A stretch of 39,825 bases of DNA from a virus. The DNA lies in IMG/VR virus record IMGVR_UViG_3300035698_026777, positions 1-39,825 of that record. One strand, given 5' to 3'. Shown piece by piece: positions 1 to 39,825 of this stretch. The notes below the pieces were generated by a model. That model had not been told where the DNA came from. It worked only from the letters and a program-made list of their open reading frames with translations, and searched no databases. Numbering within the stretch: the first letter of the stretch is position 1; each line of letters opens with the position of its first letter. Made by a program: the position numbers and the translations under genes.

Positions 1-127
1 AAAATGGTAAAAACAAAAAAAGAACAAGAAGGTAAAGATGTATTTGAGTATAGTGTCTTTGGAAGTCCTAATCAGAAGATAGGAAACTTCACAGGTCAAA
101 AAAAACTTACAAGGTGGTCAAGTTGAT
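1..127. repeat. Terminal direct repeat, left copy
   Basis: Bases 1-127 are identical to 39699-39825. The repeat covers a 40-codon reading frame and the beginning of the MT-A70 gene, so it splits one continuous locus. A length of exactly 127 matches a common assembler k-mer, so it most likely reports a closed circular or permuted genome rather than a physical terminal repeat. Confidence 0.95.
4..126 (+). CDS. 40-aa hypothetical peptide within methyltransferase cassette 1
   Basis: ATG at 4 opens 40 codons ending in TGA at 124-126. It is basic and polar (MVKTKKEQEGKDVFEYSVFG...) with no recognised family. The same frame is present in the right repeat copy at 39702-39824. Its AAAATGG start context follows the left hairpin, as the start of the m5C-like gene follows the matching hairpin of cassette 2. 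It overlaps the downstream GTG start at 114. It may be a real leader peptide or a remnant of an earlier cassette gene. Confidence 0.35.
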   Translation: MVKTKKEQEGKDVFEYSVFGSPNQKIGNFTGQKKLTRWSS

Positions 128-743
128 ACCATTTCCAAAAAAGAAATATAAAGTAATTTATGCTGACCCTCCTTGGCAATGGCAAACATATTCAAAGAAA
201 GGCATATTGTCTGGATGGGCAGAAAAAAGTTATAATCTTATGAATACTCAAGATATATGTGATTTACCTATTAAAGAAATTGCTGATAAGAACTGCATAT
301 TATTTCTTTGGGTAACTTTTCCAAGATTAAAGGATGGTATAAATGTATTAGAATCTTGGGGATTTAATTATAAAACAGTTGGTTTCTCTTGGGTAAAACT
401 AAATCCAAAAGGTGTTGGTTACTATTCTGGATTAGGATATTATACAAGAAGTAATGTTGAAATATGTTTAATTGGCAGAAAAGGTAATTTGAAAGTTATT
501 GATAGAAAAGTAAAACAATTAGTAGTATCGCCAAGAGGAAAACATAGTGAGAAACCAGTAGAAGTAAGAAATAGAATATTTCAAATGTATGGAAATATTC
601 CAAGAATTGAATTGTTTGCAAGAGATAAACCTAAAGGATGGGATGTTTGGGGAAACGAAGTATCTCTTAATACTAAACAAGAAGGGGGTAACGGCATTCC
701 TCCCACTAATAAATTAGTGGGTATCCTGCCTAAAGAATTATGA
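114..743 (+). CDS. MT-A70 family adenine-N6 DNA methyltransferase
   Basis: A 209-residue protein with the MT-A70 signature DPPW at residues 18-21 (IYADPPWQW), inside a Rossmann-like SAM-dependent methyltransferase fold. Known members transfer a methyl group to the N6 of adenine in DNA or RNA; viral forms usually modify the viral genome against host restriction. The start is GTG at 114, overlapping the preceding small frame by 13 nt; no better ATG is in frame near the DPPW. The last about 20 residues are encoded by the right hairpin (692-733), suggesting the C-terminus was created or shared by that element. The stop overlaps the next ATG (ATGA). Confidence 0.88.
   Translation: MVKLIPFPKKKYKVIYADPPWQWQTYSKKGILSGWAEKSYNLMNTQDICDLPIKEIADKNCILFLWVTFPRLKDGINVLESWGFNYKTVGFSWVKLNPKGVGYYSGLGYYTRSNVEICLIGRKGNLKVIDRKVKQLVVSPRGKHSEKPVEVRNRIFQMYGNIPRIELFARDKPKGWDVWGNEVSLNTKQEGGNGIPPTNKLVGILPKEL
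692..733 (+). repeat. Right hairpin of methyltransferase cassette 1
   Basis: A 42-nt element starting CGGCATTCCTCCCA and ending GGGTATCCTGCCTAA, with an 8-bp stem CCCACTAA/TTAGTGGG and loop TAAA; GGCA/TGCC can close it outside. The same 42-nt layout with different but still paired stem bases occurs on the minus strand at 32503-32544. The form resembles IS200/IS605 right-end hairpins. It overlaps the 3' end of the MT-A70 gene. Confidence 0.7.
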
Positions 744-868
744 AAGAATACAAAAAACCATTACAAAAAAAGAAAAAAGATAAAAAATTCACATCTAAAA
801 AGAAAGAGGTAATTTATAAGGATGGGACAGCAGGACATAGCGAAGATTCTGAGAGACAATTATCCTAA
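740..868 (+). CDS. Possible 42-aa lysine-rich peptide
   Basis: ATG at 740 overlaps the MT-A70 stop as ATGA and opens 42 codons ending at TAA 866-868. The first half is almost all lysine and polar residues. It overlaps the next gene (822) by 47 nt in another frame. Translational coupling is plausible, but no family is recognised and it may be spurious. Confidence 0.25.
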   Translation: MKEYKKPLQKKKKDKKFTSKKKEVIYKDGTAGHSEDSERQLS

Positions 869-1028
869 ATATATGTCTTATCAAGAAATCCTTGAAAACA
901 CAAATATTTCAAAACAAACGTTATTTAGATGCTTAAAACAATTAAGGAAAAGAGAAGAAATCATTGTGAAGATTATGCCTGGGGATAAGTTAAGGTCCCG
1001 ATGGCAAATGAGATATAAGATAAAATAG
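822..1028 (+). CDS. Small winged-helix DNA-binding protein
   Basis: A 68-residue protein whose sequence reads as one winged helix-turn-helix: helix 1 (QDIAKILRDNYPKYMS), a turn and recognition helix (NTNISKQTLFRCLKQL), then a basic wing (EEIIVKIMPGDKLRSRW). Such proteins bind DNA as regulators or packaging factors. It lies between the terminase/methyltransferase block and the portal. The ATG sits after TTATAAGG, a weak ribosome site. Function is inferred from fold pattern only. Confidence 0.6.
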   Translation: MGQQDIAKILRDNYPKYMSYQEILENTNISKQTLFRCLKQLRKREEIIVKIMPGDKLRSRWQMRYKIK

Positions 1029-1040
1029 GAGGAGATACAA

Positions 1041-1739
1041 ATGGGAAAAAATAAAATTGAAAAAGAAGCTGAATTTCCAAATGCTAAAGAACAACCGGCA
1101 CCTGCAAGTGATGCGGATGAAGAATTTGTATTAGAAGAGGAAGCTATAAATCAGAAAGAAAAAGAATTAGAAACAAAAAATAAAATGCTAATGGATAAGG
1201 TTGATGAACTGGAAAAGAAGATAAAATATCTTCCAAAAGAAGCAGCACTTCCTGATAATCAGAAAGGATTGCCAGAAGGTATGCAGGAATCACAGATAAA
1301 AACTACTGTGCGAGATATGTCGTCAATTATTAAAGATAAGATGCTGCAATTACAAGATTTGGCTACAATGGAGGTTTTGCTTGAACCATTTGTAAGAGCT
1401 AAAAACAGATTGGAATCAATAAGGAAAATTACTTCTGCAGAACATATTAAAGTCAGAGGTATTTGGAAAACAATGGCTCCAAAAATGCATATATCAGGAT
1501 TGATAAGTAAGAAAATCAATAATGATGAATACGAGATTACTTTTGGTGTTTATGAAATTGATGAAAAAGGAAATAAGAAATTATATGTGCATTATGCAGA
1601 AGTAGAAATGCATGATGGATCAAAAATCAAAAGAGCGACATCAGCAGAATATAGGATTGCTTATGAAGTGATAGAGAGAATAAAAACAGGGAAGCCGATA
1701 TCTCGGGAAGTTGTGAAGATAGATAGAATACAAGAATGA
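1041..1739 (+). CDS. Hypothetical coiled-coil protein upstream of portal
   Basis: A 232-residue acidic protein. Residues about 25-65 form a heptad-rich coiled coil (EEEAINQKEKELETKNKMLM). The C-terminal half (about 130-225) looks globular with beta-rich stretches (YEITFGVYEIDEKGNK). A strong AGGAGGAG precedes the ATG. It shares an operon with the next two genes, and its stop overlaps the next start (ATGA). No family recognised; position suggests a virion or assembly role. Confidence 0.7.
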   Translation: MGKNKIEKEAEFPNAKEQPAPASDADEEFVLEEEAINQKEKELETKNKMLMDKVDELEKKIKYLPKEAALPDNQKGLPEGMQESQIKTTVRDMSSIIKDKMLQLQDLATMEVLLEPFVRAKNRLESIRKITSAEHIKVRGIWKTMAPKMHISGLISKKINNDEYEITFGVYEIDEKGNKKLYVHYAEVEMHDGSKIKRATSAEYRIAYEVIERIKTGKPISREVVKIDRIQE

Positions 1740-2332
1740 ATCAAGAAGAAAATATAGTGACTGTATATGATAGAATCATATCAAGAAAGGAGCATTATAA
1801 TAGTTTTAAAAGGATAAATAAGATTTTTAAAAATCTTATTATTAGACCAATATTAAAAATATCAGAAAAGATTTTAGGGAAATATCTTATTAAAGAAGTA
1901 CCACCGATGCGACATTTTGATATGATAAGATTATTTAATACAGTTTTCGAAGATTCGCTGATTATATGGACTAAATATTTTCTTAAAAATACAAATAAAA
2001 GAGATGATACATTGGATGAACGGATGAATGTTCATAGTATTAAAGAACTTAGAACTATGAAGAAATTATTATTGACTGTTGTTTGTAAGGACACGGCATA
2101 TTTAGAATTTATGAATATTTTGATGTTTAATATTACTAGAGGAATAAATATTAATTATACAGGTGAAATTAAACATCTTCTTTATACTTCTAAATATTTA
2201 ACAGATGTTCGGTATATGGTATTAAGTTCTTTGAAAAAAGAAGATCAAGAGAAATTTTTGCAAGAATGTTTAAAAAATAAATGGTTGCAATTTGCACCAA
2301 TAGGAGGAATAAAAAAATGTCAAGAAAATTAG
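1736..2332 (+). CDS. Hypothetical mostly helical protein
   Basis: A 198-residue protein starting in an ATGA overlap with the previous gene. It is basic, rich in Ile, Leu, Lys and Asn, and looks all-helical, with no signal peptide. The C-terminal end overlaps the strong ribosome site and start of the next gene. No family recognised. The tight spacing suggests co-translation with its neighbours. Confidence 0.65.
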   Translation: MNQEENIVTVYDRIISRKEHYNSFKRINKIFKNLIIRPILKISEKILGKYLIKEVPPMRHFDMIRLFNTVFEDSLIIWTKYFLKNTNKRDDTLDERMNVHSIKELRTMKKLLLTVVCKDTAYLEFMNILMFNITRGININYTGEIKHLLYTSKYLTDVRYMVLSSLKKEDQEKFLQECLKNKWLQFAPIGGIKKCQEN

Positions 2333-2811
2333 TATGGGATGGAGAAAGAATAAAAGAAACATTTATTATAGAAGAACCGAAGAAACACACACCAAAGGAT
2401 ATTCTGAATGGGTTGGATCATGTAAGAGGGCAAATTCAACAGATGGAAAATTCTGCTTTACAATTAGAACAGCAGATGAAAACAAACCAGAATAATCTTA
2501 AAAGCGCAGTGACTTTTGAAAAAGAGTTAAAAGAGTTTGAAGAAAAATGTGTTGAGATTCAGAAAACACATATACAAGATATTATCAAAGCGATCCATCA
2601 AGAATGCTATGATAAAGCTGTTATATCATCTAAAAAAGTAATAGAAGCTTCACCGGATGCAATGATTGATGCACAGAAAAAACAACTGCCATTTTTGGAT
2701 TATCAGAAACTTTTAGCAACAAATGAGAAGACGGCTGAAAAGATTTCTGCAAGAATAATCAGAAAATATCTTTATGAAGAACCTATTTTTGTTAATCCAT
2801 TTTTGGATTAA
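2317..2811 (+). CDS. Hypothetical coiled-coil protein before portal
   Basis: A 164-residue protein. ATG at 2317 is chosen because TAGGAGGAAT lies about 8 nt upstream; an in-frame ATG at 2281 has no such site and lies deeper in the previous gene. Residues about 25-80 are heptad-like (HVRGQIQQMENSALQLEQQM), and the rest is helical. No family recognised. It is followed by a T-tract and a TATA promoter, so it probably ends a transcription unit. Confidence 0.7.
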   Translation: MSRKLVWDGERIKETFIIEEPKKHTPKDILNGLDHVRGQIQQMENSALQLEQQMKTNQNNLKSAVTFEKELKEFEEKCVEIQKTHIQDIIKAIHQECYDKAVISSKKVIEASPDAMIDAQKKQLPFLDYQKLLATNEKTAEKISARIIRKYLYEEPIFVNPFLD

Positions 2812-2822
2812 TTTTTATTTTT
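2812..2822 (+). terminator. T-tract terminator
   Basis: Directly after the stop codon the plus strand runs into TTTTTATTTTTGAG with no GC hairpin. Archaeal RNA polymerase terminates on U-tracts alone. A promoter follows within 15 nt. Confidence 0.45.
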
Positions 2823-2842
2823 GAGTGGTATTTAAATATAAG
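2823..2842 (+). promoter_or_regulatory. Late-type TATA promoter, copy 1
   Basis: Matches the 20-nt pattern GAGTRGTAWTTAAATATARG that recurs at 5129 and 15989. The TATA core TTTAAATA (2831-2838) is centred about 28 nt before the portal ATG at 2863, the archaeal TATA-to-start distance, so the portal mRNA would be leaderless. No Shine-Dalgarno site precedes that ATG. Confidence 0.65.
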
Positions 2843-2862
2843 TTTATTTATGATTTCCAAAT

Positions 2863-5130
2863 ATGGCTTTTTTTCAATCAATAATTAGGAATATCAATCA
2901 ATTATCTAAACAGACATTACCAGGTTCTCCATTAACAAATGATGAAATTGGATTTACATCAACAACTTATTCTACTCAACAAAGCCCAGAGGATAGAGAA
3001 GCCATTTATCCTAATTGGTTTTTTTCAGCAAGATTAGGACAACCAAGAAATGTTGATACTAGGAAATTAAGAACACTTGCAAAATCTCCTTGGGTTCAGA
3101 TGGTTATATCAACTTTTAAAAAACAGATAGATACTATTGATTGGAAAATTGTGTCTGCGGATGAAGATGATGAATCAGACCATACTAAAGATATCAAAGA
3201 GTGTATGGATTTCTTGATAAAACCAAATGAGAATAAACAATCAATAAATGATATTAATTCTGAAATAATAACAGATATTTCAGAGATAGATGCAGGATGT
3301 GCAAATTATGTTTATTCTCAAGATTCTTATATTATCGGTGAAATTCCTGTTTATAATGGATGGGGACAAGTTGTAAGCACTGAAACAGGATTAGTATTGA
3401 AACCATTAGGACAGAGACAACTTATAAAACTTAAATCTGTTGATGGATCAACAATGCTTAAACAAGTTGATATTCATAAGAATCTGTTGAATTTTTGGCA
3501 ATATTCATTTAAACATCCTAGACAGAATCCTACAAGATTTGAAATGGATGAAATTGAATATTTGATAATGAATCAAAAATCATATGATGTTTATGGTTTT
3601 GCACCTACTCAATCAATACAACAAGCAGTGGAATTATTGATCCAGGGTACTAGGTATAATAAGGATTTATATACAAATAATGCAATTCCTGATGTAATAA
3701 TAAGTTTGCCTAAATTAGCAACACCACAATTAAAAAAACTTAAACGAGCATGGAATAATAATTATAAAGGAAAACCGCATCAAGTAGGGTTTATTAATTG
3801 GATGATAGACAAGATTCAGAAACTTAATGATACTAATAGGGATCTGGAATGGCTTGAAGGACAGAAATGGTATTTCAAATTAGTATTTGCAGTTTATGGT
3901 GTAAGTCCTACAGAAGCAGGATTTTTCGAAAATGCTAATAAATCTAATGATGAAGGACAGGAAAGAATAACTGTCAGAAATGCATTAAAACCTTATCTTA
4001 AAAAATTAGAGATGCTTCATACAAGAAAAACGATTACAGAGATTCTTCAGAAAGAGGATCATGGATTGGTGTTCAAATTTTTTCCAAAAGACCATGTAGC
4101 AGAAAAGATTGAGTTCGATCAGGATATGAAAGAACTTGAAATAGGAGCATTAACAATTAATGATTACAGAAAGAAAAAAGGAAAAGAACCGTATGAATGG
4201 GGTGGTGAACCATTAAAGCGCCCTTTTAATCCTGAATCTTTTATGAATTTTGAAGAACCTGGAAATAATAATCCAAATGTGACACAATTAAATGATCAGA
4301 ATAATCCTGACCAAGACCCCAGTAATAAATTGAATTCTAAAACAATTTCACCCCCAAAAGTCGTTGTTAATAAAAATGATATTGATGCTGGATATGATGT
4401 GGTTATTGAAGCCCAGGATTATTCTGATTTTCTTTTAAAATTCTTTGATAATCTCGAAAAACGAGTATTGATATCAGCTAATAAGATAGATGTTGAAAAA
4501 TCATATGTTCAAAAAACATTAGGTGAATTTTTAAGAAATTTATTTAATGTTGTTAATACAGTAGCTTTTGCAAAAAATGTAAGAAAATATATCCGGGAAG
4601 ATTTAATTGCAGGATTATCATCAGCTGAATCAGAATTAAATATGGATATAGGGTTTTCAAAAACATATGAAAATAAACTTAATGTTTTATCGGCACAACA
4701 GATTGACGGATATCTTATCAATGGCAAGAAATGGCCAGGGATAAAAGGAGTTACAAAAGAGATTCAGGCTGATGTTATCAAAACAGTTCAGAATGGACTA
4801 CATGAAAAGAAAAGCCTGGATGGAATAAAAGAAGATATTAAAGCAAGATTTGATGTGTTTTCTGATTGGAGAAGTGAAATGATCGGAAGGACAGAAACAA
4901 CCAGAATCTTAAATGAGGGGAAAATTTTAGGATATAAAGAATCAGGAATAAAAGGAAAAAAGGTATGGAGTGCTGCTATTGATAACAGGACAACCGACAT
5001 CTGTAAAAGATTAAATGGGCAATCAATAGAGCTTGATAATGATTTTATAGATACAGAAACAAGAAAAGCTTATGGTTCACCACCTGCACATCCTAATTGT
5101 AGATCAACAATTTTTTTCAAACCAAATTGA
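2863..5130 (+). CDS. Portal protein fused to MuF-like head morphogenesis domain
   Basis: A 755-residue fusion. Residues about 60-440 are a phage portal of HK97/SPP1 type, including the conserved stretch KWYFKLVFAVYGVSPTEAGF. The portal forms the dodecameric DNA channel at one capsid vertex. A linker rich in Asn, Pro and Gln (about 465-500) leads to a C-terminal Mu gpF-like domain (about 640-755) with the classic ending IGRTETTR...AAIDNRTTDICKRLNGQ...PPAHPNCRS. MuF proteins are usually a separate minor head gene; here portal and MuF are one polypeptide. The ATG lacks a ribosome site and follows a TATA box at the leaderless distance. Confidence 0.9.
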   Translation: MAFFQSIIRNINQLSKQTLPGSPLTNDEIGFTSTTYSTQQSPEDREAIYPNWFFSARLGQPRNVDTRKLRTLAKSPWVQMVISTFKKQIDTIDWKIVSADEDDESDHTKDIKECMDFLIKPNENKQSINDINSEIITDISEIDAGCANYVYSQDSYIIGEIPVYNGWGQVVSTETGLVLKPLGQRQLIKLKSVDGSTMLKQVDIHKNLLNFWQYSFKHPRQNPTRFEMDEIEYLIMNQKSYDVYGFAPTQSIQQAVELLIQGTRYNKDLYTNNAIPDVIISLPKLATPQLKKLKRAWNNNYKGKPHQVGFINWMIDKIQKLNDTNRDLEWLEGQKWYFKLVFAVYGVSPTEAGFFENANKSNDEGQERITVRNALKPYLKKLEMLHTRKTITEILQKEDHGLVFKFFPKDHVAEKIEFDQDMKELEIGALTINDYRKKKGKEPYEWGGEPLKRPFNPESFMNFEEPGNNNPNVTQLNDQNNPDQDPSNKLNSKTISPPKVVVNKNDIDAGYDVVIEAQDYSDFLLKFFDNLEKRVLISANKIDVEKSYVQKTLGEFLRNLFNVVNTVAFAKNVRKYIREDLIAGLSSAESELNMDIGFSKTYENKLNVLSAQQIDGYLINGKKWPGIKGVTKEIQADVIKTVQNGLHEKKSLDGIKEDIKARFDVFSDWRSEMIGRTETTRILNEGKILGYKESGIKGKKVWSAAIDNRTTDICKRLNGQSIELDNDFIDTETRKAYGSPPAHPNCRSTIFFKPN

Positions 5131-5147
5131 GTAGTAATTAAATATAG
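5129..5147 (+). promoter_or_regulatory. Late-type TATA promoter, copy 2
   Basis: GAGTAGTAATTAAATATAG matches the promoter at 2823. The TATA core (5137-5144) is 28 nt before the protease ATG at 5168, the same spacing as at the portal. It overlaps the portal stop codon. A GAGG at 5157-5160 could also act as a ribosome site on read-through mRNA. Confidence 0.65.
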
Positions 5148-5167
5148 ATACATTTTGAGGAATAACC

Positions 5168-6055
5168 ATGAAAACTGAAAAATCAACACATGATAAATAT
5201 AAAACAGAGTTATTTATGCCAATTATGAAAGAATGCGAAGGAAAATATATTGCAGTTCTTTCTGATAATTCTATTGATAGAGATGGAGAAAAATTATCAA
5301 AATCATGTGTTGAAAAATTAGATGCTGATGATGGATATCTTGCTGCGCTTTGTAACCATGATAATGATGTATTTATGCAAGTTGCGGAATGGACTAATAA
5401 AGGAATTAAAGAAATAGATGGGCATACTGCACTTGTTGCAGAACCTCGATTTTTTACTAAATCCAGTCCACAAGCAAGACAGATAAAAGGAATGCTCGAT
5501 GAAGGTGCAAAAATAGGGATATCTATCGGTGCTATTGTAAAAACTTTTGATGAAGTAGATGATATGCGAGTTTTTACAGAATTGGAATTAGTTGAAGCAA
5601 GCTTTGTTGCGGTCCCGAGCAATAGACATGGAAGAGCAATGGCGGTTGCAAAATCGTTTAATAAAAAAATTAATCTGGAGGGGTTAAATATGGAAAAAGA
5701 ATTTACACAAAAAGATATAGATTCTGCTGTAAATAAAAAAGTGGAAGAAGTGATACTTGATTATCGAAAACAGCTAGAAACAAAAGATGCTGAAATTGAA
5801 AAATTTAAAGCTGATATTGTGAAAGCAGAGGAAGAAGCAGAAAAAACAGAAGAAGAAAAGAAAGATGCTGAAGAATCAGCAGAAGAAACTGATAAGAAAT
5901 TGAAAGAGACAGAAAAGCTTCTAAAAACAGAAAAAGAGAAAGCATTGGAAAAAATGAAATTCGCAAGTGAAGGTAATGGTGAAGAAGCAAATGAAGATAC
6001 AGAAGAAACAGAAAAATCATTTGGCGATGGGAAATTACCTATAATGCGTATGTAA
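5168..6055 (+). CDS. HK97-type prohead protease with C-terminal scaffold domain
   Basis: A 295-residue protein. The N-terminal about 165 residues form a herpes-assemblin-like/HK97 prohead protease: His64 in CNHDND, Ser119 in IGISIGA, and the downstream ELELVEASFVAVPSN. These proteases mature the capsid inside the prohead. From about residue 175 a highly charged coiled coil (E/K repeats) forms a scaffolding domain. Codon 175 is an ATG preceded by CTGGAGGGG, so the scaffold is probably also made alone. The major capsid gene follows 8 nt later, the normal protease-scaffold-capsid order. Confidence 0.88.
   Translation: MKTEKSTHDKYKTELFMPIMKECEGKYIAVLSDNSIDRDGEKLSKSCVEKLDADDGYLAALCNHDNDVFMQVAEWTNKGIKEIDGHTALVAEPRFFTKSSPQARQIKGMLDEGAKIGISIGAIVKTFDEVDDMRVFTELELVEASFVAVPSNRHGRAMAVAKSFNKKINLEGLNMEKEFTQKDIDSAVNKKVEEVILDYRKQLETKDAEIEKFKADIVKAEEEAEKTEEEKKDAEESAEETDKKLKETEKLLKTEKEKALEKMKFASEGNGEEANEDTEETEKSFGDGKLPIMRM
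5690..6055 (+). CDS. Internal in-frame scaffold protein (121 aa)
   Basis: ATG 5690 is in frame with the protease (codon 175) and carries TCTGGAGGGG about 8 nt upstream, one of the strongest ribosome sites in the structural region although it lies inside a gene. It begins MEKEFTQKDI, exactly at the protease-to-coiled-coil boundary. Nested scaffold translation is known for lambda C/Nu3. The inference here is that free scaffold is produced in excess over the protease fusion. Confidence 0.6.
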   Translation: MEKEFTQKDIDSAVNKKVEEVILDYRKQLETKDAEIEKFKADIVKAEEEAEKTEEEKKDAEESAEETDKKLKETEKLLKTEKEKALEKMKFASEGNGEEANEDTEETEKSFGDGKLPIMRM

Positions 6056-6063
6056 GGAGGGAA

Positions 6064-7131
6064 ATGAGAATGAAAGCAATATTTAAATCATATGAAGATG
6101 GATTTAGTATCGACAAATGCCGAGAAAGATTTGATCCAGGAAATATAGATAAAGATAATTTTGGCGGATTTTCAAAGGAATATTATAATCCATTTACAAG
6201 AGTGGATAAAAATGTTGAAATCGCTAAAAGAACATTTACAAGTGTTCAAAAAGCATCTATTGATTCACAGACAGGCGGAGCAGGAACCGCAGGAACTGCA
6301 TTAGTACCTGTATATCCAGACCCAAATATAGTCAATAGAACAATAAGACAGACACCATTGAGAAACATTACACCACGAAGAGCTGTAAGAGGATTGACTT
6401 ATGATTATATACCATTAACAGTAAAAGGTGGAGCATATTGGGCAGCAGAAAACGGAGCTTTAACAGAAGTTGAAGATACTTATGACAGAGTTTCTATTGC
6501 AATAAAATTCCTATATGCAAAAGGATTGATTTCAGGACCGGCAATTGCAGGTATGAAAGGATTTATTGATCCTGCACAGCTAGATCTAGGAGTGAAAACA
6601 GATAGCATTTATGAAGCAGAAGAAGATGCTTTGATAAATGGAGATGCAACAACAACACCTCTTGAACCTAGTGGAATGATTAAATCAATAACGACTAATA
6701 CAACTAATCTTTCTGGTGGTAATCCAACACTTGCAGGAATAAGAGCAGAGCTTGCAACAACTTTTAATGCAAAAGGATTTCCAACAATAGCTGTTACAGA
6801 TGCAACAACTCATAACTATGTGAAGGGATTATTGTTAGATATTCAAAGACAAGTAAAAAATCCGTCAGAAGGAATACTTGGATTTGGAATACCTGATGCA
6901 TTTGAATTCGATCAGTTGATGGTTATTAAGGATATTTTCATGCCAACAACAGCTGCATCAAAAAGAATATTATATCTAGATATGAGATATATATTCTTTG
7001 CAGTGCTTCAGGATTTAACATACGAAGAAAAATACACTGATCAAGATGGGTTTGTATATTTATTAAAAGAATATCTTACCATTGCAAATACATTTGAAGG
7101 AGCAAGTTCTCAGATGTATGGTATTGCGTAA
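6064..7131 (+). CDS. Major capsid protein, HK97 fold
   Basis: A 355-residue capsid protein. After an N-terminal delta-like region of about 60 residues comes a Gly/Ala-rich stretch (SQTGGAGTAGTALVPVYPDP), then HK97-fold features: an E-loop region (YDYIPLTVKGGAYWAAENGA), a spine helix and P-domain (DALINGDATTTPLEPSGM), and an A-domain (FNAKGFPTIAVTDATTHNYV). It assembles the icosahedral shell. AAGGAGGG at 6054 is only 3 nt before ATG 6064 but 8 nt before ATG 6070, so translation may start at 6070. Order after protease/scaffold supports the call. Confidence 0.9.
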   Translation: MRMKAIFKSYEDGFSIDKCRERFDPGNIDKDNFGGFSKEYYNPFTRVDKNVEIAKRTFTSVQKASIDSQTGGAGTAGTALVPVYPDPNIVNRTIRQTPLRNITPRRAVRGLTYDYIPLTVKGGAYWAAENGALTEVEDTYDRVSIAIKFLYAKGLISGPAIAGMKGFIDPAQLDLGVKTDSIYEAEEDALINGDATTTPLEPSGMIKSITTNTTNLSGGNPTLAGIRAELATTFNAKGFPTIAVTDATTHNYVKGLLLDIQRQVKNPSEGILGFGIPDAFEFDQLMVIKDIFMPTTAASKRILYLDMRYIFFAVLQDLTYEEKYTDQDGFVYLLKEYLTIANTFEGASSQMYGIA

Positions 7132-7146
7132 GGAGGGAAATAAAAA

Positions 7147-7425
7147 ATGACTGCTGTAACTGAAACTTTTAGGAAGTTTGGATTCATGGGTGATTTAAAA
7201 ATAATTACAATCCAAGGAGATGCGACCACATCATCAGGGACTACAATTGATTTGGATAGCGATATAACTGATGGAAAAGGAACAGTAATGACACAAGTTT
7301 TGAACACATTAGTTCAAGATGATGCAGGAGCAGATGTGACAAGCACATGGGACCCTGATACTGGGATAATTACTCTTGGAACAATATCTTTCGGAATCCA
7401 TAATATAACCATAATAGGTTATTAA
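7147..7425 (+). CDS. 92-aa virion protein, paralog A (putative capsid decoration)
   Basis: A 92-residue Thr/Asp-rich, probably all-beta protein (TIDLDSDITDGKGTVMTQVL) directly downstream of the capsid gene with an AAGGAGGG ribosome site. It is about 60% identical to the next gene over its full length, including GDLKII, SDITDGKG, QDDAGAD and the last ten residues GIHNITIIGY. Position, size and copy number fit a decoration (cement) or fibre protein on the capsid. Ends in an extended T-tract. Confidence 0.65.
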   Translation: MTAVTETFRKFGFMGDLKIITIQGDATTSSGTTIDLDSDITDGKGTVMTQVLNTLVQDDAGADVTSTWDPDTGIITLGTISFGIHNITIIGY

Positions 7426-7455
7426 TTTTTTTTTATTTTTTTTATTTTTTTTATT
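7426..7455 (+). terminator. T-tract terminator after paralog A
   Basis: Thirty bases nearly all T, interrupted by single A residues, directly after the stop codon and with no GC stem. This fits archaeal U-tract termination and could step down expression after the capsid gene. Confidence 0.5.
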
Positions 7456-7488
7456 ATATTAAAATAACTTTCAAGGAGGAAATGAAAA

Positions 7489-7767
7489 ATGACAGATGTC
7501 GTAGAAACTTTCAGAAAGATTGGATTCACAGGAGATTTGAAGATAATCAATATACAAACTAGCGCAGCAGCAGCAACTGGCCATCTTATAGATTTAAACA
7601 GTGATATCACAGATGGGAAAGGTGTTGTGATGACAGAGATTTTAAATACTTTGATACAAGATGATGCTGGAGCAGATAAAACAACTACATGGGTTGCTTC
7701 AACTGGAGTGATTACTCTTGGTTCAATATCCACAGGAATTCATAATATAACTATAATTGGTTATTAA
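7489..7767 (+). CDS. 92-aa virion protein, paralog B (putative capsid decoration)
   Basis: Second copy of the tandem pair, same length as its neighbour and preceded by CAAGGAGGAAATG. Conserved blocks are ETFRKIGFTGDLKII, DLNSDITDGKG, LIQDDAGAD and GIHNITIIGY; the variable part is residues 22-32 (SAAAATGH). The duplication is old, since synonymous sites have diverged. Function is inferred from its place between the capsid and other head genes. Confidence 0.65.
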   Translation: MTDVVETFRKIGFTGDLKIINIQTSAAAATGHLIDLNSDITDGKGVVMTEILNTLIQDDAGADKTTTWVASTGVITLGSISTGIHNITIIGY

Positions 7768-7770
7768 ATA

Positions 7771-7787
7771 TTTTTTTTTTTATTTTT
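7771..7787 (+). terminator. T-tract terminator after paralog B
   Basis: TTTTTTTTTTTATTTTT follows three bases after the stop codon. No hairpin. An ATTAAATA box overlaps the stop (7763-7770) and could restart transcription near 7792. Confidence 0.45.
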
Positions 7788-7801
7788 AGTAATGACTGTA
7801 T

Positions 7802-7870
7802 CATGCGGCCTGGGACTGCATGGTGAAAGCACTTTGTAAACTACAGAGGGGCAAACAACTCCCAGGGAGA
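7802..7870 (+). promoter_or_regulatory. Structured leader RNA 1 (candidate pseudoknot)
   Basis: CATGC (7802-7806) pairs with GCATG (7818-7822), and CCTGGGA (7809-7815) with TCCCAGG (7860-7866). The two stems cross, forming an H-type pseudoknot. A 6-bp hairpin CTTTGT/ACAGAG (7832-7837 with 7843-7848, one G-U) lies in the long loop. The 3' strand of the second stem runs straight into the ribosome site AGGGAGA (7864-7870) of the next gene, so folding should affect its translation. Seen by eye, not computed. Confidence 0.5.
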
Positions 7871-7878
7871 CAAATAAA

Positions 7879-8736
7879 ATGACACATGATGATTTAACTG
7901 ATGGGTTCAGAACAGTCCCAGCAGGTGGAGCAGCAGCACCACCTTTTACACACCCAAGATATAATTTTGCTTCTAAAATAACATTCGAGCAAGGTGCAAG
8001 AATGGCACCAGGCAGATTTGGTCTTGAAGAAAACTTCTTACAGATACCTGATGCAACCGCTGTTATTTCAGCACCTTTAACAAATGCCGATGCAACTGAT
8101 TCAGCAAACGATGCAATTATTCTTGCAAGAGCAAATGCTAATATGAATTTTGAAATTACAGGAACCAATGCAGATATTTCAGATTTTAGCTGGAGCACAA
8201 TCAATGGTGGACTTTTACTACAAACAGGTAGTGCAGACAATGACCAAGTTATAGTTCATCCACATTTACTTTCTAAGCATACAGCTTGGGCCGGTGTTCT
8301 ATGGGGAACAGAAAATCAGGTTGTTTGGGAAACTCAATTGATGTCTACTACTGTTATTACACCGATTCTTGTATGGGCAGGACTTAAATTAACAAGCGAT
8401 CCAGTTACAGCAACAGATGATGACCAGGCGTATTTTAAATTTGATACTGATGTAGCATCTGAAACAACTTGGCATTGTGTTTATAGTATTGGTGGAACAG
8501 ATGTAACTGTTGATTCAGGAATAACATATGCTGCATCCACAGCATACAATTTGAGAATTGAAATTGATGCAAGCAGAATACCACATTTTTATATTAATAA
8601 TGTTGAGGTTGTGATAGGGACTGCATTAACAAATGATATTGATTTAATTCCATATGTTGGTGTACAACAATTAGGTTCAGGCGATTCAAGTCTTGTATTA
8701 TGTTATGAAAAAATTTCAAGAAAATTATTTGAATAA
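7879..8736 (+). CDS. Structural protein with lectin-like beta-sandwich C-terminus
   Basis: A 285-residue protein of low charge. The N-terminus (about 1-35) is Ala/Pro/Gly-rich and flexible. Residues about 125-285 look like a concanavalin/LamG-like jelly roll (DDQAYFKFDTDVAS, then AYNLRIEIDASRIPHFYINN), a fold common in virion surface proteins that bind glycans. No signal peptide. Position after capsid and decoration genes suggests a head fibre or capsid surface protein. Translation starts at an ATG 9 nt after the structured leader. Family assignment is tentative. Confidence 0.6.
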   Translation: MTHDDLTDGFRTVPAGGAAAPPFTHPRYNFASKITFEQGARMAPGRFGLEENFLQIPDATAVISAPLTNADATDSANDAIILARANANMNFEITGTNADISDFSWSTINGGLLLQTGSADNDQVIVHPHLLSKHTAWAGVLWGTENQVVWETQLMSTTVITPILVWAGLKLTSDPVTATDDDQAYFKFDTDVASETTWHCVYSIGGTDVTVDSGITYAASTAYNLRIEIDASRIPHFYINNVEVVIGTALTNDIDLIPYVGVQQLGSGDSSLVLCYEKISRKLFE

Positions 8737-8757
8737 TTTTTTTTTATTTTTTATTTT
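8737..8757 (+). terminator. T-tract terminator
   Basis: Nine T, A, six T, A, four T directly after the stop. Its last T is also the first base of the next pseudoknot stem, so termination and leader folding could compete. Confidence 0.45.
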
Positions 8758-8793
8758 CCTGAAAACCTTGACGGAACAGGATAAAAAGCAAGG
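8757..8793 (+). promoter_or_regulatory. Structured leader RNA 2 (candidate pseudoknot over the ribosome site)
   Basis: TCCTG (8757-8761) pairs with CAGGA (8777-8781), and CCTTG (8766-8770) with CAAGG (8789-8793). The stems cross as an H-type pseudoknot with loops AAAA, ACGGAA and TAAAAAG. CAAGG forms the start of the ribosome site CAAGGAGATGAT for ATG 8806, so the fold would hide it. The small size and A-rich third loop recall preQ1-I or T4 gene 32 leader pseudoknots, but no specific class is matched. Confidence 0.5.
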
Positions 8794-8805
8794 AGATGAT
8801 AAAAT

Positions 8806-9312
8806 ATGGCAATAGATATTTTTACTGAAGCAGTTGAGCAAATGGGTGTAGCTCAATCTAATAGAAATCTTTTGGCTAATCAAGATTGGCCGCAATATAA
8901 ATCATTAGAAGTCGAAATGACTTTTGCAGGTGCAACCCCTAATGATCCTGGAGACCATGATGGAACAGGAAATCCAGCTACTCTTTTTACAGTTACAGGT
9001 ATAGTTGAGCTTACAATAATCGCAGTATGCACTACTACATTAACAGGTGCATCAGCAACTCTTGAAATCGGGACAGCTATAACTACAGCAGGTTTAATTG
9101 CACAAACAACGGCAACAGATATTGATGTAAATGAAATTTGGCATGATACATCATCTGATGCAAGTATTGAATTAACAAGTGTTGCAAAAAGGAATATTGT
9201 GTCACAAGATATAATTCAGACTGTTGCGACAGCAAATATTACTGCTGGAGTTATAAAATATATGATAAGATGGTCCCCTATATCAAGTGATGGTGATGTA
9301 GTAGCTGCATAA
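8806..9312 (+). CDS. Hypothetical virion protein, beta-rich
   Basis: A 168-residue Thr/Ala-rich protein with alternating beta-like stretches (TVTGIVELTIIAVCTTTLTG, VIKYMIRWSPISSDGDVV). Proteins of this kind are common as minor head or decoration proteins in tailed viruses, but no family is recognised with confidence. It has a good ribosome site (AAGGAGATGAT) that can be sequestered by the leader pseudoknot. Confidence 0.6.
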   Translation: MAIDIFTEAVEQMGVAQSNRNLLANQDWPQYKSLEVEMTFAGATPNDPGDHDGTGNPATLFTVTGIVELTIIAVCTTTLTGASATLEIGTAITTAGLIAQTTATDIDVNEIWHDTSSDASIELTSVAKRNIVSQDIIQTVATANITAGVIKYMIRWSPISSDGDVVAA

Positions 9313-9316
9313 TAAA

Positions 9317-9556
9317 ATGATTAAATTAAATAGTGATGCAAGAATGGCAGTAATAGAAACCGAAGTGAAGAATATTAATAAATCAATAGATAAACATATT
9401 TCAGATCAACGAAAAGATTTCGATACAGTATTTAAAAAACTGGATAAGATGGGAAATCAATTTGCTGGCAAGTGGGTGGAAAAAGTAAGTATTGGAGTAT
9501 TAATTTCAATAATTGCCGGCATTGTAATATTTATAATAAACCGAGGAGGTATTTAA
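9317..9556 (+). CDS. Small coiled-coil membrane protein (XhlA-like)
   Basis: A 79-residue protein. Residues about 10-48 form a coiled coil (VIETEVKNINKSIDKHISDQ), and residues about 57-75 one transmembrane helix (VSIGVLISIIAGIVIFIIN) with a short tail. This architecture is that of XhlA-type haemolysin or lysis accessory proteins, and also of some spanin-like or tail-anchored proteins. Lysis role is inference. It lies 5 nt after the previous stop and 1 nt before the next start. Confidence 0.6.
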   Translation: MIKLNSDARMAVIETEVKNINKSIDKHISDQRKDFDTVFKKLDKMGNQFAGKWVEKVSIGVLISIIAGIVIFIINRGGI

Positions 9557-9904
9557 ATGAAATTTAAAAATGATACAAAAAAAGTTATCAATATGAGAAT
9601 TTGTGGTGAATGGACAGCTATTGAACCGGATGGGATTATTGAATTACCTGATTATGTTGGTGTTAGACAATCAGGATTAATAGAAGAGAAAATAAAAAAG
9701 ATTCCAAAAAAAGAAGAAAAGGAAATCTCGGAAAAGAAAGTGAAGCCGGAGAAAAAGAAACTATTATCGAAAGAAGAATTGGAAAAACTGACCAAGGATG
9801 GTTTAAACGATTATGCTGCAAAATTGGGTTACGATGGAATTAATTCAAGGATGAATCATACAGAAATGGTTAATAAAATATTGAAATTCCAAAATGAACT
9901 GTAA
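9557..9904 (+). CDS. Hypothetical virion-associated protein with HeH/SAP-like C-terminus
   Basis: A 115-residue protein. The N-terminal about 45 residues look like a small beta domain (MRICGEWTAIEPDGIIELPD), followed by a Lys/Glu linker (about 50-75) and a C-terminal helix-extended loop-helix (LTKDGLNDYAAKLGYDG) like HeH/SAP folds found at the ends of small phage head proteins. CGAGGAGG precedes its ATG by 7 nt. Overlaps the next gene by 11 nt. Confidence 0.55.
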   Translation: MKFKNDTKKVINMRICGEWTAIEPDGIIELPDYVGVRQSGLIEEKIKKIPKKEEKEISEKKVKPEKKKLLSKEELEKLTKDGLNDYAAKLGYDGINSRMNHTEMVNKILKFQNEL

Positions 9905-12209
9905 AAAATTTTTATTATTATTTTTATTTATTATCTTAATTAGTTTGCAAATCAATGCCTGGACACCACCAAGTGATGCAAATTTCAGAAATTATTACAG
10001 ACTTTATAATGCTACTAATTTAACATCTATTGATATTATTGCTTCTGGGACAATTTATGGAACATTATCAGGAAGTATTACAGTAGGTGAAAATATTGAT
10101 ATGAATAATTATTCTGTATTTGATACAAATAATGTAAATGCAACAATATTTTTTCAGGATGGAAATACTTTATTAGAAACAGGAGATGAAGGAAATCTTA
10201 ATGTAAATCATTCTAATTCAACTACTTGGTGGGCTGATGTTACTGGATGGGTTCAAAGATGGTTTTATCAGAATGGTACAAGTTTAAATTTTAATGATTC
10301 TTTATTGAATGATACTATTGATACAAGAACCACAGCTGGAAATGGAATAAGCAGAACTGATGGAGTTTTTTCAGTTGCTGGAAATACTGCATTAACACAA
10401 GATGCAGATGGATTAAGTGTGACTGCTGATGGAATAGGGGATGATCAATTAGCTTATAATACCGGACAGCATTTAACAACCGGTTCAAATGTGACACATT
10501 ATACTTTAAATACATCAAGAAATCTTTATGTCGGAAATAATATTTATTCTGTTGGTAGCGCAATGAGTATTATATCGAGGGGATCTGGCACTTTTCAAAT
10601 TTTAGCAGATCAAAGCCAAGATTTACTTATAGGAAATAAAGATACTAATTTTGATACTACTATTCAGACAGATAATTTTATTTATTTAAAAGATGCGAGT
10701 GATTCCACAGTATTTATGGCAGTTGATGCAAAAAATAGAAAAATCGGAGTTAGAACATCAACACCAAGATCAACATTTGAAGTTAATGGTGGGATTCAGA
10801 CAAAAAGATTAAATGCAACTGAAGATATTTGTTTGAATACAACAGGATTATGCATGAGTTATATGTTAAATACATCTGATTATGATGAAAGATATTATAA
10901 TAAAAGTGTTGTTGATTCAAAAATTGTTGATAATAATGATTCGTTGAAGAGTTGGACCATTGATAAATTTGTTAATAAATCAGGGTACAGGATTGCTTCA
11001 AGAACAGATATTTTAATAACAGGTAATGTTACAAATTTAACAGGAACTTGCGCTTCTAATGAAGCAGTCCAAAATATAACATTTGGAGGACCACAATGTG
11101 TAAGCATTTCAGGTGGTGATGGATTGCCGAAAGACCAAAGTGTGAATACAACTTCAAATCCTTTATTTTCTGCTATGAATACAACAGGAAATGTTAATGT
11201 AGGAGGAAATATTTATTCTGTTGGTGGGGGCATGAGTATTCTTTCAAGCGGAGCAGGATTAGAACTTGTAACAAGTGATGGTACTTTACTTCTTGAAAGC
11301 CAGGATACAGGAGATGATGTAGAAATAAAAAGTGATGGTAATATATTTTTTATGCGAGAAAATGATGATGGTGTTATTATGTCCTTAGAAACAGATCTTC
11401 TAAGAGTTGATGTCAGAACAAATCTTAATGTGACTGGAAAAATAAACGGAACAGAGTATTGTGTAGGTTCAAATCCTTGTGTCACTTCATTGGCTGCATC
11501 TAGTGGTGATGGATTGCCGAAAGACCAAAGTGTGAATACAACTTCAGCAGTTATTTTTGAGGATTTAAATGTTTCTGATGATTTATATGTAGCAGGGAGT
11601 ATTACTAACGGAAATGGAGGAATCTCTACAGGAGGAGTGATAATTGCTACTTATTCAATAATGACAGGAGAAGATATTTATACTTTAGGCGCCGGTGATG
11701 ATTTATGGTTAGGGGATAGTACTCAAGCAACAGCGAATTTTAAGGCTTATGCATCTGGAAATTTAGTTGCTCAAAATGCTAGTTTTATTAATGTTACTGC
11801 TCAATATTATTTCGGTGATGGAAGTGAATTAACAGGAGTAACTGCTGATGTTACACAACATAATATTTCTGCAGGAAATGGCTGTTCAAGTACAGCAACA
11901 ACATTATCTGTTGCAGGAAATACTTGTTTAGACCAAGATGCGGATGGATTAGGAGTGACAAATAATTGTATAGGAGATACTCAACTTGAATATGATACAG
12001 GACAAGCATTAACAACAAATTCTAATGTTACTTTTGGGAATTCATCAGCAGAACATTTTATTACAACAGGAACAAATGGAACATATATGACAAATGGAAA
12101 ATGGGTTCTTTCGCAACCTGATAATTTTTGTATTCTTATTCAATATAATTCATCAGGTCATGGAGTTAATATGACTTTTGCTGCAAATGTGGATGGAATA
12201 ACATGCTGA
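9894..12209 (+). CDS. Large secreted fibre-like repeat protein
   Basis: A 771-residue protein with a clear N-terminal signal peptide (MNCKKFLLLFLFIILISLQ, ending before AWTPP). The rest is beta-rich with repeating modules of fibre type: DGLPKDQSVNTTS twice, GNIYSVGGGMSI/NIYSVGSAMSI, and YYFGDGSELTGV near residue 645. Many N-X-S/T sequons are present. Similar module language occurs in secreted proteins of DPANN archaea. A signal peptide is unusual for a virion fibre and implies export to the host surface or assembly at the membrane. The start overlaps the previous gene. Confidence 0.7.
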   Translation: MNCKKFLLLFLFIILISLQINAWTPPSDANFRNYYRLYNATNLTSIDIIASGTIYGTLSGSITVGENIDMNNYSVFDTNNVNATIFFQDGNTLLETGDEGNLNVNHSNSTTWWADVTGWVQRWFYQNGTSLNFNDSLLNDTIDTRTTAGNGISRTDGVFSVAGNTALTQDADGLSVTADGIGDDQLAYNTGQHLTTGSNVTHYTLNTSRNLYVGNNIYSVGSAMSIISRGSGTFQILADQSQDLLIGNKDTNFDTTIQTDNFIYLKDASDSTVFMAVDAKNRKIGVRTSTPRSTFEVNGGIQTKRLNATEDICLNTTGLCMSYMLNTSDYDERYYNKSVVDSKIVDNNDSLKSWTIDKFVNKSGYRIASRTDILITGNVTNLTGTCASNEAVQNITFGGPQCVSISGGDGLPKDQSVNTTSNPLFSAMNTTGNVNVGGNIYSVGGGMSILSSGAGLELVTSDGTLLLESQDTGDDVEIKSDGNIFFMRENDDGVIMSLETDLLRVDVRTNLNVTGKINGTEYCVGSNPCVTSLAASSGDGLPKDQSVNTTSAVIFEDLNVSDDLYVAGSITNGNGGISTGGVIIATYSIMTGEDIYTLGAGDDLWLGDSTQATANFKAYASGNLVAQNASFINVTAQYYFGDGSELTGVTADVTQHNISAGNGCSSTATTLSVAGNTCLDQDADGLGVTNNCIGDTQLEYDTGQALTTNSNVTFGNSSAEHFITTGTNGTYMTNGKWVLSQPDNFCILIQYNSSGHGVNMTFAANVDGITC
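11113..11156 (+). repeat. 44-bp direct repeat in fibre gene, copy 1
   Basis: Identical at nucleotide level to 11503-11546 (offset 390 bp), encoding GDGLPKDQSVNTTS. Perfect identity inside otherwise diverged modules points to recent duplication or conversion. Confidence 0.9.
11503..11546 (+). repeat. 44-bp direct repeat in fibre gene, copy 2
   Basis: Second exact copy of 11113-11156. The pair could mediate deletion or shuffling of the 390-bp module between them. Confidence 0.9.
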
Positions 12210-13159
12210 AAAATAATAAATCATTAATTATATTGTTTTCTTTAATAATAGTTTTATTTGCAATATTTGTTTATGCAGCCTATGATATTTATAAAGAATC
12301 TCATGGGATTGATATGACTTCAGGACCTTATGGTACATCTGATCCATATGGTAATTGTATTTATACTTGGTCCACAAATGTTGATGATTTTTATTTAGAT
12401 GCTGCAATAAAAACTGCAACAGATACTTCAACAAGATGTAGATTATGGAATATAACAAATCAGATTCAAATAGGAAATTATGCATCTATGTCTGGGAATG
12501 TAGCAAATTTTTCTTCACAGAATATTTTATTAAAAAAAGGGCATGAATATTGTATAATGTGCGATAATAGTGGTAGTATAAGAAATATAAAATATCTTGG
12601 TTCTGGATTACCTGTGACAGGAACTTATATTAATTGGACCAAAGGATGTGCAAATGTTGGTACTTGTAATGATGATCCAGCAACAATTGATTCAATTACA
12701 ATAAGAAATGCTAGTAGCCCTCCTGCATTATCAATTGATAATAGTTCTTTTAATATGACCAGTGATGGTGGTTGTGTAAAACATAGAGATACTCCAAGAG
12801 GATTATGTAATACATCAGATGGTACTCCTCAAGAAACATTTGTAACAACAAAAAGTGCTAATTGTTCAATGCAAACAACAAAAGATATTTTTACATTCGG
12901 ATTTATTTGTCATACAACTGGAGCAACTACACATAATTGTAATTTATATAATAATCAATCATTAGATTATGGTGTATCAAATCTTCAGGTTGCTTGTGTT
13001 GATAAAGAAGGGAATGAAGTAAATAGTTCTGATCTTCCTATTAATATGACTGCCGGTGGTGGGGGCAGTGGATTAAAAGATTGTATCAGTATTATAGGAA
13101 TAGGATGCCAGGCAACTTTTCCAATTGGTGATCCGGATTGTGCGGTGATATCAAAATGA
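12203..13159 (+). CDS. Secreted Cys-rich glycoprotein-like protein
   Basis: A 318-residue protein with an N-terminal signal peptide or anchor (SLIILFSLIIVLFAIFVYAA, residues 7-26). The ectodomain has about a dozen cysteines and roughly ten N-X-S/T sequons (NWTKG, NSSFNMTS, NCSMQ), typical of archaeal extracellular proteins; Ig-like beta modules are plausible. It overlaps the upstream stop and its own stop overlaps the next ATG, so the three exported proteins are co-translated. Function unknown: receptor mimic, surface exclusion factor or envelope/virion protein are possible. Confidence 0.65.
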   Translation: MLKNNKSLIILFSLIIVLFAIFVYAAYDIYKESHGIDMTSGPYGTSDPYGNCIYTWSTNVDDFYLDAAIKTATDTSTRCRLWNITNQIQIGNYASMSGNVANFSSQNILLKKGHEYCIMCDNSGSIRNIKYLGSGLPVTGTYINWTKGCANVGTCNDDPATIDSITIRNASSPPALSIDNSSFNMTSDGGCVKHRDTPRGLCNTSDGTPQETFVTTKSANCSMQTTKDIFTFGFICHTTGATTHNCNLYNNQSLDYGVSNLQVACVDKEGNEVNSSDLPINMTAGGGGSGLKDCISIIGIGCQATFPIGDPDCAVISK

Positions 13160-14010
13160 CAACAATAACAGCAAAAGAGGGAATCACAGGAGCAATACTT
13201 GTTGTAATAACAATTATTTCAGTATTAGGTGTTCAACAATTATCAAAAGAGCAAATTGATTTATTATGGGTTTGTCCTGTTGAAATTGGTAATGATAATA
13301 ATGGAATCAGACAATGTGAATCTTTTTCTAAATATGGAGGAATTGATTCTATATGTAATTATTTTAATGTTGAGTTAAATAAAACTGCTAAAGATAGATG
13401 CACAAAAAATAGAATAAATTATGAATGGGAATCATCAAATAATTATATTAATATTTTAACTGAGGAACTAAAAGAAAAAAAGGTTGTTATTGAAGCAATG
13501 AGTGAATGCGAAACAAAAAAAATAAATATTAGTGAAAGAATAAAAACAACATGTTCAGCTATCAGAAATAATTATTCTGATTGTTTAGAGTATTCAAAGC
13601 CTGCTCCAAATGGAACTATTTATTGTTTGAAATATAAAACTTTTATTGCAAAATGGCCATGCAGTAAATTATTCACTAAACAAATAAATATTACTGATTG
13701 TATAAATTTGGGCTACAACGTAACAATTCCTGGTCAAAAATCAAAATATATTACTCCAGAAAAAGGTTCATGTTGTGGATTATTTAATGAATCAATTTAT
13801 TTATACACAGTTGAATGTAAACAATTATTTAATGGTGATTGTAACAAAAAATGTTTGCAAAAAAGTATTGATCCAGATGTATACGATCAATATTGTATGA
13901 TCTATTATATATCAGAAAAAGGTATTGTTCCAAAGATGGTAGGACAATATCCTTATGTATTAGATAATCAAATAATTGTTTCAGAAAAGAGGGATTATTA
14001 TAAAAAATGA
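13156..14010 (+). CDS. Membrane-anchored Cys-rich glycoprotein-like protein
   Basis: A 284-residue protein with one N-terminal transmembrane segment (ITGAILVVITIISVLGV) and a large extracellular domain containing well over a dozen cysteines and several sequons (NISER, NYSDC, NITDC, NESIY). ATG 13156 is chosen: it makes an ATGA overlap with the upstream stop and follows GGTGAT; a TTG at 13138 is less likely. The next gene also begins in an ATGA overlap. No family recognised. Confidence 0.65.
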   Translation: MTTITAKEGITGAILVVITIISVLGVQQLSKEQIDLLWVCPVEIGNDNNGIRQCESFSKYGGIDSICNYFNVELNKTAKDRCTKNRINYEWESSNNYINILTEELKEKKVVIEAMSECETKKINISERIKTTCSAIRNNYSDCLEYSKPAPNGTIYCLKYKTFIAKWPCSKLFTKQINITDCINLGYNVTIPGQKSKYITPEKGSCCGLFNESIYLYTVECKQLFNGDCNKKCLQKSIDPDVYDQYCMIYYISEKGIVPKMVGQYPYVLDNQIIVSEKRDYYKK

Positions 14011-15173
14011 CTGCTTATGTACCAAGACACGAAGATATTACAGGAGCTGATTTATCAGGTTCTTCTGGTGATGAAAATAGAACTTATGTTTTAATTAACA
14101 GTAATTCAGTTCTTGCACAGATGCAATTAATAATAGCTGAAGCTATTTTACAGAATACAATTAATTTTACATTTGATGCAACAACTGGTACTATTACATT
14201 TTTAGGTGCTGTATGGGATGATCAAAGTATTTCAATAGATTATAATACAGAATCAACATCACCATTAACAGGTTCATATTATTGCAATACATTACAGATT
14301 ACAAGAACTTCTGGAATAGGAGTTGAAATATTTACAGAAAATCTTGGAACCGGAGATAATTCAGAAACAAGTTTTGATTTAGATCATGGAAATGTGATTG
14401 ATGGTTCTTATACTGTTAAATATGGAGCTTCTGAAAGTAATGATCTTAGTGTAATGACAGAAACAACTCATTATGTAATTTCAAAGGACCAGGGATTAAT
14501 TGAATTAACAACAGCAGGAAAAACATTATTAAACACAAATGTTTTATATATTGATTATGTTTATTCTCCAAAACATTCAGATACTCTTCTTGCAACCTAT
14601 TTAGGTTCTGCAACATCAGAAGTTGATATTATAACCGGGAATTATTGGGGTTCTTCTAAAACATCAATACAATATTTTGATGGGTATGATTCTGGATATC
14701 CACAGACAGATAAACCTTATGGAGAACAAATTGAACCTTATCCTGAATTTGATTTAAAATATAAAAGTGTTAATTCAATAACATCTGTTTTATATCTTGA
14801 TAAACAAGGAGATACAGATACAACATTAGAATCGACAAGTTATCGTGTAATTACTGATGATGATTACCAAGAATCAAGATTATTGATAAATTCATCTATT
14901 CCGAATGGAAAAGCTAATGTAAAAGTTACATTTGTTCATGGATACGATACTGTTCCTCTTTTAGTGCAAGAATTAACATCTTATGTTGCTGGAATGATGG
15001 CATTAGTTAGTATTTCAGGTGGTTCATATAAAGATGTAAGTACTTATACTCTTGGAAGAAAAACTTTTTCTATCGGGCAGGTTTATGTTAATATCAGAGA
15101 ATCCATTGATCAGATGAAAGCAAGGATAGACCAAATCACTAATGAATTAGGTGGAAATTTTGGTTGTGCATAA
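14007..15173 (+). CDS. Head-tail connector (adaptor) with N-terminal beta insertions
   Basis: A 388-residue protein. The N-terminal about 190 residues are beta-rich (TFDATTGTITFLGAVWDDQS; YTVKYGASESNDLSV). The C-terminal about 190 residues resemble gp6/gp15-like head-tail adaptors, ending in helices (QELTSYVAGMMALVSIS; RESIDQMKARIDQITNEL). The adaptor ring sits below the portal. It is followed at once by stopper and gp10-like genes, the normal order, so the call rests mainly on context and the helical C-terminus. Confidence 0.62.
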   Translation: MTAYVPRHEDITGADLSGSSGDENRTYVLINSNSVLAQMQLIIAEAILQNTINFTFDATTGTITFLGAVWDDQSISIDYNTESTSPLTGSYYCNTLQITRTSGIGVEIFTENLGTGDNSETSFDLDHGNVIDGSYTVKYGASESNDLSVMTETTHYVISKDQGLIELTTAGKTLLNTNVLYIDYVYSPKHSDTLLATYLGSATSEVDIITGNYWGSSKTSIQYFDGYDSGYPQTDKPYGEQIEPYPEFDLKYKSVNSITSVLYLDKQGDTDTTLESTSYRVITDDDYQESRLLINSSIPNGKANVKVTFVHGYDTVPLLVQELTSYVAGMMALVSISGGSYKDVSTYTLGRKTFSIGQVYVNIRESIDQMKARIDQITNELGGNFGCA

Positions 15174-15175
15174 AA

Positions 15176-15568
15176 ATGCCTACAGAAAGAAATACAGGAA
15201 GTAGAGCAGCATCATTTAGAACATCTTTTGATAATTATCTAAATGATTTTGGTACTACTGTCACTATTCGAAAAACAACAGAAACTAAAGATAATATGGA
15301 TAGAGTGACAGCAACATCAGTTGCAACATCAACAGGAAAAGCTGATATTCAATGGGTTACTAAAAGAGATTTGATGCATCTTAATTTAGGAGATGTAAAA
15401 ATCGGGGATGGTATGATATTCTTCGAATACAATCAAGACATAGATATACATGATGAAGTTGAATTTGCAAGCAAAAGATATAGGATTGTTTCAGAAATTG
15501 AGGGTGAAGTTGTCGGAGGAGATGTTGTCTATACAGGATATCTAATAAGAAAAAATGCTCAAAGCTGA
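15176..15568 (+). CDS. Head-tail stopper protein, SPP1 gp16 type
   Basis: A 130-residue protein with the pattern of the phage head-tail joining/stopper family: GTTVTIRKTTETKDNMDRVT, a loop, then MIFFEYNQDIDIHDEVEFAS and KRYRIVSEIEGE. The stopper closes the connector and binds the tail. ATG 15176 is preferred; an in-frame TTG at 15164 lies inside the previous gene. It overlaps the next gene by 14 nt. Confidence 0.72.
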   Translation: MPTERNTGSRAASFRTSFDNYLNDFGTTVTIRKTTETKDNMDRVTATSVATSTGKADIQWVTKRDLMHLNLGDVKIGDGMIFFEYNQDIDIHDEVEFASKRYRIVSEIEGEVVGGDVVYTGYLIRKNAQS

Positions 15569-16001
15569 ATTAAAAGGAATTGATAAAGGAAAAAGATTAA
15601 CAATAGATATGGCAAGAAGGGTTTTATTCAAATCAATGTTTAAGATGGAAGAGCTTGCTATCCAAAAAGCTCCTTTTGATAGAGGATTTTTAAGACAAAA
15701 TATTACATTATTCCCAGAAATACTTGCTGATAAATATGTATTATCTTCAAATGCTCCTTATTCTGCAGATTTAGAATATGGAAATAACCCAAGAGATGTT
15801 AAATTAAAACCTTTGATTGAATGGATTGAACGAAAAGGAATACGTTCAGGAAAAAATGCAATAGGATTTGCAAAGTATGTGCAAAATAAAATAAAAACAG
15901 AAGGAGTAAATGCACAACCATTCATGCGACCTGCTTTTTATGAAGTTGTTAATTTTTGGCAGGACATTTATAAAGAAGAAGAATTTCAGAGTAGTATTTA
16001 A
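15555..16001 (+). CDS. HK97 gp10-like head-tail/tail completion protein
   Basis: A 148-residue protein with the HK97 gp10 family signature: an N-terminal helix (MARRVLFKSMFKMEELAIQK), then APFDRGFLRQNI, the loop NAPYSADLEYGN and the C-terminal AQPFMRPAFYEV. Family members act at the neck/tail interface. Its last codons lie directly over the third late-type promoter. Confidence 0.85.
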   Translation: MLKAELKGIDKGKRLTIDMARRVLFKSMFKMEELAIQKAPFDRGFLRQNITLFPEILADKYVLSSNAPYSADLEYGNNPRDVKLKPLIEWIERKGIRSGKNAIGFAKYVQNKIKTEGVNAQPFMRPAFYEVVNFWQDIYKEEEFQSSI

Positions 16002-16008
16002 ATATAAG
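15989..16008 (+). promoter_or_regulatory. Late-type TATA promoter, copy 3
   Basis: GAGTAGTATTTAAATATAAG, nearly identical to those at 2823 and 5129. The expected start site (about 16026-16028) coincides with GGAAG, the first bases of the structured leader, so this mRNA would begin with the pseudoknot. Confidence 0.65.
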
Positions 16009-16027
16009 TAGATTCATAATAATTTTT

Positions 16028-16091
16028 GGAAGTTTGCTATGAGCTACCAGATAGGCAATGAGCAATATCTGGGCTTCCATCCCAAGAGGGA
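16028..16091 (+). promoter_or_regulatory. Structured leader RNA 3 (candidate pseudoknot)
   Basis: An outer stem GGAAG/CTTCC (16028-16032 with 16074-16078) encloses two crossing stems: TTGCT/AGCAA (16034-16038 with 16061-16065) and CCAGATA/TATCTGG (16047-16053 with 16066-16072), an H-type pseudoknot with abutting 3' strands. A small hairpin TCCC-AAGA-GGGA follows (16080-16091). The next gene starts at 16121 with AGAGGA as ribosome site. The 119-nt gap 16002-16120 otherwise holds only the promoter. Confidence 0.55.
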
Positions 16092-16120
16092 ATAAATTTT
16101 AATAATCCAAGAGGATACAA

Positions 16121-16831
16121 ATGACAGAATTTTATATAGATCCAGAAGATGCAATTTCTGATTTTCTTAGAGTTAGATTGACAGACCCAAGAGCAAGAGC
16201 TGAAGCATCAGAAACACAAAGTTTTTCTCCTGGCGCAAGTGATACAGTAATTACATTGGCAGCACCAACTGCAGGAAGTGTTTCATGTGTTACAGGAGTA
16301 ACTATTGATGGAGTTTCAACGAGTGCTAAAAAATGGGAAAATTATCATTGGGATTATCAAAATACAATATTAACTTTTTATTCAGCATTTGCAGGAACAG
16401 AAACTGTTGTTGTTACATATAAATATGGAACTTCTAATTGGATTTATTCTGATAAGCCGGATGAAGAATTATCTGAAACATCATTTCCAAGAATATCATT
16501 ATTTAATGTTACAAATCCAGGAACACGATTAGGGCAATATGAAGCTCCTGTTGAAGGTTCTCCGATATTACAGATTGATATTTGGTCAAAAGATGGGTAT
16601 GTTACTACTATTAGTTCAAGAAAATATTCTAATAATTATTTAACAAGATATTTAGGAAATAGAATTACAAGAGCATTTGAAAAATATATTGATGATTTGA
16701 ATCCAATTCTTTATAATTACAGAGCAGTAAGTGGATCACGTGCTGCTCCTTATAGTATTGAATATCAAGCATTTCATAGTATAGTAGAGATAAATGTAAA
16801 AGGTTTAAAAATAGGAAGAATTGAGGTATAA
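16121..16831 (+). CDS. Tail terminator-like protein with inserted beta domain
   Basis: A 236-residue protein. N-terminal and C-terminal parts (YIDPEDAISDFLRVRLTD; SPILQIDIWSKDGYV; IEYQAFHSIVEINVKG) match the alpha/beta layout of tail terminator (gpU/gp17-like) proteins. Residues about 30-110 are an inserted beta domain (VTIDGVSTSAKKWENYHWDY) recalling that of the connector at 14007. Terminators cap the tail tube and join it to the head. Position just before the tail tube gene supports this. Translation probably depends on leader RNA 3. Confidence 0.6.
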   Translation: MTEFYIDPEDAISDFLRVRLTDPRARAEASETQSFSPGASDTVITLAAPTAGSVSCVTGVTIDGVSTSAKKWENYHWDYQNTILTFYSAFAGTETVVVTYKYGTSNWIYSDKPDEELSETSFPRISLFNVTNPGTRLGQYEAPVEGSPILQIDIWSKDGYVTTISSRKYSNNYLTRYLGNRITRAFEKYIDDLNPILYNYRAVSGSRAAPYSIEYQAFHSIVEINVKGLKIGRIEV

Positions 16832-16834
16832 AAA

Positions 16835-17797
16835 ATGTCAACTGATGAAGGTATTTTAGGAATAAGAGAAAGATTTATTGAAAGAGAAGAAGCTGTTTAT
16901 GGAACTTCTATTGCATTAACAAGTGCAATAATCCCAGGAAATAATGTTATTGTAACACCGAATTTTACACAAGGATATCAAGAAACATTATCTGATGGTT
17001 CTGATAATAGAACTGTTGCTGCAAGAGTTGCAGGACCATTATCGCTTCCATATCAAATTTCATATTATCCAACTAATTGGAGAAGATTAAAATATGTGTT
17101 TGATATTGATTCAGAAACCGGTTCTGACCCATATACACATACATTATCAGTCGGAAATACATTAAAGTCTTATACAGCAGAACATGCAATGCGGCATGGT
17201 TCATCCCCAATAATAGTTAAAACAACAGGAAATGTTGTGAACATAACAACAATAAATTTTCAAAAATCAAATGGAGCTGGCAATGATGGATTTTTAACTG
17301 TTGCGCAAGATTGCTTTGCACAGAATTATACTACCCCGTCACTTCAAGCAGGAAGTTTTTCTGTTTCAGGCGATCCATTTCAATATAGGCATATTACTTT
17401 AACATTGGCATCAAGCGAAGTTGTTGAAATAAATAATGGGGCTATTGTTTTTAATCAAGGAATGAATATTGCTGATTCAAGATATGCGAATACTTCACTT
17501 GCAAGGACAATAGGAAGCCCGATTGCACAATTATTCAGGATATCTGGAAGATTCAATGTCAATCTTATGGATAGTACTTATATGGATTTATGGGAATTGG
17601 CAGCTGTACTTTCAGGCACAAACACTTTAGTTTTTGAACAATCAGGAAGCAATAAAGTTACATTTACTTTTACAGGAATGTATGTTGAACCTGTTCCTAT
17701 TGGAGCAACCAATCTTGAAGGGATTAATTCAGCTGATTTTGTTTTTACAGCAACAGGAGTTGCAGTTGTTGCGATTGACAGCATAGAAAATTGGTAA
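16835..17797 (+). CDS. Major tail (tube) protein
   Basis: A 320-residue protein fitting the siphovirus tail tube in size and position, between terminator and chaperone. It is mostly beta (VARVAGPLSLPYQISYYP; FRISGRFNVNLMDSTYMDLW), with a C-terminal strand set ending NSADFVFTATGVAVVAIDS. Tube proteins stack as hexamers around the tape measure. No ribosome site is evident, so it is probably coupled to the previous gene (3-nt gap). Confidence 0.75.
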   Translation: MSTDEGILGIRERFIEREEAVYGTSIALTSAIIPGNNVIVTPNFTQGYQETLSDGSDNRTVAARVAGPLSLPYQISYYPTNWRRLKYVFDIDSETGSDPYTHTLSVGNTLKSYTAEHAMRHGSSPIIVKTTGNVVNITTINFQKSNGAGNDGFLTVAQDCFAQNYTTPSLQAGSFSVSGDPFQYRHITLTLASSEVVEINNGAIVFNQGMNIADSRYANTSLARTIGSPIAQLFRISGRFNVNLMDSTYMDLWELAAVLSGTNTLVFEQSGSNKVTFTFTGMYVEPVPIGATNLEGINSADFVFTATGVAVVAIDSIENW

Positions 17798-17814
17798 TTG
17801 TGGGGCAATGAACA

Positions 17815-18204
17815 ATGGAAAAAAGCGAGTTTTTTATAAAAAAAAATGATGTTAATACTATTGATGTTTTTGGTGAAGTATTTAAAATTAAAACAGTTAC
17901 TGCGGATGATGAACTTGAATGGTATGATGAATATACAGAAGTTAAAGAAGAGAAAGATAAAGAAGGAAATCTGTTGAAAAAGAAAGTTCAGAATTATAAA
18001 AAATTAGCTAAATGCAAATTAAGAAATATAATAAGTGTTCCGTTTTCAAAAGAAGAAATCAAAGAGATTTCAGGAATTAATAAAAATTTTTGTGATTTTT
18101 CTAATGATGAAAAGGATATTTTATTCGGACAACTTAATCCTAAAATAATGTCTGAATTAATTAAAAAAATAGATGAAACAGGAAGAAATAAAAAAAAAAC
18201 TTAA
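17815..18204 (+). CDS. Tail assembly chaperone, short form (gpG-like)
   Basis: A 129-residue product terminating just after a run of ten A residues. It starts MEKSEFFIKKNDVNTIDVFG and is charged and helical in its second half. The place between tail tube and tape measure is that of gpG in lambda and its counterparts elsewhere. It ends in KKKT-stop, with the slippery heptamer A AAA AAA at 18192-18198 in register. The open -1 frame beyond gives the long form. Confidence 0.78.
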   Translation: MEKSEFFIKKNDVNTIDVFGEVFKIKTVTADDELEWYDEYTEVKEEKDKEGNLLKKKVQNYKKLAKCKLRNIISVPFSKEEIKEISGINKNFCDFSNDEKDILFGQLNPKIMSELIKKIDETGRNKKKT

Positions 18205-18446
18205 TTTCACAGATTCAATCTGTAAATAATACAGAACAAAAAATATCAGTAACAAAACATGATGAATTAATGCTTGAAATGGCTAATGCATATGAAAAAG
18301 GTATTAGCACAAAAGAATTCAGGCAATGCAACATGTCTGATATTTCATTTATTATAGATTATAAAAAAGCCCAAAAAGAATTATTAAATCAAAAAGAGCA
18401 TGAATTAAAAGTTTTACAAGCTATGGAGTTGATTAAAAATCGTTGA
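18198..18446 (+). CDS. Frameshifted C-terminal extension of tail chaperone (gpGT-like)
   Basis: After -1 slippage on A AAA AAA the ribosome reads AAC TTA ATT... for 82 codons to TGA 18444-18446. The extension (SVTKHDELMLEMANAYEKGI..STKEFRQCNMSDISFIIDYK) is a helical, protein-like sequence without a suitable start of its own. The combined product is about 210 residues. The short form binds the long form, and the T-domain recruits the tape measure in known systems. The bases 18205-18446 are otherwise an unexplained gap. Confidence 0.75.
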   Translation, partial: NLISQIQSVNNTEQKISVTKHDELMLEMANAYEKGISTKEFRQCNMSDISFIIDYKKAQKELLNQKEHELKVLQAMELIKNR

Positions 18447-18474
18447 AGTAGGAGAATTAACAATTACAGCAACA

Positions 18475-19215
18475 ATGGATACTGCATCAATAGAAGCAGG
18501 TTTTGATAGAATTGTCGATCAGCAGGAAGAAATGGATCAACAGACAAATCAATTAAATGCATCTACAAGAAAAACAGGAACAATATTATCTTCTCTTACT
18601 AAAGTTTTTGGTGTACTTGGTGCTGTGGGTGTTGGTGCAATAACAGCTCTTGCAACAAAATCACCTGTTCTTGCAGGAACAATGGCTAAAATAGAGGTTC
18701 AGACATTAAAATTATCAAACACAATAGGAAGGCAATTAAGACCAATATTCGAAACAATAGCAGGAGATTTATTGCCTGCATTAAATAAAGCTTTTGCTGA
18801 TAATAAAGATTCAATAGGAATTATGGTGAATAATATTTCATTATTAATTAAATCTTTATCTAATTTAATATCATTAGATTTTTCTGGGTTATTAACAAAT
18901 CTTGATAGACTTTTTAAGCCAGAAGGATTAGGAGATGTTACTCCTGCAGATGTTATTAAAACAATTCAATCTGCAGGAAGTGGTGGTGTTTATGATCCGA
19001 GTGACCCATTTGCAGAAACAAAACAGAGAGCAAGAAATATTTTTGATACACAAACACCATTTGGTGAAGGACCAAAAAGTAAAAATCAATTTGTTAATGC
19101 AAAAAATATAGGTGCTTTAGGTATTAATATATTAATAGATTTTTTTCAATGGATATCAAATCAAAATGATAATAAAAATATGGCTATGACAACAGCAGAT
19201 GGAATTTCGAGGTAA
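18475..19215 (+). CDS. Tape measure protein (very short)
   Basis: A 246-residue protein. The N-terminus TASIEAGFDRIVDQQEEMDQ is typical of tape measures, followed by a hydrophobic segment (about 42-65, VFGVLGAVGVGAITALATK) and a long helical part. Tape measures set tail length at about 0.15 nm per residue, so this implies a tail near 37 nm, far shorter than usual siphovirus tails. In-frame codons upstream of the ATG (IVEVGELTITAT, from 18439) also look like tape-measure sequence but have no standard start codon, so the true start may be non-ATG. Confidence 0.68.
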   Translation: MDTASIEAGFDRIVDQQEEMDQQTNQLNASTRKTGTILSSLTKVFGVLGAVGVGAITALATKSPVLAGTMAKIEVQTLKLSNTIGRQLRPIFETIAGDLLPALNKAFADNKDSIGIMVNNISLLIKSLSNLISLDFSGLLTNLDRLFKPEGLGDVTPADVIKTIQSAGSGGVYDPSDPFAETKQRARNIFDTQTPFGEGPKSKNQFVNAKNIGALGINILIDFFQWISNQNDNKNMAMTTADGISR

Positions 19216-19219
19216 TTAA

Positions 19220-20005
19220 ATGTCGGCAATAAAAATTGATGATTATGAAAATACAGGAGATTCATTTACACTTCCGTATAATCCTACCAGTACAGAAATG
19301 GTCACAGCAAAATTTTTAGATCAAAGAAATCTTCCTTACTCTTTTTCTTTTCTTGGATTCACTTCACCAATAAAATCCAGTATTAATATAACTTTAAATG
19401 GTCATTTTAATAGTTCAACAAAAAATTCTAATTACAGAAGCCTTGTTGAAAAAATAAATAGCCCGAAATTATTAAGATTATTTTTTCAGACTGATTATGA
19501 TAAATTTTATTTATGTACAGGAACAACAGTTCAAAAAGTACCTACAGGAAATAGACCTCTTCATGTTGATTATGTAGCATCATTTTTTTCACCTTTTGGA
19601 ATGTTATTTGATGCTATACAAAAATCAGGATTACAAGCATCGGCAGAAGAAAATGAAGGAGATATTGTTACACCAATAGAAAAAATTACTGGTTCTGTAA
19701 CAACTGGAGCTGCTGTAACAATTAAAGATTCAAATGATAATGGATTTACATTTACACCTACCGCTACAGGGACAATGACATATTATCTTGTAAAAATAGT
19801 TTCTGAAGATAATACTGTTTATATTGCAGAATATGGATATGTGATAGTCGGTTCTACTGTTCAAATAATAAGTAATGCATCAACATCAGGTGATTTATTT
19901 CTTAAATTAGAACCTGGAGAATCATTAAATGATATATTTTCAGGTGGGACAATTTCAGGGATAACACCAACTTTTTATTTTAGAGATGGGTGGTCCTCTG
20001 ATTAA
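19220..20005 (+). CDS. Distal tail protein (Dit-like)
   Basis: A 261-residue protein. Residues 1-125 have the Dit N-terminal pattern: PYNPTSTEMVTAKFLDQRNL..SFSFLGFTSPIKSSIN, then KLLRLFFQTDYDKFYLCTGT and PLHVDYVASFFSPFG, as in proteins that form the first ring under the tail tube. The C-terminal about 115 residues are a beta-rich, Thr/Ser-rich domain with two related halves. Starts 5 nt after the tape measure and precedes the tail hub, the expected order. Confidence 0.65.
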   Translation: MSAIKIDDYENTGDSFTLPYNPTSTEMVTAKFLDQRNLPYSFSFLGFTSPIKSSINITLNGHFNSSTKNSNYRSLVEKINSPKLLRLFFQTDYDKFYLCTGTTVQKVPTGNRPLHVDYVASFFSPFGMLFDAIQKSGLQASAEENEGDIVTPIEKITGSVTTGAAVTIKDSNDNGFTFTPTATGTMTYYLVKIVSEDNTVYIAEYGYVIVGSTVQIISNASTSGDLFLKLEPGESLNDIFSGGTISGITPTFYFRDGWSSD

Positions 20006-20007
20006 AA

Positions 20008-22098
20008 ATGACTGGAATCTATGTAATAAAAATAGGAAATGCAGCTGCTAAACAATGGACTAATTTTTCTTATGAAATTCCACTTAATGGATTAAGCACT
20101 TGTCAAATAGCACTCGATGGGGTTACAGGTGGATATGTTTCTGAATTTGATGTTGATAAAGAAATATATATCTATAAATCCGGAACCTTACAATTTCGAG
20201 GGGTTGTTATTGATCAGGATAGTTTAAGTGGTGGTGGAATCATATTAACTGCTATCGGGATAGAATTAGAATTGACTGATGAAAAGGTTCCAATGGTGGG
20301 GGCATTATTAACCAGAACCTGGACAGCAACTTCTGATAATACTATTTTATCAACTTTAGTTACAAGTGTTTCTGGGTGGACTGTTGATGTCAGTAATTCA
20401 ACATCAGCAAATATTGATTTCAGATCCTCTGCATCTGAATCAGTATGGAATGCTGTTATACGAATGATTACACAAACTGAAAAAGATATTCTTGTCGATC
20501 AAACCAATAAAAAAATATATATGTATGATGAATTAACAAGAAGTTCAAAATTCTCTTTTATTGAAGGGAAAAATGCTGTTAATATACTTAGGAAAAAATC
20601 CAGGTCTATTGCCGGGAAAGTTCTTGTTTATGGAAAAGGAGATGGTGATGAACAGATAATTGGAACTTATGGAGCATCAACACCAGAGCATGTTATTATA
20701 GATAGAAATATTGTATCAACTACACAAGCAACAGAAAGAGCAACATCAGAATATAATAAATTAAATCCACAGATTAAATCATATAGTTTTTCACCAACAA
20801 TTGCTATTGATGGATTACGAATCGGTGATGCAGGAAATATTAATAACAATTCAGCAAATATTGATGAAGAAGTTGATATCGTAAGGATTAAAGTAAATGT
20901 TGATGGAAATGGTGTTGAAACATTAAATCTTGAAGTCACAAATCCTGCTTACAGAACAGCATCAAAAAATGTTGCAGAACTTATTGCGACACAAAATGCT
21001 TCATATAATCAAAGTCAATCAGCAATGCAGGGTTCCGGGAATCTTTCTCAATGGAAAGGAATGATCAACGGAAATAATTCAGCTGGATTAAGATTTACAT
21101 TTAATATTGGTGATGAATTTGAAGATGAAGCAGGCAATCTAAGAGTGGGAGCAATAACAGTTGATTATGATGTTGATGAATATAGAAGAGGAGTAGGTGT
21201 TGCTACAGAATCAAATAAAAATCCTGATATTGATTCAACAACTAAATCAGGACAGGATAATGAAAGCACAGAAGTCGATGAAGATACGCATGAAGTAAGT
21301 TCTATTTCACTTTTAGATTCTTGGACTAATTATAAATCATGGACTAATATTCCTCAACATGGAGAAGCGATTATTTTTCATATTCATGTTTTTGTTGCTC
21401 AATGGAATAATCCAACATCTGCAAGTTCAGTTTATGCAAGAATAAAACATGTTGATGAAACAGATTATTATCCTAGTACAACTGGAATAAGATTGTGCAG
21501 AGGAAATACAGAAGAAGCAACAGACGAGGATACGCATCTTCATGGTGGTTCTGCTGGTTATTTATATAGATTAAGTAATGATGGTTGTGCTAGTACGACA
21601 CATTGTAGTACAACAACAGCTAATGATACACATGATCATCAAACATACAAACAAGTTAATGGTAACGGAACTATTTATGTCCCTATTGATCCTTATCTTC
21701 AAGATTTTAATGTTGAATTAGACCAAACTGATAGTGGGACTGCAAACGCAGGTATTTTTGTTGCATATTATGTTGTAAGCCAGCATCAACATGGTGCTGG
21801 AACATATAGAACTGATAACCATAAACATGATGTTGCAGTTGGTGATGATGTTTCTGATGCAGGTTCTGTTAATGCAACAGAAGTAAATATTTATCTTGAT
21901 TTTTGGAATGGAAGTGCCTGGATCAATAAAAATAGTGTTTTAAATACTGGAAAAACGCTTGATACAGAAGTTGATATATCTAATAGTGGAACTTATCCTG
22001 ATGCGAAAGGTTACTGGAGAGTTAGAATATTAACAGATAATGCATCTCCTGATTTGATACAAGGAATAGTTAATGTAAAACATGAGCTTGATAATTAA
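20008..22098 (+). CDS. Tail hub/tip protein with histidine-rich distal region
   Basis: A 696-residue protein. Residues about 1-320 follow the baseplate hub (gp27/Tal-like) pattern: WTNFSYEIPLNGLSTCQIAL, GTLQFRGVVIDQDSL, then AGKVLVYGKGDGDEQIIGTY and RATSEYNKLNPQIKSYSF. The distal half carries histidine clusters: FHIHVF, DTHLHGG, DTHDHQ, SQHQHGAGTYRTDNHKHDV. HxH motifs bind metal ions in trimeric tail tips such as T4 gp37. This is probably the host-contacting tip; the last about 90 residues look like a beta domain. Confidence 0.72.
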   Translation: MTGIYVIKIGNAAAKQWTNFSYEIPLNGLSTCQIALDGVTGGYVSEFDVDKEIYIYKSGTLQFRGVVIDQDSLSGGGIILTAIGIELELTDEKVPMVGALLTRTWTATSDNTILSTLVTSVSGWTVDVSNSTSANIDFRSSASESVWNAVIRMITQTEKDILVDQTNKKIYMYDELTRSSKFSFIEGKNAVNILRKKSRSIAGKVLVYGKGDGDEQIIGTYGASTPEHVIIDRNIVSTTQATERATSEYNKLNPQIKSYSFSPTIAIDGLRIGDAGNINNNSANIDEEVDIVRIKVNVDGNGVETLNLEVTNPAYRTASKNVAELIATQNASYNQSQSAMQGSGNLSQWKGMINGNNSAGLRFTFNIGDEFEDEAGNLRVGAITVDYDVDEYRRGVGVATESNKNPDIDSTTKSGQDNESTEVDEDTHEVSSISLLDSWTNYKSWTNIPQHGEAIIFHIHVFVAQWNNPTSASSVYARIKHVDETDYYPSTTGIRLCRGNTEEATDEDTHLHGGSAGYLYRLSNDGCASTTHCSTTTANDTHDHQTYKQVNGNGTIYVPIDPYLQDFNVELDQTDSGTANAGIFVAYYVVSQHQHGAGTYRTDNHKHDVAVGDDVSDAGSVNATEVNIYLDFWNGSAWINKNSVLNTGKTLDTEVDISNSGTYPDAKGYWRVRILTDNASPDLIQGIVNVKHELDN

Positions 22099-22099
22099 A

Positions 22100-22291
22100 A
22101 TGGTCACTACAGAAGAAATCAAAAAAGCAAGGATTAAATTAATTAAAAAAGGAAAAAAATATATTTTGATGAATCAAGAAAAAATTAATGCTATTGAATA
22201 CAGAAAAACACATAAACCAATTTTGAAAAAAAAAAGAATACGAATTAAAGAAAAAATAACAAAAAGTGGTGGTAATTCATGCAATACATAG
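22100..22291 (+). CDS. Small lysine-rich hypothetical protein
   Basis: A 63-residue strongly basic protein (KKARIKLIKKGKKYILM; ILKKKRIRIKEKI). ATG 22100 directly follows the previous stop; an in-frame ATG at 22082 lies within the previous gene. Possibly nucleic-acid binding; no family recognised. Its end overlaps the next start by 13 nt. Confidence 0.5.
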   Translation: MVTTEEIKKARIKLIKKGKKYILMNQEKINAIEYRKTHKPILKKKRIRIKEKITKSGGNSCNT

Positions 22292-22563
22292 CTACAACAA
22301 AAATAAAACCAATAAAAATTGTTGAACATGAAGTTGATGAATCTATTAAATTATCTAAAGAAGGAAATATTGTGTTAATAGAACAAAGTGGGATTCATTT
22401 AAGCCAGGCAGAATTTTTGAATTATATTAAGTCCTTGAATGATAAACTTAAATATCTTAATTATCAAATAAGTGTAGATAACATTAATAGAATAAAAAAA
22501 GACATAAAAGATTTATTGAAAAAAAAGGGGATTTGTGATAATTTCCAACAAATGATAAGGTGA
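22279..22563 (+). CDS. Hypothetical helical protein
   Basis: A 94-residue protein: a short N-terminal beta-like stretch (ATTKIKPIKIVEHEVDE), then helices (SQAEFLNYIKSLNDKLKYLN; NINRIKKDIKDLLKKKG). The start follows GGTGG, and the stop overlaps the next ATG region. No family recognised; at the end of the tail module before a holin-like gene. Confidence 0.5.
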   Translation: MQYIATTKIKPIKIVEHEVDESIKLSKEGNIVLIEQSGIHLSQAEFLNYIKSLNDKLKYLNYQISVDNINRIKKDIKDLLKKKGICDNFQQMIR

Positions 22564-22772
22564 AAAATATGAATGAAAGCGAAAAATACAAATTAAATAA
22601 AGAAGATGGAATGAAGATTGCAAAAGGTGCAGGAATAGCTGTTGGTGGTGCATTATTAACTTATTTAACAGACATAATTCCAGCAGTTGAATGGGGAGAA
22701 TATAAACCTATTGTTGTTGCAATTTCAGCAATTATGATAAACTTTGCATGGAAAGCATTGAAAGGAAGATAA
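22560..22772 (+). CDS. Holin-like small membrane protein
   Basis: A 70-residue protein with a charged N-terminus (1-22), a first hydrophobic segment GAGIAVGGALLTYLTDIIP, a short turn (AVEWGEYKP) and a second segment IVVAISAIMINFAWKAL. Two membrane helices of this size at the end of the late operon suggest a class II-like holin. No hydrolase gene is next to it. The alternative start at 22569 (MNESEK) is possible. Confidence 0.55.
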   Translation: MKNMNESEKYKLNKEDGMKIAKGAGIAVGGALLTYLTDIIPAVEWGEYKPIVVAISAIMINFAWKALKGR

Positions 22773-22789
22773 ATTTATATTTTCTTTTT
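22773..22789 (+). terminator. T-rich terminator at convergent arm ends
   Basis: TTTATATTTTCTTTTT-like tract directly after the last plus-strand gene, where plus and minus arms meet. It overlaps the stop of the converging small minus-strand gene. Confidence 0.4.
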
Positions 22790-22967
22790 AATCCACCAAA
22801 CAAGCCCATATCAAAGCAATTATCCATCCTATAATAGACCATCCTAAAAATACATTTAATATTAAAATTGCAACCGAATTCTTTTTACTTCGCAATGCTG
22901 CTATAATAGAAGGCAATAAATAAATACAGACCAAAATAATTGGGAGAATAGAGCTTGTGTCAGACAT
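22788..22967 (-). CDS. Superinfection immunity protein (Imm family membrane protein)
   Basis: A 59-residue reading frame with two membrane segments: SSILPIILVCIYLLPSIIAA and VAILILNVFLGWSIIGWIIA, then LIWACLVD. The LPSIIAALRSKKN...ILNVFLGWSIIGWI pattern is that of the Imm_superinfect family, related to T4 Imm, which blocks DNA entry of later phages at the membrane. It is the last gene of the minus arm, a usual place for accessory functions. Recognition is by sequence pattern only. Confidence 0.72.
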   Translation of the reverse strand: MSDTSSILPIILVCIYLLPSIIAALRSKKNSVAILILNVFLGWSIIGWIIALIWACLVD

Positions 22968-22974
22968 TTTTATT

Positions 22975-23163
22975 TCAACTCATGTTATTTTTTATATCAT
23001 CCAAAGCAAAATTTAATTGATTTTTCCAATAATCTAAATCTTGCTTTGCTACTGTGTGTTGTTTATTTTTTATTTTTTCATCAAATTTGTTAAAACAACT
23101 ATTTAATTCAAAAATAACCTTTTCAATTTTTTGAGGTGTTGTTTGATTTAACATTTTTATCAA
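22975..23163 (-). CDS. Hypothetical 62-aa helical protein
   Basis: Short, charged and helical (KIEKVIFELNSCFNKFDEKI; AKQDLDYWKNQLNFALDDIK). Its start overlaps the previous stop by 4 nt. No family recognised. Confidence 0.5.
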   Translation of the reverse strand: MIKMLNQTTPQKIEKVIFELNSCFNKFDEKIKNKQHTVAKQDLDYWKNQLNFALDDIKNNMS

Positions 23164-23408
23164 CTCCGATATTTTGATATATCTATATGAGGAAACAATA
23201 ATTTAGCTATTTCAATAGATTGTTTTGCTCCATAATTTGCTACCTTCATAAATTCATCATTATGGTTTTGTCCTTCAACTGCATCTATATATACAGCCCA
23301 ATCAAATACTCTGAATGGGTTTTCTTCACAATTAACCACAGCTACTGCTAAGACTTTAGATGATAATGCGACCCATGTATGATTTTTTACTATTTTTTTA
23401 TTTCCCAT
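23160..23408 (-). CDS. Hypothetical 82-aa protein
   Basis: A small alpha/beta protein: strands HTWVALSSKVLAVAVVN and RVFDWAVYIDAVEGQN, then a helix NYGAKQSIEIAKLLFP. Resembles small conserved phage proteins of unknown role; no function assigned. Starts 2 nt after the upstream stop, and AGGAGAG precedes the ATG. Confidence 0.55.
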   Translation of the reverse strand: MGNKKIVKNHTWVALSSKVLAVAVVNCEENPFRVFDWAVYIDAVEGQNHNDEFMKVANYGAKQSIEIAKLLFPHIDISKYRS

Positions 23409-23410
23409 CT

Positions 23411-23608
23411 TTATCTCTCCTTCACTGATTCAAACAAATTAACTTTTTTTATATTCCCAGTTTGTGGGTGATTTTGAATTTCATTCATTTCCTTGGTTAC
23501 TTCTTCTCTTTCTAAATTGTGGTCATATTCTTTTAAATCTTCTTCAAGAGCTTTATCTTCATAATATTTTTCGGAATCTTCATTCTCGATTTCTTGTGGG
23601 TATTTCAT
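23411..23608 (-). CDS. Hypothetical acidic 65-aa protein
   Basis: A very acidic protein (ENEDSEKYYEDKALEEDLKE), probably helical or disordered. It is the first gene after an early-type promoter (23647-23667) and has GGAGGAG 7 nt before ATG. Small acidic early proteins often act as DNA mimics or inhibitors of host proteins, but nothing shows that here. Confidence 0.55.
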   Translation of the reverse strand: MKYPQEIENEDSEKYYEDKALEEDLKEYDHNLEREEVTKEMNEIQNHPQTGNIKKVNLFESVKER

Positions 23609-23646
23609 TTATATCTCCTCCATTAAAGTTATATATAATATATAGT

Positions 23647-23670
23647 ATATATAACTTATATATAAATGTT
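23647..23670 (-). promoter_or_regulatory. Early-type TATA promoter/operator, minus strand (23.6 kb)
   Basis: On the minus strand, AACATTTATATATAAGTTAT followed by ATAT, the same core as at 36171 (plus) and 31120 (minus). The TATA box is about 55 nt before the start at 23608, giving a leader of about 25-30 nt that carries GGAGGAG. ATATAAGTTATAT is a 13-nt palindrome overlapping the box and could be a repressor site. Confidence 0.6.
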
Positions 23671-23671
23671 T

Positions 23672-24082
23672 CTATTTTTTAACCCTTGTAGAGGGATGTT
23701 TCTCGAATCCAACATGAAAATATGATTTAAAAGTTTCTATTCTGAAAATATTTTTATGATTGTTATAAAAAACTAAACATGGTTGAAAGTTTGATTGAAA
23801 TAAAATGTATCTTCTGTTATCAATATTGTCTGCAGTCACTTCTTTTAATTTTTTATGTAGGTTCATTAATTGATTCCAAGAAATTCCTTTTAATCGTTTG
23901 CATTCAACAAAATGTTTAAAACTCTTATCAAATTCAATACAAATGTCATATTGTTTTTGGAACCCGAGTTCTTTAGTTAAATAAACATTACATTGAGGAT
24001 AAGCTTTTTTTAACGAATGAACACAATCGTATTCAAATTGTGAACCTTTTAATTTTGCTGATCTAACAGTTGTCATTTTCAA
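23672..24082 (-). CDS. Hjc-like PD-(D/E)XK nuclease
   Basis: A 136-residue protein with a PD-(D/E)XK core: conserved Glu in KGSQFEYDCVHSLKKA, Asp in KQYDICIEF, and the E-x-K pair in HFVECKRLKGISW. Size and order fit archaeal Holliday-junction resolvases (Hjc) and related small nucleases, which would resolve recombination or packaging intermediates. Basic C-terminus. A TTG at 24082 has the best spacing to GGAGG (7 nt); ATG at 24076 is the alternative. It directly follows the ligase. Confidence 0.7.
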   Translation of the reverse strand: MKMTTVRSAKLKGSQFEYDCVHSLKKAYPQCNVYLTKELGFQKQYDICIEFDKSFKHFVECKRLKGISWNQLMNLHKKLKEVTADNIDNRRYILFQSNFQPCLVFYNNHKNIFRIETFKSYFHVGFEKHPSTRVKK

Positions 24083-25047
24083 TCTTTATCCTCCCTGAAT
24101 CTTATAAATACTGGATGCCTTGGTACATCTACCATTCCGATTTTCATACCTTTATATTCAATCATCTTTCCGATATATTTATCCCGATTTTTCCAAATAT
24201 CTTCTTTTTCCGGATCAGTCATGGCTAAACTAACTTTCAAATTATATCCTAAGTAAACAACAACGAAAGCAGAAGCCTTTTCAATCAATATTCTATCATC
24301 TTTTTTTCTTGATGTTACAGATCTTCCAAGTTCATTTATCTTCTTATCTGCTTCAGGATTAACCACAGTTGCTTGTTCTACATTGATTATTTTGGCATCA
24401 AAAGTCTCCATTGGTTTCACCTTCAGCATATATTCCTCATTTAGTGTTGATCTGCCGAATTTATAAGGAGAACCATGACTTCTAAGAATCAGTCCTTCAT
24501 ACCCATCTTTTAATGCTTTTTCAAATAATTCTAGAACTTCTTTTTCTGAATTAATAATAAATTGTTTAACAGGAAAATATGATTTATCCAAAACTAAACT
24601 TTGTATAATAACATTTCTTGCAAAAAATTGTTCTTCAATAAGTAGTGACATGCAATCAAAACAATGGAATTCTATTTTGTCAATTAATGATAAAATATAC
24701 TGCATTGCATCAGCATTTTCTATTACTTTTTGAAGTTTCTGGATTGTTTTTAAATCCCCAAAATCTTTTGTCATTACAGCTCTTATTATTTCTTGGAAAG
24801 TTAATGAATGGGAATATAATTCACCATCAAAAATTCTATTTAATTCTTTTGCTTTTTGCACCATATATTTAAATTTCTGTTGTAACTGAAAATTTTTAAT
24901 TGGTTTAAATGTTCTGCTTACCATACCGAGTTCTGGATGAAAAATACATCTGACACCATCAAGTTTATAACTTGCATATTTCGGATATTTTATATTTCCA
25001 AGTTCTTTTGTTGCATCGATTGCAAGTGTTGGTTTAAATTTACTCAT
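24079..25047 (-). CDS. ATP-dependent DNA ligase
   Basis: A 322-residue nucleotidyltransferase. Motif I is YKLDGVRC with Lys28 as the AMP-accepting residue; later motifs include RIFDGELYS, EFHCFDCMS, DGYEGLILRS (motif IV) and MLKVKPM (motif V). An OB-like C-terminal part follows (about 225-322). It seals nicks during viral replication or repair. ATG 25047 is chosen because AAGGAGG lies 11 nt upstream; an in-frame start at 25098 overlaps the upstream gene and adds a non-homologous tail. Belongs to the replication operon. Confidence 0.9.
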   Translation of the reverse strand: MSKFKPTLAIDATKELGNIKYPKYASYKLDGVRCIFHPELGMVSRTFKPIKNFQLQQKFKYMVQKAKELNRIFDGELYSHSLTFQEIIRAVMTKDFGDLKTIQKLQKVIENADAMQYILSLIDKIEFHCFDCMSLLIEEQFFARNVIIQSLVLDKSYFPVKQFIINSEKEVLELFEKALKDGYEGLILRSHGSPYKFGRSTLNEEYMLKVKPMETFDAKIINVEQATVVNPEADKKINELGRSVTSRKKDDRILIEKASAFVVVYLGYNLKVSLAMTDPEKEDIWKNRDKYIGKMIEYKGMKIGMVDVPRHPVFIRFREDKD

Positions 25048-25048
25048 T

Positions 25049-25234
25049 TTATTTTTCCTCCTTATGTAATTCATCCCATAATTTTTGTTCAAAATCATTC
25101 AATATTCTTCTTCCAAATTTTGATACTCTTTTTATTATATTATATCGTGTACTGTGTCTATAACAACAAAATCTTTTACTCCATATAACAACATCAAATT
25201 CTTTTATACAATAAGGACAATTCGCTTTTTTCAT
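25049..25234 (-). CDS. Small zinc-finger protein
   Basis: A 61-residue basic protein beginning MKKANCPYCIKEF and continuing WSKRFCCYRHSTRYN. Two Cys pairs suggest a zinc finger, followed by a helix. ATG 25234 is in a short overlap with the polymerase stop (TAAAATG). DNA binding is inferred. Confidence 0.55.
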   Translation of the reverse strand: MKKANCPYCIKEFDVVIWSKRFCCYRHSTRYNIIKRVSKFGRRILNDFEQKLWDELHKEEK

Positions 25235-25235
25235 T

Positions 25236-27344
25236 TTATTCTCGTGTTTCAAAAAATTGTTCGTTTTCTAAAAAATCTTTATCGGTTGTGTCATCCCCAA
25301 CAGCGTATGAATCAAATAAATCCGAATCAAAAAATTTAGTTAATTCTTTTTCTTTAGTATTATTATGATAATTATTTATTTCTAATTCTAATTCTTGTTT
25401 TATTCTCTTTTTTTCCTGTTCAGTAATTATTATAAACGGGTTCAACTCGTTTCTGATTTTTTCTAAATCTATATCTTTTATGGATAATTTATTTTTAATA
25501 AGCTCTTCAACAGTACAATATTTTTTTGTTTTCCCTGCTTTTCCAACTTTATTATTTTTAATCAAATTAATGACCCCCGCACCGCCGTTAAAATATCCGG
25601 CACTGATTTGTGCCTGTATCTGTGATTCTAGTTTATAAGTATTGAAGGGTTTAACTTTAAATTCTCTTGCAAGGAGTTTAATATTATCAGGATTTTCAAT
25701 AGTGGCTTTTAATAAAGTATCAATATATTCTTTAGAAAATTTCGCTCTTTTTGATTGCAGAATCATAGGTTTAATATCTTCTTCCAATATCTTTTTTCCA
25801 AGCAAAGTTGCATTATCTTTGATTACTGGCAACCCTACAATTTTTAATTTTGTTTCATTCCCGTTTTTATAAAGGAAAACATAATTTTTTTTCAATCCTT
25901 TTAATTCTTTAACTAATCTTCCCTTTTCATTTTTAAGATTTTTTCCTGTGTCCGTATCTTTTATTGCTTGTTCATAGAATGGCCACATCATATAAGGAAG
26001 TGCATCTGGATATTCCAAATCAATAGTAAACTCATCTGATGGAAAAGGCACATATTTTTTTATCTTATCTAATACTTTTTGGATACATTTTTTTACAAAT
26101 TCAGGAGTCGCTGGCACACCCAGTTTTGCTTTGATCATGATAGAATCAGTATCACCATAAATAGTTTCAAATCCAAATTCGTCCATCATATCTTCAGTCA
26201 GTTTCTGGAATTGCTGACCTAACCAACAAATATCCCATCCTGCATTGGGGGTGTGTATTTGTTCAAAAATAGGAGAACGCTTTGCGCCATAACCAGCATT
26301 TTCATAAATCTTGATTGTTTTAATCAATGGATTTTCTGGGTCTTCTTTCTTTAATCTTTTCCTATAAATTAATTTCTTGATAGATTCTGTTGCAAGTACA
26401 TGCTGCTCTGTAATATCATAAAACCCTCTGACTTCAAATAATTCATTACCATGCCAATGATTCATTGATTGCCCAGCTTCTTCACCAATTATTTCTGCAT
26501 CAATGTTGCACATATTTCTAAGCCAAGGATACAATGAGCCATAATCAATGTAAAAAACATCTTTTGCTTCTTCATATTTTGGTGTTATTACATTTCCACC
26601 CATAGGTTCTTTGGTCTTTTCTTTCGCTTCTCCATAGGTTTCATCTACTCCTAATGTATAACAATCCCCTTTATATCTTAATGAACTTATAGAGCTTCTG
26701 ATCCAGGAAAGATTTAATATATTTTTTTCACCTAACCATTGAGTGAATGGCATCCAGAAATCCCAAAGCTTATCAAACATCTGCTTAGTAGCTTTTACAT
26801 CTGACTCTAGATATTTTATTATTTCTGCTCTTTCTTCAGCAGTATATTCATCCTGGAAGAAAATATTATAATCAATATCTCCTTTTTGTGTTTCAAGTTT
26901 CATAACTTCTGCAATAGCTTTCAATGAATTTTTATTCAATTTATAACCCATCAATGCACCACGATTTTTAAAAGGCAATCCATCGTGTCTTTGATATGAT
27001 GATGAACCAAGTATCACTAAACAATCCACTTGAAGATAATATTTTTTAGGCACTAAATTATTATTATAAAGAATAGGTGTATCGAATTCTTCATTATTGA
27101 ACCCGACAATAATATCATGCTCTCCGATGAAATTTCTGATTTTATCTTCATTTCCTTTGACTTCATCACAGACATATTCATTATATTTGTAGCTGTAACA
27201 CCCAAACCATTTACATCTTGCGTATTTTACATAATCATCAAAATCAGTGCTAATATTAATCTTTCTTCCATCAGGATATGATGCGGATGTCTCAATATCC
27301 AGTACAAGCACAGTTGTTTTTAATTTATTTAGTTTGTCTTTCAT
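25236..27344 (-). CDS. polB: Family B DNA polymerase
   Basis: A 702-residue polymerase with both domains. Exonuclease: ExoI LDIETS (Asp16, Glu18), ExoII VGFNNEEFDTPIL (about 80-92), ExoIII YLESDVKATKQ. Polymerase: motif A DYGSLYP (about 268), motif B region IKIYENAGYGAK (about 343), motif C YGDTDSIM (about 394). All catalytic aspartates are present, so it should be active and proofreading. It is shorter than cellular PolB (about 780-800). The C-terminal about 100 residues are charged and may bind partners. It is the replicase of the early operon, flanked by nuclease and ligase. Confidence 0.95.
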   Translation of the reverse strand: MKDKLNKLKTTVLVLDIETSASYPDGRKINISTDFDDYVKYARCKWFGCYSYKYNEYVCDEVKGNEDKIRNFIGEHDIIVGFNNEEFDTPILYNNNLVPKKYYLQVDCLVILGSSSYQRHDGLPFKNRGALMGYKLNKNSLKAIAEVMKLETQKGDIDYNIFFQDEYTAEERAEIIKYLESDVKATKQMFDKLWDFWMPFTQWLGEKNILNLSWIRSSISSLRYKGDCYTLGVDETYGEAKEKTKEPMGGNVITPKYEEAKDVFYIDYGSLYPWLRNMCNIDAEIIGEEAGQSMNHWHGNELFEVRGFYDITEQHVLATESIKKLIYRKRLKKEDPENPLIKTIKIYENAGYGAKRSPIFEQIHTPNAGWDICWLGQQFQKLTEDMMDEFGFETIYGDTDSIMIKAKLGVPATPEFVKKCIQKVLDKIKKYVPFPSDEFTIDLEYPDALPYMMWPFYEQAIKDTDTGKNLKNEKGRLVKELKGLKKNYVFLYKNGNETKLKIVGLPVIKDNATLLGKKILEEDIKPMILQSKRAKFSKEYIDTLLKATIENPDNIKLLAREFKVKPFNTYKLESQIQAQISAGYFNGGAGVINLIKNNKVGKAGKTKKYCTVEELIKNKLSIKDIDLEKIRNELNPFIIITEQEKKRIKQELELEINNYHNNTKEKELTKFFDSDLFDSYAVGDDTTDKDFLENEQFFETRE

Positions 27345-27655
27345 TTTATCCTCCTGATTGTTATGTTTTTATCCTTATTTCCATGAACAAAAAAATACCA
27401 ATTCCTGGTTTTATTGGTCGCATATTTTTCTTTGATTCTTTTTAATTGTGATGTTCCTTTATTGTAACTTTTTAATGAATAAGTTGATTTTATTTCAAAA
27501 TACAATATATAATTTTTATAAATTGCAAATAAATCAATTTCACCATATCTATACTCTATATTTTTCTGGATAACATCATAATCAATATTATTATTTTGCA
27601 AGATTTTTTCTAATTTGTTGATAATTCTATCATGTATCCCTTTAGTTTTTTTCAT
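27341..27655 (-). CDS. Small PD-(D/E)XK nuclease, Mrr/VRR-like
   Basis: A 104-residue single-domain nuclease: HDRIINKLEKIL (helix with conserved residues), YRYGEIDLFAIY (catalytic Asp), YFEIKSTYS (E-x-K) and a downstream QLKRIKEKY. The pattern is that of small restriction-like or Holliday-junction nucleases. Overlaps polB by 4 nt at its end and shares a TGATG junction with the zinc-finger gene upstream. Confidence 0.7.
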   Translation of the reverse strand: MKKTKGIHDRIINKLEKILQNNNIDYDVIQKNIEYRYGEIDLFAIYKNYILYFEIKSTYSLKSYNKGTSQLKRIKEKYATNKTRNWYFFVHGNKDKNITIRRIK

Positions 27656-27795
27656 CAGTATTCACTTGGTATATAACATTGTTCACAGCAAACAAATATT
27701 TGTCCTGTTTTTGTTGATACAAATATCCTTCTTTCATCATAATCTATTGCTCTTTTGCATTTCAGACAATACTGTTTTCCATGCATCACTATCAT
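27655..27795 (-). CDS. 46-aa zinc-ribbon protein
   Basis: MIVMHGKQYCLKCKRAIDYD...VCCEQCYIPSEY: two CxxC-type knuckles separated by about 27 residues make a small zinc ribbon. The start forms an ATGA overlap with the upstream nuclease-helicase stop and the end a TGATG overlap with the next gene, so it is firmly embedded in the operon. Confidence 0.6.
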   Translation of the reverse strand: MIVMHGKQYCLKCKRAIDYDERRIFVSTKTGQIFVCCEQCYIPSEY

Positions 27796-30023
27796 ATTAT
27801 TTTCACCTCAAATCCTAAATTTTCGTATGCTTTTATCCTGGCTATACTGTGTTTATATGTATGATGCCCATGATCTAAAAAATCTACAATATAGGCTTTA
27901 GTCTTTCCGTCAATCATTGTTAATGATCTCCCACCAACTTGCTCTGATGAAATATCAGATTTATTACATGCAGCATTAATGGTCATATCTAAATCAGGAA
28001 TATCCAGACCTTCACTGCCTTTTGATATAGTGATAACCAAAACAGGATATATATTATTTTTAAAATCCTCTAATAATTTTTCATTCCTTTTTGCTGTTCC
28101 ATGAATATGTTTAGCCCCGATCATTTCTGATAATTTTTTCCCATGAGAAACTAATTTTGTTACAATCATTATTTTTTTATCCTGATTATCTGTCACAATT
28201 TTAGCAATTTTATAATTTCTCATAGAACTTTCTACAATATTATATTTATAATCATCAGGATATTTTTTTCCTGTATATATAGAACTTATACTATAAAAAG
28301 TGATTGTAGGAGCAATTAAATATCCTAATTCAATAAGTTTCTTAGGTGGTACAGAATAAATCACTTCCCCGATAATAGAGAACAGCACCGGTTCCAGGCC
28401 ATCTGTTCTTTTAGGGGTTGCTGTTAATCCAAGTCTGTATTTTGTATTGGGTAATTTAGCGAATACAGATTGATAGCTTTTTGCCGCAGATTTATGAAAT
28501 TCATCCACAACCACAAAATTAATATGATGCAGTAAATTAATAAATGTATCCAAATGATTATTTAATGTTTGAACTGATGAAATTATTATATTACAATCAT
28601 CAATATCGATCATATCTCCTGATATTTCACCTACTTTTACACCAAGTTCATCTTGCAGTACTTTTTTAGTTTGTTGCAATAATGATATCCTGTCAATGAT
28701 CCACAAAACTTTTCCATCAATTTCTCTGATTATTTCAGCTGCAATCAGGGTTTTTCCTCCTCTTGTTGCAATATGTAAAACTCCATGTTCTTTTTCCATA
28801 AATATTTTTTTAGCTTTATTTTGATAGTTCCTAAACACAATATCACCAAGAAGTTTTTTAGGCATTATACCATATTTTTTATTCATCAATGTTTTATCCC
28901 TGCAATCTTCAAGAAATATTTTTAATTTTTTATTATAAAATTGTCCGTATTGATTGATTATTTCAGTCATTTTATTAATCAAACCGATAGGAAAACATTT
29001 GAATTTAGAATTATAAAGGTGTCTTGTGCCTACTTTCTTAATGAAATCATAATTAATAGCGGTTATTTTCTCCGCATCAGTCAAATCACCCACTAATTTA
29101 TTTAGAGCATCAGCTTTCTTTTTAAGCATCTTCTCTTTTTCTTTTTTCTGCATGAAAAATTTATCAGGAAGATTAAACTTAGTAGCAAAATCAAGCCCTT
29201 CAAGTAATTTTTTAGGAACCTCATTATCTATAAAAACAAAATTACCTTTTATTTTTAAAACAACTTTTAATTCATCAGAACTATTTCTTTTATCTTGTTC
29301 TTCAATACATAAAGCATAATATTTATTGAATGGATTTGCAAAATTTCCAAGTTCATACTGTGATATATCATCCCCTTTCTTTCTTAATATTTCAACAAAT
29401 TTTTCCATAGTTCTATCAAAAAGCTGTAAATCTACTATTGCAAATTCATTACTAAATGGTGTCATATTTTTAAGATATATCCATTCATTTTCTGCAATAA
29501 TTGTTGTGGTTTTCCATATTAACCAAGTATAGAATAATCTTTGATCATAATGCAGCAATTCAGCGCAAGTACTATTTGTTTTCCAATCAACTGTTTTTGT
29601 ATTAATTGTTGATGTTGCTAAAAAATCTATTATCCCTTTAAATGTTTCTCCAAAATAATTTTTCTGTATCTTGAATTCAGTATAAATTTTATATCCTGGA
29701 TTTTTTGCAACAAAATCATTATAATAATTAACAGCATTCAAGAACATCTGTTTAAAATTCGCTTTATTTAATTTGTGGCCATTGAATCCTGTTTGTTCAT
29801 CAATATTATATGATTCCCAGAAATTATGAAATATCAATCCTGTATCCATTTTTGGTTGTTTAATATATTCCTCAATTGCTTTATGCACTGCATTTCCTGC
29901 ATCACCATAAATCTGCATGTCTGGATTTGTAGTTGCAGCTTTCATTACATATTGAAAATAGAATTGAATCTGGCTTGTTTTGTATGTGTTCCATGCTGAG
30001 TAACTTACATTGAAATTTAACAT
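27792..30023 (-). CDS. RecB/Cas4-like nuclease fused to SF2 helicase
   Basis: A 743-residue fusion. The N-terminal half has a RecB/Cas4-type PD-(D/E)XK nuclease: GNAVHKAIEEY (about 45), FKGIIDFLAT (Asp, about 131), VDWKTNS (about 144, D-x-K) and the following QRLFYTWLIW. The C-terminal half is an SF2 helicase: Walker A ATRGGKT (about 418), DEFHKS (about 506), GLTATPKRTDG, and motif VI SEQVGGRS (about 697). It could resect or unwind DNA ends for recombination-dependent replication, or degrade host DNA. Lies between small zinc-ribbon genes. Confidence 0.88.
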   Translation of the reverse strand: MLNFNVSYSAWNTYKTSQIQFYFQYVMKAATTNPDMQIYGDAGNAVHKAIEEYIKQPKMDTGLIFHNFWESYNIDEQTGFNGHKLNKANFKQMFLNAVNYYNDFVAKNPGYKIYTEFKIQKNYFGETFKGIIDFLATSTINTKTVDWKTNSTCAELLHYDQRLFYTWLIWKTTTIIAENEWIYLKNMTPFSNEFAIVDLQLFDRTMEKFVEILRKKGDDISQYELGNFANPFNKYYALCIEEQDKRNSSDELKVVLKIKGNFVFIDNEVPKKLLEGLDFATKFNLPDKFFMQKKEKEKMLKKKADALNKLVGDLTDAEKITAINYDFIKKVGTRHLYNSKFKCFPIGLINKMTEIINQYGQFYNKKLKIFLEDCRDKTLMNKKYGIMPKKLLGDIVFRNYQNKAKKIFMEKEHGVLHIATRGGKTLIAAEIIREIDGKVLWIIDRISLLQQTKKVLQDELGVKVGEISGDMIDIDDCNIIISSVQTLNNHLDTFINLLHHINFVVVDEFHKSAAKSYQSVFAKLPNTKYRLGLTATPKRTDGLEPVLFSIIGEVIYSVPPKKLIELGYLIAPTITFYSISSIYTGKKYPDDYKYNIVESSMRNYKIAKIVTDNQDKKIMIVTKLVSHGKKLSEMIGAKHIHGTAKRNEKLLEDFKNNIYPVLVITISKGSEGLDIPDLDMTINAACNKSDISSEQVGGRSLTMIDGKTKAYIVDFLDHGHHTYKHSIARIKAYENLGFEVKII

Positions 30024-30118
30024 TTACATTCACCATCTTCGTGATATTCACAATCCCCTATCTTAATTCTTTCTTCAGCAGTTTTTCCTGAACCAGAACA
30101 TCCTTTGCATTTAGTCAT
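30017..30118 (-). CDS. 33-aa Cys-rich zinc-knuckle peptide
   Basis: MTKCKGCSGSGKTAEERIKI...HEDGECKC: a CxxCxGxG knuckle like one half of a DnaJ zinc motif plus a C-terminal Cys pair. It overlaps the helicase start by 7 nt. Composition makes it more likely real than random, but it is very short. Confidence 0.45.
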   Translation of the reverse strand: MTKCKGCSGSGKTAEERIKIGDCEYHEDGECKC

Positions 30119-30137
30119 TTTAAAAGAAGAGGAAAAA

Positions 30138-30353
30138 TTATTCCTCTTTTGTTTTTACTACCTCAAATCCTGCAGGAATTACTTTAAATTCACATTCTTT
30201 GAAAGATAACATAGAAAATTTAGTTTTTCTTCCACAACCGCATCCTTTTGGTTCTGCAATTTTTTTTCTTAAATCTGTGTTCCAAAAAGGATTGTCTGTT
30301 CGTAATATATTCCCACAAGACGGGCATTCCCATCTACATTCTATTCCTATCAT
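30138..30353 (-). CDS. Zinc-ribbon protein
   Basis: A 71-residue protein with CRWECPSCGNILRTDNPFW and KGCGCGRKTKF, i.e. CPSC and CGCG knuckles about 26 residues apart, then a short beta tail. TGGAGGTACAAA precedes the ATG. Role unknown; probably nucleic-acid or protein binding in the replication operon. Confidence 0.6.
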   Translation of the reverse strand: MIGIECRWECPSCGNILRTDNPFWNTDLRKKIAEPKGCGCGRKTKFSMLSFKECEFKVIPAGFEVVKTKEE

Positions 30354-30373
30354 TTTGTACCTCCATTCAAAAA

Positions 30374-30390
30374 GTAAGCCAAAGGCTTAC
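30374..30390 (-). terminator. Hairpin terminator-like element
   Basis: On the minus strand GTAAGCC-TTT-GGCTTAC followed by TTTTT: a 7-bp perfect stem overlapping the stop codon of the 203-aa gene. Looks like a classic intrinsic terminator or mRNA 3'-end stabiliser, in contrast with the plain T-tracts of the plus arm. Confidence 0.55.
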
Positions 30391-30998
30391 AAAAATTCTC
30401 CTGGCATGTTTTTAGTTATCATTTTTGGACTTCCAGGTGCTGCTCCATAGTTCTTATATTCCTTTCCAACATGCTTCATTTTTGGTTTGCTGTTTAGATA
30501 AGCAACAAATTCTCTAGGAGACATTTCTTCTGGATCTTTCTCTAATTTTTTAGCAACTAATTCCCAAACATATGCAGATTGAGTTTCTGATCCATTATAC
30601 CAAAAACTTGGCTGTGAAGCTGATCCATCTCGTTGTTTAAAACATCGGCATCCAGATATATATTCTCTATTATTCACATCATCCTCATTCTTACTTTCAT
30701 ATGTAAGAATCATAGTTACTTTCCAGTATTCACATGTTTTTGCCTGTGAAAGTTTTGGTTCAGTATTATTTATGTCTGGCATAAATACCTGAAATCTGCT
30801 TATCACATCTTCTTTCCCATCGAGATCAGGTCTGGTATATTTAACCTGTTCACCAACTGCAGTATCTGATAAGTCTGCAATATCGATTTCACCTGTAGAT
30901 TTAGGTGCTTCTTGTTGTTTCTCTTCTTGAGGTTGTTCCTCAGAAATAGTTTTTTTCTTTTCTTCCATTTCCTGGAAGGTATTTGGTTTTTCGGTCAT
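30387..30998 (-). CDS. Putative single-stranded DNA-binding or replication accessory protein
   Basis: A 203-residue protein. The N-terminal about 35 residues are Glu/Gln/Lys-rich and disordered. The middle (about 50-150) is beta-rich (ISRFQVFMPDINNTEP; EYWKVTMILTYESKNEDDVN) and could be an OB fold. It is the first gene after its own early-type promoter and a long stem-loop leader, consistent with high expression as expected for an SSB, but no family motif proves this. Confidence 0.5.
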   Translation of the reverse strand: MTEKPNTFQEMEEKKKTISEEQPQEEKQQEAPKSTGEIDIADLSDTAVGEQVKYTRPDLDGKEDVISRFQVFMPDINNTEPKLSQAKTCEYWKVTMILTYESKNEDDVNNREYISGCRCFKQRDGSASQPSFWYNGSETQSAYVWELVAKKLEKDPEEMSPREFVAYLNSKPKMKHVGKEYKNYGAAPGSPKMITKNMPGEFL

Positions 30999-31030
30999 TT
31001 TTTGTTCCTCCGGTCTTTTCGATTTTTTGG

Positions 31031-31118
31031 TTTATAATATTAATCAAGACAGGAAGAAAAAAGCAGGGTAATGCTCTAACTAATGAGGTGATAAACCCGT
31101 CTTGATTAATATTATAAA
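31031..31118. repeat. 20-bp perfect inverted repeat in the leader of the 203-aa gene
   Basis: TTTATAATATTAATCAAGAC at 31031-31050 is the exact reverse complement of 31099-31118, separated by 48 nt. The minus-strand start site predicted from the TATA box falls near 31112, inside the outer arm, so the mRNA would begin with a stem of about 14 bp; GGGT/ACCC can pair inside the loop. The rest of the 31000-31133 gap holds only this and the promoter. Confidence 0.8.
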
Positions 31119-31119
31119 T

Positions 31120-31145
31120 ATATAATATATAACTTATATATAAAT
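31120..31145 (-). promoter_or_regulatory. Early-type TATA promoter/operator, minus strand (31.1 kb)
   Basis: All 26 bases, read on the minus strand, are identical to 36174-36199 on the plus strand. Core ATTTATATATAAGTTATAT. It overlaps the end of the m5C methyltransferase gene and drives the 203-aa gene through the stem-loop leader. Confidence 0.65.
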
Positions 31146-32165
31146 CTTTCTAAAAATTGCTTCAATAACATTAACAGTCACTGCATTTCCAAGGCATTTA
31201 TATCTTTGTGAATCAGAAATATCGATTGGGTGTCCTGCTTGTTCAACCCCTTCTGCTGTCCAACCATCAGGAAATCCTTGTAATCTTTCGCATTCAGTTG
31301 GTGTTAATCTTCTAATTCTATACCCATCATAAATCCCATGCTTATCCTGGCCAGTTAATGTAAAACTTGGATCGCCATTTTCTTTAAATCTTCGGCCATT
31401 CTGTCTTTTATTTAATCTATCAGGTGTAAGTACCGGCATCACATATTGTCCCCATTTAGGATAACTTCCTGTTCTGGAATCAATTGTGTTAGAAATTTGG
31501 GTTTGTGTTTTTTCTCCATTTAATTCATTAACCCCTTTACTGCATTGTCTGAGAGGAAATATTTGTTTTCTACTTGTTCCTCTAAGATGTCCGATAATGA
31601 ACACCCTTTCTCTGTTTTGTGGTACTCCGAAATGTTTGCTGTTAAGAACTTGCCATTCTGCATCATACCCCAATTCATCAATCGTCGACAGGATTTTGGC
31701 AAATGTTTTTCCTCCAGAATGGTTAAGAAGTCCTTTGACGTTCTCAAGGACAAACATCCTCGGCTGCTTTCTTTTAATAATCCTTGCGATTTCAAAGAAC
31801 AAAGTTCCTCTTGTATCTTCAAATCCTCCCCGTTTTCCAGCAATACTGAAAGCCTGGCAAGGGAATCCACCCACAAGCAGGTCGAAATCTGGGATTTCTT
31901 CTGTTCTGATTTTTGTTGCATCTCCATAGTTTTTGACACCTCCGAAATGTTTTTTATAAATTTGGATTGCGTATTTGTTGGTTTCTGAATAACCAACACA
32001 TAATGCGGTGTTCTTTGTAGGTAATAAACAAATTTTTGTTTCATCAATATTCCTGTGCCACCTTTCCCAGTTTTGCTTAATCTCGGCAAGTTGTTTATTA
32101 TGTAATGCTCTTTTGATTCCAAATTCAAATCCTCCTATGCCCGAAAACATACTAAAATATTTCAT
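31134..32165 (-). CDS. DNA cytosine-5 methyltransferase
   Basis: A 343-residue enzyme with the ordered m5C motifs: I (MFSGIGGFEFGI), IV (GGFPCQAFSIAG, catalytic Cys near residue 98), VI (VLENVKGL), VIII (NRERVFIIG), then a variable target-recognition region (about 190-270), IX (RLTPTECERLQGFP) and X (GNAVTVNV). Full-length and probably active. ATG 32165 follows TTGGAG and overlaps the stop of the 41-aa gene; a longer in-frame start at 32204 is unlikely. No partner restriction enzyme is adjacent, so it likely protects viral DNA. Confidence 0.93.
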   Translation of the reverse strand: MKYFSMFSGIGGFEFGIKRALHNKQLAEIKQNWERWHRNIDETKICLLPTKNTALCVGYSETNKYAIQIYKKHFGGVKNYGDATKIRTEEIPDFDLLVGGFPCQAFSIAGKRGGFEDTRGTLFFEIARIIKRKQPRMFVLENVKGLLNHSGGKTFAKILSTIDELGYDAEWQVLNSKHFGVPQNRERVFIIGHLRGTSRKQIFPLRQCSKGVNELNGEKTQTQISNTIDSRTGSYPKWGQYVMPVLTPDRLNKRQNGRRFKENGDPSFTLTGQDKHGIYDGYRIRRLTPTECERLQGFPDGWTAEGVEQAGHPIDISDSQRYKCLGNAVTVNVIEAIFRKIYI

Positions 32166-32287
32166 TGTGTAGCTCCAATTTCTATTGCAGCTGGCCATCC
32201 ACATAAATATTTGAATTTATTCTGTTCTACTTCACTTAACAGATCATAATATTTTTTCAGTGTTTCGGCTTTAGTTATTTTGTGCAT
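32162..32287 (-). CDS. 41-aa hypothetical protein
   Basis: MHKITKAETLKKYYDLLSEV...CGWPAAIEIGATQ. It begins inside the end of the zinc-ribbon gene and ends in an ATGA overlap with the m5C methyltransferase start, so it may couple the two. No family recognised. Confidence 0.45.
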   Translation of the reverse strand: MHKITKAETLKKYYDLLSEVEQNKFKYLCGWPAAIEIGATQ

Positions 32288-32496
32288 TTTATTTTATTTT
32301 CCTCACATTTAACTATACAATTTTTACATCCTCTCCCAGGAAATTTACATTTAATAACTTCGCCATTTATAGGCATCCAGAATGGTTTTTGATTATAAAA
32401 TATTTCTCTAGACCAAGTATATCCACATTCTGGGCAAACATGAAAATTTTTCTTATGTTCTAGCATCTCTGGATACCCACAATTATCACATCTCAT
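32275..32496 (-). CDS. Zinc-ribbon protein
   Basis: A 73-residue protein with MRCDNCGYPEM and HVCPECGYTW knuckles (a classic CxxC...CxxC ribbon), then a second Cys cluster KCKFPGRGCKNCIVKCEENK. It starts 7 nt downstream of the right hairpin of methyltransferase cassette 2. Role unknown. Confidence 0.65.
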   Translation of the reverse strand: MRCDNCGYPEMLEHKKNFHVCPECGYTWSREIFYNQKPFWMPINGEVIKCKFPGRGCKNCIVKCEENKIKCTK

Positions 32497-32502
32497 ATAA
32501 AG

Positions 32503-32544
32503 TTAGGCAGGATACCCGACCTTTTAAGGTTGGGAGGAATGCCG
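32503..32544 (-). repeat. Right hairpin of methyltransferase cassette 2
   Basis: Read on the minus strand it starts CGGCATTCCTCCCA and ends GGGTATCCTGCCTAA, identical at both ends to 692-733 and equally 42 nt long. The stem is different (AACCTT/AAGGT) yet still pairs, i.e. compensatory change. Confidence 0.7.
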
Positions 32545-32562
32545 TGTAATAGTTTCACACCG

Positions 32563-33195
32563 CTATTCATCTGCTCTCTCCGAATTTAATTTTGAACAAT
32601 TTAAAATATATAAACCCATTTCTGGATTAACACAATTCCTTACTATCTGGTCTTTCCTATGCTTCATCTTTATTCCTATTATGCTTATCCCATATCTTTC
32701 TGTTTTTCCACTTACTTGATTATGTTTAACTTCTGGCTTACTGAAGTTTTTATTTGGAACATCAAAGTTACTCCAAATTAAATGTCTATCCAGTTTTGCG
32801 TTTGGTTTAACTAACGGTTCATAATAAGGAATAACATTTTCTACTATCCATAATTTATTTTTACAAAAATGTTTTAACCAAATAATTATAGAATATAATG
32901 TCATATTTGGAAGTTTTGGTGCATAGCTTCCTCTTTTTGATGCAAGGTATCTCATCTTTGAGTGTGTTTGACAGGGAGGGCTACCCCATATAAAATCAAA
33001 CTCTCTCCAATGATTCATCAAATATTCTGTTGCATCTCCAACGACTACTTTGTCATTAGGATAAAATTTTTTATAAACATCTGCAATCTCTTGGTTATCT
33101 TCCACAGCAGTTATTTCGTTTTTATCTCCCCAGAGTTTTCTATTCCCTCCAATTCCTGCGTATAAGTTTAATATTTTAAGTTTTCTTTTTTCCAT
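32563..33195 (-). CDS. Short m5C-type DNA methyltransferase
   Basis: A 210-residue protein with LNLYAGIGGNRKLW (motif I, SAM binding), GSPPCQTHSKMRYL (motif IV, catalytic Cys near 77) and WIVENVIPYY (motif VI). It is much shorter than usual m5C enzymes and lacks obvious motifs IX-X, like a group of compact phage cytosine methyltransferases or pyrimidine-modifying relatives. The ATG lies directly after the left hairpin of cassette 2; no ribosome site is clear. Confidence 0.8.
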   Translation of the reverse strand: MEKRKLKILNLYAGIGGNRKLWGDKNEITAVEDNQEIADVYKKFYPNDKVVVGDATEYLMNHWREFDFIWGSPPCQTHSKMRYLASKRGSYAPKLPNMTLYSIIIWLKHFCKNKLWIVENVIPYYEPLVKPNAKLDRHLIWSNFDVPNKNFSKPEVKHNQVSGKTERYGISIIGIKMKHRKDQIVRNCVNPEMGLYILNCSKLNSERADE

Positions 33196-33244
33196 TTTAG
33201 TTTTTAGATACCCCTCCCTTTAGGGTGTGGGAGTATGTCATTTT
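33192..33244 (-). repeat. Left hairpin of methyltransferase cassette 2
   Basis: On the minus strand: AAAATGA, then a stem CTCCCACACCCT-AA-AGGGAGGGG with mismatches, then TATCTAAAAAC and AAAATGG containing the gene's start codon. The same order (AAAATGA, hairpin, TTTCCAAAAAC, AAAATGG) occurs at 39650-39705. Confidence 0.6.
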
Positions 33245-33276
33245 AACCACTTCAACATTTATACCGCTCTTGAATT

Positions 33277-33513
33277 TTATTCTTTATTTGAATCATTTGT
33301 TTCGTATTTGGTCTTATAACATTCTCTGCAGACTAATATCGGTCCTTTAGTTGGATGAACCACAGTGTTCCTGAAAAAATTAAATCTTTTCCTCACACAT
33401 TTTTCACATTTCCCAGGAAGGATAAATCCTATAATCACATGAAATATCATGAATATTCCATATAATAACCCTAAAAACAATCCAAGGATTATTTTTAATA
33501 TGTTCTTGATCAT
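33277..33513 (-). CDS. Membrane protein with zinc-binding tail
   Basis: A 78-residue protein. Residues about 5-33 form one long or two short hydrophobic helices (IILGLFLGLLYGIFMIF, IIGFILPG), followed by CEKCVRKRF and CRECYKTKYE, two CxxC knuckles. Probably membrane-bound with a cytoplasmic zinc ribbon. Function unknown. Overlaps the upstream gene by 4 nt. Confidence 0.55.
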   Translation of the reverse strand: MIKNILKIILGLFLGLLYGIFMIFHVIIGFILPGKCEKCVRKRFNFFRNTVVHPTKGPILVCRECYKTKYETNDSNKE

Positions 33514-33809
33514 TTGATTTCACCTACGATACTATCCCATGCATAATTTTTCCCTTCAGTTTTTATAGTTATATAATATGATACTTCATTTTGTTTTTTC
33601 CAAAATTCTATAATTAACCTGGCCATAGTGTTTATCAATTCAACATCTATTTCATCAGTATTGGCTTCTACAGTAAGCATTCCTTCATGATCCTCTATTG
33701 ATTCTAAAAATATTTTTGGAATATGTAGCTCAATATCCTGTATCACATTAAATAATCTGATTTTTCTGTATCTTTCATCACCTTCAAACGTAATTTTACA
33801 AAAACCCAT
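33510..33809 (-). CDS. Hypothetical 99-aa protein
   Basis: Begins MGFCKITFEGDERYRKIRLF; alpha/beta pattern with a helix INTMARLIIEFWKKQ and a final beta hairpin YYITIKTEGKNYAWDS. ATG 33809 follows TTTGGAGGATTGAAA and lies 2 nt after the primase stop. An upstream in-frame ATG at 33848 overlaps the primase and is less likely. No family recognised. Confidence 0.55.
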   Translation of the reverse strand: MGFCKITFEGDERYRKIRLFNVIQDIELHIPKIFLESIEDHEGMLTVEANTDEIDVELINTMARLIIEFWKKQNEVSYYITIKTEGKNYAWDSIVGEIK

Positions 33810-33811
33810 TT

Positions 33812-35935
33812 TCAATCCTCCAAATTTATCAATTTTATAAAGTACCATCTGTATTCTCTACCGATTGCTGTTCTTTTTATCTGCAATGACATCCCATGTT
33901 TCTCCAATATTCTTTTAAAAGCATATTCTGATTCTACTTTCAAAGGTTTGGCTGATGTCATACAAAAATCTAAATATGTTTTATAAACATCTTCCTGTAT
34001 TTCATATTGTTCAGGAAAACTGACCATCTCTATACATTCATGGATAAATAATATCGCACTGGATTCTCTTTTCTGCATGATCTCTTTTGTTTCATTAGTG
34101 GTCTTATAATATGAAAAATCCTTATTTTTCATCAATCTATTAAGCCCTATTAACGCCCAGTTCAAAACTCCAGATAATTCATCAGGAGTAGTTAATTTAT
34201 CCCCGATATGAATATTCGCTATCCTATGAAATGGTTTGATAACATTATTTTTTTTCATCTCTTCATAAATATTTTTAGGAAGAAAAGAGATATCAAAATC
34301 AATATGCACCCATCTCCTCCAGAATCCTTCTGAATCATCCGAGATATAAGGAAGTGTATTAACTGCAAATATCATCTTAGCATAGTTCTTAAAAGAAATT
34401 GATTCCAGAAATTTTCTATTGGCTGTGATTAAATCTTCTCCTGTCAATGCCCGAAAAGTTGAGGTATCATTTAATTCTGATTTCCCTAGATCAGCTCCTA
34501 AATTAGCAAGTTTCTTATGTAATTCACATTTCATAAAAGGTTCTTTTTCCAGGGTTTGCAGGGAAATATTGATAACATTCTTCTGACCCAGTAAACATTT
34601 CATCTGATCGATAGTTTTCCCTTTTCCATTACCACCATCTCCTGCGAAAATAAAAGCTTTTTGGATATTATAATCTTTATACAATATATACCCATAAAGT
34701 TCCTGGATCAACGGGATATCTTCTTTCTTGAGAATAGTATCAAAATGTTCTTCTGTTGTTTCACAACTTTTTGTAGTATCAAAAATTACAGGAAGTTTAT
34801 TGAAAAATCGGTATTTATCAGAAAAATCAATCAATTCTTTAGTAAAAATGTTTAATACCCCATTTTCAACACAGATAAATTCTGGGGATTCATCTTTAAA
34901 AAAGCTTTCTGCAGACATATATGTATCTTTTTTTATAAAATCTATCACCTTAGAAACAATAGCAGAATCATAATAATCATCTAATATTTCTCCGATGAAT
35001 TCCTCTATATAGGTTTTGGCATCCGGTACAAATATACCATCTTTATACATCCACATCTCAGTGTTTTTATCGGTCCTGATAGAAACTATTTTATTATCTT
35101 CCATACATTTTCTGGCTATCTCTGGAATAATAGATTTCTTTTCATCAGGTGTAAGCTTGATTGATTCTTCTACATATTTTTTTGCTTTTTTAAATGTATG
35201 TTCTTTATATGCATCTGATGAATCCTTCCATTTGGAATAGGTAATCATATAATCATAGACATATTTTTTGCTTCTTCCAGAGAACAGAAGTTTTATTATC
35301 TGTTTATATTCTTTTGCGCTTCTGGTATTATCCTTTTTAAATAGTTTTGAATCAGGATTCAACTCTGTAAATGTTTTAGATTCAGGATTGAAATAAACAT
35401 CCGGATCATATGATAAATAACATGCTCTTGAAATATCATGTGTATTATTATCTAAGGAATCAATACTTATCTTATATTTTTTATGTAGATACTCATAAAA
35501 TGTCACAACTCTTTTTGAAAATTCTTCGATACTTTTCGGTATCTTGATTAATATTTTTAATCCTTGACCAGAAGGGCTTATAAACATGATATGAATATAA
35601 GGATCATTTATTAATTTCTGTTTAATTATATCTAAAGAACCAATATAATCTATATCTATTGCCGCAAATCCTGATTGAGATATTATTTTGGAGTTTAATC
35701 GTTCTTCAAAAATACCTGCCGGTGTTATATAACTAAGCTTTTTTTTAATCTTATTTCGTTCTTTTTTTAATTCTTTAATGTTGTCATTTTGGACTTTTTG
35801 TATGTTTTCACATAAAACTTTATAGGTTGAAGATTGTATTTGTTCAACAAAATCTGATATAGAAATCGTTCCATCAGGCAAAATTTTAGTAATTCCGCCA
35901 AAAAAGATGCTTATGTTTTTTTCATGTAAATCCAT
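33812..35935 (-). CDS. Primase (AEP, BT4734-like) fused to SF3 helicase
   Basis: A 707-residue replication initiator. Residues about 35-210 match the BT4734-like archaeo-eukaryotic primase domain: AAIDIDYIGS (metal-binding Asp), FISPSGQGLKILIKIP, and SRACYLSYDPDVYFNP. A linker and D5_N-like region follow, then an SF3 helicase with Walker A AGDGGNGKGKT (about 428-438), LGADLGKSE (Walker B region), and sensor MIFAVNTLP and FWRRWVHIDF. It opens and primes the origin. It is the first gene of the minus arm, read from the 35.98-kb promoter; GGTGAT lies 4 nt before ATG. Confidence 0.9.
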   Translation of the reverse strand: MDLHEKNISIFFGGITKILPDGTISISDFVEQIQSSTYKVLCENIQKVQNDNIKELKKERNKIKKKLSYITPAGIFEERLNSKIISQSGFAAIDIDYIGSLDIIKQKLINDPYIHIMFISPSGQGLKILIKIPKSIEEFSKRVVTFYEYLHKKYKISIDSLDNNTHDISRACYLSYDPDVYFNPESKTFTELNPDSKLFKKDNTRSAKEYKQIIKLLFSGRSKKYVYDYMITYSKWKDSSDAYKEHTFKKAKKYVEESIKLTPDEKKSIIPEIARKCMEDNKIVSIRTDKNTEMWMYKDGIFVPDAKTYIEEFIGEILDDYYDSAIVSKVIDFIKKDTYMSAESFFKDESPEFICVENGVLNIFTKELIDFSDKYRFFNKLPVIFDTTKSCETTEEHFDTILKKEDIPLIQELYGYILYKDYNIQKAFIFAGDGGNGKGKTIDQMKCLLGQKNVINISLQTLEKEPFMKCELHKKLANLGADLGKSELNDTSTFRALTGEDLITANRKFLESISFKNYAKMIFAVNTLPYISDDSEGFWRRWVHIDFDISFLPKNIYEEMKKNNVIKPFHRIANIHIGDKLTTPDELSGVLNWALIGLNRLMKNKDFSYYKTTNETKEIMQKRESSAILFIHECIEMVSFPEQYEIQEDVYKTYLDFCMTSAKPLKVESEYAFKRILEKHGMSLQIKRTAIGREYRWYFIKLINLED

Positions 35936-35962
35936 TTTATCACCATACTTTTATTTTATTAT

Positions 35963-35988
35963 TTTTATTATATACGTTATATATAAAT
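35963..35988 (-). promoter_or_regulatory. Early-type TATA promoter, minus strand (35.98 kb)
   Basis: On the minus strand ATTTATATATAACGTATAT, a variant of the repeated early motif. The TATA box lies about 48 nt before the primase ATG, giving a leader of about 20 nt with GGTGAT. It would drive the long minus-strand operon. It forms a divergent pair with the promoter at 36174. Confidence 0.6.
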
Positions 35989-36170
35989 ATTTGCTTAAAA
36001 AATTGGCAAAAGTGGAGGAAAATGTCAAAATGCTTGTTAAACCAGTGGTTTTTATATTGGTAGCTACTAATCAAAGGTCAAAAATAAAGTTTATTATGGA
36101 GGTATGATTGTAGTATAGTGGTAGGAGAACGGCTGGCAGAAACGGTAAATTGTCATTTGTCGATTTTGCA

Positions 36171-36199
36171 AACATTTATATATAAGTTATATATTATAT
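36171..36199 (+). promoter_or_regulatory. Early-type TATA promoter/operator, plus strand (36.18 kb)
   Basis: ATTTATATATAAGTTATAT starts at 36174; 26 bases match 31120-31145 exactly in reverse. The TATA core is about 27 nt before ATG 36208, so the regulator gene would be leaderless. The 239-nt gap 35936-36207 contains this, its divergent partner, and a short D-arm-like stretch (36111-36127) that does not complete a tRNA. Confidence 0.65.
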
Positions 36200-36207
36200 G
36201 TTCCAAA

Positions 36208-36369
36208 ATGCCATTATCAGAAAATTCGGAAAAAACAATGATTGCAATTACTGTTGAAAAGGAGCAATTGAAATATTTGAAATCAAAAGGTTTTGTGAGA
36301 TCAAAATTTCTAAGGCAAGCTGTAGAATCCCATAAAAACGGAAAATGGGAGTACGATTATCTTGAATAA
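36208..36369 (+). CDS. Small regulator, possible ribbon-helix-helix protein
   Basis: A 53-residue protein: a beta stretch TMIAITVEKEQ followed by helices LKYLKSKGFVRSKFLRQAVE, the layout of ribbon-helix-helix repressors. ATG 36208 sits at the leaderless distance from the TATA box; an in-frame GTG at 36118 lies upstream of that promoter and is rejected. It may bind the palindromic early promoters and regulate itself and the opposite arm; this is inference. Confidence 0.6.
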   Translation: MPLSENSEKTMIAITVEKEQLKYLKSKGFVRSKFLRQAVESHKNGKWEYDYLE

Positions 36370-36387
36370 AAGGAGAATAGATGAACT

Positions 36388-37569
36388 ATGGAAATATCTT
36401 TTAGGAAAATATCAGAGCTGAAAGCTTATAATAAGAATACTAAAAAGCATCCAGAGGACCAAATCAATAAGATTGCTGCATCTATTAAAGAATTTGGCTT
36501 TAATGTACCGGTTATAATCGATAAAAATGATATTCTTATAGCAGGGCATGGTAGGGTGCTTGCAGCAGAACTTTTAAAAATTGATAATATTCCTTGCATA
36601 CAAAAGGATAATTTAACTGAAGCTCAGATCAAGGCATATAGGATTGCTGATAATAAAACAGCAGAATCAGACTGGGAATATGGTTTTTTGAAAGATGAGT
36701 TCAAAGATTTGAAGGATATGGATTATGATTTAGATTTAACAGGATTTTCTGAAGATGAAATATTAGAAATCACAGATGAAGATAATGAACCTGAAGAGGG
36801 ACAAATTGATGATCCTAATGAAATCAAGACAGATATAAAAATAGGAGATATCTTTATGCTCGGAGATCATAGATTGATGTGTGGGGACGCAACTAAATCA
36901 GAAGATGTTGGTTTACTTATGTGTGATAAGAAAGCCGATATGGTTTTTACGGACCCACCTTATGGGATTGATTTAGATACTGATTATAGTTCTATGAAAA
37001 ATAGTTTAAAAATGATAAAAGAAAAAGGGGTTAAAGCAGGAAAAAAATATAATAAAGTGATAGGAGATAATAAAAAATTCAATCCTAGTTTTATTTTTAA
37101 ATATTTTAATTATTGTAATGAAATATTTTTGTGGGGAGCAGATTATTATAATAATAATTTATTGAATAATGGAAGTTGGTTTGTTTGGGATAAAAGACTT
37201 GATGAATCAGCTGATAAAATGTTTGGTTCTTGTTTTGAATTATGTTGGAGTAAAAAAAAACATAAAAGAGAAATTGCAAGAATAAAATGGGCAGGTATTT
37301 TTGGCACAGAAAAAGAATTTGACCATAAAAGATATCATCCAACACAAAAACCAATCTTATTATCTAGTTGGTTTATAAATAGGTTTTCTAAACAAAAAGA
37401 TTTAATACTTGATTTGTTTGGTGGATCGGGGTCAACCTTGATTGCTGCAGAGCAAACCAACAGAAGATGTTATATGATGGAGCTTGATCCGATATATTGC
37501 CAAGTGATAATAAATAGGTGGGAAAAATTCCAAAAACAAAAGGCGCAAAAGATAAACCAGGGACAGTAA
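36388..37569 (+). CDS. ParB-domain adenine-N6 DNA methyltransferase
   Basis: A 393-residue protein. Residues 1-110 are a ParB/Srx-like domain (KISELKAYNKNTKKHPEDQI, LIAGHGRVLAAELL, YRIADNKTAES), residues about 150-390 a beta-class N6-adenine (or N4-cytosine) methyltransferase with TDPPYGID (about 189-192) and the SAM motif LDLFGGSGSTLIAAEQ (about 341). This domain pair is common in phages next to terminase and is thought to link methylation with packaging or host evasion. AAAGGAG precedes the ATG by about 12 nt. Its end overlaps the small terminase by 52 nt. Confidence 0.9.
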   Translation: MEISFRKISELKAYNKNTKKHPEDQINKIAASIKEFGFNVPVIIDKNDILIAGHGRVLAAELLKIDNIPCIQKDNLTEAQIKAYRIADNKTAESDWEYGFLKDEFKDLKDMDYDLDLTGFSEDEILEITDEDNEPEEGQIDDPNEIKTDIKIGDIFMLGDHRLMCGDATKSEDVGLLMCDKKADMVFTDPPYGIDLDTDYSSMKNSLKMIKEKGVKAGKKYNKVIGDNKKFNPSFIFKYFNYCNEIFLWGADYYNNNLLNNGSWFVWDKRLDESADKMFGSCFELCWSKKKHKREIARIKWAGIFGTEKEFDHKRYHPTQKPILLSSWFINRFSKQKDLILDLFGGSGSTLIAAEQTNRRCYMMELDPIYCQVIINRWEKFQKQKAQKINQGQ

Positions 37570-37991
37570 GGAGAAATAAAGGGATAATTCAACATAGAGG
37601 AACCCAGAATCTAAGGTCCCTTGGTGATTTACCAAGAGAGGAGCATTTAGCTTTAGCTTCAAAAGGTGGAAAATCCCGTAGTAAAAATAAATCAATTTCC
37701 AGTAAATTAAGATTTTTAATGGAAAAGGGTATGACCGATGAAACCGCTGCAAAATTATATGAAATTATGACGGATGGTGATTTGTCTGCTCTTGATATCA
37801 GAATATATTTAGAGAAAAATAAAAAGAGATTAACAGATTCAAAAGAAAAGATGTTGATGACCAAACTTTTATTGGACTGGCATAAGATACAACATGGAGA
37901 GAAAAGCAAGCAGGAGATTCAACATTTTGGGTCTGCTGGAATCAGGGTTGTATTTGAAGAACCAGGTGAACAGAAAGATGAAAAAAAATAA
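37518..37991 (+). CDS. Terminase small subunit
   Basis: A 157-residue basic protein with a GTG start overlapping the methyltransferase. Residues about 40-115 are helical (EEHLALASKGGKSRSKNKSI; LRFLMEKGMTDETAAKLYEI; KMLMTKLLLDWHKIQHG), as in phage small terminases that bind the packaging site, and the C-terminal tail (GIRVVFEEPGEQ) is typical of those that contact the large subunit. It lies directly upstream of the large terminase. After its TAA the same frame stays open for 23 protein-like codons. Confidence 0.72.
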   Translation: MGKIPKTKGAKDKPGTVRRNKGIIQHRGTQNLRSLGDLPREEHLALASKGGKSRSKNKSISSKLRFLMEKGMTDETAAKLYEIMTDGDLSALDIRIYLEKNKKRLTDSKEKMLMTKLLLDWHKIQHGEKSKQEIQHFGSAGIRVVFEEPGEQKDEKK

Positions 37992-38059
37992 ATTTTTAAT
38001 ATTTGGTATGATGCTGATGGAACAATAATAACAGGAAAACAAAATTACCGGATAGAAGA

Positions 38060-39472
38060 ATGAGTGATGAATTTATAATAAAAATTAAACCAACTATCAA
38101 GCAGAACTTATGCTGGAAAAAACTAAAGGACCACACCACACAATTTATATTATTTGGTGGTGGTGCAGGTGGTGGAAAGAGCTGGATAGGTTGTGAATGG
38201 CTTGTGTTAATGAGCATTGCATATTCTGGAAGTAAATGGTTCATAGGTAGGAATGAATTGAAGAGGATAATGAAATCTACATTTATAACATTCATAAAAG
38301 TCTGTAAATTTCATAATATACCTGATTCTTGTTGGAAATTAAATTCTATCTATAATTATGTTCAGTTCTGGAATGGGTCCAGGATTGATTTAATTGATGT
38401 TGCTTACAAACCTGCAGATCCATTGTATGAAAGATTTGGTTCTGAGGAGTATACAGGTGGATGGCTTGAAGAAGTAGGGGAAATCAAAGGAAAAGCTTTT
38501 GATATGCTTAAATCCAGAATAGGCAGGCATATGAATAAAGAGTTTAATTTGTATCCTAAGATATTTTTAACATGCAACCCAAAGAAGAACTGGGTTTATT
38601 TTGAATTTTATAAACCTTGGAAAGTAGATGAACTTTCTAAAGATTCATGCTTTATCCAGGCATTGTATAATGATAATCCATACACTGCGGATTCTTATGG
38701 AGAAGTATTATCAAAAATAAAAGACAAGGCTATGAGGGATAGATTACAATTTGGATTATGGGAATATGAGGATGATGATTCATCACTTATGCAATACGAG
38801 AAAATACTGGATATATTTGTCAAACCACAGACACCGAAACCTGAAGAAGAATTATTTTTGTCTGTGGATGTTGCAAGATTTGGAAGAGACAAAGCAGTTT
38901 TTGTATTATGGCAAGGGTTTTATATCAGAAAAGTATGGTTTTATGATAAATCATCGACTGATTATATAGAAGAGAAAATTATAAGCACTTGTGAGCAATG
39001 GCATATTCCAAGAAGAAATGTTGCTGTTGATCAGGATGGTGTGGGTGGTGGAGTAGTTGATCATCTTCCAGGAGTTTATGCTTTTGTCAATGGTGGAAAA
39101 GCTGTTGATGAATTTGATGATGAAAAGAAATACAGACAGCAAGAGACAGAAATGTTTTCATTTAAGAATCTTAGGTCCCAATGTTATTCTCGATTAGGGG
39201 ATTATGTGAATGAAGGGATAATTGGATGTTATCAGGATATCAATCCAGACATAAGAAATTGGATAATTGAAGAACTTGAAGCCATTAAAAGAAAAGATGT
39301 GACTGATAATGAAAAGAAATTCCAGGTTATAAGTAAAGATGAAATAAAAGAGATTATAGGTCGTTCTCCTGATTTCGCAGATGCTATAATGATGCGCTGT
39401 GTATTTGGATTAGGAACTCCTAGAGAAACCATTATGGAAGGTGGAATTGGTGAGGTGAGCATCGAATGGTGA
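38060..39472 (+). CDS. Terminase large subunit
   Basis: A 470-residue packaging motor. ATPase: Walker A GGGAGGGKSWIGCEW (about 32-45), Walker B/catalytic Glu in GGWLEEVGEIKGKAF, coupling motif FLTCNPKKNWVY. RNase H-like nuclease: SVDVARFGRDKAVFVLW (about 268), VDQDGVGGGVVD and final SPDFADAIMMRCVFG, with the acidic residues present. It translocates DNA into the prohead through the portal and cuts it. Start ATG 38060 forms ATGA with the end of the frame extending from the small subunit. Confidence 0.95.
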   Translation: MSDEFIIKIKPTIKQNLCWKKLKDHTTQFILFGGGAGGGKSWIGCEWLVLMSIAYSGSKWFIGRNELKRIMKSTFITFIKVCKFHNIPDSCWKLNSIYNYVQFWNGSRIDLIDVAYKPADPLYERFGSEEYTGGWLEEVGEIKGKAFDMLKSRIGRHMNKEFNLYPKIFLTCNPKKNWVYFEFYKPWKVDELSKDSCFIQALYNDNPYTADSYGEVLSKIKDKAMRDRLQFGLWEYEDDDSSLMQYEKILDIFVKPQTPKPEEELFLSVDVARFGRDKAVFVLWQGFYIRKVWFYDKSSTDYIEEKIISTCEQWHIPRRNVAVDQDGVGGGVVDHLPGVYAFVNGGKAVDEFDDEKKYRQQETEMFSFKNLRSQCYSRLGDYVNEGIIGCYQDINPDIRNWIIEELEAIKRKDVTDNEKKFQVISKDEIKEIIGRSPDFADAIMMRCVFGLGTPRETIMEGGIGEVSIEW

Positions 39473-39651
39473 ATATAAAACTTACACCAGAACAATTTAA
39501 AGAGCTGTGGATTAAAGGAGAATGTGAAACAAAATATGGCAAGATATTGATAGTTAATCCATCGCCAGAGGGGTATAGCCCAATATCTGCATTATATGAA
39601 TATCTTGCATTATTAACGAAAGTACAATCTAAAATACATCTAATAACATAA
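39466..39651 (+). CDS. Hypothetical 61-aa protein
   Basis: MVNIKLTPEQFKELWIKGEC...: a short alpha/beta protein overlapping the large terminase by 7 nt, with GGTGAG upstream. It ends immediately before the left hairpin of methyltransferase cassette 1. No family recognised. Confidence 0.5.
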   Translation: MVNIKLTPEQFKELWIKGECETKYGKILIVNPSPEGYSPISALYEYLALLTKVQSKIHLIT

Positions 39652-39705
39652 AATGAAACCCTCTACCCACTAAAGTAGGTAGTTTCCAAAAACAAAAGAA
39701 AATGG
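39650..39705 (+). repeat. Left hairpin of methyltransferase cassette 1
   Basis: AAAATGA, then a stem CTACCCACT-AA-AGTAGGTAG (one mismatch), flanked by GAAAC/GTTTC, then CAAAAAC and AAAATGG with the start codon of the 40-aa frame. Same order as 33192-33244 on the minus strand. Confidence 0.6.
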
Positions 39706-39825
39706 TAAAAACAAAAAAAGAACAAGAAGGTAAAGATGTATTTGAGTATAGTGTCTTTGGAAGTCCTAATCAGAAGATAGGAAACTTCACAGGTCAAAAA
39801 AAACTTACAAGGTGGTCAAGTTGAT
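39699..39825. repeat. Terminal direct repeat, right copy
   Basis: Exact second copy of bases 1-127. Joining the ends at this repeat gives a 39,698-bp circle in which the left hairpin at 39650 lies directly upstream of the MT-A70 gene that begins at 114. Confidence 0.95.

Follow-up and report, generated by a model that had tools for sequence, protein, structure and literature searches.

Why should two unrelated methyltransferase genes, lying on opposite strands of one viral genome, each be bracketed by the same pair of hairpins? An earlier note on this DNA had raised the question and suggested a non-autonomous carrier of methyltransferase genes with ends resembling the IS200/IS605 type. The window analysed here is the whole 39,825-base stretch, a virus record; it is the genome of a tailed archaeal virus, and its genes include those for a terminase large subunit, a portal protein, a Mu-F-like protein and an HK97-type capsid protein. 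Since its first 127 bases are repeated at its end (39699-39825 = 1-127), the genome is, judged from the sequence, circular or circularly permuted, with a length of about 39.7 kb. This repeat falls within the first of the two cassettes, which hence spans the contig ends (Table 1), and the join is backed by a related virus (L139), where the genes on either side of cassette 1 are contiguous. Our answer, which we hold with high confidence, is that the cassettes are non-autonomous members of the IS200/IS605 type (single-strand elements of a Y1/HUH TnpA) from a DPANN/virus lineage in which other genes have replaced TnpB.

Table 1. Features of the two cassettes, numbered by position in the window (LE, left end; RE, right end; MTase, methyltransferase)
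Feature	Position	Strand	Basis or remark
Cassette 1	39657-39698 + 1-743	+	785 bp, MT-A70 cargo
ATGA target left of cassette 1	39653..39656	+	Former start codon of target gene; sequence, L139 empty site
LE hairpin, cassette 1	39657..39690	+	R2 model 54.4 bits; left 69 aligned bases as in L021
tnpA relic ORF, 41 codons	4..126, also read at 39702-39825	+	tblastn; L029 alignment
MT-A70 adenine MTase gene	114..743	+	Pfam MT-A70 7.4e-30; ORF
RE, cassette 1: two-part hairpin, AT-rich spacer, ATGA	691..743	+	R1 model 75.9 bits; covariation
Cassette 1 target gene, 42 aa, ATGA start supplied by RE	740..868	+	Uninterrupted homologue at L139 5594-5737
Cassette 2	33237-32493	-	745 bp, m5C MTase cargo
ATGA target left of cassette 2	33238..33241	-	Sequence
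LE hairpin, cassette 2	33203..33237	-	R2 model 59.5 bits; near-identical LE beside tnpA in L284
Short C5-type MTase gene, 210 aa	32563..33195	-	Pfam 3.1e-09; 73% identical to L127 cargo
RE, cassette 2, terminating in ATGA	32493..32545	-	R1 model 71.8 bits
Cassette 2 target gene, zinc-ribbon-like, 73 aa, ATGA start from RE	32275..32496	-	ORF, sequence

Two cassettes between the same ends

The claim that one set of hairpins surrounds both an MT-A70 gene and an unrelated, short C5-type gene is borne out. The RE cores (691-733 on the plus strand and 32545-32503 on the minus strand) are both 43 nt long, stand in inverted orientation and are 79% identical; the RE pattern occurs exactly twice in the window record, and its reversed control not at all. 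Hairpins around most genes, whatever the cargo, had been named as a finding against the cassette idea; instead, two such ends are present in this genome and none in the L139 record. Both REs fold alike into a two-part hairpin, in which an internal loop separates the inner stem from an outer one of 4 bp, so that the right stems do pair as had been noted, apart from one mismatch in cassette 2. The pairing is also seen across relatives: over 19 REs, 95.6% of the stem cells pair, with 43 double-changed cells as compared with 13.7 in shuffles and at most 10 in slid controls (covariation score 0.444 versus 0.095 for shuffled stems), and the RE of L105 preserves an outer pair through an A-T to T-A exchange. 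At the left, the layout in the window is ATGA, about 10 nt, and a hairpin whose loop reads TAAA. Judged by folding energy alone, these left hairpins are unremarkable (z about 0), that of cassette 1 folding weakly; we have accepted them as real because the same structure precedes tnpA in many genomes. The two ends are imperfect subterminal hairpins on one strand, the LE and RE models matching in same-strand order.

For the borders, we have scanned 2.9 million viral contigs for the RE pattern and obtained 30 loci. In every viral RE match whose contig extends far enough, an ATGA lies shortly 3′ of the hairpin, and the listed viral LEs lie directly 3′ of an ATGA, with L136 as the sole exception. 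The elements thus span from just after one ATGA through a second. Among host REs, ATAA is often read rather than ATGA (in several cases). With these borders, the unit sizes first given, about 782 and 742 bp, need a small correction, since each unit extends roughly 10 nt further to the right, up to its ATGA. The AAAATGG placed at the start codon does begin the methyltransferase of cassette 2; in cassette 1 it begins the 41-codon relic ORF.

The MT-A70 protein has 209 residues when read from GTG 114 and 206 from TTG 123, the latter being the more likely start. The C5 methyltransferase of cassette 2 matches only the N-terminal part (half) of its Pfam family; dozens of similarly short forms were seen in viral contigs. 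Going by family membership, the probable benefit of such enzymes, presumed to be active, would be protection of the viral DNA or imitation of the host's methylation pattern.

Transposase-bearing relatives and the loss of tnpA

The ends had been likened to those of the IS200/IS605 type, and their recurrence around tnpA or other cargo had been proposed as a check; this is what we have found. In L015, L021 and L029, the RE lies downstream of an IS200-type transposase gene plus another gene; L015 and L021 also have the LE, and the L029 contig stops before the LE position. These loci, together with L105, L127 and L116, have a common organisation of LE, IS200 tnpA, cargo and RE. The transposase is a true member of its family: the L021 protein matches Pfam Y1_Tnp (5.6e-36), the NCBIfam equivalog for IS200/IS605 transposases (139 bits, cut-off 55), and ISHp608 and other solved IS200-type TnpAs in the PDB, and it contains DHIH and YINEQ, in line with the Y1 (HUH) motifs DH[VI]H and Y---Q as defined in PMC6006769. 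Its close homologues (about 65-83% identity) come mostly from Woesearchaeota, Nanoarchaeota and Aenigmarchaeota MAGs. In the nine tnpA loci among these homologues that have a strong RE match, the RE is located downstream of tnpA and on its strand. At E <= 0.001, 86 of 371 DPANN phylum genomes have an RE match, and this TnpA is present in 10 of the 14 best-matching genomes versus 10 of the 357 others (Fisher 1e-11). No TnpB was seen in the tnpA-bearing DPANN-type elements examined.

In four of the loci (L108, L110, L119 and L021) we have also observed a conserved leader between the LE and tnpA, about 150 nt upstream of tnpA, whose terminal hairpin takes in the ribosome-binding site of tnpA (CCACCT...AGGTGG before ATG); this hairpin resembles the translational control known for IS200. 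An Rfam scan of eight loci matched no family.

In bacterial viruses, loci that share this RE type have ORFs which, by their sequence motifs, look like TnpB or IscB, and so the end type is not limited to the DPANN cargo group. By eye, elements with this RE type and the ATGA border have a TnpB-like ORF on the other strand in L004, L007, L012, L013, L022, L023, L030 and L262, and an IscB-like ORF accompanies the same RE type in L016. In an element of this end type at L003 9329-9973 (reverse-complement coordinates), a TnpB-like region seems, by eye, to be partly replaced by a PD-(D/E)XK endonuclease-like ORF; L010, L019 and L032 are similar to the L003 element.

Integrons, too, have cassettes of one gene each, whose ends are folded and whose content is interchangeable, and this similar layout, hairpin ends included, could suggest that the window cassettes are integron-like units moved by a tyrosine integrase. 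However, the recombinase linked to the ends is a Y1/HUH IS200 TnpA; a unit has two different ends instead of one attC; and insertions are scattered, each after an ATGA and not in an array, cassette arrays being unseen. Neither attC nor a tyrosine integrase was seen, and we regard this reading as barely credible.

If the ends are those of a transposon, where is its tnpA? It had been stated that TnpA is absent, and there is indeed no intact gene, but cassette 1 retains the tail of one. The first 69 aligned bases of this cassette (border ATGA, LE and leader) are identical to those of L021, which itself carries tnpA and a different methyltransferase, save for one 1-nt gap. The alignment then jumps to the 3′ tail of tnpA, with 88 of 100 nt identical to L029 and 62 of 71 to L021; relative to L021, cassette 1 represents a 572-bp deletion. 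The 41-codon ORF across this junction is the leader fused to the IS200 tnpA tail (tblastn, 86% over TnpA residues 152-180), and its TGA overlaps the TTG start of the MT-A70 gene, the position where the L033 homologue starts (MIPFP). This mini-ORF is more simply regarded as a tnpA tail, which may have kept the ribosome-binding site of the cargo, than as a conserved peptide. Similar tails precede other cargo in L017 and L031.

Cassette 2 has retained no tnpA sequence, and the window has no TnpA-like sequence other than the tail in cassette 1. Its methyltransferase is nevertheless the relative of a cargo next to tnpA: the L127 counterpart (an Aenigmarchaeum MAG, with LE, tnpA and RE) is in the same clade of the tree with support 100/95. 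As read from these alignments, both cassettes are deletion derivatives of autonomous, tnpA-bearing elements, and the designation non-autonomous is right for both copies.

The empty site and insertion at start codons

An empty site in a close relative was also sought, and for cassette 1 it is provided by L139, a virus related to the window (portal 56%, capsid 74%, terminase 60%). Its gene order is TerL, a small ORF, an intact target gene with an ATGA start, and an HTH gene, and its record has neither an MT-A70 homologue nor an RE. By comparing the intact target gene (MRTYNYKK...KSKKKEVIYKNGSTGN...) with its window homologue (MKEYKK...TSKKKEVIYKDGTAGH...), it is clear that the element was inserted exactly after the ATGA, with the ATGA regenerated. 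For cassette 2 no empty site was found: a search of viral contigs for homologues of the window's D5-type helicase gave none, and in G008, where a distant homologue of the helicase exists, the cassette 2 flank is not syntenic.

The empty site also bears on whether the hairpins arose beside genes as transcription terminators, mRNA-stability or packaging elements. The hairpins have stems rich in G+C and are found where genes meet, as such elements would be; yet in many genomes the same ends surround tnpA as well as unrelated cargo, relatives of the methyltransferases lack the hairpins, and the empty site is exact. Linkage to tnpA and the empty site rule this reading out for practical purposes, and we give it a very slight probability.

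Since the RE gives the ATGA back, viral ends are often located on start codons. An ORF of at least 50 codons starts in the terminal ATGA of 17 of the 26 non-redundant REs, versus 25% for the ATGAs of those loci in general (p about 2e-5). A ribosome-binding motif is found at 7 of 13 viral left sites against a background of 18% (the Fisher value of 0.008 for these sites was computed on 14, window cassette 1 being counted twice). In contrast, host left sites have the motif in 2 of 16 cases against a background of 16%, and show no start-codon bias. That all insertions occur at start codons can be rejected, as host sites are unbiased and L015 appears to split a reading frame. The simplest reading of the bias is selection in compact viral genomes, where insertions survive best if the RE restores a start. 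In addition, the cargo stop is the TGA of the terminal ATGA in cassette 1, L017, L021, L025, L127 and L136. With the ATG returned and the cargo stop often in the same ATGA, insertion should do little harm.

Based on what is known of the family, the following course of events can be proposed. The ancestral form would have consisted of ATGA, left hairpin, regulated tnpA, cargo gene, right hairpin and ATGA. TnpA would recognise both hairpins on one strand and cut after each ATGA, and the resulting single-stranded circle would be inserted after another ATGA, with chemistry and polarity as in IS200/IS605. At a start codon, the terminal ATGA would return an ATG to the downstream gene, with presumed translational coupling. 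The window copies have lost tnpA and kept both ends and an open methyltransferase gene; to move, they would need TnpA in trans, from the host or from a co-infecting element.

Cargo, kinship with known elements and mobility

What lies between the ends is varied: the cargo is of around a dozen kinds, and sizes range from about 0.35 to 4.6 kb. Viral cargo includes MT-A70, C5, N6/N4 and other methyltransferases, a PAPS reductase (L025), another PAPS-reductase-like protein (L029) and a radical-SAM-like protein (L031), the latter two with no Pfam match, and an RNA ligase (L136, whose LE is the same as that of cassette 1 save for a short gap). In DPANN genomes, we have found a DUF2229 and BadF/BcrA-type activase pair (CoA-enzyme activase, L116), DUF2157 with GDYXXLXY (L119), an antisense glycosyltransferase with GH130 (L275), and reverse transcriptases (L265, L125 and, by eye, L270). 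A further example is L118, in which an antisense 1174-aa type IIG restriction-modification enzyme (Eco57I, TaqI_C; 4617-8138, minus strand) is encoded in an LE-tnpA-RE unit of 4.5 kb whose tnpA frame is disrupted. In the largest host units, the LE-RE pairing rests solely on same-strand order downstream of tnpA.

The reverse transcriptase genes at L265 1253-2368 (-) and L125 5708-6964 (+) match RVT_1 at 4e-26 and 9e-27. The L265, L125 and L270 units are about 3 kb long with LE, tnpA and RE, and the reverse transcriptase stands beside an asparagine-rich or variable-looking protein; possibly, whole diversity-generating retroelements are transposon cargo here. In cyanobacteria, IS200/IS605 transposases have been reported near DGR variable proteins, as neighbours (PMC7517822).

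The RE was absent from all 67 viral loci with methyltransferase relatives (best E 0.14), meaning that the cargo comes from a common pool and that the ends are not part of the methyltransferase genes. Relatives of the enzymes without the ends had been named beforehand as a finding against the cassette idea; they do occur, yet they are to be expected if cargo is recruited from such a pool.

The elements share with IS608 and ISDra2 of the IS200/IS605 family the Y1/HUH TnpA, a pair of imperfect subterminal hairpins located on one strand, and insertion 3′ of a target that is short and fixed, in this case ATGA, with no target duplication beyond it; terminal inverted repeats were not seen either. They differ in having cargo genes at the place of TnpB, the DPANN-type elements lacking the TnpB/IscB partner of the IS605 subgroup (tnpA plus tnpB), and the window copies also lack tnpA. 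Among non-autonomous derivatives, the PATEs of Haloquadratum are short and have the family ends and no transposase. To our knowledge, PATEs carry no genes, whereas the window cassettes carry intact open ones. IS derivatives with passenger genes are known as transporter ISs (tIS, PMC9330008), and the present elements are likewise IS-sized carriers, with the difference that the expected mechanism is single-stranded and hairpin-based; no IS200/IS605 tIS was found in the literature searched. IStrons (PMC4227781) are also IS200/IS605-type elements with a device that renders insertion harmless, but they splice out of RNA, while the window elements return a start codon through the terminal ATGA. In PMC8612924, IS200/IS605 and IS607 elements are described as holding no genes but those for transposition and its regulation. 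No description of cargo-bearing IS200/IS605 elements or of start-codon return by ATGA was found in the open-access literature searched, which is weak evidence for novelty. Descent is from the IS200/IS605 family, and gene carriage in the place of TnpB looks undescribed.

Are the window copies still mobile? Mobilisation in trans is plausible, considering the intact ends and the matching TnpA genes in related genomes. The main rival to the present explanation shares its origin and differs on present mobility: the cassettes would be dead remnants, with a tnpA that decayed in place, methyltransferases that are ordinary viral genes, and hairpins that are fossils or RNA stems. The tnpA relic in cassette 1 fits this, as does the wide occurrence of such methyltransferases as ordinary viral genes without the ends; no second copy of either cassette was seen, nor did any one tnpA-less cassette turn up at more than one site. 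However, the hairpins and the terminal ATGA are complete in both copies though the internal tnpA is gone, the ends are also kept in other tnpA-less cassettes (L011, L017, L031, L136 and L283), and TnpA genes with matching ends are present in presumed hosts and viruses. We consider dead remnants possible but on the improbable side, and prefer non-autonomous elements that may still be mobilised.

In its widest form, our explanation would have DPANN and their viruses share a single-strand cassette system, in which one TnpA family moves ATGA-bounded cassettes of very diverse content in cis and in trans, the viral ones landing on start codons, borrowing the ribosome-binding site, and returning the ATG with the operon unbroken. 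We propose this tentatively, as an idea that stops just short of being probable; if it is true, genes can be added without breaking the recipient operon in compact viral genomes. Few mobile elements are as simple as those of the IS200/IS605 family, and here a DPANN/virus lineage of them has turned gene carrier. This gives methylases and other accessory genes a concrete path by which to pass between viruses and hard-to-culture hosts. Start-codon return would be a harmless-insertion trick distinct from IStron splicing, and the ATGA borders with the hairpins make a simple, testable signature.

Several minor observations can be added. The closest relative of the cassette 2 methyltransferase (82%, L039 1145-1744) is without both ends; its C terminus runs into recombinase-like sequence, and a serine-recombinase-like gene adjoins. 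In L017, a second, more divergent RE (3544-3596) lies behind a radical-SAM-like gene with no Pfam match and has no recognised LE. Finally, contigs repeatedly end inside the elements (the window, L024, L025/L282 and L029), as expected if the elements are repeated in the sampled communities.
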